A stretch of 38,435 nucleotides of DNA from a virus, in the IMG/VR virus record IMGVR_UViG_3300022074_000131, positions 1 through 38,435 of that record; one strand, written 5' to 3'. The notes under the pieces are model-generated. The model saw only the letters and a program-made list of their open reading frames with translations, was not told the origin of the DNA and made no database searches. A program made the translations under genes and the position numbers. Below, in pieces: positions 1-38,435 of the stretch. Each line of letters begins with the position of its first letter. The first letter of the stretch is position 1.

Positions 1-24
1 GGGTGTGAGATTTAGGGGGGCGAC

Positions 25-53
25 TTGACAACCAAAACAGGATTTGCTATAGT
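25..53 (+). promoter_or_regulatory. Sigma-70 promoter of the early operon
   Basis: A perfect TTGACA -35 (25-30) is followed after 17 bases by TATAGT (48-53), with a TGC extended -10 just before it. It is the best promoter match in the window. It lies upstream of the first gene of the rightward early row, so it is read as the main early promoter used by host RNA polymerase. Transcription should start near base 60, which places the first palindromic element (96-109) inside the leader. Confidence 0.75.
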
Positions 54-95
54 ATATGGACAGTCAAGAAGGGCTTGGCTGGGGGGTTCAAAAAC

Positions 96-109
96 GTGGT
101 AATTATCAC
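96..109. repeat. Palindromic early-region element, copy 1
   Basis: GTGGTAATTATCAC, flanked by AAAAC on the left and AAAA on the right. It has one base change from the perfect 14-bp palindrome GTGGTAATTACCAC found in copies 2 and 4. It sits 17 bases before the start codon of the first early gene and downstream of the early promoter. It could be a DNA operator, or an RNA hairpin with a 5-bp stem and an AATT loop. Confidence 0.8.
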
Positions 110-126
110 AAAAGTTAGAGGATGTG

Positions 127-312
127 ATGGGTAAAACAGAACGATTTATAGATGCTCATTTAGGCGTCAATTCTGCATTTTATGAAATGCTCATGCACTT
201 GCGCGAAGATCCACAAGATGCTATATCTAGGAATGTTCCCGACAGGATGTATAAAAACTTGGAATATGTTTTACAAAACGTGGTAATTACCACAAAAAAT
301 GAAAGGCGGTGA
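127..312 (+). CDS. Hypothetical early protein 1
   Basis: This gene encodes a 61-residue protein that I do not recognise. The ATG at 127 was preferred over the GTG at 124 because AGAGGA lies about five bases upstream of it. It is the first gene after the early promoter. The last codons run through the second copy of the palindromic element (280-293), so the C-terminal residues VVITTKNERR are written by the repeat itself. The tail may therefore be a by-product of the regulatory site. No membrane segment or metal site is visible. Confidence 0.6.
   Translation: MGKTERFIDAHLGVNSAFYEMLMHLREDPQDAISRNVPDRMYKNLEYVLQNVVITTKNERR
280..293. repeat. Palindromic early-region element, copy 2
   Basis: A perfect 14-bp palindrome GTGGTAATTACCAC within CAAAAC...AAAAAA. 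It overlaps the 3' end of the upstream gene and ends 23 bases before the next start codon. Confidence 0.85.
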
Positions 313-316
313 TTAT

Positions 317-544
317 ATGAAATTAGTTTGGGACAATGGTAGTGCTACAGTGGAAGCACCAAAAAAGTGCAGAAGCGGTTTTCCAAACGCACCTAGTGCT
401 GACCGCGTTGACTTCAACAGGTTCTATCACATTGGTAGGTTTGGGGCGTGGCAAATGCAAGCCGACATTCACTCGCAGTTAGAAGAGCAGAAGCAAAGCA
501 AGCGTGATGCCGTGATGGATTTAATTGATGATTGGACAACTTGA
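317..544 (+). CDS. Hypothetical early protein 2
   Basis: This gene encodes a 75-residue protein with no family I recognise. The ATG at 317 was chosen because AAAGGCGGTG lies just upstream; the in-frame ATG at 299 has no good ribosome site and sits against the palindromic element. The protein is mixed in charge, with a basic middle and an acidic end (LIDDWTT). It follows the first gene closely and belongs to the same transcript. A TTGACA (541-546) overlaps its stop codon, but no convincing -10 follows. Confidence 0.6.
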   Translation: MKLVWDNGSATVEAPKKCRSGFPNAPSADRVDFNRFYHIGRFGAWQMQADIHSQLEEQKQSKRDAVMDLIDDWTT

Positions 545-596
545 CATCCGTTTATGGCTATGCTAGGTTATATGAACAATGCAGATGGAGATGCAA

Positions 597-812
597 ATGA
601 CTGAGGTTTTTTTGATAAATTATGCCACGATTAAACGTCCTACAGAGGATTTACAGGGATGGTGCAATAATGAAACAGGGGAATGGGCTTGTCATCACAT
701 GACGCATTCTCTTCATGTGGCAACAGAAAAAGCGCGGGAATTGCGTGACATGGGCTATCGTGTTAATGTGCAATCTGTATTATTGAATGAAAATGGGAAG
801 GTGAGGTTATGA
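597..812 (+). CDS. Hypothetical early protein 3
   Basis: This gene encodes a 71-residue protein of unknown role. Four in-frame ATG codons (579, 585, 591, 597) lie close together. The last was chosen because GGAG at 587-590 is six bases before it. The N-terminus (TEVFLINYATIKRP) and C-terminus (RVNVQSVLLNENGKVRL) look like beta strands around a central helix, consistent with a small folded alpha/beta protein. Its stop overlaps the start of the next gene in an ATGA arrangement, which indicates translational coupling. Confidence 0.6.
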   Translation: MTEVFLINYATIKRPTEDLQGWCNNETGEWACHHMTHSLHVATEKARELRDMGYRVNVQSVLLNENGKVRL

Positions 813-1033
813 GTAATCCAGAGTTGCGAATGTCGGTATACAAAGAACACGTGCTTGATTGTGCAGGTTGTTGTGAGCCTATCGACTGGCATACGTTCAA
901 GATACACGTGTGGCGTGTTGCCAAGGGTGATTGGGCTGATGCTTTTCTACTTGCAGGTAGGCTGGCAGGTGGTCAGATGACCATGAGCCAACTACAAAGC
1001 TGGCAACCTTGGCACGAAAAACGTGATAATTAA
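809..1033 (+). CDS. Hypothetical early protein 4
   Basis: This gene encodes a 74-residue protein of unknown role. Its ATG overlaps the stop of the preceding gene, and AAGGTGAGG lies just upstream. Three cysteines cluster near residues 15-19 (CAGCCEP) but no second pair follows, so a zinc site is not supported. Its stop codon TAA (1031-1033) lies inside copy 3 of the palindromic element. Confidence 0.55.
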   Translation: MSNPELRMSVYKEHVLDCAGCCEPIDWHTFKIHVWRVAKGDWADAFLLAGRLAGGQMTMSQLQSWQPWHEKRDN

Positions 1034-1036
1034 CAC
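1023..1036. repeat. Palindromic early-region element, copy 3 (diverged)
   Basis: GTGATAATTAACAC preceded by AAAAAC. It keeps the outer bases and the central TAATTA of the other copies and differs at one position in each arm. It overlaps the stop codon of the upstream gene and ends 17 bases before the next start codon, the same spacing as copy 1. Confidence 0.6.
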
Positions 1037-1053
1037 ATTATTTGGAGATAGAG

Positions 1054-1842
1054 ATGACTATCATTTACGATTTATCAAAGGTACCTGCTGAAGTCGTTGA
1101 GCAGATACACGCAAGCCCTAAGTATACCAAGTGGTTTAGCGAGTTCCCTACCAAGCTGCTCAACATTGACAACCCCAAGACTGTCAAGGGGCAAAAGTAT
1201 GGTGTGCGTACAGCCGTGCTGTATCTGTCACCCGCATCTTCAAGCGGTGTCAATATGTGTGCTATGGCTGTCGAGGCTGCGTGTATCGAAGCCTGCCTCA
1301 ACACTGCTGGCAGGGGTGCTATGACTGGTGTACAGATGTCTAGGCTACGCAAAACGCTATTCATGCTACAGTATTGGGCTGTATTTGAGGCAATGCTGTT
1401 GGGTGAAATACAGGTTCATGCTAATTATTGCCGCAAACATGGATACAAGTGTGCGGTCAGGCTCAATGGCACTAGTGATGTGCGGTGGGAACTGAAGATA
1501 TGGGATGACATGGTGTTTTTTAATCGTATGTACGAGGTGTACTTCTATGACTACACCAAGATTGCCAATAGGCTTGTGCCTGATTCATCTGTCTATGACT
1601 TGACATTCAGCTACAGTGGTGTAGAAAAGTATCAGCGTCATGTTGACACTGCCCGTGCAATGGGTATGCGTTTGGCTGTAGTGTTTCGCTATCGCACCCA
1701 AATACCCAAGACATTTTTGGGCATGGATGTGGTAGATGGTGATGACAGTGATTTGCGGTTTCTTGAGCCGCAGGGTGTAGTGTCTGCGCTGTATGCCAAG
1801 GGTAGGGCTGTACGTGATCGGTCAGGTTTTGTAGTAGGGTAA
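1054..1842 (+). CDS. GP88-family phage protein
   Basis: This gene encodes a 262-residue protein. The start at 1054 has GGAG six bases upstream. Around residues 55-95 it carries SPASSSGVNMC followed by AACIEACLNTAGRG. That cysteine-containing signature is typical of the phage Gene product 88 family, whose function is not established. The rest alternates strand and helix segments (for example WDDMVFFNRMYEVYFYDYT). It is the largest protein of the early row and stands alone between two palindromic elements (copies 3 and 4). The family call rests on the cysteine block and overall length. Confidence 0.65.
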   Translation: MTIIYDLSKVPAEVVEQIHASPKYTKWFSEFPTKLLNIDNPKTVKGQKYGVRTAVLYLSPASSSGVNMCAMAVEAACIEACLNTAGRGAMTGVQMSRLRKTLFMLQYWAVFEAMLLGEIQVHANYCRKHGYKCAVRLNGTSDVRWELKIWDDMVFFNRMYEVYFYDYTKIANRLVPDSSVYDLTFSYSGVEKYQRHVDTARAMGMRLAVVFRYRTQIPKTFLGMDVVDGDDSDLRFLEPQGVVSALYAKGRAVRDRSGFVVG

Positions 1843-1847
1843 AAAAC

Positions 1848-1861
1848 GTGGTAATTACCAC
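1848..1861. repeat. Palindromic early-region element, copy 4
   Basis: A perfect palindrome GTGGTAATTACCAC preceded by AAAAAAC and followed by AAAAA. It lies in the short gap after the GP88-family gene and ends 16 bases before the next start codon. Confidence 0.85.
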
Positions 1862-1877
1862 AAAAATGGAGAGTGTT

Positions 1878-2111
1878 ATGAGTATATTTGAAGCAATGAG
1901 TGATGATTATCTTATTGAAATAGCTGTAGAAGATGCTGTACAGTTTACTTTCGGAGATTGGCCTGAAGGTCATGGCATTAGCACAAGTGATGTGAGTGCT
2001 TGCGTAAATGATGTGATGCATGAGATACGTCACTGTTTTCCCGATGTACATTCTGAATATATCAGGATGTTGGTTAATAACGAAGTAGCTAGGATTACAG
2101 ATGATGCGTAA
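1878..2111 (+). CDS. Hypothetical early protein 6
   Basis: This gene encodes a 77-residue acidic protein with no recognised family. The ATG at 1878 has GGAG at 1868-1871. An in-frame GTG at 1848 would translate the palindromic element and was rejected. The predicted structure is helical (IFEAMSDDYLIEIAVEDAV and a helix near residues 40-70). Its last codons overlap the start of the next gene. Confidence 0.6.
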   Translation: MSIFEAMSDDYLIEIAVEDAVQFTFGDWPEGHGISTSDVSACVNDVMHEIRHCFPDVHSEYIRMLVNNEVARITDDA

Positions 2112-2298
2112 GTATGCAACGATGATGGAATTATATCCGATAGCAATGGTTATGATGTTACTGTTTTTTATAGCTGGGTTTATGGTGTATCATTACACTG
2201 GCATCAACTGGTTATCTGGGGTAATGTTTGGGTGTTCTGCGTGGTGCTTTGTGTGTGGCAATTGCATCATGGCGTATAACTTTATTATGGGAGAATAA
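2101..2298 (+). CDS. Small membrane protein
   Basis: This gene encodes a 65-residue protein with two likely membrane helices, at about residues 10-29 (LYPIAMVMMLLFFIAGFMVY) and 37-60. The start overlaps the end of the previous gene, and AGGA (2091-2094) is six bases upstream of the first of two ATG codons. It is one of several small membrane proteins in the early region. Such proteins in phages often act on the host envelope or block other phages, but nothing in this sequence shows its function. Confidence 0.6.
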   Translation: MMRKYATMMELYPIAMVMMLLFFIAGFMVYHYTGINWLSGVMFGCSAWCFVCGNCIMAYNFIMGE

Positions 2299-2299
2299 G

Positions 2300-2671
2300 A
2301 TGCGTAAATTTCGTATATACTGGAACCTTCACAAGAAGGTGTGGTCTTTACAAAGCTGTAAGACAGGCCGTGTGGTTAATCATGTCAGTGCATTTACGTT
2401 GATTGACTGTAAGTTTGTAGTGCGTCCAGCAGGGCAAGCCAAGGTGAGGCGTGAGGGCAAGAAGAATGTCCATGCGTTTGCTGTAGGCACAGGCAGTCTG
2501 AAGTATGGTATTGCAGGGTCTGTTACCCCCAACAGTAGGGCTGTGACATACAACCCATACAAGAATGACACGTTTGTATTTAAGGATACAGGTGAGCCTG
2601 TGACAGAGGCGCACGTTATATCAGTGTTCACAAAGGATGGCAGACCTGCTGTATATGCGAGGATCACTTGA
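2300..2671 (+). CDS. Hypothetical early protein 8
   Basis: This gene encodes a 123-residue protein, basic in its first half and rich in beta-strand patterns (RKFRIYWNLHKKVWSLQS, then VVRPAGQAKVRREGKKNVHAF). GGGAGA lies eight bases before the ATG at 2300. The alternating residues and glycine-rich turns suggest a compact beta protein. I believe similar proteins occur in other marine phages, but I cannot name the family. Confidence 0.6.
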   Translation: MRKFRIYWNLHKKVWSLQSCKTGRVVNHVSAFTLIDCKFVVRPAGQAKVRREGKKNVHAFAVGTGSLKYGIAGSVTPNSRAVTYNPYKNDTFVFKDTGEPVTEAHVISVFTKDGRPAVYARIT

Positions 2672-2673
2672 CA

Positions 2674-2853
2674 ATGATTTATCGTAGTGGTAGGGTTAAT
2701 CCTATAGCAAAGGCATTGCTACAAACCAATCGGCGTAGGCCGCAGGTGGTGCCTGACAAAAACAAGTACAACAGAAAGAAGGATAAGGATAATGCAAATA
2801 AAGATAGAAGCAATGAAAAACTTGAGAACCCCAAAAGCGGATGGCAAGCGTGA
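2674..2853 (+). CDS. Small basic phage protein
   Basis: This gene encodes a 59-residue, strongly basic protein (NRRRPQVVPDKNKYNRKKDK), probably disordered or nucleic-acid binding. The ATG at 2674 follows a TTGACA that overlaps the previous stop codon. The N-terminal block up to the RKKDK stretch resembles short conserved phage proteins, while the tail looks unconstrained. The tail is overlapped in another frame by the next small gene. Function unknown. Confidence 0.5.
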   Translation: MIYRSGRVNPIAKALLQTNRRRPQVVPDKNKYNRKKDKDNANKDRSNEKLENPKSGWQA

Positions 2854-2932
2854 CCATTGGCGTAAGCATAATAAATTTAAGACGCTACGCATAAAGCAAG
2901 CAAGGCAGCAAAAGCATTTCGCGCAGGGTTGA
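2792..2932 (+). CDS. Small basic protein, overlapping frame
   Basis: A 46-codon frame starting at ATG 2792 and ending at TGA 2930-2932. It has a good ribosome site (AAGGATAAGGATA) directly upstream. The product is very basic (RDHWRKHNKFKTLRIKQARQQKH). It overlaps the end of the preceding gene by 62 bases in a different frame, and its stop lies within a TTGACA. The ribosome site and the fill of an otherwise empty gap support it. It could still be a chance frame. Confidence 0.4.
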   Translation: MQIKIEAMKNLRTPKADGKRDHWRKHNKFKTLRIKQARQQKHFAQG

Positions 2933-2957
2933 CAAGCAGACCTGAGTATGTCATAAA
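2929..2957 (+). promoter_or_regulatory. Possible sigma-70 promoter
   Basis: A perfect TTGACA (2929-2934), a 17-base spacer and CATAAA (2952-2957, four of six consensus bases) lie in the gap before the gene at 2996. The -10 is weak, so this is a candidate internal early promoter only. Confidence 0.35.
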
Positions 2958-2995
2958 ACTACTCACACAACCAACCAACATAAGGAGATATTATT

Positions 2996-3265
2996 ATGTT
3001 AAATTTTGTAAAAGTAATCGCAGTTGTAACCAAGTTCAAGGTCATGGGTGTGAAGCCTACGATCCATCGTACTGCCAAGACCCATCCCGGCATGGAGCGT
3101 GGATACTTTATCCGCACTGGCAATGGCGGTGAATCTGGTGATGCCCTGATGCGTGTGAACATGGGCAACAGCTATTCACTTTTCCCTGTGTACAACCGCA
3201 ATGGTGTACAGCGTACCAATAGCTACGTGCCTATCAAGGGTGACAAGGTACAGGTGTTACGTTAA
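2996..3265 (+). CDS. Hypothetical early protein 10
   Basis: This gene encodes an 89-residue basic protein of unknown role. AAGGAG precedes the ATG at 2996 with good spacing. It has an N-terminal hydrophobic strand (LNFVKVIAVVTKFKVMGV) too charged for a membrane helix, followed by glycine-rich turns (RTGNGGESGDA) and strands, so it is probably a small beta-rich fold. It is the last gene before palindromic element copy 5. Confidence 0.6.
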   Translation: MLNFVKVIAVVTKFKVMGVKPTIHRTAKTHPGMERGYFIRTGNGGESGDALMRVNMGNSYSLFPVYNRNGVQRTNSYVPIKGDKVQVLR

Positions 3266-3270
3266 AAAAC

Positions 3271-3284
3271 GTGGTAATTATCAC
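3271..3284. repeat. Palindromic early-region element, copy 5
   Basis: GTGGTAATTATCAC preceded by AAAAAAC and followed by GAAA. It matches copy 1 exactly over 14 bases. It lies six bases after the preceding stop codon and upstream of a putative small membrane peptide. Confidence 0.8.
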
Positions 3285-3308
3285 GAAATGTAGCACCTTG
3301 CTATGCGT

Positions 3309-3361
3309 ATACAACCAGATGCCGTGGGACAGTGTGTTCATTGGCGGTTATCTGGTTGTAT
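3309..3361. repeat. 12-bp inverted repeat
   Basis: ATACAACCAGAT (3309-3320) is mirrored perfectly by ATCTGGTTGTAT (3350-3361) across a 29-base spacer. In RNA this would form a 12-bp stem enclosing the start codon (3319) of the small membrane peptide. Translation of that peptide could depend on opening the stem. No run of T follows, so it is not a terminator. Confidence 0.55.
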
Positions 3362-3411
3362 CTGTAATCGGAATATGTTATATAATATATAAACTATACA
3401 AGGATGGATGA
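3319..3411 (+). CDS. Putative 30-residue membrane peptide
   Basis: A 30-codon frame from ATG 3319 to TGA 3409-3411. Almost the whole product is one membrane helix (VFIGGYLVVSVIGICYIIYK) with a short charged end (KLYKDG), a typical single-pass peptide. It overlaps the next gene. No clear ribosome site lies upstream and the start codon is inside a 12-bp inverted repeat. The case therefore rests on amino-acid composition and position. Confidence 0.4.
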   Translation: MPWDSVFIGGYLVVSVIGICYIIYKLYKDG

Positions 3412-3412
3412 T

Positions 3413-3646
3413 ATGCTACTGACACCTAGACCACCAGAAGCAACGTGGGCTAATGCGAAGCTGTATCGTTGTGACCTATACGACACACGCTATCCTGTAT
3501 GCGGCACACGTCTTGTGTGGGTAATGGTGGGTAGAAAGTGGGTACGCTTTTGCACACCTATCCAGCACCACAAGTGGCGTATCAGACGTGCTGAGTGGGA
3601 TAAGATACCACATGAACTATTTGTAAAGGAGATTGACGATGTTTAA
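3413..3646 (+). CDS. Hypothetical early protein 12
   Basis: This gene encodes a 77-residue basic, tryptophan-rich protein. AAGG lies nine bases before the ATG at 3413; the in-frame ATG at 3404 would be too close to it. Three cysteines (RCDLYD, VCGTRLVW, RFCTP) are spread out and do not form a clear zinc site. The end (HHKWRIRRAEWDKIP) could bind nucleic acid. Family not recognised. Confidence 0.55.
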   Translation: MLLTPRPPEATWANAKLYRCDLYDTRYPVCGTRLVWVMVGRKWVRFCTPIQHHKWRIRRAEWDKIPHELFVKEIDDV

Positions 3647-3669
3647 TCCAAACAAAACTTACACTATAC

Positions 3670-3741
3670 ATGTGTGGGAATTGCCCCAACTGTGGCTGTG
3701 ATGTAGATGTATACTTACCAAAGGAGATTGATGATGATTAA
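3670..3741 (+). pseudogene. Truncated zinc-ribbon remnant
   Basis: A 23-codon frame whose product (CPNCGCDVDVYLPKE in the middle) matches the C-terminal half of the intact zinc-ribbon protein at 16212-16376 (CPNEDCKADVIMYLPKE). The N-terminal cysteine pair and the tryptophan block of the full protein are missing. It overlaps the start of the next gene and carries the ribosome site (AAGGAG) of that gene. It is read as the remnant of a second copy that survives because it contains that site. A functional micro-peptide is possible but less likely. Confidence 0.45.
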
Positions 3742-4015
3742 ACTATACAACCTAATCATGGACACAAGGTATAATCCGCTGTCCAACATACCTGACACAA
3801 ACACACGGCACATGGTCATGCAAATACTGGCATGGATGTGGTGCATTATCTTCTCTATGTGGGTAGGCTCTGTCGTTGTGTTCGGTATCAGTGCCGCATT
3901 ACACGCTTTGCTGATAGCAGGTGTGTTCATTACGGCAGGTGTATTTGAAACAGCCAAGCGCAAGCCACAGTATTTTGGTGGACTTGGTAGAGGCAATGGA
4001 GGTGAGCATGAATGA
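3731..4015 (+). CDS. Two-helix membrane protein
   Basis: This gene encodes a 94-residue protein with two adjacent membrane helices at about residues 31-53 (AWMWCIIFSMWVGSVVVFGI) and 55-75 (LHALLIAGVFITAGVF). A hydrophilic N-terminus and a glycine-rich basic tail (KRKPQYFGGLGRGNGG) flank them. AAGGAG lies 4-7 bases before the paired ATG codons at 3731 and 3734. The end overlaps the next start. It could affect the host envelope. No holin family can be assigned. Confidence 0.55.
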   Translation: MMIKLYNLIMDTRYNPLSNIPDTNTRHMVMQILAWMWCIIFSMWVGSVVVFGISAALHALLIAGVFITAGVFETAKRKPQYFGGLGRGNGGEHE

Positions 4016-4214
4016 AGTAACGCTTTTACTAAACACAAACAAACCACACAACCCATACATCCGATTACACATGATACTTGATATGCTGGAGAATGTGCCA
4101 GATGATTATGTTATAGACAAGATGTGGATTGGAAGAGAGTTACAGGAAATATTTGATATGTTTGCATCAGTAGCAGAGGAGAAATATATAAAGAAAGGAG
4201 ATGAGCATGAGTAA
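4008..4214 (+). CDS. Hypothetical early protein 14
   Basis: This gene encodes a 68-residue acidic helical protein (RLHMILDMLENVPDDYVIDK, then a second long helix). GGAGGTG lies just before the ATG at 4008, which overlaps the previous stop. A much longer in-frame extension starting at 3921 overlaps the membrane protein gene and has no ribosome site, so it was not used. Function unknown. Confidence 0.55.
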   Translation: MNEVTLLLNTNKPHNPYIRLHMILDMLENVPDDYVIDKMWIGRELQEIFDMFASVAEEKYIKKGDEHE

Positions 4215-4350
4215 ATATTGGCACAAAGTAAAACATTATTACCTTACACATGATGGTATTGAAATGTTCTTGTTCTTTTGTATCTTTGCATTTTTAGGCT
4301 GGATGGCTTATCATGCAGTAGTAGGTATCATAGGAAGGATAATGGGATGA
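4207..4350 (+). CDS. 47-residue membrane protein
   Basis: A short gene from ATG 4207 to TGA 4348-4350, overlapping both neighbours. GAAAGGAGATGAGC upstream is a strong ribosome site. The product has a polar N-terminus rich in His and Tyr (KYWHKVKHYYLTHDG) and one membrane helix at about residues 19-42 (FLFFCIFAFLGWMAYHAVVG). Overlap on both sides and a good ribosome site make it likely real. Role unknown. Confidence 0.55.
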   Translation: MSKYWHKVKHYYLTHDGIEMFLFFCIFAFLGWMAYHAVVGIIGRIMG

Positions 4351-4529
4351 CTAACACACTATGGGTACTAGCTTGTCTAGGCACAATCAATACACACACA
4401 GTAGAACTAGAGGTGTGGTCAGGACACAAGTGGCTGTCACAGTGTCATGTTGAAACTACTGTGCGTGGATTTGACCACCCAGAACAGCAATGCTTTTGCA
4501 TAGAAAGGAAAGATGACGATGTACATTGA
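4347..4529 (+). CDS. Hypothetical protein with hydrophobic N-terminus
   Basis: This gene encodes a 60-residue protein beginning MTNTLWVLACLGTIN, a short hydrophobic stretch with a cysteine at residue 10. That is too short for a standard signal peptide, but it might be a small lipoprotein-like or membrane-associated N-terminus. The rest is polar, with further cysteines (SQCHVE and QQCFCIE). The ATG at 4347 overlaps the preceding stop. Family not recognised. Confidence 0.5.
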   Translation: MTNTLWVLACLGTINTHTVELEVWSGHKWLSQCHVETTVRGFDHPEQQCFCIERKDDDVH

Positions 4530-4722
4530 CCCGATATATCCAGACAAGGCCAGTGACAAAAGACTGGTTCATGTATCAGACGAAAAGCGCAGGCTCATGC
4601 GTGAGTTTGGTGACTTGATATTTGAAGAGGCAGACCAAGCCCTGATAGATGCCAAGCACAAAGAGTACATGGCTATGAAAGAATTAGACAAAGAGGGCGT
4701 TACATTAATAACTAAATTTTGA
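4513..4722 (+). CDS. Hypothetical early protein 17
   Basis: This gene encodes a 69-residue, highly charged helical protein. AAAGGAA lies just before the ATG at 4513, and a second ATG at 4519 is equally possible. The middle (EKRRLMREFGDLIFEEADQA) is a likely amphipathic helix or coiled coil. It overlaps the preceding gene by 17 bases. No function can be read from it. Confidence 0.55.
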   Translation: MTMYIDPIYPDKASDKRLVHVSDEKRRLMREFGDLIFEEADQALIDAKHKEYMAMKELDKEGVTLITKF

Positions 4723-4735
4723 GAGGAGATATAAC

Positions 4736-5005
4736 ATGGCTAAGAAATTACATAACATGACTACTGATGAACGTATTGCTCATTTTGAAAAAGAGCGTGA
4801 GAAAGAGAAGTCTGAACGTGCAGTCAAGATAAATAAGTTATCTTATCAGCAACGTATGGCTGTCATCGAAGTAAACAAATTGGTAGATAGCATTCTTGAC
4901 ATTGCCCTGTACCCCGACATGGGTGGTATCAAAATGGTGTCAGCCTATGAACTACAAGAGTTGTCTGACGCAAAAGATAAACTTGCATTTGAATTTAACC
5001 TGTGA
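4736..5005 (+). CDS. Hypothetical coiled-coil protein
   Basis: This gene encodes an 89-residue protein with a strongly charged helix at residues 9-35 (ERIAHFEKEREKEKSERAVK) that should form a coiled coil, and a second helical half. GAGAGGAGAT lies upstream of the ATG. Its stop codon is part of the extended -10 of the promoter before the DUF932 gene. Function unknown. Confidence 0.6.
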   Translation: MAKKLHNMTTDERIAHFEKEREKEKSERAVKINKLSYQQRMAVIEVNKLVDSILDIALYPDMGGIKMVSAYELQELSDAKDKLAFEFNL

Positions 5006-5011
5006 TATAAC
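4983..5011 (+). promoter_or_regulatory. Possible extended -10 promoter before the DUF932 gene
   Basis: TGTGATATAAC (5001-5011) provides an extended -10 (TGA before TATAAC, five of six consensus bases). The -35 TTGCAT (4983-4988) is weak at a 17-base spacing. The nine bases TGATATAAC recur exactly in the stronger promoter before the gene at 11227. Both genes share the leader TATGAAAGGAGAA before the start codon. Confidence 0.4.
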
Positions 5012-5021
5012 ACAATATCAC
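5002..5021. promoter_or_regulatory. Inverted repeat on the -10 region
   Basis: GTGATAT (5002-5008) and ATATCAC (5015-5021) form a perfect 7-bp inverted repeat with a 6-base spacer. It covers the TATAAC of the putative promoter. The outer bases GTGATA/TATCAC resemble the half-sites of the early palindromic elements, but with wider spacing. It could be an operator or a leader hairpin. Confidence 0.45.
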
Positions 5022-5046
5022 TTAACGGTATGAAAGGAGAAACACC

Positions 5047-5895
5047 ATGCCATTAGATTTTACACCAGAACAAATAGGTATTCCAACAGACGTTAACTTT
5101 CCTGTGGAGTTTGAGCCTACAAAATATGACAAGTCGAAGTATGTTATCAACGGTAACACAGGTGAATACCTTGGTATCGTAGGAAGCGGCTTTACCTGCG
5201 CCAACCACGGTGACTTCTTTACTAAGGCACATAACACAATCTCTGAGCATCTTGGCGAAGAGTTTTGTGACAGCATGAACATCAAGTATCGCACCGCACG
5301 TAACAATGCGTGGGTTATGATGGACATGACTATGCCTAACGTGTTGCGACAGATTAAGTCAGAAATGCATAGCACCACCATTGCACCCCGGCTTATTGCC
5401 TTACATGGCATTGACGGTTCATGCAGTAACATGGTGTTCTTTGGGGCTATAGACTTCTTCTGCACCAACGGCATGGTCACTGGCGACTACGATAAGATCA
5501 AGCGCAAGAACACTGCCAACTTTAGCTTGGCAAAGTTTATCCAAGAGTTGGAGTCATCCGTCACTGACTTCTATACCACGGCTGACAGGTTCCAGCGTTG
5601 GGCAGAAACAAGCCTGATGACTGTCAATGTCAAGGCACTGCTTGATTCTGTTGTCAAGTCTGAGCGTAAGTCAGAGAAGATGTTTACCTTGTATAATCAA
5701 GAGGTTAGCACTCGTGGACGTAATGTATGGGCATTGTATTCTGCCTTTACAAACTACTCTACATATGCTGATGAGCGTAATGGGTTTAACCTACGCAACA
5801 CAGGTAACGATACTGTCGCACAGTCCATGTGGGCGAGAGAGCAGGAAGTTGCCAAGTGGATCAGTTCACCACAGTTCCAAGCGGTTGCGGCATAA
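5047..5895 (+). CDS. DUF932 (phage/plasmid-like) protein
   Basis: This gene encodes a 282-residue protein matching the DUF932 phage/plasmid-like family. The family block AIDFFCTNGMVTGDYD is at about residues 138-153, followed by the helical stretch (FIQELESSVTDFY, then the RFQRW helix), and the family's length is similar. Members occur in phages and plasmids near replication genes, but their function is unknown. AAAGGAGAA precedes the ATG. It is the first gene after a putative promoter and its stop overlaps the integrase start (TAATG). Its own promoter and leader suggest stronger expression than the small early genes. Confidence 0.7.
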   Translation: MPLDFTPEQIGIPTDVNFPVEFEPTKYDKSKYVINGNTGEYLGIVGSGFTCANHGDFFTKAHNTISEHLGEEFCDSMNIKYRTARNNAWVMMDMTMPNVLRQIKSEMHSTTIAPRLIALHGIDGSCSNMVFFGAIDFFCTNGMVTGDYDKIKRKNTANFSLAKFIQELESSVTDFYTTADRFQRWAETSLMTVNVKALLDSVVKSERKSEKMFTLYNQEVSTRGRNVWALYSAFTNYSTYADERNGFNLRNTGNDTVAQSMWAREQEVAKWISSPQFQAVAA

Positions 5896-6821
5896 TGTCG
5901 CGACTAGCTAGGTTGGTAGATGATTACTATTCTTCCTATGATTACAGGAACTTACGTGATGAAACTAAAGCACATTATAAGTATCTGTTGAGTGTCATGC
6001 TAGATACAAAGGTAGAGGGCAAGCCCCTCTGCCAGCATGACTACACTAATCTGTCCACTCGTGTGGCAAAGATGTCATACAACCAGTGGTGCGAGAAAGG
6101 ATTGTCAATGGCTAATCATTTGCTGTCTGCAACACGCATTGTATTCAATCATGGGTTGCGCGAAGAATTATGTGTCATAAACCCCTTCTCAAACGTCCGT
6201 AAACGCCCCACAGAGAGGCGTAAGGTGATCTGGGGTAGGGAAGATGTCCGAAAGTTCTTAGACGCCGCCTACGGTGATTTTAGCACACGTAATATCGGAC
6301 TGATTGCTCACATGGCATATGAATGGTGTCAGCGATTAGGTGATATGCGCCTGCTTACATGGGATGCAATCGACTTTGAGGCTCGTACTGTTTATATAGA
6401 ACAATCAAAACGTAAAGCAGAGGTACATCTGCCTATCGAAGATGACTTGTTTGATATGCTTATACAACAAGAAGAGGATTTTGGCTTTCAAAAGTACGTT
6501 GCACCTAGACCCAAGCCACGTGAGGGTGTTTACATACCATATAGTATGACTAAACTACCTTTACATGGGCGTAAGTTGATGGATCAGGCAGGACTGCCAC
6601 GAGAACTGCGTCTATCTGATTTACGAAGAACTGGCACGACTGAAATGGTAGAGGCGGGTGTCGGTATGGCACAAATTATGTCGGTTACAGGACATGCTAA
6701 TCCAAGTTCAGTCAAACCATATCTAAAAAATACGTTGTCAAGTGCAAATAATGCATTGACAGCACGAAAATCTCATGGTATAAGCATAGCAAGTGCCGCA
6801 AAGGAAAGTGATATTACATGA
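5895..6821 (+). CDS. int: Tyrosine recombinase (integrase)
   Basis: This gene encodes a 308-residue protein with an N-terminal SAM-like DNA-binding part (residues 1-100) and a C-terminal catalytic domain. Visible catalytic residues are Arg147 (QRLGDMRLLTWDAID), Lys172 or Lys174, Arg244 (SDLRRTG), His267 (TGHANP) and nucleophile Tyr276 (KPYLKNT). The first residue of the usual HxLR box is Ser241 instead of His. The ATG at 5895 overlaps the preceding stop; an upstream in-frame ATG at 5829 would run through the DUF932 gene. It lies inside the replication operon with no adjacent non-coding DNA to hold attP, and no repressor was found. It may integrate the phage or act in another recombination step. 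Confidence 0.85.
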   Translation: MSRLARLVDDYYSSYDYRNLRDETKAHYKYLLSVMLDTKVEGKPLCQHDYTNLSTRVAKMSYNQWCEKGLSMANHLLSATRIVFNHGLREELCVINPFSNVRKRPTERRKVIWGREDVRKFLDAAYGDFSTRNIGLIAHMAYEWCQRLGDMRLLTWDAIDFEARTVYIEQSKRKAEVHLPIEDDLFDMLIQQEEDFGFQKYVAPRPKPREGVYIPYSMTKLPLHGRKLMDQAGLPRELRLSDLRRTGTTEMVEAGVGMAQIMSVTGHANPSSVKPYLKNTLSSANNALTARKSHGISIASAAKESDIT

Positions 6822-7591
6822 ATAATATATATAACACTATAAGTGATATGGATATACCTAATGGTAGTACAAAGAGAATGGATTGTCCTAACTGTGGTGG
6901 GTACAAAACATTTACAGTGACCAATAACATGGGTTCTCTTGTATGGAATTGCTATAAGGTTTCTTGTACACTGAAAGGCGGCACTAGGGTGCATCTATCT
7001 GTGGATGATATACGCAGTGGCTTTAGTGGTGCAGAAAAGTTTGCGGAAGAGGCATTTGAGTTGCCCTCTTACGTGGTAGATAGAAGTCCTAGCTTGTACC
7101 ATATGCGAAAGTTTCTAGCTACGTGGGATTTAGACTACGAAGAACTCAATTTATTGTATGACGTAAAAGAAGACAGAGTTGTGTTTCCTGTGTATTCGCA
7201 AGGCAATATTGTGGATGCTACAGGACGCTCTCTTGGCAATAGATTACCTAAATGGAAAAAATATGGAAAAAGTGGCTTGCCATATTCGTATGGTTGTGGT
7301 AAAGTCGCTGTTGTTGTTGAGGACTGTGTGAGTGCAGCCGTGGTTGGTGGCAAATCCTTTGTCGGGGTTGCGCTTCTTGGAACATCTCTACAAGAGTCGC
7401 ATAAAGGGTATCTTGCGCAGTTCTCAACAGCCGTAATAGCATTAGACCCCGATGCGCTACCCAAGACTTTGCAAATGGCAAAGGAACTGCGTGGTCACGT
7501 AAACGATGTTCGTGTACTACGTTTGAATGACGATTTGAAATATCGTAACCCGACAGATATGGAGAACTTATATGGAATTATCACTAATTAG
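6818..7591 (+). CDS. DNA primase (zinc-finger and TOPRIM)
   Basis: This gene encodes a 257-residue primase that makes RNA primers for replication. The N-terminal zinc ribbon is formed by Cys23, Cys26, Cys45 and Cys50 (MDCPNCGG and WNCYKVSC). The TOPRIM core shows Glu168-Asp169 (VVVEDCVSA) and Asp210/Asp212 (IALDPDALPK), the expected metal-binding acids. It corresponds to the primase half of T7 gp4, here a separate gene. The ATG at 6818 overlaps the integrase stop, with GGAAAGTG upstream, and its end overlaps the helicase start by 20 bases. Confidence 0.85.
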   Translation: MNNIYNTISDMDIPNGSTKRMDCPNCGGYKTFTVTNNMGSLVWNCYKVSCTLKGGTRVHLSVDDIRSGFSGAEKFAEEAFELPSYVVDRSPSLYHMRKFLATWDLDYEELNLLYDVKEDRVVFPVYSQGNIVDATGRSLGNRLPKWKKYGKSGLPYSYGCGKVAVVVEDCVSAAVVGGKSFVGVALLGTSLQESHKGYLAQFSTAVIALDPDALPKTLQMAKELRGHVNDVRVLRLNDDLKYRNPTDMENLYGIITN

Positions 7592-8807
7592 AAGTTTAAT
7601 GGACAAATCGTTTTATGACGATCATCGTGGGGCTAGATGCCCTGACAGACTGTTCAGCAAGGATGTGCGTAAGATTAAGCACACCATTGACACTGCAATG
7701 GATAGGTATGACCGTACTGTGTTGCCTGACGAAGTTGAAGCATTGTTTATGGCTAACAACCCTACGCTTACAACAGCACAGAAGCAGGCATACGCAAGTC
7801 TGTTTCGCAAGGTTAAGATAGAAGAGCCTATGGGCAGTGATGTAGCACAGGAAGTGTTATCTAAGCTATTCCAGCAGGTAGTGGGCGAAGACATTGCTAA
7901 TCTTGGTTTTGATTATGTCAATGGTGACAAGTCTAGTCTTGAGCCTTTGCGTTTGTTACTTGAGCAATACGGAGATGACTTTACACCTGACTTAAATATA
8001 GAATGGGATGATATTGATATGGAAACACTCATGGCAAAAGCTGACCTTGAAGCACGTTGGACGTTTAACATTCCCACGCTAACACGTAAGGTAGAGGGTG
8101 TTAATGCGGGGCATTTGATTGAGGTTGGTGCTAGACCCAATACAGGTAAGACATCATTCCATGCGTCAGCAATTGCGGCACCGGGTGGGTTTGCACATCA
8201 GGGTGCTAACTGCATTATCTTGTGTAACGAAGAAGGCTACCATCGTGTAGGCGCACGTTATCTGACTGCCGCTACAGGCATGACAATGCGTGAGATAAAA
8301 GATAATCCAGCAAAGGCACGTGAGTTGTATGCACCAGTAAAAGAGCGTATCAAGATTAAAGACGCAACAGGTCGTGATATGAGTTGGGTGGAGTCTATAT
8401 GCAAAACATACAAGCCAGACATTGTACTGCTTGACATGGGTGATAAGTTTGCTAAGACAGGCGGCTTTGCTCGTACAGATGAAGCACTCAAGGCTAATGC
8501 AATACATGCTCGTATGATTGCAAAGGAGTATGAGTGCGCTATGTTCTATATGTCCCAGCTATCTGCTGACGCTGAAGGTAAGGTGTTACTTAACCAGTCG
8601 ATGATGGAAGGTTCGCGTACAGGCAAAGCGGCAGAGGCTGACTTGATGTTGCTGATAGCAAAGAACCCTGTAAAGATAAACGAGCATGGTGAAGAAACGA
8701 AAGAAGACCCAGAGCGTCACTTGAATGTAGTTAAAAATAAGTTGACAGGTTGGCATGGTGTGGTACACTGCAATTTAGAATATCAAACAGCGAGGTATGC
8801 AGTATGA
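7572..8807 (+). CDS. Replicative DNA helicase (DnaB/T7 gp4 type)
   Basis: This gene encodes a 411-residue RecA-fold hexameric helicase that unwinds the fork and should partner the primase encoded just before it. Visible motifs are Walker A at 186-195 (GARPNTGKTS), Glu220 (CNEEG), Walker B at 283-288 (DIVLLDMGD), the glutamine motif at 326-330 (YMSQL) and an arginine-finger motif with Arg349 (EGSRTGKAAEADLML). The N-terminal 160 residues are less conserved and lack a zinc finger. GGAGA precedes the ATG. Its stop overlaps the next start. Confidence 0.88.
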   Translation: MELSLIRSLMDKSFYDDHRGARCPDRLFSKDVRKIKHTIDTAMDRYDRTVLPDEVEALFMANNPTLTTAQKQAYASLFRKVKIEEPMGSDVAQEVLSKLFQQVVGEDIANLGFDYVNGDKSSLEPLRLLLEQYGDDFTPDLNIEWDDIDMETLMAKADLEARWTFNIPTLTRKVEGVNAGHLIEVGARPNTGKTSFHASAIAAPGGFAHQGANCIILCNEEGYHRVGARYLTAATGMTMREIKDNPAKARELYAPVKERIKIKDATGRDMSWVESICKTYKPDIVLLDMGDKFAKTGGFARTDEALKANAIHARMIAKEYECAMFYMSQLSADAEGKVLLNQSMMEGSRTGKAAEADLMLLIAKNPVKINEHGEETKEDPERHLNVVKNKLTGWHGVVHCNLEYQTARYAV

Positions 8808-9163
8808 TGAGAATGTACACAAAAGATACTCTAAATGAGTTAGATGAAGATGTTAAAGACTGTCTTGATAAGGCGCAGAACTTAGATAAAATGCGCTGGA
8901 ACAAAGACTATTACAATAATCTACATGACAGACAGGCAAAGAGATTATTAAAACTTAGAAAGTTACTAGAAAGGGATTTAACTGTCGAATTTTTTGGGCA
9001 GAAAAATTTTGGATTGGTTTTAGTAAACAATAAGTTTGTGGTCTGCTTACTAAATAATGAATGGAGAACTGTGACTAAAAATAAATGGTATAAGCACAAA
9101 CAGGATTTAGATCACTTCATAGACAATTATATTTTAGGAGATAAAAATGAAGCTAACGCTTGA
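8804..9163 (+). CDS. Hypothetical replication-cluster protein
   Basis: This gene encodes a 119-residue protein with a charged helical N-terminal half (residues 1-55, many Lys, Arg and Asp) and a strand-rich middle (FGLVLVNNKFVVCLLNNEW). The end is helical. GAGG lies upstream of the ATG at 8804, which overlaps the helicase stop, and the end overlaps the DNA polymerase start. Its place between helicase and polymerase suggests a replication accessory role, but no family is recognised. Confidence 0.6.
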   Translation: MMRMYTKDTLNELDEDVKDCLDKAQNLDKMRWNKDYYNNLHDRQAKRLLKLRKLLERDLTVEFFGQKNFGLVLVNNKFVVCLLNNEWRTVTKNKWYKHKQDLDHFIDNYILGDKNEANA

Positions 9164-11189
9164 TGTAGAAAACACAGTCACTAAGCGCGATGGCAAGATG
9201 CACCTTGATCCCTTTGAACCAGAGAACTCACTGACTATGGTTGGTGTATTAACGGATCAAGGTTATGAGGCACACTTTCCATTTGATCACGCTGATGTAC
9301 CTAATCAACAGGACTACTATGAGCGTGTGCAGTGTTTCTTAGATGAGGCTACCATACTTATCTGCCACAATGCTGCGTATGATCTTATGTGGTTGTGGGA
9401 GTCGGGATTTAAGTATGATGGGCCTGTGTTCGATACAATGCTTGCAGAGTACGTGCTACAGCGTGGTATCAAAGAGCCTTTGTCATTGCAGGCATGTGCT
9501 GAACGCTATGAGTTAGACACAAAAAAGCAAGATACATTGAAAGAATACTTTGCCAAAGGCTATAGCACCAGAGATATTCCATACAACGAGTTATGTGAAT
9601 ACTTGTCTGCTGACCTTCACGCTACACAGGAGTTGTCTAACAAGCAGGTATATCGTTTATATACACCAGAGGATTCAGGTTTGATGGATACGGTTAATCT
9701 AACAAACCAAATGGCTGTATGTCTTGCACGTATCTATCAGCGAGGTTTTAAAGTCGATCTAAATGTTCTGGATAGTGTGCGGCAGGAGTTTGAGCAAGAG
9801 CAGAAAGAACTTGAATCATCTCTTGAGTCTACTGTTCGTAAGGTTATGGGTGATACACCTATAAACATTAATAGCCCAGAGCAACTGTCTTGGGTTGTAT
9901 ACGGACGTAAAGTTAAATCAAAGATGGATTGGGCAACGAAGGTTGACCCATATATGGACAGAAAAGAGTTTGACCGTCTTCTATCTACGGATACAGAGCG
10001 TTTGTATCGTACGACTGCAGAGCAGTGCCGCACTTGCCGTGGCTCTGGTATAATACATAAGGTAAAAAAGAATGGTGAAATGTTTAAGAATCCTAACAAG
10101 TGTCCTGATTGCTCTGGCGAGGGTTTCTTATTCAAACAAACAGATGTGCTTGCAGGCTTTAAGTTTAAGCCACCATCACCTAAGTGGGCAAGCGCAACAG
10201 GCTTTACTACAAGCAAACTAAACCTAGAAATATTAGAAGGTGCGGCTCGTAGTAAGGGGATGACAGATGCGGCAGAATTTCTAAACAAGGTTCGTAGGCT
10301 GAGTGCCGTTCATACCTATCTGTCATCTTTTGTGGAAGGTATCCAGACAAACACTAAGCAAGATGGATTGCTTCATGTGCGTTTACTTCAGCATCGCACA
10401 GCTACTGGTCGTTTGTCTGGTGCCGATCCAAACATGCAGAACATGCCACGTGGCGGCACGTTTCCTGTGAAGAAAGTATTTGTGTCACGATTTGATGGCG
10501 GCAAGGTAATGGAAGCTGACTTTGCACAGTTGGAGTTCCGGGCTGCTGCCTACTTATCACAAGATGGAGTAGCGATTGATGAAGTATCTAATGGGTTTGA
10601 TGTACATGCGTATACCGCTAAAGTTATTACCGATGCTGGTCAACCTACGGATAGGCAGTCTGCAAAGGCTCACACGTTTGCACCGCTTTATGGCGCAACG
10701 GGCTTTGGGAGAACGAAAGCGGAAGCAAAGTATTATGAACACTTTACCGAAAAGTACCAAGGAGTCGCAGAATGGCATTCCAGACTGGCTAAAGAGGCTT
10801 TAGAAAAACAAAAGATAACCACACCTAGTGGCAGAGAGTTTTCCTTTCCTGACGTAGTTCGTAAGTCTAGTGGTAGGGTAAGCCATTTTACGCAGATAAA
10901 GAACTATCCTGTGCAGTCGTTTGCTACTGCAGACATTGTGCCGATAGCTTTATTGCATATAGATGATCTACTAAAAGATAAAAAGTCTTGCATTGTAAAC
11001 ACCGTGCATGATAGTATAGTTATTGATATTCACCCTGACGAAGAACATCAAGTTATTAATACGATAGAACAAACTAATAATGCTTTACCTCAACTCATAG
11101 CTATGCGGTGGGGTATAACATTTAATGTTCCTTTGCTTTTAGAAGCAAAAATTGGTCCGAATTGGCTTGACACCAAGGACGTGGCATGA
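9147..11189 (+). CDS. polA: DNA polymerase I (family A) with DnaJ-type zinc insertion
   Basis: This gene encodes a 680-residue replicative polymerase. The 3'-5' exonuclease spans about residues 1-180, with Asp6/Glu8 (LDVENT), Asp79 (HNAAYDL) and Asp156 (SADLHATQ). The polymerase has motif A with Asp458 (EADFAQLEFR), motif B with Arg503, Lys507, Phe511 and Tyr515 (RQSAKAHTFAPLYG), and motif C His621-Asp622 (TVHDS). Phe511 aligns with Phe762 of E. coli Pol I. Between the domains, residues 294-327 hold CRTCRGSG and CPDCSGEG, two DnaJ-type zinc-binding CxxCxGxG units. A central DnaJ-like domain in the polymerase is a known mark of phage HMO-2011. TAGGAG precedes the ATG. Confidence 0.95.
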   Translation: MKLTLDVENTVTKRDGKMHLDPFEPENSLTMVGVLTDQGYEAHFPFDHADVPNQQDYYERVQCFLDEATILICHNAAYDLMWLWESGFKYDGPVFDTMLAEYVLQRGIKEPLSLQACAERYELDTKKQDTLKEYFAKGYSTRDIPYNELCEYLSADLHATQELSNKQVYRLYTPEDSGLMDTVNLTNQMAVCLARIYQRGFKVDLNVLDSVRQEFEQEQKELESSLESTVRKVMGDTPININSPEQLSWVVYGRKVKSKMDWATKVDPYMDRKEFDRLLSTDTERLYRTTAEQCRTCRGSGIIHKVKKNGEMFKNPNKCPDCSGEGFLFKQTDVLAGFKFKPPSPKWASATGFTTSKLNLEILEGAARSKGMTDAAEFLNKVRRLSAVHTYLSSFVEGIQTNTKQDGLLHVRLLQHRTATGRLSGADPNMQNMPRGGTFPVKKVFVSRFDGGKVMEADFAQLEFRAAAYLSQDGVAIDEVSNGFDVHAYTAKVITDAGQPTDRQSAKAHTFAPLYGATGFGRTKAEAKYYEHFTEKYQGVAEWHSRLAKEALEKQKITTPSGREFSFPDVVRKSSGRVSHFTQIKNYPVQSFATADIVPIALLHIDDLLKDKKSCIVNTVHDSIVIDIHPDEEHQVINTIEQTNNALPQLIAMRWGITFNVPLLLEAKIGPNWLDTKDVA

Positions 11190-11195
11190 TATAAC
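11167..11195 (+). promoter_or_regulatory. Strong sigma-70 promoter before the putative SSB gene
   Basis: TTGACA (11167-11172), a 17-base spacer and TATAAC (11190-11195) with a TGA extended -10 lie across the end of the polymerase gene. An inverted repeat, GGCAT (11183-11187) and ATGCC (11197-11201), is centred on the -10. TGATATAAC is shared with the region before the DUF932 gene, and TATAACTAT with the capsid promoter on the other strand. Confidence 0.7.
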
Positions 11196-11226
11196 TATGC
11201 CTCATTCACTATGAAAGGAGAAGTAT

Positions 11227-12129
11227 ATGACAACAGAAATAACAACTATTGACCCAAATAATTATGCTGCAATGGCGAAAGCAATGGGCATTGCAAACGA
11301 AGGTAAAGGCAAGAGCAAAAGCAGTTCTCTTGCTCGTTTGCGCATTAACCATTCGCCAGTCATGGGTACTGCCGAAGTTAACGGAAAAAATGTCAACGTA
11401 GAAGTAATTCAAGGTGGAACGTATAAGCTAGAGGTTCCTGATGGTCCCACATACTATGCATCGTCTGTAAAGGTGCGTCCGTATGTACAGCGTTATATGT
11501 ATAAGCGTTTTGTTATGGGCGGTGCAAACTCGTCTAATCGTTACATTAAAACTATCATGCACGATGATCTGAATGTTGATCTAAAAGATAATGATGGTGG
11601 CTTTAACTGTGGTAAGCCTGCGGGTTATATACAGGACTTTAAAGCGTTGCCAGAGAAGCTACAAGACTTAATTAAACAGATTAAGCGTGTACGTGTTGTT
11701 CTGGGAACTGTTGAGATGACTAATCCTGTAAACGAAAAAGGCGAGTCTATTGAACTTGATACTACGCCTTTTATTTGGGAGATCGACAATCGTGATGCCT
11801 TTAAGATTGTTGGTGATGTGTTCGTAAAGTTGGCAAAGATGAGCCGTCTTCCTGTAATGCATAACTTTGTTGCTAATACTGAAGAGCGTAAGATGCCCAA
11901 CGGTAATAGCTTCTTTATCCCTATTGTATCATTGAACATCCATGATGTTGTAAATGTTACGCCAGATGATAACAGTATGTTTGCTGACTTTTTAGCGTGG
12001 GTTGATAACTACAACTCATATATATCAAATGCATGGGCAGAGAACGCTAACGCAAAACTAGAGGATGGTGATGCAGAAGTGTTGGATGACTTGGTTGATA
12101 TTGAAGTCGATGAAGAGGCAGTAGCATAA
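11227..12129 (+). CDS. Putative single-stranded DNA-binding protein
   Basis: This gene encodes a 300-residue protein with a beta-rich core and a long acidic C-terminal tail (residues 277-299, ending DLVDIEVDEEAVA), as seen in phage single-strand binding proteins. The N-terminus holds a short basic, serine-rich stretch (KGKSKSSSLARLRI). It has its own strong promoter and a good ribosome site (AAAGGAGAA), which suits a protein needed in large amount. It lies between the polymerase and the exonuclease. The call rests on the acidic tail, size and position, as no family signature is readable. Its stop overlaps the next start. Confidence 0.5.
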   Translation: MTTEITTIDPNNYAAMAKAMGIANEGKGKSKSSSLARLRINHSPVMGTAEVNGKNVNVEVIQGGTYKLEVPDGPTYYASSVKVRPYVQRYMYKRFVMGGANSSNRYIKTIMHDDLNVDLKDNDGGFNCGKPAGYIQDFKALPEKLQDLIKQIKRVRVVLGTVEMTNPVNEKGESIELDTTPFIWEIDNRDAFKIVGDVFVKLAKMSRLPVMHNFVANTEERKMPNGNSFFIPIVSLNIHDVVNVTPDDNSMFADFLAWVDNYNSYISNAWAENANAKLEDGDAEVLDDLVDIEVDEEAVA

Positions 12130-12980
12130 TGAATCATCAAGCTGAATTGTCGTTGCATCAGTATTTGCAGGATGCGGTTAGCGGTAAGTCGTCCATGTCG
12201 GATGACACAATAAAACAGGTTGCTGCCGATGTTGCAGATGCTATGCAACGACAGTTTGGTAGTGGTAAGAGTAGAGGCGATTTTACATTACGTATGTCTA
12301 ATATAGGTCGCCCTACCTGCCAACTCTGGTATGACAAGAATAAACCAGAGGCGGCACTACCATTGCCTACAACATTCGTAATGAACATGATGCTTGGTGA
12401 TATTGTAGAAGCTGTGTTTAAAGGTTTACTAAAAGAAGCAGGAGTGAAATATGAAGATACGGACAAAGTTAGCCTTAGTGTTGGTGACGATAATATTTCT
12501 GGTTCTTATGACCTTATCATTGATGGTGCAGTTGATGATATTAAATCAGCTTCAGACTGGTCATACAGAAACAAGTTTGATTCCTATGAGTCCCTTGCAG
12601 ATAAAGACGGGTTTGGCTACGTGCCTCAACTCGCCGGATATGCTAAAGCTGCCAACAAACGCGCTGGCGGCTGGTGGGTTGTAAACAAAGCTAATGGTAA
12701 GTTTAAATATCTACCCGCATCTGGTCTTAACGTAGATGAAGAAATAAATAAGATAAAACAAACGATTAGCAAAGTAAAGGAGAACAAGTTTGAAAGATGT
12801 TTTGAACCAGTGCCTGAAACTTTTCGTGGCAAGCCCACAGGTAATAAAGTCCTTAATGACGGATGTAAATTTTGCAACTATCGCTTTGATTGCTGGGATA
12901 ATCTTATTGAGTTACCTGCTGTAAAGTCACAGGCAAAGAATCCACCTATAGTAAATTACATAGGTGATGTAGTTGCCTAG
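12129..12980 (+). CDS. Cas4-like PD-(D/E)XK exonuclease with probable Fe-S cluster
   Basis: This gene encodes a 283-residue RecB-family nuclease. The catalytic core shows Asp128 (GSYDLIID), Asp137 and Lys139 (DDIKSAS), Gln167 and Tyr171 (PQLAGY). One cysteine before the core (Cys64, GRPTCQLWYD) and three after it (Cys246, Cys249, Cys255; CKFCNYRFDC) match the C...C-x2-C-x5-C layout of Cas4, AddB and Dna2, where a 4Fe-4S cluster holds the fold. No Cas genes or CRISPR array are present. A role in degrading host DNA or in phage recombination is inferred from its place between SSB and endonuclease I. It overlaps both neighbours. Confidence 0.78.
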   Translation: MNHQAELSLHQYLQDAVSGKSSMSDDTIKQVAADVADAMQRQFGSGKSRGDFTLRMSNIGRPTCQLWYDKNKPEAALPLPTTFVMNMMLGDIVEAVFKGLLKEAGVKYEDTDKVSLSVGDDNISGSYDLIIDGAVDDIKSASDWSYRNKFDSYESLADKDGFGYVPQLAGYAKAANKRAGGWWVVNKANGKFKYLPASGLNVDEEINKIKQTISKVKENKFERCFEPVPETFRGKPTGNKVLNDGCKFCNYRFDCWDNLIELPAVKSQAKNPPIVNYIGDVVA

Positions 12981-13428
12981 CGCAAAACAATTTAGGGCAG
13001 CACGTAAGTATGGGTATCGTAGTGGTCTTGAACTAAAGGTATCTGACTATCTCAAAGAACTCAAGATTGACTTCTTGTATGAGGCAGTTAAGATAGAATG
13101 GGAAGACTTAGCATACAGAACGTATACACCAGACTTCGTGCTGTCTAATGGCATTATAATAGAAACAAAAGGACAATTCACTGCAGCAGATAGGCGAAAG
13201 CATCTGGCTATTAAAAGGCAGCATCCTAAGTTGGATATTCGTTTTGTGTTTGAAAGTAGCAGACGTAAACTTCGTAAGGGTGCAAAGTCCACCTACGGTG
13301 AATGGTGTATTAAGTATGGGTTTAGATATTACGACAGGATTATTCCTGAAGAATGGCTAAAAGAAAAGGGTAAAAACAAACACCCAAAGTTTATAAAGTT
13401 TGGTGGCACAAAAGTAAAAAGGAGATAG
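12973..13428 (+). CDS. Endonuclease I (Holliday junction resolvase, T7 gp3 type)
   Basis: This gene encodes a 151-residue nuclease that cleaves branched DNA and, in T7, helps break down host DNA. Glu20 (SGLELKV), Asp54 (TPDFVL), Glu64 and Lys66 (IIETKG) match the T7 catalytic set of Glu20, Asp55, Glu65 and Lys67 almost position for position. The start is a TTG at 12973: a stop codon lies directly upstream in frame, no ATG follows in the gene, and AGGTGA is five bases upstream. It overlaps the exonuclease gene by eight bases. The C-terminus is very basic (KFIKFGGTKVKRR). Confidence 0.9.
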   Translation: MPSAKQFRAARKYGYRSGLELKVSDYLKELKIDFLYEAVKIEWEDLAYRTYTPDFVLSNGIIIETKGQFTAADRRKHLAIKRQHPKLDIRFVFESSRRKLRKGAKSTYGEWCIKYGFRYYDRIIPEEWLKEKGKNKHPKFIKFGGTKVKRR

Positions 13429-13430
13429 AC

Positions 13431-13805
13431 ATGGATAATATAACAGATAAGATGGCTATGCAGATGAGAGATGAGGACTTTTTAATAAGGGTAAGACCTT
13501 TTGCTAATGATGATGGTTCTTGGAGTGGAGAGGTTGATGTAGCTATTATGTACGGTGATAATAATCCATTAAAAGACGATGATTTTTATCAGGTTCTTCA
13601 TTTTACAAAAATGATGTGTGCCGCTATGCCTGTTATGGAAGAGGTAAAGGAACTAAGAAATATTGTGCATGAATATGTTACAACAGTTATTGACAATGAG
13701 GTTGATATTGATGTAGAACTAGAAGAAGAAGTGGGTGTAGAAAAAACCTATGATGGTAATGTAATACATCTGAACTTCAATAGTAAGACCAAGGGATCGG
13801 CATGA
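13431..13805 (+). CDS. Hypothetical acidic protein
   Basis: This gene encodes a 124-residue acidic protein with no recognised family. It shows a strand pair near the start (DFLIRVRPFANDDG and GEVDVAIMYG), a helical middle (MMCAAMPVMEEVKELRNIV) and an acidic stretch at residues 95-108 (DIDVELEEEVGVEK). AAAAGGAGAT precedes the ATG. It follows endonuclease I by two bases and its stop overlaps the next start. Confidence 0.6.
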   Translation: MDNITDKMAMQMRDEDFLIRVRPFANDDGSWSGEVDVAIMYGDNNPLKDDDFYQVLHFTKMMCAAMPVMEEVKELRNIVHEYVTTVIDNEVDIDVELEEEVGVEKTYDGNVIHLNFNSKTKGSA

Positions 13806-14128
13806 GTAGACATGAAGATTATATGAAAGTGATGCGGCAGCAAGAGGAGTTACGTATGGCACAAGCAAACAAACAAAGTGATAATGTTAAAGCATGGCCC
13901 GATGTTGATATGGTTAATAGTCCACCGCACTATAACCAATCAGGTATTGAGTGTATAGATGCTATTCAAGCTGCTCTTGGAGACAACTTTAAATATTACT
14001 TACAGGGTAATGTTATGAAGTATCTATGGCGATTCGATTACAAGTCTAAACCAATAGAAGATTTAGATAAAGCGGATTGGTATTTAGAAAAACTGCGAGA
14101 AGAGGTAATGGCAGATGGTAAAAGTTAA
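13802..14128 (+). CDS. DUF3310 (SaV-like) protein
   Basis: This gene encodes a 108-residue protein. The second half is a clear DUF3310 domain: VNSPPHYNQSGIECIDAI at about residues 38-55, GNVMKYLWRF at about 69-78 and DLDKADWYLEKL at about 87-98. The family is common in phages and sometimes labelled nucleotide kinase, but its biochemical role is not well established. The first 35 residues are polar and probably flexible. The start overlaps the preceding stop. Confidence 0.85.
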   Translation: MSRHEDYMKVMRQQEELRMAQANKQSDNVKAWPDVDMVNSPPHYNQSGIECIDAIQAALGDNFKYYLQGNVMKYLWRFDYKSKPIEDLDKADWYLEKLREEVMADGKS

Positions 14129-14276
14129 AATGTTTATCACAATTGAAATTGATGAAGAGGAATATCCTATACCAGCAGATGGACAAGTTGGAGAGGAATT
14201 AGAGGATGGCATACGTGAATACTTCTATGACATAGACGGTGCTGAAATTAGAACTATGAAAACATTAACGGAGTGA
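14115..14276 (+). CDS. Small acidic hypothetical protein
   Basis: A 53-codon gene from ATG 14115 to TGA 14274-14276, overlapping the end of the DUF3310 gene and stopping just before the RNR start. GAGG lies about ten bases upstream. The product starts with a strand (VKVKMFITIEIDEEEY) and is acidic throughout (EELEDGIREYFYDIDG). It fills the gap between two conserved genes, which supports it. Function unknown. Confidence 0.6.
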   Translation: MVKVKMFITIEIDEEEYPIPADGQVGEELEDGIREYFYDIDGAEIRTMKTLTE

Positions 14277-14280
14277 AGAG

Positions 14281-16212
14281 ATGATAAGCAATCAATTACC
14301 TACAGATTACCAAAACTTTATAGCACTGTCACGCTATGCACGTTGGAAAGAAGATGAGCAACGGCGTGAGACATGGAGTGAAACAGTACAAAGATACTTC
14401 GATTACATGGAAGGTCATATAGGTGCTAATTACCAGTACAAGTTACCCGCTGACTTACGTGCTGAACTAGAAGAAGCTGTGCTTAATATAAGCGTTATGC
14501 CTAGTATGAGGGCATTGATGACCAGTGGCCCCGCACTGGACAGATGCCACGTAGGTGGATACAACTGCTCTTACGTGCCTGTGGATAGCCCACGTGCGTT
14601 TGATGAGACTATGTACATCCTTATGTGTGGCACAGGTGTAGGCTTCAGCGTTGAACGTCACTGTATTGAGAAGCTACCTATCGTAGCAGAAGACTTTCAT
14701 CGTACTGATACAGTAATTAAGGTAGGAGATAGCAGACCCGGCTGGGCTAAGTCACTTAAAGAGTTGATTGCTATGCTATACATAGGACAGATACCAGCAT
14801 GGGATGTATCAGAGGTACGTCCTGCAGGTGCTAGGCTCAAGACATTTGGCGGTAGGGCATCAGGCCCACAGCCTTTAGTTGAGTTGTTTGAGTTTGTTGT
14901 ACAGAAGTTTAGAGGTGCAGCGGGACGCAAGCTGTATCCTATTGAGTGTCACGACATTATGTGTAAGATTGGTGAAGTGGTAGTCGTGGGTGGTGTTCGC
15001 CGCAGTGCATTGATTTCATTGTCTAATCTTAACGATGACCAGATGGCTCACGCTAAGTCTGGTAAATGGTGGGAGTATGAAGGACAACGTGCGTTGGCTA
15101 ACAACTCTGTAGCCTACAAGACTAAGCCTGAGATGGGTACGTTTATGCGTGAGTGGTTGTCTCTGTATGACAGCAAGTCAGGTGAGCGTGGTATTTTCAA
15201 CAGGCAGTCAGCTATTAAACAAGCTGCTAAGAATGGCAGACGAGATACGGAACATGACTTTGGATGTAACCCTTGCAGTGAGATAATCTTACGCCCATAT
15301 CAGTTCTGTAACTTGTCAGAGGTAGTGGTGCGTCAAAGTGATACACTTGACACACTCAAAGAAAAGGTTAGACTAGCTACAATATTGGGTACATTCCAAT
15401 CTACGCTGACTAACTTTAAGTATTTACGTAAGATATGGAAAGACAACACAGAAGAAGAAAGATTGCTGGGTGTATCTCTTACAGGTATTATGGATAACCC
15501 GATGACATCTAAGGCTGGTGAAAAGCTGCCCATACTGCTTGGTATACTAAAGGACGAGGCGGTACGCACTAATGAAGCTATGGCAAAGCAGTTAGGAATA
15601 CCACAGTCAACTGCTGTTACCTGCGTTAAGCCTAGCGGCACAGTGTCACAGCTTACTGACGCTGCGTCAGGTATACATGCTAGGCACAATCCGTACTACA
15701 TACGCACTGTACGTGGTGACAACAAAGACCCGCTTACACAGTTCCTTGTCTCACAAGGCATACCTTCTGAACCTGACGTAATGAAACCCGACTCAACGAC
15801 AGTGTTCAGCTTTCCTATGCAGTCACCATTGGGTGCTATCACACGTACCCAGATGAACGCAATAGAGCAGCTAGAATTATGGCTCACCTATCAGCGTTAC
15901 TGGTGTGAGCATAAGCCATCTGTAACTATCTCTGTTAAGGAGAATGAATGGATGGACGTAGGTGCTTGGGTGTACAAACACTTTGATGAGGTGTCTGGTA
16001 TCAGCTTCCTGCCATTTAGTGAGCATACATATCAGCAAGCACCCTATCAGGATATAGACAAAGATGAATACAAAAAGTTCTTGACAAAAATGCCAAAGAA
16101 TGTAGACTGGTCATTGCTGCAGGAGTTTGAGAAAGAAGACACCACATCAGGTGGGCGTGAGTTAGCGTGTACTGCAGGTGTGTGTGAGATTGTAGACATA
16201 GAGGCAGCGTGA
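14281..16212 (+). CDS. B12-dependent (class II) ribonucleotide reductase
   Basis: This gene encodes a 643-residue enzyme that reduces ribonucleotides to deoxyribonucleotides with adenosylcobalamin. It is the monomeric type resembling the Lactobacillus leichmannii enzyme. Cys332 is the thiyl-radical residue, with Asn330 and Glu334 (NPCSEI); Cys343 lies 11 residues on, as Cys408 and Cys419 do in that enzyme, and Cys96 (GYNCSYV) is the partner of Cys343. Other landmarks are GTGVGFSVE, VKPSGTVSQL and the C-terminal cysteine pair (ACTAGVC). No separate small subunit is needed. The host must provide or import B12. Confidence 0.93.
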   Translation: MISNQLPTDYQNFIALSRYARWKEDEQRRETWSETVQRYFDYMEGHIGANYQYKLPADLRAELEEAVLNISVMPSMRALMTSGPALDRCHVGGYNCSYVPVDSPRAFDETMYILMCGTGVGFSVERHCIEKLPIVAEDFHRTDTVIKVGDSRPGWAKSLKELIAMLYIGQIPAWDVSEVRPAGARLKTFGGRASGPQPLVELFEFVVQKFRGAAGRKLYPIECHDIMCKIGEVVVVGGVRRSALISLSNLNDDQMAHAKSGKWWEYEGQRALANNSVAYKTKPEMGTFMREWLSLYDSKSGERGIFNRQSAIKQAAKNGRRDTEHDFGCNPCSEIILRPYQFCNLSEVVVRQSDTLDTLKEKVRLATILGTFQSTLTNFKYLRKIWKDNTEEERLLGVSLTGIMDNPMTSKAGEKLPILLGILKDEAVRTNEAMAKQLGIPQSTAVTCVKPSGTVSQLTDAASGIHARHNPYYIRTVRGDNKDPLTQFLVSQGIPSEPDVMKPDSTTVFSFPMQSPLGAITRTQMNAIEQLELWLTYQRYWCEHKPSVTISVKENEWMDVGAWVYKHFDEVSGISFLPFSEHTYQQAPYQDIDKDEYKKFLTKMPKNVDWSLLQEFEKEDTTSGGRELACTAGVCEIVDIEAA

Positions 16213-16376
16213 TGGATTGCTGGTATTGTGGCTCAGAATTAATTTGGGGTGGAGATATTGACATGGACCACGAAGATGATTACTATTGTATGAGTAGTAA
16301 TTTTTCTTGTCCAAATGAAGATTGCAAAGCCGATGTTATTATGTATTTACCAAAAGAAGAAAGGAGAACTAAATGA
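16212..16376 (+). CDS. Small zinc-ribbon protein
   Basis: A 54-residue protein whose ATG overlaps the RNR stop and whose stop overlaps the next start. Two cysteine pairs (Cys3 and Cys6 in CWYCGSELIWGG; Cys33 and Cys38 in CPNEDCKADV) form a likely zinc ribbon. Similar small proteins with a CWxC...LIWGGD start occur in many marine phages with unknown function. A truncated relative is at 3670-3741. Confidence 0.65.
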   Translation: MDCWYCGSELIWGGDIDMDHEDDYYCMSSNFSCPNEDCKADVIMYLPKEERRTK

Positions 16377-16612
16377 ACCTAAGAAATATGTTAATAGATG
16401 CACATACTTCATATTTAGTTGGTGGTATTAATAAACACAAAGCTAATATAGAAGTGTATATGAATAACACAATTGGTATCGGAGAACACTCTGATATAAT
16501 AGAAACCATAGACTTAGAACTAGAAAAACTAGCAACCTATCACGACAAGCTAGAGATGCTTGTTAAATACTTCCCTAAAACAGAAGAAAAGGAGATAGCT
16601 AATGAGTCTTGA
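16373..16612 (+). CDS. Hypothetical helical protein
   Basis: This gene encodes a 79-residue, mainly helical, acidic protein (EHSDIIETIDLELEKLATYHDKLEMLVKYF is one long helix region by composition). AAAGGAGAA lies upstream of the ATG. It is packed between the zinc-ribbon gene and the GIY-YIG-like gene with overlaps at both ends. No family assigned. Confidence 0.6.
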   Translation: MNLRNMLIDAHTSYLVGGINKHKANIEVYMNNTIGIGEHSDIIETIDLELEKLATYHDKLEMLVKYFPKTEEKEIANES

Positions 16613-17123
16613 GCATTACACACGAGATAACGCTACATTTGAAGACGGTGAATGGTGGTATATTCAGCCGGGAGATGGCAATAGGCGGCGAATGGCTTCT
16701 CATGCAAAGAAGAATACGAGTCGTATGTTCGTAAACGGTAGGTACATACCTAAATCACATCCATTACACAAGCCCGGACGTTATGAATCTTTAGATGACG
16801 TTTGGTCACATAGTAAGATTGAAAGCACGGAACAAGGTGATGTGTACGTAATCACAAACAGTGCTTGGCCTGAGTGGGTAAAGGTTGGTAAAGCCAGTAT
16901 TGCGGAAGATAGACTCAATGGCTATCAAACATCTTCACCTTTTCGTGACTATGAAATTATTGCCAAAATTTATACAGAGAATAGGCACAACAAAGAACGC
17001 GAAATGCATAAGATATTTAGTCATTTTGCAAAGGAACGTAAAGGTGAGTGGTTTAAGATTGACAAGGTGACAGCAATTAAGCTGTTTAACTATCAGGTAA
17101 AAGGAGAAAAAATTGCGGCCTAA
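16602..17123 (+). CDS. GIY-YIG-like nuclease-domain protein (T5orf172/MUG113 type)
   Basis: This gene encodes a 173-residue protein whose C-terminal half resembles the T5orf172/MUG113 branch of the GIY-YIG superfamily. The strand pair is VYVITN (81-86) and WVKVGKA (92-98), then Arg104 in DRLNGYQTSSP, Glu132 or Glu134 with His136 in KEREMHKIF, and GEWFKI near 148-153. The N-terminal 75 residues are basic and polar and may bind DNA. It could be a free-standing nuclease or a DNA-binding domain. GGAGATAGCTA precedes the ATG, which overlaps the previous stop. Confidence 0.65.
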   Translation: MSLEHYTRDNATFEDGEWWYIQPGDGNRRRMASHAKKNTSRMFVNGRYIPKSHPLHKPGRYESLDDVWSHSKIESTEQGDVYVITNSAWPEWVKVGKASIAEDRLNGYQTSSPFRDYEIIAKIYTENRHNKEREMHKIFSHFAKERKGEWFKIDKVTAIKLFNYQVKGEKIAA

Positions 17124-17355
17124 AGGACTGAGTAAATACGATGCTCCACTGCGTATACAATACCAGTGGGGCTACGATGCGTTTAAGCGTGGTGGTAGGT
17201 TTGTGACGAAAAATGGAAAACAAATGTTCCAAGAGAATCGTCCAAACCTTGACCCGAACACCATGCAGTACAGAGAGTGGCAGCGTGGTTGGAACGATGC
17301 TTACTATGAGAATTTAGAAAAGGGTAAATACAATGGGATTAAAGGAAGAAGCTGA
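17113..17355 (+). CDS. Ribosome modulation factor-like small protein
   Basis: This gene encodes an 80-residue protein starting at TTG 17113, with AAGGAG six bases upstream and no in-frame ATG before residue 36. The layout WGYDAFKRGGR (19-29), NPNTMQY-like spacing and WQRGWNDAY (58-66) resembles the RMF/CrpP pattern, in which a GYxAxxxG block is followed by NP and WxxGWxxA. RMF pairs ribosomes into inactive dimers in bacteria; a phage version might alter host translation. The similarity is short and could be coincidence. It overlaps both neighbours. Confidence 0.45.
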   Translation: MRPKGLSKYDAPLRIQYQWGYDAFKRGGRFVTKNGKQMFQENRPNLDPNTMQYREWQRGWNDAYYENLEKGKYNGIKGRS

Positions 17356-17377
17356 ACAGTGGATGAAGGAGAGATAC

Positions 17378-17716
17378 ATGAGTAACATTACAGCAACGGA
17401 GTACCAGAACAAAGCAGCAGACACTGCTATCTTTCCAAAAGAAAAAGCCCTTGAGTATCTTACTCTTGGGCTTACTGGTGAGGCAGGGGAGATTGCTAAT
17501 AAAGTAAAGAAGCTACTACGTGATGGTGCAGACAGAGAAGAGCATCATGCTAAGTTAAACGCCATTGGCAAAGAGTTGGGTGACGTTATGTGGTATTGTG
17601 CCATGCTTGCAAAAGAAGTGGATATGAATCTTGGTAGAATCATGGAAGACAACTTGGAGAAACTGGCTGACAGAAAAGCTAGGAATCGCTTACAGGGTGA
17701 TGGAGATAACAGATAA
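17378..17716 (+). CDS. mazG: MazG-like nucleotide pyrophosphohydrolase
   Basis: This gene encodes a 112-residue all-helical MazG-type enzyme that hydrolyses nucleoside triphosphates, or possibly ppGpp, to monophosphates. The metal-binding acids are in LTGEAGEIANKVKK and KELGDVMWYCAML, the expected ExxE...ExxD layout. The ATG at 17378 (MSNITATEYQ) has AAGGAG directly upstream. An in-frame ATG at 17333 would add 15 residues and also has a weak ribosome site. It is the last rightward gene, just before the terminator, and with the RNR completes the nucleotide set. Confidence 0.85.
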   Translation: MSNITATEYQNKAADTAIFPKEKALEYLTLGLTGEAGEIANKVKKLLRDGADREEHHAKLNAIGKELGDVMWYCAMLAKEVDMNLGRIMEDNLEKLADRKARNRLQGDGDNR

Positions 17717-17722
17717 AAGTGA

Positions 17723-17747
17723 GGGGGCTTGATTGCCCCCTTTTTTT
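17723..17747 (+). terminator. Rho-independent terminator between convergent operons
   Basis: GGGGGC (17723-17728), loop TTGATT, GCCCCC (17735-17740) and seven T. It directly follows MazG and ends the rightward operon. The leftward structural operon ends at 17746, inside the T-run. In that direction the same stem is followed by TCACTTTTATC, so it may also slow leftward transcription. Confidence 0.92.
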
Positions 17748-20700
17748 ATTGTACACCTTCTCTGAATTGTTTACTACTAGGTGTGTCTATGTCAGTGACA
17801 TCTGTTAAGATATCCCTTGTAAGTCTTTCCAAAACACGTTTCTTAGAGAAAGGTTCTTTATAATCCTCTCTGTACATTTTTAACAATGTTTCAAAGTCTT
17901 CTGTTTCTGAAATAGGCCCGTGACCTTCTTGTGCATTATAATCTTTTATAATTATTTTTCTTATATCAGCAGGAACTTCTTTGTAGAATCTTGCACGATT
18001 TTTACGTTTATAATCATCGTCTACATCACCTATGGCGTATTCCATAGCTGTGCTAACTTTAGCACTTTTAATAGCTTGAACAATAGTTCGTAAGTATCTT
18101 CGTTTTATAGTATCACTACGCATTGCTTGATATGACGGGGATACTACTTCATTAGATAGTACTTCTTCTATAAACTCTCCTTGCAGTTTTCTTGCCTCAT
18201 TATCTATCTGTGGATCAGTTGTTCTGCGTGGGGCAACCTCTACCCAATCAAACTGTAGCCTATTTAACTCTTTTTCTGCGTAGTTTTTACGCTCTTCCAA
18301 AGACAGACCAGTTATCTGACGAAGTAAAGGATTGACATTACGTAGCGGTATGCGTTTAGTTGTGCTTTGCATTGCCTCACGTGGAGAAAGTGGGCTGTAC
18401 AAGATAGGATCATCCGTTGGAACAGGCATAGTTCTTGTTGCCTGCTTTAATAAGTAGGGGATAAACTCTATATCTTCGTTTACAGCTACATTTGCATAAG
18501 CAGGATCATACTGACCATAAATATCTCTAAGCATACCTGCACCAACAGTGTATGTACTTAGATAGTTACCTAGATACTTAGCCAAATTACGCTCAAGACT
18601 TATATCAGTTTCTGACAGTTCACCTAATGTTGCTTTTACTAGACCATCAACAATGTCAAGTCCTGTACCAGCCCTAAACTGGCTACCAGCCAAAGCCTCT
18701 ACAGCTTCCCTTGTGTTAAACTTTTCAAATGAAACTTTGTCATTGTCGTGAAGTGTTATGCCATATTCTTTGTCTAGTACACCACCCGGTCTACCCATTC
18801 TATAGAGAAGGTCTGCTACATAAGCAAAGGCAGTAAACGGACCAAGAGCAGCACGTACATTCATCGTGCCACCAGCGGTTATATTTTCGTCGGCTGCAAC
18901 CATACCCGGCAGAGTTTTATACTCGTAAAACTTAGTGGTTTCATCGCCATGATGCACACGCATGTAATAAAATGCACCTAGTGTTGCAAGACCACTAAAC
19001 TGCTTACCTGCACGTACAGCAGTAGCCTGAGAACCACCACCCGTTTTATTTAGAATACCATACATATTTAGCATACCAAGAACAGGCATATGTTCATAGA
19101 CAAATCTAAACTGATTAATTAAATAACGGGGAAATGGCACAAAGGTAGAACCAAAAGTACTGCTTGTACCTTGAATAAAAGTGTCAGCGAAAGAGTTAAA
19201 GAAGCCTTCTCTACCCTTAAACCTACCTGTTTGGTAAGTAAAGTCCAGTGCTTCATCCATTGCTCTGGCAATTATCTTGTTATCCAAAGAACTAAATTTG
19301 CGCTTTTTCAAAAAGTCATCTAGTCCACGAATGCCTGCTTTTTTAAATACACCATCAGGGTCTAGTGCAATAGCCTTATCTATCTCACGAGAGAAGATAG
19401 CAGACTTGAACATATTATCACTCATGGTGTTAAACGTATTTGCAAATCTTGCTGCACGTAACATAGGACTAGATTCTACACCACTGATACCAGCTATATC
19501 GCCCAACTCTCTAAACATCTCTTGAGCCTGCGCTGATCTGCCAAGTCTAGGGTCACGCATTATTTTTGTTAGGATTGCCGTTTCTTGTGATTGCATACCA
19601 AAAAACAAGTCATCAAAAAGCAGACTCTTACCCCCAGCACGAAGCTGTGCTACACCAGTCTTTACGGCAAACTTAGCTTCATCTCTAAGGGCTTCATTTC
19701 CTATAGATTTTAAGCCAGCTTCACCTAAATTCCATAAACCTGCCCCAACATTTTCTAAGGCATAAACATAGTTACGCATGAATCCATTTGTAGTATTACG
19801 TACAGTTGTTGCTGCCTGTACCGTCATAAAACCAATACGTGTCTTGTTTAACGCACCAAAAAAATCGCCTACACGATGTAATCTAAAACGTCCTTTAGTC
19901 AGTTGTTTAGCCTTTACATAAGCAGCCTCTGTGCTGGAACCAAGTTCCATAGCTGACTTGTCAATCTCTGTAAGTTCTTTTTTGATTAAGTCTGCTTCAG
20001 CCTTAGATAGTCGCCCTTGCGTTCCAAGTTTTCTAGCAGCTTCTGAGATATCAGCTACATAGAATGCACTAAACTGGTCAAGTGATATGCCGTGGTCCTG
20101 CATGATTTTTACCATGCCTTCTGTACTTAGCTGTCCACCTTTTAATCCACGTGCAATTCTTGAGGTAATGCGTTCAGCAAAATCTTCTTCACTACCACGC
20201 TTTACACCCTCACGTGGACCAATCTTTTTTACTACCGCTACAGCCGCAGCAGCTATATTAGCTATTTCTTTGTCAGCTATTCCGACTGTAAGCTTCTCAT
20301 ACGGAGTCAAATCTTTCTTTAGTTTTGCTCCTGCCTCCATAGCTTCTTTGCCAACAGTTTCTTCTAAAGATAATTTTAGTGTATCAGCTTTTTGTTTTAC
20401 CAGCTTTCCATATGTTTTACTCTTCATCAACGGTGCTGTTTTTGTTTTATAGGTTTTTTCAATAATCTTGTTTTGCTTTGCAAGCTGTGTCATCACATAC
20501 TGCTCTGCTACATTAGAGCGTATGGCTTTCTGTGCGCCTGTAAGACCACCCAGCAATCCACCAGTAAGAGCAGACACACCTGTTGCCAAAGATATGTTGG
20601 CTAAATCTACTTCATCATATCCATCAATGGCCTTTACTCTAGCCATTTCTTGTGCTGTAACACCAGCCCCAGCACCGATGGTTTCAACAGCCATACCACC

Positions 20701-21306
20701 AACTGCTGCTTTGTATCCACCATTACGTAAACCTTTTGTGATGTTTACAATTCTGTCACCAACTCCGGCTGGAGCAACAGCTTCGCCCTTTAGTTTTTTG
20801 ACTGCCCGTTGTCTAGCGGTATCAAACGCAATGTCATCTAATTGTTTTGTAGTAAGAGTTTGACCAGTCTTTAAAGCTTTTTGTTTGATTACTTCTTTTA
20901 TACCTAGCTTTATGCCGTGCTGCGCTGCTATAGCACCAGCTTTTGCAGCACCAAAAGAAAACATACTTGCGTAGGTAGAAGGTGCAGTAAGCACACCACC
21001 AAGATAATCTTGCGCTGCGGTCAAGCCAAAGTCGCTGTCCATTTTGTCATAGGTATCCATTAACCTACCAAAACGAGCAACACCTTCGTCATCCGTTTGA
21101 TTATTCACGTAGTATAAATCACGTAAAGCAGTAGCTTCATTTACGTTCTGATAACGAAAATGTTCCATAAATGCGTCATATATTTCTTCTGGCGCATTAA
21201 CTTCTTTTTCTTCTCGTTCTGCCAGAAACATCTGTGCATCATCCAAGAATTTCTGGTTGTTCAGCAAAAACTCTTTGTCTAGCTTTTGTTCTTCTTGTTC
21301 AGCCAT
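17746..21306 (-). CDS. Large internal virion protein (probable ejection protein)
   Basis: This gene encodes an 1186-residue protein, the last of the leftward operon. Its size and place among virion genes fit the large internal (ejection) proteins of podoviruses that form a conduit for DNA entry. Residues about 100-135 and 195-260 are glycine- and alanine-rich with hydrophobic stretches (ISLATGVSALTGGLLGGLTG), which could insert in membranes; most of the rest is helical and basic. No lysozyme or transglycosylase motif could be seen. The ATG has AGGAAG upstream. The functional call rests on size, position and composition. Confidence 0.6.
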   Translation of the reverse strand: MAEQEEQKLDKEFLLNNQKFLDDAQMFLAEREEKEVNAPEEIYDAFMEHFRYQNVNEATALRDLYYVNNQTDDEGVARFGRLMDTYDKMDSDFGLTAAQDYLGGVLTAPSTYASMFSFGAAKAGAIAAQHGIKLGIKEVIKQKALKTGQTLTTKQLDDIAFDTARQRAVKKLKGEAVAPAGVGDRIVNITKGLRNGGYKAAVGGMAVETIGAGAGVTAQEMARVKAIDGYDEVDLANISLATGVSALTGGLLGGLTGAQKAIRSNVAEQYVMTQLAKQNKIIEKTYKTKTAPLMKSKTYGKLVKQKADTLKLSLEETVGKEAMEAGAKLKKDLTPYEKLTVGIADKEIANIAAAAVAVVKKIGPREGVKRGSEEDFAERITSRIARGLKGGQLSTEGMVKIMQDHGISLDQFSAFYVADISEAARKLGTQGRLSKAEADLIKKELTEIDKSAMELGSSTEAAYVKAKQLTKGRFRLHRVGDFFGALNKTRIGFMTVQAATTVRNTTNGFMRNYVYALENVGAGLWNLGEAGLKSIGNEALRDEAKFAVKTGVAQLRAGGKSLLFDDLFFGMQSQETAILTKIMRDPRLGRSAQAQEMFRELGDIAGISGVESSPMLRAARFANTFNTMSDNMFKSAIFSREIDKAIALDPDGVFKKAGIRGLDDFLKKRKFSSLDNKIIARAMDEALDFTYQTGRFKGREGFFNSFADTFIQGTSSTFGSTFVPFPRYLINQFRFVYEHMPVLGMLNMYGILNKTGGGSQATAVRAGKQFSGLATLGAFYYMRVHHGDETTKFYEYKTLPGMVAADENITAGGTMNVRAALGPFTAFAYVADLLYRMGRPGGVLDKEYGITLHDNDKVSFEKFNTREAVEALAGSQFRAGTGLDIVDGLVKATLGELSETDISLERNLAKYLGNYLSTYTVGAGMLRDIYGQYDPAYANVAVNEDIEFIPYLLKQATRTMPVPTDDPILYSPLSPREAMQSTTKRIPLRNVNPLLRQITGLSLEERKNYAEKELNRLQFDWVEVAPRRTTDPQIDNEARKLQGEFIEEVLSNEVVSPSYQAMRSDTIKRRYLRTIVQAIKSAKVSTAMEYAIGDVDDDYKRKNRARFYKEVPADIRKIIIKDYNAQEGHGPISETEDFETLLKMYREDYKEPFSKKRVLERLTRDILTDVTDIDTPSSKQFREGVQ

Positions 21307-21314
21307 GTTACTTC

Positions 21315-22712
21315 CTATTTTAATAACGCTTCTACTTTATTGTAGAGATCAGTTGGATTAATGCCCGGAAAAGCTGCTAGTACAGCATCCTGTATTGCCC
21401 TACGTGCATTCTGCTTATCCCTTGCCGAAGGTTTATCAGGCAGGTTTTTAAAAGCTGCAACAGCAGCATCAATAGCTGGAGTAGATGCTGTATCAGCAGG
21501 TGGATTAGTGTAAGCACTAGAATTACCCGGTAAAGTATCTGCTGGGGGATCATCAGGAATCACGGTATCTTGAGGGTTTGTACTAAAACCAGATAATAAT
21601 GGCTGTTTTTCCTCAACTAATTTTATAGACTTAACGCCGTATTCATCAGTTTCAATTTCATAATCCCTATTTTGAGCAATAGCAGCATTTAATTTAGTCA
21701 TTTCCCCAATAACGTAGGGATTGCCTGACTCTGATATAGCATTTAAATCATCTCTAGCCCTAGTTACAAATGCCATAGCAACTTGTGTATTTTCATTAGA
21801 TTGTTCAAATCCTATAAGATCACCACTTAAAACATCTCCTTTAATTTTAAGCCCGTAGGTATTTCCTATTTCTTGCACCAAAAGATTTCCAAGTTTGTTG
21901 TATTCTGCACTAGAAAGAGAACCAGCAGCACCAATATTCTTGTATATCTTTTCTCTTTTAAGAAGTTCAATCTTGCCTTTAATTAAATCCATACGCGATT
22001 GATTTGTAGGGTCTGTTTTTTGTGTTTCTGCGTTTAACTTCTTAAATCTAGCTATTTCTGCACCAATCTCTTTGTCTGCACGAATAATTAATTCTGCATC
22101 ATATCCAGTTTTAGCTAGATTAGGCAGTGCTTCTTCTTCTGGTAATCCTGCAGAAGCAGCATCAAGGCTTGCTTGAATGTCTTCTGTGTAGTCACTGCCA
22201 AACAATTTATCAGTAAAGCTTCGTCTGATTTTTATACCTGATTCTGCTAGATTAATCTTTGATGGTCGTGCAGTTAGTCCAGCAGCTATCTTGCTAAAAG
22301 TAAACTGACTAGCATCCTTACCAGCATTAACAGCTAGAGTTTTCAGTGGGTTTGTTCCGTACTCTTGTTTTTCTTTATACAACCTAGTTGCTTCATCTTG
22401 CGCACCAGCTAATCCGTAGTTTTGAATAAGATACTGTGCTGCAGACAACACCTCTTTTGAGTTAGATGCAAAATCTTCATCTGATAATTTAGCAGCAAGA
22501 ACTTTTACTTGGTCTTCATTCTCTTTTAGTTCATCTGCGTATCTATTAGCTTCTCTTTCAGCACGGTTCATAGCCCAATCGTTAAGGCGTTCTTCTGCCT
22601 TGTCTGCACGTTTTTGTGAATAGTCTATTTGTTCATTTATGCCTGTAGCTATACCGCCAAGAACTTCTTCATCTGTCAGCATATCTGCAATGTCGCCAAG
22701 TGCTTTAAACAT
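21315..22712 (-). CDS. Putative internal virion protein
   Basis: This gene encodes a 465-residue, mostly helical protein. The first 110 residues are strongly charged and probably coiled coil (QKRADKAEERLNDWAMNRAE). A proline- and alanine-rich linker lies at about 380-425, and a short folded end follows. GGAGAG precedes the ATG, which follows the upstream stop without a gap (TAAATG). No enzyme motif is seen. Its place between two other large virion proteins suggests an internal or ejection component. Confidence 0.5.
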   Translation of the reverse strand: MFKALGDIADMLTDEEVLGGIATGINEQIDYSQKRADKAEERLNDWAMNRAEREANRYADELKENEDQVKVLAAKLSDEDFASNSKEVLSAAQYLIQNYGLAGAQDEATRLYKEKQEYGTNPLKTLAVNAGKDASQFTFSKIAAGLTARPSKINLAESGIKIRRSFTDKLFGSDYTEDIQASLDAASAGLPEEEALPNLAKTGYDAELIIRADKEIGAEIARFKKLNAETQKTDPTNQSRMDLIKGKIELLKREKIYKNIGAAGSLSSAEYNKLGNLLVQEIGNTYGLKIKGDVLSGDLIGFEQSNENTQVAMAFVTRARDDLNAISESGNPYVIGEMTKLNAAIAQNRDYEIETDEYGVKSIKLVEEKQPLLSGFSTNPQDTVIPDDPPADTLPGNSSAYTNPPADTASTPAIDAAVAAFKNLPDKPSARDKQNARRAIQDAVLAAFPGINPTDLYNKVEALLK

Positions 22713-23210
22713 TTATACTCTCCGTGCCATTAAACCAACAGGTTTTTCTTCTTCTTCCTCTACAGCAGGCTCCTCTGGTGTTTCTTCTTCCATTTTTCCT
22801 GCTACCATACCAGATACTACTTCAGCAGCAAGTTCACTGCTACCAAGCTTTGTATCATCTTCTAAGCCTGAATCATACTCAATACCAGCTTTATCAGCTA
22901 TCAGCATCATAGATTCCATCAACACAGGAAGAACTAAGATGCCTACATCTAGTGAGTGTTTGCCTTCCATAACACCAACAGTTTGCATACTATTTGCAAT
23001 CACTGTCATAGGAACGCCAGTTTTTAGTGTATGAATCAAGCTTTTAGTAAAGCCATCCGTAGTTATCTGACCTATGTAATAGTCAATAGTTTCTTCAACA
23101 GTAGAAAACTGAGGTGGATTTTGCCAAGGACGACTGCCTAGTTCTGCTGTTAAATTTTGACCGGGTATGGGTCTGTTAAATGACTCTTCATTAACTATTG
23201 GCTGTTCCAT
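22713..23210 (-). CDS. Putative structural protein with acidic tail
   Basis: This gene encodes a 165-residue protein when started at the ATG at 23210 (MEQPIVNEESF), which has GGAAG upstream. A longer frame starting at 23261 lies inside the upstream gene. The middle is helical with a hydrophobic stretch (LDVGILVLPVLMESMMLIAD), and residues 140-155 are very acidic (EEETPEEPAVEEEEEKP). It may be a virion component or assembly factor. No family recognised. Confidence 0.5.
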   Translation of the reverse strand: MEQPIVNEESFNRPIPGQNLTAELGSRPWQNPPQFSTVEETIDYYIGQITTDGFTKSLIHTLKTGVPMTVIANSMQTVGVMEGKHSLDVGILVLPVLMESMMLIADKAGIEYDSGLEDDTKLGSSELAAEVVSGMVAGKMEEETPEEPAVEEEEEKPVGLMARRV

Positions 23211-23421
23211 TTTTTGCTTCCATTCTAGTTTTTCTAATGCTTTGATACATTTTAAGTACACTCATTACAGGTTCATTTCTTGATGAGTTAGCCTGTGCTT
23301 TTTTCATACTACGATTTAATGGAGCCATCATACCTGAACTAACATTTTTTGCAGGTTTTTTGTTTATTTCAGGTAATCCGCCAATGGCTTTCATAATTTT
23401 TTTAGTAGGATTTGTTAGCAT
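23191..23421 (-). CDS. Small basic hypothetical protein
   Basis: This gene encodes a 76-residue, highly basic protein (many Lys, Arg and Asn; pI clearly high), starting MLTNPTKKIMKAIGG. AAGGAG lies seven bases upstream of the ATG. It overlaps the start of the next gene by 20 bases. A small basic protein within the virion operon could bind DNA inside the head, but this is inference only. Confidence 0.55.
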   Translation of the reverse strand: MLTNPTKKIMKAIGGLPEINKKPAKNVSSGMMAPLNRSMKKAQANSSRNEPVMSVLKMYQSIRKTRMEAKNGTANS

Positions 23422-23431
23422 ATCTTACTCC

Positions 23432-25297
23432 TTAAAACCAATTCTCAATTGCTGCTGCACCAAGTCTACCAATTAAACCACCAACTGCCGTTTTTGCTGC
23501 TGAACTCTTTTGTGATTCAGCTAGTTTGTCGGATGCTTCTGCAGATATTTCAGCTACAGCAATCTGCACACTTCTATCTAATTCATTTTCTGCAGACTCC
23601 CATGCCCACTCCATTGTATCTGCATAGTAGTTCCACAAGTTATCATATGCAGTTTTACTAATATCCAACACTGCTGCTGCATTTAATTCGTTAGCACGAT
23701 TGATTGCTGCAGTATCTGCCGTAGCAATCTGCCTACGCCACTGTGCATTTGCCTGTGCAATCACAAGCTGGTTTTGTGCATTGAACTGGTCACGTTGATT
23801 ATTCAGTTCAGCGTTAAATCTGTTTACTGTATTAACCTGACCTGCATTGAACTGCTCTTGTGCATTACGCTGTGTCGCATTAAATTGAGATGTTTGAGAA
23901 GCCAGATTAGCAAAGAACTGGTCTACTTGATTTTGTGAAGCCGCATTAAATTGACGTGCTGCATTTTCAGCAGCTTGATCTGTAAACAATGCTTGCACAC
24001 GTTGCTGTGACTTAAACAACTCAGTCTGCTGTTGGTTAGATAAATTAGCCATGTCAATCTGCAAGAAACTTTCAGCATTTCTTACAGCAGCCTGTTGACG
24101 ATTGTTTAGATTAGCTGTGTCTAATTGTGCCAGTGCAGCAGCTTCAGCCATTACAAGAGCCTGCCTGTTTGACAAGTTATTCAAGTTCATTGTGTTAGCG
24201 GCACGTGAGTTTTCTAACTGTACCTGCTGTTCTGCTGTAAAGTTCTGATTGGCAATATCACTAATCTTGGCTGCGTTCATTACCTTCGTTTGAAAGGTTT
24301 GATCAAACTCCATACCAGCAAACTTAGCACGTTGCTCTGCAGCCAGCATTGCGGCTTGTTGTCTGTTAGATAAGTTCTGTGCCTCAAACTGTGCAATAGT
24401 CTTTGCATCTGCCATTGCAATAGGCATTGCAGACTCCATAGCAGCCTGTACAACGGCCTGACCAGCAAGAGATGATGCACCTAGCCCACGAGCAGCCATA
24501 GTTGATGTAGCGGCTCTCATGGCTCCTGCAGCCCATGCTGGTGTAGCACCGCCTTGGAACTGCTGCATCAAACCATCTAGCTGTTGTGCCACCATTGCTT
24601 GCGCTGATGGATTACCCTGTGCGGCTGCAGCATCTGTTTGTGCTGTAACTGCAGCAGCTTTTGCAGCATCTACACCTGTACCACTGATAAGTTCGCCCTG
24701 CTGAATTTGTCTTTGCACAGGATTGTTAATTAAAATAGCATTACCTTGTGCTGCTTGTACGTTGCCTACTGAACTTTGTGTCTGCTGTGCAGCAGTTACC
24801 TGTAGTCTAGGGTCATTTGGATCTGACTGTGCCGCTTGTGTGGCTGCTACTACGGCATCAACATTTGCTGCTGCTGTGTCTGCTTGAAATGTATTAGCAC
24901 CTGTTTGTGTAGGCACTGTTGCCGTAGTAGTACCTGCTGTAGATGTAGGCACCTGTACACTACCTGTAAGTGTTCCTGTACCTTGCGCAACTTCTTGGCT
25001 TGCGTCAGTGGGAGTTAATACCGCTTGCGTTACCCCACCTGCAGGCACAGTAGGGTCCATAGCTTGTTGAACAGAGTAATCTTGTACATTCTGTGGCTGG
25101 GTGGTACCACCTGTCTGCATCTTAACCACACCACCTTTAGCCATCTGCATAGCTTTGTTTGTATAGTCATTCATCTTTTGTTGTTTCATGGGGTCTTGCG
25201 CAAGGAAGTTTTGGAACCCTTGCATATTACCTTGATAGCCCATAGACCGTGCTATCTTCTCCATGCCACTAGGTTTAAATGCTTTAAACATCGCCAT
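23432..25297 (-). CDS. Internal virion protein with 11/22-residue repeats
   Basis: This gene encodes a 621-residue protein rich in Ala, Gln and Asn. Residues 308-439 form six units of exactly 22 residues, several starting NLSNRQQ. From 449 to about 510 the period drops to 11 (QFNATQRNAQE, QFNAGQVNTVN, RFNAELNNQRD). Such hendecad repeats make long right-handed coiled coils. Residues 60-200 are a Thr/Gln/Ala-rich, probably disordered part, and a helical region and a Gly/Ala-rich end follow. AAAGGAC precedes the ATG. Together with its place this fits an ejection or inner-core protein that forms a helical bundle or tube. Confidence 0.6.
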   Translation of the reverse strand: MAMFKAFKPSGMEKIARSMGYQGNMQGFQNFLAQDPMKQQKMNDYTNKAMQMAKGGVVKMQTGGTTQPQNVQDYSVQQAMDPTVPAGGVTQAVLTPTDASQEVAQGTGTLTGSVQVPTSTAGTTTATVPTQTGANTFQADTAAANVDAVVAATQAAQSDPNDPRLQVTAAQQTQSSVGNVQAAQGNAILINNPVQRQIQQGELISGTGVDAAKAAAVTAQTDAAAAQGNPSAQAMVAQQLDGLMQQFQGGATPAWAAGAMRAATSTMAARGLGASSLAGQAVVQAAMESAMPIAMADAKTIAQFEAQNLSNRQQAAMLAAEQRAKFAGMEFDQTFQTKVMNAAKISDIANQNFTAEQQVQLENSRAANTMNLNNLSNRQALVMAEAAALAQLDTANLNNRQQAAVRNAESFLQIDMANLSNQQQTELFKSQQRVQALFTDQAAENAARQFNAASQNQVDQFFANLASQTSQFNATQRNAQEQFNAGQVNTVNRFNAELNNQRDQFNAQNQLVIAQANAQWRRQIATADTAAINRANELNAAAVLDISKTAYDNLWNYYADTMEWAWESAENELDRSVQIAVAEISAEASDKLAESQKSSAAKTAVGGLIGRLGAAAIENWF

Positions 25298-25300
25298 TGT

Positions 25301-25531
25301 TTAGTCCTTTTGTAATGCTCTATCTAATTTATCTTCAACACGGTGCAACGCTTCCATAACTCTTGCCATATCATCCCTCAGTTCGTTCTTTGTTGCATAA
25401 TCTTCACGTGTTCTGTTTAATAATATGTCTATGCGTTTTACTTCTGCCATCATTGACCTAAACATCCAGAACGCAGGTGCTATGACCAGCGTAAGGATGA
25501 CATTCCAAAACATGATGCTAGATATTTCCAT
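25301..25531 (-). CDS. One-helix membrane protein with coiled coil (holin-like candidate)
   Basis: This gene encodes a 76-residue protein with one membrane helix near residues 5-25 (IMFWNVILTLVIAPAFWMF) and a charged coiled-coil tail (RDDMARVMEALHRVEDKLDRAL). This layout resembles small phage lysis-associated or XhlA-like proteins. No endolysin is seen nearby, so a holin role is only a candidate. It is placed between the tail chaperone and the internal virion gene, with a weak ribosome site (GAGA). Confidence 0.5.
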   Translation of the reverse strand: MEISSIMFWNVILTLVIAPAFWMFRSMMAEVKRIDILLNRTREDYATKNELRDDMARVMEALHRVEDKLDRALQKD

Positions 25532-25533
25532 GA

Positions 25534-26103
25534 TTAAATCTCGTCAGGCCAATCATTAATTTTTGCTACAGCAGTTATCTTGTCATCACTGTCTCGTGTA
25601 TCTTCAAACAACGCCATAAAAGCTGCCAAGTCTGCTGCACCATTTAAAGCCGTTTCTATCTCCCCGCATTTAGTGCGAACAGCATCTCTATACGTAGTTA
25701 CTGAACTGGGTATTGCAGTTGATTTTTCTGCTTTACGTGTAACCATCCAGTCATGCACTGAAAGTTTATCATGTGCTGTGCGCTTTGTTTGCGCAACCCA
25801 TATCGTTTTTAGTCCGGGTGTTACAGCTTGATTGCCATCTTCATCCAAAATAGGATTGTCATCGTCATCGACTTCATTGATGTCAGTAAGAGAACGTGGT
25901 ATCAAGGTGCCATCAAGATTACGCCCACAGTAGAAACGATTGTCATAGGGTGCTTGAACTGCAGGTGGATTTTCCCATACGATACCGTATCGTTTTTTAG
26001 ATGCATCAGAATAACGCATCCACGTTTTTGGATGCAGTCTATTGTCAGTATCCCGCCATTCTTTACCCGGCTTTAAGGTTTGTAGTCCATGTTTCCACGG
26101 CAT
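25534..26103 (-). CDS. Phage tail assembly chaperone domain protein
   Basis: This gene encodes a 189-residue protein. Residues about 117-145 (HDWMVTRKAEKSTAIPSSV, then TYRDAVR) match the Phage_tail_APC pattern, in which a DWxVTR stretch is followed by IPxxxxxYRxxxR. The protein ends INDWPDEI, also typical. The N-terminal part is Trp- and Pro-rich, with an acidic loop (DDDDNPILDEDGN). AGGAG precedes the ATG. It follows the long fibre gene, and such chaperones commonly help fold or attach fibres. Confidence 0.65.
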   Translation of the reverse strand: MPWKHGLQTLKPGKEWRDTDNRLHPKTWMRYSDASKKRYGIVWENPPAVQAPYDNRFYCGRNLDGTLIPRSLTDINEVDDDDNPILDEDGNQAVTPGLKTIWVAQTKRTAHDKLSVHDWMVTRKAEKSTAIPSSVTTYRDAVRTKCGEIETALNGAADLAAFMALFEDTRDSDDKITAVAKINDWPDEI

Positions 26104-26114
26104 TCTATATTCTC

Positions 26115-29100
26115 CTATCGTGCATTAGCAAATTTAAATGGCTGTTCGGCAAAGGCGAGGTAGATGTATGTTTGACCGCTTGTATTTGAATCACTCAAAC
26201 TAGTACGCAATTTAAATCCATTACTTAAAAAATCTACATCATAATTTGATGTCATCTCAGCACTCGCTGTATCAGCTTGCAAAACCTCGTTCACAGGATT
26301 GTCTGGGCTTCTTACACTATCACGCAAATTCCAACCAGATGTTGAAGAAGACTCTTTGGTAAGGACAAATGAGGGCCGGAAGCCTAGAAAGACAAACGTG
26401 CCATCTGTGTTGCCGTTGCCGACATAGCTGCCGACCTTGCTATAGCCATCAACGCTGTGGAAACAGTAGGCTATTTTATCTGTGTCACTATTACCTATAT
26501 CAGAGTGATTACCAAGATACCCACCAATACTAAATACACTATCTGTTGGAACAGTGTCATTAAAGTGATTATAACCCGGATTATAAGCCGCACCTGTAGT
26601 TTCAAGATTTAACATATGAGTGTTAGCAAGAACATCAGGCACTTGCACAAACCAATTTGTACCGTGGTCTCTTGCTTTTGCTATAATTATGTCAGGAGCA
26701 ACAGTTAAGCCATGACCTACAGTTCCCGTTGAAGATCCTAAAGCATCCCAAGTGACTATACTAAACCCCGCATCGGTTGACGCCGATACAACCGACTGTA
26801 TCGAACCTTTTAAATTAGTAGACCCGTGTGTGTCTGTAGTGTTAACTTGTCCACCCATGCCGCTGTGTACATTACAATAATAGTACAAAGTTGGCGCACC
26901 GTATGCAAGAGCTATAACTGTTTTTGCACCAGACGAACCCGGTGTTCCTGAAGTCGTTACACCTACTGTATATTCTGAACCACTGCCATGAGTTCCGTCT
27001 GATGTAGTAGAAAAACGTAGCGGGTGTCCTGAGTTACTGCTATCTGATTGGTCAAATGTATATGTGCCACCTTCTTGTAAACTTAGTGTAGGAGCAAATG
27101 TAGTGTTACCATCAAATCTATATTTATTTTGTCCACTATCATCTGCAACTGTTACTGCGTATGTTTGTGTAGGAGATATACCGCCAGCTTTCCAGTTCCA
27201 CGATGCATAGGTTTGGCTTGATTCGTTTGTTTGACCAGATGGACCTGTTGTAAACCCATTCGCATCAAAAGACGTAACTTGTGTTGTTGAAGTACCTTCT
27301 GCAGATGTTGAATGTGAACCTAAATACTTTCCAGCACCACGAACTGAGTCGTGCAAAGCATGTCCTGATGTGCTTGAACGCTCTTTAATCCACACCCAGT
27401 CAGGACTTGCTATACCTTCTTTTGGAATGTTGTCATCTACTAGTGCAAGGTAGCCTGTAGGTGGTGTGTAGTAGAAACTGCCATAGCTATTGCCATCTGC
27501 AGCTTGTGCGCCATTAGAAGGTGTTTTATTACCAGCAAAACTATCATCTTGACCTAAATTAATTACTGAATGAGTTGCACCTGTGGCACTTGCTGAAAGG
27601 ATTGGGTAAAACTCTGTTCCAGTTATTGAAGTGACCGTGTACACCAAAGTATTGTTTTTATAAAACTTGACAGTCCCTGCATCAATATCAAGTGCCAAGC
27701 CCATTACGTCACCAGCGGTGTATGCTGTTCCTGTGTTTACCGTTGTACCGTCTTGTATAATCGTACCACTACTAATACCATTGTAGTTGACCGAATAATT
27801 AGTATTAGGATTGGCATCGGTAGTTAATAGTTCATTTCCAATGCCGTACATAAATCCACCCGCCCCAGATACAGACTCAAAGACAGTTTCCCAATACCAT
27901 TTCCCACTGGTAACACGAAAAGTTGATCTTGCATTACGCCACGTTCCTGAATTATGAGTACATCTTAAATTTCCTTCAGAAAATGTATGTGCGGAAGAGT
28001 AAGAATCTACCGGACTCAATGTAGCAAAGTTTTGTGTAGGGCTGTCGATCATTCGATCTTCTGAAGTTATACCAGAACTATCCCAATGATTGGTATTGCC
28101 ACTTGTATCTGCCCCAACAGTGTTAGTTGCGCCTGAACCTGTGCCTGTTTGTTTAAACTCAAGCAGCCAACCATTATTACCATAACTTCCTGAATATGTT
28201 TTTGGAATCCAGTAACCATTAGCACCCACTTGAGCAAATTCTGTTGGGGCAACAACAGCACCATCTATATTGTAAAATTGTGATATATAACCGTTATGGT
28301 ATCTTGTATCTTGTCCACCAGAACGGCGATTTATGGCGGCAGATTCTCCGCCAACATTCCATCCACTACTTGAATTGCTTGCAATGCTGCTTCTTTCATC
28401 GGTGGAAAAGCTAGTTTCTTCAACACCGTTTACGTACAACCTAAGTCTTTCTGAGGCGGTTGAAGCGGTGCGATCAAAGGTAATGTGAAAATTATAAAAT
28501 GTTGCAGGGTTTAAAAATTTTCTATTAGTAATTAACCTAGCTTGTGAACCACCCACATTATAGTTTACAAAAAGATATATTTGACCATTAAGAAATGTAA
28601 ACGCTGTGTTTCCGGGGCCGTCTACTCCAAATACAGTGTCATAATCATCAGAAGCTGATAAGACGTTAGTGCGTTTTAACCAAAAATTTACAGTCCATTT
28701 GCTTATGTCTGTAGGTGATGATCCTTGCGTTCTGCTTAGATAAGCACTGCTTCCTGCCTCAAAACGTAAGCTATTAGTTATGCTGATTGTATCTTGCGGA
28801 TGCTGTGCGCCACCTGAACCAATGTGTTGTTCTGCACCATTGCCTGTGTATAAGATAGTTTCAAAATGGTCATCAGCTTGGCTGCTTTGTCCGGGGCCGA
28901 TTGTTATGTCTGGTAGGTTGGATGTGCAGAGGGCTAAAAAACCAGTTGGAACCGCATACTCAAACGTGCCAATACCATTGGCATCTGAGTTTGCAGAGGA
29001 TACATCTTTACTATCTTGACCAAAGTTTATTGAGTAGGTTTCATTATAAGAACCGCCTCTAGTTAAACATACAGTGAGTTCCGTGACAGCATTTGTAAAA

Positions 29101-30407
29101 ACTGTGCTTACGTCCAAACCACCTGACCCAGCAGAAGGGTCACTGCTACCACGATATGTGCCATTTTTTGCAACATAAAATTTTTGATTATCAACATCTA
29201 AAGCAAATGAATAAATATCTCCGTTGCTTGTTGAATTGTTGCCTTGCGAGTTATAAGGACTAGATTGAGTTGAACCATCAACATCAACAGCTTGATTGTA
29301 GGTACTCATAAAAATACCTTTTGATTGGGCGACCTCATCAAACCCTAAACTAGCGTTCGACCCAAAACCAACATAAGTACCGCCACCACTAGCATAAGAA
29401 TCAACGTGAAGTTCCCAATACCATTTACCGCTTGATGGTATTGAGATTGTACCGTGAATACCCCTATTGTTTGTAGAGGTTGCTATTTTAAGATTACCTT
29501 CTGAAAGTGTGCCAAGAGTGCTATAAGCCAATGGGTTTAGCGTAGCAAAATTATTAGTCGGGCTATCCAGCAGAACATCATCAGAAACTATGCCACTTAC
29601 AGCCCAGTTGTTTCCGTTACCAGACTGGTCATCGCCAATATTTGTTTGCGCTGTATTGCCCTGAGTTGTGGTAGATGTGCCTGTTCCTTGAAATGTTAAG
29701 TGATAACCATTAACACCGTGACTCGTTGTGCCGTTGTCAGCATATTGCTTTGGCACCCACACCCCGTCTTTTGTTTCTCCAAAAGAAGTTGGATCTAATG
29801 CTTGACCATCAACCATATGTATTTCTGCCATATACCCATTAAAATATCTGGTATAAGCGGAAACGTAACGACCCCATCTTTGTTCTTGACCATTGGTGTT
29901 TACAGAAGCCATTACGCTGTTTAGACCCGGAAATGTTCCGGTATAGTCTGTTTGTTGTGTGCCATTTACATAGACTTTAACACGATCTGTATCTGTAGAT
30001 TGTGTGGTGTCATATGCAACAAGAAAATGATACCAAGAATTAGGGTCACGATATAGTCTTGGAGATGTTGGATTTGCGCCGCCATTTTGTGTGAATACTG
30101 CAAAATCATCACCTGTATCAAAAGCATAAGTGTTGTGACCCTGACCAGTTCCACTTCCAGTGTTTTTTGACGAAAATACAGTCCGAAAATCTCCGCTTCC
30201 TTGTGCAAGTTTAATCCATACAGAAAAAGTGTACCTCTTGTTGTCTGTTCCAGTTTGATTAGGGGTAAAAGTTAGATACGAACTCCCTGCTTCTTCAAAC
30301 CGCAAAGACTGACCAATGGTGTGATCATATACAGCACCACCAGCAAGCGCACCCCCCGGCGCACCTGTACCGCCTAGACCAGCTAAATTAGCTTGTAATA
30401 AACTCAT
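26115..30407 (-). CDS. Giant multidomain tail fibre with LamG, SPRY and cupredoxin-like modules
   Basis: This gene encodes a 1430-residue protein, a likely receptor-binding fibre. In order: a glycine-rich start; a LamG-like domain (about 33-245, RYTFSVWIKLAQG); a SPRY-like domain (about 300-490, SGKWYWELHVDS); a second LamG-like (about 545-765, WTVNFWLKRT); a second SPRY-like (about 805-985, SGKWYWETVFES); a block starting DWVWIKERSSTSGHALHDS (about 1003-1080); a cupredoxin-like domain (about 1085-1190) with His1128, Cys1178, His1181 and Met1184; and a C-terminal block (about 1200-1430) echoing the DWVWIKE type. AGGAG is 12 bases before the ATG. Domain names are judged by eye; adhesion to host glycans is inferred. 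Confidence 0.7.
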   Translation of the reverse strand: MSLLQANLAGLGGTGAPGGALAGGAVYDHTIGQSLRFEEAGSSYLTFTPNQTGTDNKRYTFSVWIKLAQGSGDFRTVFSSKNTGSGTGQGHNTYAFDTGDDFAVFTQNGGANPTSPRLYRDPNSWYHFLVAYDTTQSTDTDRVKVYVNGTQQTDYTGTFPGLNSVMASVNTNGQEQRWGRYVSAYTRYFNGYMAEIHMVDGQALDPTSFGETKDGVWVPKQYADNGTTSHGVNGYHLTFQGTGTSTTTQGNTAQTNIGDDQSGNGNNWAVSGIVSDDVLLDSPTNNFATLNPLAYSTLGTLSEGNLKIATSTNNRGIHGTISIPSSGKWYWELHVDSYASGGGTYVGFGSNASLGFDEVAQSKGIFMSTYNQAVDVDGSTQSSPYNSQGNNSTSNGDIYSFALDVDNQKFYVAKNGTYRGSSDPSAGSGGLDVSTVFTNAVTELTVCLTRGGSYNETYSINFGQDSKDVSSANSDANGIGTFEYAVPTGFLALCTSNLPDITIGPGQSSQADDHFETILYTGNGAEQHIGSGGAQHPQDTISITNSLRFEAGSSAYLSRTQGSSPTDISKWTVNFWLKRTNVLSASDDYDTVFGVDGPGNTAFTFLNGQIYLFVNYNVGGSQARLITNRKFLNPATFYNFHITFDRTASTASERLRLYVNGVEETSFSTDERSSIASNSSSGWNVGGESAAINRRSGGQDTRYHNGYISQFYNIDGAVVAPTEFAQVGANGYWIPKTYSGSYGNNGWLLEFKQTGTGSGATNTVGADTSGNTNHWDSSGITSEDRMIDSPTQNFATLSPVDSYSSAHTFSEGNLRCTHNSGTWRNARSTFRVTSGKWYWETVFESVSGAGGFMYGIGNELLTTDANPNTNYSVNYNGISSGTIIQDGTTVNTGTAYTAGDVMGLALDIDAGTVKFYKNNTLVYTVTSITGTEFYPILSASATGATHSVINLGQDDSFAGNKTPSNGAQAADGNSYGSFYYTPPTGYLALVDDNIPKEGIASPDWVWIKERSSTSGHALHDSVRGAGKYLGSHSTSAEGTSTTQVTSFDANGFTTGPSGQTNESSQTYASWNWKAGGISPTQTYAVTVADDSGQNKYRFDGNTTFAPTLSLQEGGTYTFDQSDSSNSGHPLRFSTTSDGTHGSGSEYTVGVTTSGTPGSSGAKTVIALAYGAPTLYYYCNVHSGMGGQVNTTDTHGSTNLKGSIQSVVSASTDAGFSIVTWDALGSSTGTVGHGLTVAPDIIIAKARDHGTNWFVQVPDVLANTHMLNLETTGAAYNPGYNHFNDTVPTDSVFSIGGYLGNHSDIGNSDTDKIAYCFHSVDGYSKVGSYVGNGNTDGTFVFLGFRPSFVLTKESSSTSGWNLRDSVRSPDNPVNEVLQADTASAEMTSNYDVDFLSNGFKLRTSLSDSNTSGQTYIYLAFAEQPFKFANAR

Positions 30408-30408
30408 A

Positions 30409-32886
30409 TTATGTTAATGCTCCTGATACAGAAACTAGAACTCTATTGTCACCCGTAGCAGCTTTTACAAAGTAACCCAAATGATAAACACCAGCAGTGT
30501 TTAGGCTAGTTAATGCTGTTGCGTTAATAGCCACCATACCGTTAGCACTGATCGTACCACCACCAGTGGTCAAGAAAATGTTACCTGATTGACCTTCTAC
30601 TGTGTTAGTAAATGTCAACTCATCATCTCCAGTTGTTGTAGCTTTAAAGTTATTATTATCTGCTAAGTCAAATGTAATTACATTACTACTAGGTGCGTCT
30701 GTTGTAATAGCATCTGTACCATCGTGACTAGTTGCTCTTCCTGTTACCTGCACACCTGCTGCAACAGTTTCTATTTTTTTAGAATCGTTGTGGTATAATT
30801 CTACTGCGCCACCATCGATAAACTTTGCCATCTCATGTCCGTCAGCACCGTCAATGTTTAATGTGCCAAGGGCAGTAATATGTCCGTCTGTAGCATCCCA
30901 TTTAATAACGATGTCATTTCCAGTGCCTACCCGTATTTCATCGTTGTCAGCCATAGCAATGTTATTGCCATTACTCGCTAGATCACTGGATAAGTTACCA
31001 CCAAGAGATGGTGCCGGAATAGCTTCAAGCTGTATTGTATCACCGCTGCTATCATATGTCAAGACATGATTATCAGTTTTTGTTGCATCTGCATCTAATG
31101 TAAGGTTGCCTATCGTTACATTGCCAGTACCGTTAGGAGCAATAGTTATTGCACCATTAGCAGCATCAGCTATAGTTATACTTCCAGAGTTTGTACCAGC
31201 ATTTGTATTTAATATTAAGTCGCCTGTACCATTAGTTGTAATGGTTGCATTAGCATTGCTATCACCAACACGAACGGTATCAGCATCTAACTGCACATCT
31301 CCTGTTCCATTTGGTGTTAAGGCAATGTTACCATTAGTGTCAGTTGATGTAATTGAGTTACCATCTATTGTAATATTGTCAATTACAGCAGAAGTAAACG
31401 TGCCAGCAGCAGCAGAGTTTGCACCTATTATTGCGCCGTCAATAGCACCGCCATCAATATCAACTTTAGATATATCAACTTCGCCAGTGCCGTTAGGTGT
31501 AAGTGCTATATTGCCATTTGTGTCTGTGCTGATAATAGTGTTACCATCTACATTAATATTACCAATAGTAGCACCACTGCCATTTAATTTTAGTCGTTCT
31601 GCTGCCGCACCGCCAGATGACATGGTTTTAAATATCATGTCAAATTCTTCTGATGTTGGGGTTAGACCACTAGCAGATGACTCAATGACACCACCAGTTT
31701 CTAAATTACCTGCAGCGGTTTCTGTAGAAAATTCAATGCCTGTACCAATGCCAACAGCAGGTGTACCGCTGCTTTGCGCTTGCAGTTTAAGAATATCAGT
31801 AACAGAATTTGTACCTGAGTTTTCTACGTTAAGTGTCACGCCTACATTGTGTTCGTGTGTAAGTGTCACTTCACCATCTGCACCCAGAGATACTACAGCA
31901 GCATCGCTGTCTAGCTTTAGATCGTTGCTAATGTTTACAGATGTCGATGCATCAATGTCTACAATAGGTGCAGTAATCTCTAACTCTGCGTCAGCATCTA
32001 TGTCTAGTTGACCGTCCGTGCTTGAGTTAATAAATATTGCGCTATCACGTAGCTGAAGTTTAGTATCGGTAGGAATGTCAATAACACCTGTTCCATTAGG
32101 GTCAAGTGTTATGTTGCCGTTTGAGTCGGTGGAAGATATTGTATTTGCATCTATGGTAATGTTGTCAATAGCGGCAGACTCACCGACTATTGCCGTAAAT
32201 GTACCCGCTGCTGCAGTAGCTGCACCAATTGTAGTATTATCAATTGCACCACTATCTATATCAACTTTACTTATATTAACTTCACCAGTTCCATTTGGTG
32301 TCAAGTCAATGTTACCATTAGTGTCAGTGCTAATAATAGCATTACCATTAATATTAATATTGTCTACGTCAAGATCACCAGTAACATTTGCTGCGCCTGT
32401 AATAGTAAGAGTAGTTGTGTCAATAGTAACAGCAGTGGATGCGTCTATATCAACCGTAGGTGCTACAAGTTCCAGTTCAGTATCTGCATCAATATCTAAC
32501 TGTCCATCCGTGCTAGAGTTTATGCTTAGTGCAGTATCTCTAAACTGTATGGCTTTGTCTGTATCAACTAATAAAGTTTCACCAAGACCATCAATGTATG
32601 CTTTACCATTAAGGTACATATCTTTAAACTGCAGTGCAGATGTACCTATGTCTAATGTATTATCAGTCTTTGGTTTTACTTCTGTTGAACTAGCTACAAA
32701 GTCTTGCACAGGGCCAAGCACAGTAACAGGCGCACCTTCACCAGCCGTGCCATCGTGTGTATGTCCACTGGTAGCATTAAAGGCTGATTCAATAGCATCA
32801 TATTCGCCATCAAAGTCAGCAGCATTAATTACATTACCGTCAGCAATATTATTAGCTGTATCGTTTCTGGTATATCCTGTTCCCAT
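30409..32886 (-). CDS. Repeat-rich tail fibre or spike protein
   Basis: This gene encodes an 825-residue protein made largely of beta repeats. The motif STDTNGNIALTPNGTGEVDI and close variants occur about six times, and a second unit (INSSTDGQLDIDADTELEL with VDIDAST) occurs twice. Such repeats suit a beta-helical or triple-stranded fibre shaft. The N-terminal 100 residues (GYTRNDTANNIADGNVIN) are likely the virion-binding part, and the C-terminus is a short folded end without a peptidase motif. AAGAAGGT precedes the ATG. Long frames on the opposite strand here come from the repeats. Confidence 0.7.
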   Translation of the reverse strand: MGTGYTRNDTANNIADGNVINAADFDGEYDAIESAFNATSGHTHDGTAGEGAPVTVLGPVQDFVASSTEVKPKTDNTLDIGTSALQFKDMYLNGKAYIDGLGETLLVDTDKAIQFRDTALSINSSTDGQLDIDADTELELVAPTVDIDASTAVTIDTTTLTITGAANVTGDLDVDNININGNAIISTDTNGNIDLTPNGTGEVNISKVDIDSGAIDNTTIGAATAAAGTFTAIVGESAAIDNITIDANTISSTDSNGNITLDPNGTGVIDIPTDTKLQLRDSAIFINSSTDGQLDIDADAELEITAPIVDIDASTSVNISNDLKLDSDAAVVSLGADGEVTLTHEHNVGVTLNVENSGTNSVTDILKLQAQSSGTPAVGIGTGIEFSTETAAGNLETGGVIESSASGLTPTSEEFDMIFKTMSSGGAAAERLKLNGSGATIGNINVDGNTIISTDTNGNIALTPNGTGEVDISKVDIDGGAIDGAIIGANSAAAGTFTSAVIDNITIDGNSITSTDTNGNIALTPNGTGDVQLDADTVRVGDSNANATITTNGTGDLILNTNAGTNSGSITIADAANGAITIAPNGTGNVTIGNLTLDADATKTDNHVLTYDSSGDTIQLEAIPAPSLGGNLSSDLASNGNNIAMADNDEIRVGTGNDIVIKWDATDGHITALGTLNIDGADGHEMAKFIDGGAVELYHNDSKKIETVAAGVQVTGRATSHDGTDAITTDAPSSNVITFDLADNNNFKATTTGDDELTFTNTVEGQSGNIFLTTGGGTISANGMVAINATALTSLNTAGVYHLGYFVKAATGDNRVLVSVSGALT

Positions 32887-32890
32887 AGTT

Positions 32891-35071
32891 TTACCTTCTT
32901 GCGTTAGTGGCGTATTCTACTGTTAATGCGTCAAGAGAAAATGGCGGTGCTTGTGTAGCAGAGTCAAACAAAAATGAAACTGCAAATCCAGAACCTACTA
33001 CTTGACTTTCAAATAGTTTAACTAATTTTGCACCATACGATGTTGTACCAAATATACCTGCACCAAAAAATCCAACAGTTCCCTGCACGTTTTGAATATT
33101 AATAGGTGCTGGTTGTATAGTACCCGCTTCATCAAAGTCTAGCTTTAGACTTAAATCAAATGCCACACTTCCTTGCGGATCAGTGTACAAAAATATCTTA
33201 TAAAAAGTTTTTCGTACTCGTGGGTCTTCAATTGGAATAAACGGTGTGGCAAACGATATAGTAATTGCTGTGCCATCAAAGTCGCTACCCGATTCCATTT
33301 GATATAGGTAGCCGTCATCATTTGCAAATAGCACAACTTCATTATTTAAATGGTAGTTACTATCTGCTACAAATGCTCGTATGCCTCTAGTTTCTGCATA
33401 CTGCATATTTGCGCCACCTTGTTCTGCAAACTGTGTGGCTAAAATTCCTTGAGCATTTTCTTGAGTAATATTATTATTATATCCAAATATTCTGTATTGT
33501 GATTTTTCTCTAACAACACAACTTGTAAAATTTGTATTAGTTGAAATAAAGGTAACTAAGTCATCCTGTATATTTTTAGATACAACACCAAGTCCAAAGT
33601 CACCTATTCTATCTGTTGCACTTAGTAACCGCAAACCATCAGGTGCTAAGAACATAATGTCACCACCAACTTCTTGTATGGTGTCGCTTTCAATACAACC
33701 AATGTCGTTAGTTACTGGTTGTAACGTAAAGTCTGCTATAGTGTTACCTACTAATCTTTGTATGGATACTTCAGTAAAAATAATTAGCTGGTCACGAAAT
33801 ACTTCTAAGCCTGTAATTGGTGAACCTACGTTTATAGAACCAGCACCATTTGCTACAGAAAAATCACTATCAGTATAAGGTGCAGTAAAATTAAGTGTAG
33901 TTCCCTTACCAAAGAATAAAGCATTTTTAAAGTTAGATACAAACGATGCGCCTTTTACATCTGCGGGTGCATCATTTAGTGCAGTAAATAAACTAGTGTC
34001 GTATGTTGCTGGAGCATTTGCCCCATCCACTAATGCTATCTTTTGAGTGCCATTAAAGTTGTATTTTGCAAAACGTGTTCTTGTAGCACCTTCTCTGCTT
34101 GTAGATATAAACGTAATAGCAGCATTATCAGCAGGACTTGATGCAAGTGCAGGATCTATACTTAAAGTAGAGCCACCAGAAGATACAGTAGCCGTGGCTG
34201 TTACTGTGTATATTTTTGCAACACCTGCAATTGTAAATTGATCTTGTGCTTGTGGTGCTGCGGTTAAACCATCTACAATAAGAGATGAGCCTGTTTGACT
34301 TGCCCCGTTCACCAAAGCTGTTCCATAATTAGGAACATTTATTTTTGTAAACCCTACCCCTGTTGATCTAAATATATCATCATTCTTTGCAATGATGGCT
34401 GAACTTTCCCAGCTTGCAACACCAAGTGCCAGATAGTTTAGCGTTGTTGAAACAAACGTAACATCATCTTGATCTGATGGATTATGTACCATCGTTTGTG
34501 ATAATGTTAATGTTGCTCTGTTTGTTGCTGCTGCAAAAGTAACACCACCTGCAGCTATTGTGTACCTAAAACTAAGTGCTGCATCATCAGCAGGTGTAGA
34601 AACCAATGCAGGTGTTATTGTTAAAGTAGAGTCTGTTCCTGCTAAAGCAGTAGCACTGCTAACAGTATATACAGTAGAATCACCAGCTATGGTAAACGTA
34701 TCATTAGCAGAAGGCGCAACATCTAACCCATCTACAGTTAGTGTGGTGCCTGATTGTCCTGCACCGTCTACTTCACCGCCTACAAATGTTAACACGTCTG
34801 CAGCTACAGGTGTCTGATGTATGTTCGCTATGACAAGACTTGTACCGCTTTGACTTGCCCCGTGTATTTTTGGCGCACCATAGGGCGGGATCAAGTCACT
34901 GTCGTACTTATCATAGCCTTCTACTCTACGATAGCCACCCTCTACAGATGGTTCAAAGTTACGCAATATACGTGCGCTACCCGGTGCGTTAATGCCCTGC
35001 TGTAAAGGAGACAGGTTACTTATTAATCCACCACGAAACTCAACGGCGTAGGTTTTCCATGCGTCAGCCAA
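32891..35071 (-). CDS. Tail tubular protein B (T7 gp12-like)
   Basis: This gene encodes a 726-residue protein, the probable tail nozzle. The start (KTYAVEFRGGLISNLSPLQQG) is typical of marine podovirus tail tubular B proteins. The start codon is TTG at 35071, with AGGGG upstream and no in-frame ATG near it. Residues 101-168 and 254-321 are two copies of a beta domain (VDGAGQSGTTLTVDGL against VNGASQTGSSLIVDGL), with a partial third near 69-95, inserted in the N-terminal half. It follows the tail tubular A gene by ten bases. Confidence 0.78.
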   Translation of the reverse strand: MADAWKTYAVEFRGGLISNLSPLQQGINAPGSARILRNFEPSVEGGYRRVEGYDKYDSDLIPPYGAPKIHGASQSGTSLVIANIHQTPVAADVLTFVGGEVDGAGQSGTTLTVDGLDVAPSANDTFTIAGDSTVYTVSSATALAGTDSTLTITPALVSTPADDAALSFRYTIAAGGVTFAAATNRATLTLSQTMVHNPSDQDDVTFVSTTLNYLALGVASWESSAIIAKNDDIFRSTGVGFTKINVPNYGTALVNGASQTGSSLIVDGLTAAPQAQDQFTIAGVAKIYTVTATATVSSGGSTLSIDPALASSPADNAAITFISTSREGATRTRFAKYNFNGTQKIALVDGANAPATYDTSLFTALNDAPADVKGASFVSNFKNALFFGKGTTLNFTAPYTDSDFSVANGAGSINVGSPITGLEVFRDQLIIFTEVSIQRLVGNTIADFTLQPVTNDIGCIESDTIQEVGGDIMFLAPDGLRLLSATDRIGDFGLGVVSKNIQDDLVTFISTNTNFTSCVVREKSQYRIFGYNNNITQENAQGILATQFAEQGGANMQYAETRGIRAFVADSNYHLNNEVVLFANDDGYLYQMESGSDFDGTAITISFATPFIPIEDPRVRKTFYKIFLYTDPQGSVAFDLSLKLDFDEAGTIQPAPINIQNVQGTVGFFGAGIFGTTSYGAKLVKLFESQVVGSGFAVSFLFDSATQAPPFSLDALTVEYATNARR

Positions 35072-35081
35072 ACTACTACCC

Positions 35082-35810
35082 CTATGTTATCGAAGAATAT
35101 CCGTACCGAAGACCACCACCTGTGTTTTGCGGAATCATATAAGACCGCACATATCTTGTACGATTAATCAACATTGAACGCATGTATTTAATACCCTCGT
35201 CAAATTTTTCTTTCATTACCAAAGCATCTTGTGTATTACCTCTAAACAAATATGCATAGTGCATTGCACCATCTACAATAACATGTATGAATCTATCGGG
35301 TATAACAATTGTGTCGCCGTGTGCGGATAAGTCTGCAGTAAAATTAAAGTATTCATATACTAATATGTATGCTTTATCTGGTTCTGGAGTAAGAATAAAC
35401 TCAAGAGAAGGGGCGTGTATAACACGAGTAGGTACGCCCTGAAAGCTAGAACTATTATATTCTTGTGCTACAAATTTATCTAAGTATTCTTCATAAGTCA
35501 TGGGTAATATACGTGTTGTACTATTACCTAACGTAGAATCTTCTTTAATCCTAAATGTATCAAAGTTAATAACTTTACAGTCTGTAGGAAAAGAATAACG
35601 GCTAGTGTTAGCCGTCAGGGTTTGCGTCTTTAATGTATGGTTAAAAGGCCATTCAAATTCAGATTGATTTATATATCTAATAGATGCATTAATAGCGTCC
35701 TTCGCATGTGCATAGAAACCTGCAGAACTAGCAAAGTTTGTAGAAGTTAATTCAACTTCATTCAAACGCCTGTTTACTTGATTAACTAATTGTAAAAATG
35801 TTGTAGCCAT
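35082..35810 (-). CDS. Tail tubular protein A (T7 gp11-like adaptor)
   Basis: This gene encodes a 242-residue protein that would join the portal to the tail nozzle. The helical start (LVNQVNRRLNEVELTS), the TYEEYLDKF block, a beta middle and the helical end (YAYLFRGNTQDALVMKEKF) resemble marine podovirus tail tubular A proteins. Length and position before tail tubular B agree with this. AAGGAAACG precedes the ATG. It is the first gene after the terminator that separates head from tail genes. Confidence 0.72.
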   Translation of the reverse strand: MATTFLQLVNQVNRRLNEVELTSTNFASSAGFYAHAKDAINASIRYINQSEFEWPFNHTLKTQTLTANTSRYSFPTDCKVINFDTFRIKEDSTLGNSTTRILPMTYEEYLDKFVAQEYNSSSFQGVPTRVIHAPSLEFILTPEPDKAYILVYEYFNFTADLSAHGDTIVIPDRFIHVIVDGAMHYAYLFRGNTQDALVMKEKFDEGIKYMRSMLINRTRYVRSYMIPQNTGGGLRYGYSSIT

Positions 35811-35829
35811 TTACGTTTCCTTAAACAAA

Positions 35830-35859
35830 GTGAGGGGGCAAGTTGCCCTGCCCCGTCAC
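35830..35859 (-). terminator. Terminator between head and tail genes
   Basis: Read leftward, GTGACGGGGCA (35859-35849) pairs with TGCCCCCTCAC (35840-35830) with one mismatch around an 8-base loop, followed by TTTGTTTAA. It lies between the small head protein and tail tubular A, so it should reduce transcription from the capsid promoter into tail genes. The right arm, GTGAGGGGGC on the + strand, matches the operon terminator near 17720. Confidence 0.7.
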
Positions 35860-35865
35860 ATTATG

Positions 35866-36345
35866 TTATGCGAGTGTGTCTCTATCTACTTCATTAGCAG
35901 ATACATCACCTTGGTCGCTAACGTCCAGCATGACTGCGTAAACACGAATTTTACCTGCAGTAAATGTTGCACCGTCACCAGCAAAGGTAAGGTCCAAAGT
36001 ATCTGCAGTAGCAAGAGTGACATCTGCTGATGGTGTGGCAGAAGGGGCATAAGCCAAATCCGCTGCGCCATCAATGTCAAACGCTGCAACAAATTCGTTG
36101 TCGTCAGCCGCACCTAAAATAGCCGTAGCGTTTGTACCAGTATTCATGGTAGCAGATTCTACAACTTGGAATCCTGCGTGTAATACACGTGTATTTGCAG
36201 GAATAGTTAGGCACTGAACAACATCTCCACCTGTGCAAGAAATGGCTTGAGCCGTTAGGTCAATAGACATATCTACATAGTAAGGAGTGCGTCCACGTGG
36301 ACTGTTGCCATGGGCGGGTTTCAAAAGAGTGGAAATTGTAGCCAT
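35866..36345 (-). CDS. Small head protein (decoration candidate)
   Basis: This gene encodes a 159-residue protein of alternating strands with Thr/Ala/Asp-rich loops (FTAGKIRVYAVMLDVSD near the end), consistent with a beta-sandwich. It follows the major capsid gene by 13 bases, has AGGGGG before the ATG and is followed by a terminator, so it shares the strong capsid transcript. A head-decoration role is inferred from this context only. Confidence 0.55.
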   Translation of the reverse strand: MATISTLLKPAHGNSPRGRTPYYVDMSIDLTAQAISCTGGDVVQCLTIPANTRVLHAGFQVVESATMNTGTNATAILGAADDNEFVAAFDIDGAADLAYAPSATPSADVTLATADTLDLTFAGDGATFTAGKIRVYAVMLDVSDQGDVSANEVDRDTLA

Positions 36346-36358
36346 TTTTTAATACCCC

Positions 36359-37417
36359 CTATACCAAACAGAACCGGGCATTAACAAGAGCCTCTGGTCG
36401 GAGAATCTTACGCCCATACAAATGCATACCACGAACAATGTCAGCGAAGCTGTCAGGATCACGATATGTCTCAGTCTTGTTGATTTGCTCTGCAGTAGCA
36501 ACAGCAGATGAATGCCCACCAATAATCACACCGAAGTTAGAAGAGTTTGTGCCACCTGTGGTGCCAGAACCCGTTCCAATTTCAGGTAGGTTATTAGAAA
36601 CATACACTTGGAAACCGTGCAGATTATTAATCACAAGACCATTGCGAAGTCCACCAGACTCACCGAAGTCAGAGTTCAGAAGTTTTGAATCTTCATCTTT
36701 CAGTACTTCCATAAATACTGGGTTGACTACAAGCCAACGTCCTTGCGAATCAACATTTTGCTGGTCTAGCTTACGAGCCATACGAGCAATAATCATGGTT
36801 GGGTTAGCGTTACCTGAACCCGGTACTGCAGAAGCACCCGGTAGGCGTGGCTGAATACCAATACCATTGTTAGCAGATCCACCAAAGTCATTGGCATCAA
36901 CTTGCATTTCAGCCAGCAGTTCGTTAGTCCCTGCTGTTGAAACTGCCACTGAGCCATTAGTCGTGGTGTTAGCTGTATTAGCAGTGCCATGAATAGCAGA
37001 CTGCTTAAAGCCGCCCATGTAGCCAAGAACATCTTGGTCAAACTGGTCAGCCAAACGATACGCAGCACGATCACTTGCCAGTTGCTGGAAGTTTACGTGG
37101 CTATGCGCCTCTTCGATATCATCAACCTTAAACGCAAAGTAGTTAGCTTTGTCAATTGTCAAGTTGAAGTCTTCGTCATCAAGGTCTTGCGGGGTAATAG
37201 TCGTACCACGTGCATACGCCTTGACGGTTATTTCGGGTTCCTTAATAATCTTAACGGAATCCCCCATTTGAGCAATCTCACCAAAGTAGTCATTATTGGT
37301 GATAGCTTCAGCAACAGCACTCTTGCGGAAAGCAAGCTGCACCTGTTTGCTGTAAATAATTGGGGAGAAATTACCGTTGGGAAGATTACCATATCCCGAT
37401 GCGGTAGTAAATGCCAT
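36359..37417 (-). CDS. Major capsid protein
   Basis: This gene encodes a 352-residue protein. The N-terminal region (SPIIYSKQVQLAFRKSAVAEAI, residues 18-39) and the block VKAYARGTTITPQDLDDED with FAFKVDDIEEAHSHVNF are typical of marine podovirus capsid proteins of the HK97-like fold. The gene lies between scaffold and tail genes, has its own strong promoter, a long leader and a good ribosome site (AGGAG nine bases upstream). Copy number and cleavage cannot be judged from sequence. Confidence 0.82.
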   Translation of the reverse strand: MAFTTASGYGNLPNGNFSPIIYSKQVQLAFRKSAVAEAITNNDYFGEIAQMGDSVKIIKEPEITVKAYARGTTITPQDLDDEDFNLTIDKANYFAFKVDDIEEAHSHVNFQQLASDRAAYRLADQFDQDVLGYMGGFKQSAIHGTANTANTTTNGSVAVSTAGTNELLAEMQVDANDFGGSANNGIGIQPRLPGASAVPGSGNANPTMIIARMARKLDQQNVDSQGRWLVVNPVFMEVLKDEDSKLLNSDFGESGGLRNGLVINNLHGFQVYVSNNLPEIGTGSGTTGGTNSSNFGVIIGGHSSAVATAEQINKTETYRDPDSFADIVRGMHLYGRKILRPEALVNARFCLV

Positions 37418-37464
37418 GTTAAATTCTCCTAATTAGCATTTTACAGATGCAAACTAAACAGACT

Positions 37465-37518
37465 AATCAGGGGCTGATTTGTTTGGGTGCGTATTCTAAT
37501 AGGATGGCCTTCCTATTA
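37465..37518 (-). ncRNA. Structured 5' leader of the capsid mRNA (two hairpins)
   Basis: The capsid transcript should begin near 37611 and has about 190 bases before the start codon. Within it, TAATAGGA/TCCTATTA (37497-37504 and 37511-37518) form an 8-bp stem around a 6-base loop, and AATCAG/CTGATT (37465-37470 and 37474-37479) a 6-bp stem around GGG. A third, larger stem is at 37575-37604. Neither hairpin is followed by a T-run, so they are not terminators. They could stabilise the mRNA or regulate translation. No tRNA fold was found here. Confidence 0.4.
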
Positions 37519-37574
37519 TTCAACGGGCCACACTCGTCAGGTAAACCGTAAGACTTGCATTGTTTGCTGATAGT

Positions 37575-37604
37575 GTGTAACTATGGTGCGCAATATAGTT
37601 ACAC
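37575..37604. repeat. 10-bp inverted repeat with TAACTAT half-sites
   Basis: GTGTAACTAT (37575-37584) and ATAGTTACAC (37595-37604) are perfect inverted copies across ten bases. Each contains the 7-mer TAACTAT. A second pair of the same 7-mer, also 10 bases apart but in the opposite arrangement (37615-37621 and 37632-37638), lies on the capsid promoter. Confidence 0.7.
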
Positions 37605-37617
37605 TGATCTGACTATA

Positions 37618-37645
37618 GTTATATACATAAATAACTATTTGTCAA
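37618..37645 (-). promoter_or_regulatory. Capsid promoter with overlapping inverted repeat
   Basis: Read leftward, TTGACA (37645-37640), a 16-base spacer and TATAAC (37623-37618) make a strong sigma-70 promoter directed at the major capsid gene. It starts eight bases after the scaffold stop. TAACTAT copies at 37632-37638 and 37615-37621 sit just downstream of the -35 and across the -10, so a protein binding them would compete with RNA polymerase. Confidence 0.75.
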
Positions 37646-37652
37646 TACTTTT

Positions 37653-38435
37653 TTATCTAGCAGAGCCAGATATATCATAGATAAACTTTCCACTGCGGAT
37701 AGCTTCCATAATTTCGTCAGAGTTTTTCTCATATTCTTGTGCAGACATCTTCTGTACTTGTGACTCTTTTAGATATGTAGTTGCCTCGTTCTCCTGTGGC
37801 TTACTACGAGAGTTCTTTGTATTTACAGATTTAGCTGCAGCTTTATCTGACTTGGGTTTTTCTTTTCCTATACCCATGTCAGCCTTATATAAGTCAATGG
37901 CTCTAGCAGCAGAACGTGCGTCATTGTCGTTGTCATACAACGCATCTTGTACCCACTTAGGCTGTTCGTCTGCCCAATCGTGGAACTGATCACTTTCACG
38001 TATTTCACCAAAGTCAGGATGTATACGCATTAGTTCTGCTTCAGCTTTTTCTTTTGTCGCAGAAGTTTGTAACTCATCAATTGCTTTCATGCGTTCTTCA
38101 AGAGCAGTAGATTGTTCTGCTGCTTTCTTCATAGCAATTGTTTCTACTATAGCTGCTACATCAGGATACTCTTTTGCCCATGTTTCAATATCTTCATCTG
38201 ACTTAGGCAATCGCATTTCTTTTTGTGCAGCTTTACTGAGTTGAGATTTAAGTGTTTCAATCTCTTTCTTTAACTCTTCAGACTGTTGTTGTTGATGTCT
38301 ACGTAGGTCAGAGTAACGCTTCTTAAATGTTTTCTCTTCTGCGTTTGTAGGTTCAGATTCTTCTGGTTCCGCAGCTTCTTGTTCTACATCACCTTTCTGC
38401 TCCTTCATCAACTGCTCTAGTTCTTCTTCTTCCAT
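37653..38435 (-). CDS. Capsid scaffold protein (at window edge)
   Basis: This gene encodes at least 260 residues, highly charged and helical. It has an acidic N-terminus (EEEELEQLMKEQKGDVEQ), a long coiled coil at about 35-80 (YSDLRRHQQQQSEELKKEI) and a basic, flexible end. This is the usual make-up of a podovirus scaffold, and it lies directly before the major capsid gene. The first ATG is the last three bases of the window, so the true start may lie further right. Confidence 0.7.
   Translation of the reverse strand: MEEEELEQLMKEQKGDVEQEAAEPEESEPTNAEEKTFKKRYSDLRRHQQQQSEELKKEIETLKSQLSKAAQKEMRLPKSDEDIETWAKEYPDVAAIVETIAMKKAAEQSTALEERMKAIDELQTSATKEKAEAELMRIHPDFGEIRESDQFHDWADEQPKWVQDALYDNDNDARSAARAIDLYKADMGIGKEKPKSDKAAAKSVNTKNSRSKPQENEATTYLKESQVQKMSAQEYEKNSDEIMEAIRSGKFIYDISGSAR

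What the first reader, a model, noticed from the sequence alone, without database searches (positions are those of the whole stretch)
26845..27165. Cupredoxin-like copper-site domain inside a tail fibre
Residues about 1081-1188 of the giant fibre hold His1128 and then Cys1178, His1181 and Met1184 in the order YYYCNVHSGMGG. This matches the type 1 copper ligand pattern of plastocyanin-like proteins (His...Cys-x2-His...Met). A copper-binding or copper-stabilised fibre, or one binding a host surface through such a fold, would be unusual.
Basis: partly seen in the sequence, partly recalled or inferred. Interest (0 to 1): 0.68.

Follow-up and report, generated by a model that had tools for sequence, protein, structure and literature searches.

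The report
Copper-site domain in phage tail fibre
A giant surface protein of a marine bacterial virus carries an inserted domain with the fold and the complete, strictly conserved metal-binding residues of blue copper proteins, a module that turns out to be widespread on the tails of marine viruses but has apparently never been described or tested.

Summary
Residues 1083-1190 of the 1430-aa minus-strand fibre protein hold His1128, Cys1178, His1181 and Met1184. AlphaFold2 gives a confident beta-sandwich (pLDDT 94.7) whose best PDB matches are copper proteins of the cupredoxin fold. A profile of the domain hits almost only cupredoxins in the PDB. In 376 complete copies from marine phages the four ligands read HCHM in 362 and HCHQ (Gln as in stellacyanin) in 9. 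Four copies lost Cys, His and Met together and none lost only one of Cys or His, as a used metal site predicts. The domain is a discrete insert (1078-1195) in a loop of DUF7483; close relatives, and two of three repeats in cyanophage S-B68, lack it. The same family ends the baseplate 'tail fibre connector' protein in about 336 records, nearly all cyanophages. No Pfam or NCBIfam family covers the window copy and the papers searched do not mention it. Shown: predicted fold, ligand conservation, modularity. Inferred: copper binding (about 0.85) and function. Most likely it is a copper-locked virion-surface module used in host contact; pure stabilisation, copper delivery to a receptor and electron transfer are rivals. 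Decisive: spectroscopy of the purified domain and ligand-mutant phages.

The parts
26115..30407 (-). 1430-aa virion fibre/appendage protein carrying the domain (LamG-like and SPRY repeats, then DUF7483)
   Evidence: ORF; Pfam SPRY 48.5 bits and DUF7483 319.9 bits; PHROG virion structural protein and tail fiber protein. The LamG-like reading of the N-terminus is by eye, not tested.
26823..27176 (-). inserted segment, residues 1078-1195, absent from relatives at the same place
   Evidence: empty-site alignment with CRP-811, MEP301, SS120-1, HTVC011P and S-B68 repeats 2 and 3; near relative L278 without insert
26838..27161 (-). cupredoxin domain, residues 1083-1190
   Evidence: AF2 pLDDT 94.7, pTM 0.88; PDB matches; profile search of the PDB
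27024..27026 (-). His1128, first predicted copper ligand
   Evidence: H in 373 of 376 complete copies
26874..26876 (-). Cys1178, predicted thiolate copper ligand
   Evidence: C in 372 of 376 complete copies
26865..26867 (-). His1181, second predicted His ligand
   Evidence: H in 372 of 376 complete copies
26856..26858 (-). Met1184, predicted axial ligand
   Evidence: M in 362, Q in 9, L in 1 of 376
27177..27407 (-). DUF7483, first part (residues 1001-1077), upstream of the insert
   Evidence: Pfam DUF7483 in two stretches; alignment
26118..26822 (-). DUF7483, second part (residues 1196-1430), downstream of the insert
   Evidence: Pfam DUF7483 1194-1423, profile 107-330; alignment

Best explanation
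The segment is a cupredoxin with an intact type 1 (blue) copper site of the amicyanin loop length (His...Cys-x2-His-x2-Met). It has been inserted as a self-contained module into a loop of the DUF7483 domain near the C-terminus of a tail-fibre-like virion protein. Inferred steps: the protein folds as apo-protein in the host cytoplasm and takes up copper after lysis. Because both chain ends of a cupredoxin lie opposite the metal, insertion by its two ends points the copper face away from the fibre. Copper ties the His loop to the Cys-His-Met loop, and this rigid, metal-bearing tip serves as an exchangeable module for contact with the host surface. Shown: predicted fold, ligand conservation, all-or-none ligand loss, modular insertion, virion-tail context of the family. 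Inferred: copper occupancy (about 0.85), outward display, and the role in host contact (about 0.45 given copper binding).
For: Fold: AF2 pLDDT 94.7, pTM 0.88, with Cys at the end of one strand, Met just before the next and the first His just before a strand, as in cupredoxins. Foldseek top hits include three-domain nitrite reductase 2dv6, plastocyanin, and pseudoazurin with an amicyanin loop. VIA-align: 2dv6 Z 10.1, 2.8 A over 104 residues, and all 50 listed rows are copper nitrite reductases or laccases. The same fold is recovered in the 446-aa context model, residues 93-210. Sequence: the profile of 72 members hits the PDB with 59 of the 60 listed sequences being cupredoxin-fold copper proteins, best 1.4e-7, plastocyanins about 2e-4, ligands aligned with ligands. 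Conservation: 362 HCHM, 9 HCHQ, 1 HCHL, 4 with Cys, His and Met lost together, 0 with only one of Cys or His lost. Single Cys in 363 of 376 copies. All ten divergent baseplate-connector copies and a Flavobacteriaceae copy keep HCHM. Modularity: empty sites; 4 of 89 DUF7483 second parts found with the window's own carry the insert; at least 5 gains or losses are forced by well-supported branches. Context: tail fibre or baseplate families.
Against: No copper measurement exists. Ligand-ligand distances in the model could not be read. The Asn that follows the first His ligand in plastocyanin, azurin and amicyanin (own knowledge) is Pro here and in 345 of 376 copies, so the second coordination sphere differs. 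TM-scores to single PDB chains are only about 0.5-0.6. The four ligand-less copies lie in only two related loci (L251, L232), so they may be one or two events. No data show that the domain touches a host. The pelagic hosts concerned are thought to be poor in TonB-dependent receptors (own knowledge).
Confidence: 0.6

Rival explanations
1. Copper is purely structural. The module is an Ig-like spacer or stabiliser on the virion surface, and the metal only rigidifies the beta-sandwich in seawater; no specific partner is contacted.
For: The family sits in many different virion proteins, sometimes in tandem or three per protein, next to Ig-like domains, as expected of a general-purpose decoration. 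The insert is often absent from close relatives.
Against: Ig-like phage decorations normally need no metal, and a strictly kept Cys-His2-Met set is more specific than stability requires. Axial Met-to-Gln variants are a change that in known proteins tunes redox behaviour (own knowledge).
Confidence: 0.25
2. Copper Trojan horse: the copper-loaded domain mimics a secreted copper carrier and docks on a host outer-membrane copper receptor, in parallel with the iron-based hypothesis for T4-type HxH fibres.
For: Iron-binding HxH fibres are proposed to act this way (PMC11705849). Azurin, a cupredoxin, was reported to bind the copper receptor OprC in Pseudomonas (PMC6907878).
Against: The azurin-OprC complex was not seen with functional OprC (PMC8610252). 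SAR11 and Prochlorococcus are thought to have few or no TonB-dependent receptors (own knowledge). The same domain sits in baseplate proteins as well as fibres.
Confidence: 0.13
3. Redox role: the type 1 site exchanges electrons with host surface or periplasmic carriers, or senses the redox state of the cell surface, to trigger a step of infection.
For: Type 1 sites with His2CysMet or Gln are electron-transfer sites in nearly all characterised proteins (own knowledge). The best structural match, 2dv6, is a nitrite reductase with a fused cupredoxin domain.
Against: No partner oxidoreductase domain is found in the window fibre or in the five relatives scanned; one relative type has a subtilase instead. 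A virion at the cell surface has no obvious electron donor.
Confidence: 0.1
4. No copper at all: a cupredoxin fold used only as a binding scaffold, with the ligand residues kept for packing or for another metal.
For: A few copies without ligands still exist (L251, L232), so the fold can be kept without them.
Against: The ligand residues are among the most conserved positions in a highly diverged family, and Cys, His and Met are lost together, not one by one.
Confidence: 0.1

Closest known systems
Type 1 copper cupredoxins: amicyanin, plastocyanin, pseudoazurin (PF00127 Copper-bind, PF13473 Cupredoxin_1)
   Same: predicted fold; His...Cys-x2-His...Met ligands in the same order; Cys-x2-His-x2-Met spacing as in amicyanin (own knowledge); ligands align in the profile search
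   Different: not stand-alone or periplasmic; part of a virion protein; Pro instead of Asn after the first His; the window copy is below Pfam detection; copper untested
N-terminal cupredoxin domain of three-domain nitrite reductase (2dv6, Hyphomicrobium)
   Same: best structural match, Z 10.1; also a cupredoxin fused to a larger protein
   Different: fused there to a redox enzyme; here inserted into a fibre domain without an enzyme
Cyanophage plastocyanin PetE (auxiliary metabolic gene)
   Same: a phage-encoded cupredoxin (described in PMC3037559)
   Different: PetE is a separate photosynthetic electron carrier made for the infected cell; this is a domain of a structural protein
HxH iron-binding tail fibres of T4 and alterophage R22Y (Ferrojan/Trojan horse hypothesis)
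   Same: metal proposed on the tail fibre of marine phages (PMC11705849)
   Different: different fold, metal and ligands; the window fibre has no HxH motif
Ig-like decoration domains of phage virions
   Same: modular beta-sandwiches inserted into or appended to tail, baseplate and head proteins (own knowledge)
   Different: no conserved metal site in Ig-like domains (own knowledge)

Membership tests
Cupredoxin fold | Greek-key beta-sandwich matching solved cupredoxins | tested here: met
   AF2 pLDDT 94.7; Foldseek E 1.8e-4, prob 1.00; VIA Z 10.1, 104 residues, 2.8 A
Type 1 copper site | His, Cys, His plus axial Met (or Gln) in order, Cys-His-Met on the last inter-strand loop | tested here: met
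   positions and strand boundaries; alignment to plastocyanin ligands; 371 of 376 copies HCHM or HCHQ
Type 1 copper site | four side chains within bonding distance of one point | not testable with these tools
   model coordinates are not exposed; only fold match and sequence alignment available
Type 1 copper site | copper bound, with intense S(Cys)-Cu charge-transfer absorption | not testable with these tools
   needs purified protein
Plastocyanin/amicyanin/azurin subfamily | Asn directly after the first His ligand | tested here: not met
   Pro in the window and in 345 of 376 copies
PF00127 Copper-bind | score above Pfam gathering threshold | tested here: not met
   no hit for the window copy even at E 10; 17 of 72 members match at E up to 0.1, best 5.1e-5
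Phage plastocyanin PetE | short stand-alone protein | tested here: not met
   domain lies inside a 1430-aa ORF
DUF7483 (PF24299) for the carrier domain | score above gathering threshold | tested here: met
   319.9 bits against cut-off 27, in two stretches interrupted by the insert
HxH iron fibre (T4 gp37 type) | HxH motifs | tested here: not met
   none in the 1430-aa fibre

The most novel reading that the evidence does not exclude
Marine phages display functional blue-copper domains on their tail fibres and baseplates, and the bound copper is needed for host recognition or for triggering infection. This would be a metal-dependent attachment mechanism linking phage infection to ocean copper, general to T4-like cyanophages and shared by Pelagibacter and Methylophilales phages.
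Probability: 0.3. Interest if true: 0.85.

Novelty: new variant of a known kind. Interest (0 to 1): 0.62.

Why it matters
If copper is bound, the virions of some of the most abundant viruses in the ocean, including very many sequenced T4-like cyanophages, are copper proteins. That would make copper a possible factor in adsorption, virion stability and trace-metal budgets, and give a testable copper counterpart to the iron-fibre hypothesis. It would also put a name on a recurrent domain that now reads 'hypothetical', 'tail fiber' or 'baseplate connector'. The first test is simple: a 118-residue domain, visible colour, four point mutants.

Tried and rejected
Chance motif: rejected by shuffles and conservation. 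Disulfide explanation of the Cys: a single Cys per domain argues against it; zinc is not excluded, but Cys-His2-Met in a cupredoxin fold is the copper arrangement. Fusion by assembly error: rejected, since the GC of the insert (0.424) is close to that of the gene (0.416), the frame is continuous and many phages share the architecture. Electron-transfer partner domain in the same protein: none found. Single-sequence searches of Pfam, NCBIfam and PDB found nothing for the window copy; only the family profile reached cupredoxins. A narrow five-member profile (A3) gave no PDB hit at 0.01. The genome-contig scan with the broad alignment failed for lack of a conserved stretch; the A3 scan found one cellular relative. 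The first tree run had mislabelled rows and was replaced. The fold of DUF7483 itself was not resolved, because the cupredoxin fills the match list. Papers: no open-access paper found that links cupredoxins to virion proteins; subscription papers and preprints were not covered. The invariance listed for alignment A1 is not used as evidence, because ligand-less copies had been left out of it.

Full report
What was checked. The window is a 38,435-base virus record. The protein is ORF 26115..30407 on the minus strand, 1430 aa. Shuffling the protein 20,000 times gives a loosely spaced His...Cys-x2-His...Met 43 times and the exact spacing never.

Carrier protein. Pfam finds SPRY and DUF7483 (319.9 bits, in two stretches, the best at 1194-1423); PHROGs finds virion structural protein and tail fiber protein families. 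Neighbouring genes are tail protein, major head protein and distal tail protein on the same strand, and replication genes on the other, so this is a tailed phage. Similar fibres occur in Pelagibacter, Roseobacter, Methylophilales and cyanobacterial phages.

A discrete insert. Aligned with CRP-811, MEP301, SS120-1, HTVC011P and repeats 2 and 3 of cyanophage S-B68, residues 1078-1195 are simply absent, just after WNWKAGG; repeat 1 of S-B68 has the insert. L278, 69% identical to the window's DUF7483 second part, has no insert. Of 89 DUF7483 second parts in the 80 loci nearest the window's own (87 with upstream sequence), 4 carry the insert. On a tree of 134 such parts the label changes 14 times, and well-supported branches alone force 5 changes (only 20 of 115 inner branches are well supported). 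The insert matches the gene in GC and frame.

Fold. From an alignment of 72 domains (A1) AlphaFold2 gave pLDDT 94.7 and pTM 0.88. Foldseek against the PDB ranks three-domain copper nitrite reductase, multicopper oxidases, plastocyanin and pseudoazurin (one with an engineered amicyanin loop) at the top; an aspartic-peptidase entry, SO1698, also appears with a similar sandwich. VIA-align gives Z 10.1 (2.8 A, 104 residues) for 2dv6, and the 50 listed rows are copper nitrite reductases and laccases. The 446-residue context model (pLDDT 84.2, pTM 0.86) shows the same domain at its residues 93-210. Independently of structure, the sequence profile finds cupredoxin-fold copper proteins as 59 of 60 listed PDB sequences, with the ligand columns aligned to plastocyanin ligands. 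The best whole-sequence E-value there, 1.4e-7, sums two domains; the single-domain plastocyanin matches are near 2e-4.

Conservation. I collected 376 complete copies from phage and viral contigs. Ligand sets: HCHM 362, HCHQ 9, HCHL 1, and HSSV, ESNY, DRTI, ESSA one each. So Cys, the second His and Met are kept together or lost together, apart from axial substitutions; the losses come from two loci and may be one or two events. At 70% non-redundancy, Cys and both His rank among the seven most conserved positions, with a Gly, a Phe and a Tyr, and a sparsely filled Asn column. Gln in place of the axial Met is the arrangement known from stellacyanin, and the spacing Cys-x2-His-x2-Met equals amicyanin's (both own knowledge). 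Pro instead of Asn follows the first His, so this is not a plain plastocyanin or amicyanin relative.

Breadth. The window copy matches 42 annotated phage records, all named after or isolated from marine hosts or seawater where stated, and at least 599 IMG/VR stretches. A divergent branch is the C-terminal domain of the 'baseplate wedge tail fiber connector' in many of 336 matching records, nearly all cyanophages; the N-terminus of one such protein matches T4 gp10; ten sampled copies all keep HCHM. Another architecture joins a subtilase, three cupredoxins and an Ig domain. One cellular relative was found in a Flavobacteriaceae MAG. No solved structure of the phage domain was found.

Mechanism. 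The evidence shows a cupredoxin-type domain with a maintained metal site used as an exchangeable module on virion tail proteins. I infer that it binds copper (about 0.85), loaded outside the producing cell, and that insertion by both ends displays the copper face outward. The role I consider most likely is a copper-stabilised contact module for the host surface. Pure stabilisation, copper delivery to a receptor, and electron transfer are the rivals. The azurin-OprC precedent (PMC6907878) is disputed (PMC8610252). The iron-fibre hypothesis (PMC11705849) is analogous, but the window fibre has no HxH motif.

Verdict. Observation confirmed; interpretation supported at the level of fold and ligand set; copper and function untested. 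It is a new variant of a known kind: a known fold and site in a new, widespread and apparently undescribed setting.

Noticed in passing
L103:2107-3303, L358-L367: The C-terminal domain of the cyanophage 'baseplate wedge tail fiber connector (gp9)' is the same cupredoxin family, in most of 336 matching phage records, nearly all cyanophages; the N-terminus of L103's protein matches T4 gp10.
   Followed up: partly
L213:922-6267, L257:526-5904 (P-HM1 PHM1_104 type): Proteins of about 1780 aa join a subtilase, three cupredoxins and an Ig domain; in several the last cupredoxin has Gln at the axial position.
   Followed up: partly
L279, upstream of residue 640 of its ORF: A different, unrelated-looking insert sits at the same DUF7483 loop, suggesting that the loop is a general insertion site.
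   Followed up: no
L273:2057-3277: Flavobacteriaceae MAG protein ending in the same cupredoxin after two His-containing repeats that look like CHRD domains (by eye, not tested).
   Followed up: no
window 5829-6821 (+): Integrase-like gene (phrog_1, 1.8e-31), so the phage may be temperate.
   Followed up: no
window 14281-16212 and 17333-17716 (+): Ribonucleotide reductase and MazG-like pyrophosphatase genes, typical of marine phages.
   Followed up: no
window 17746-21306 (-): 1186-aa protein beside the tail genes with no significant PHROG match.
   Followed up: no
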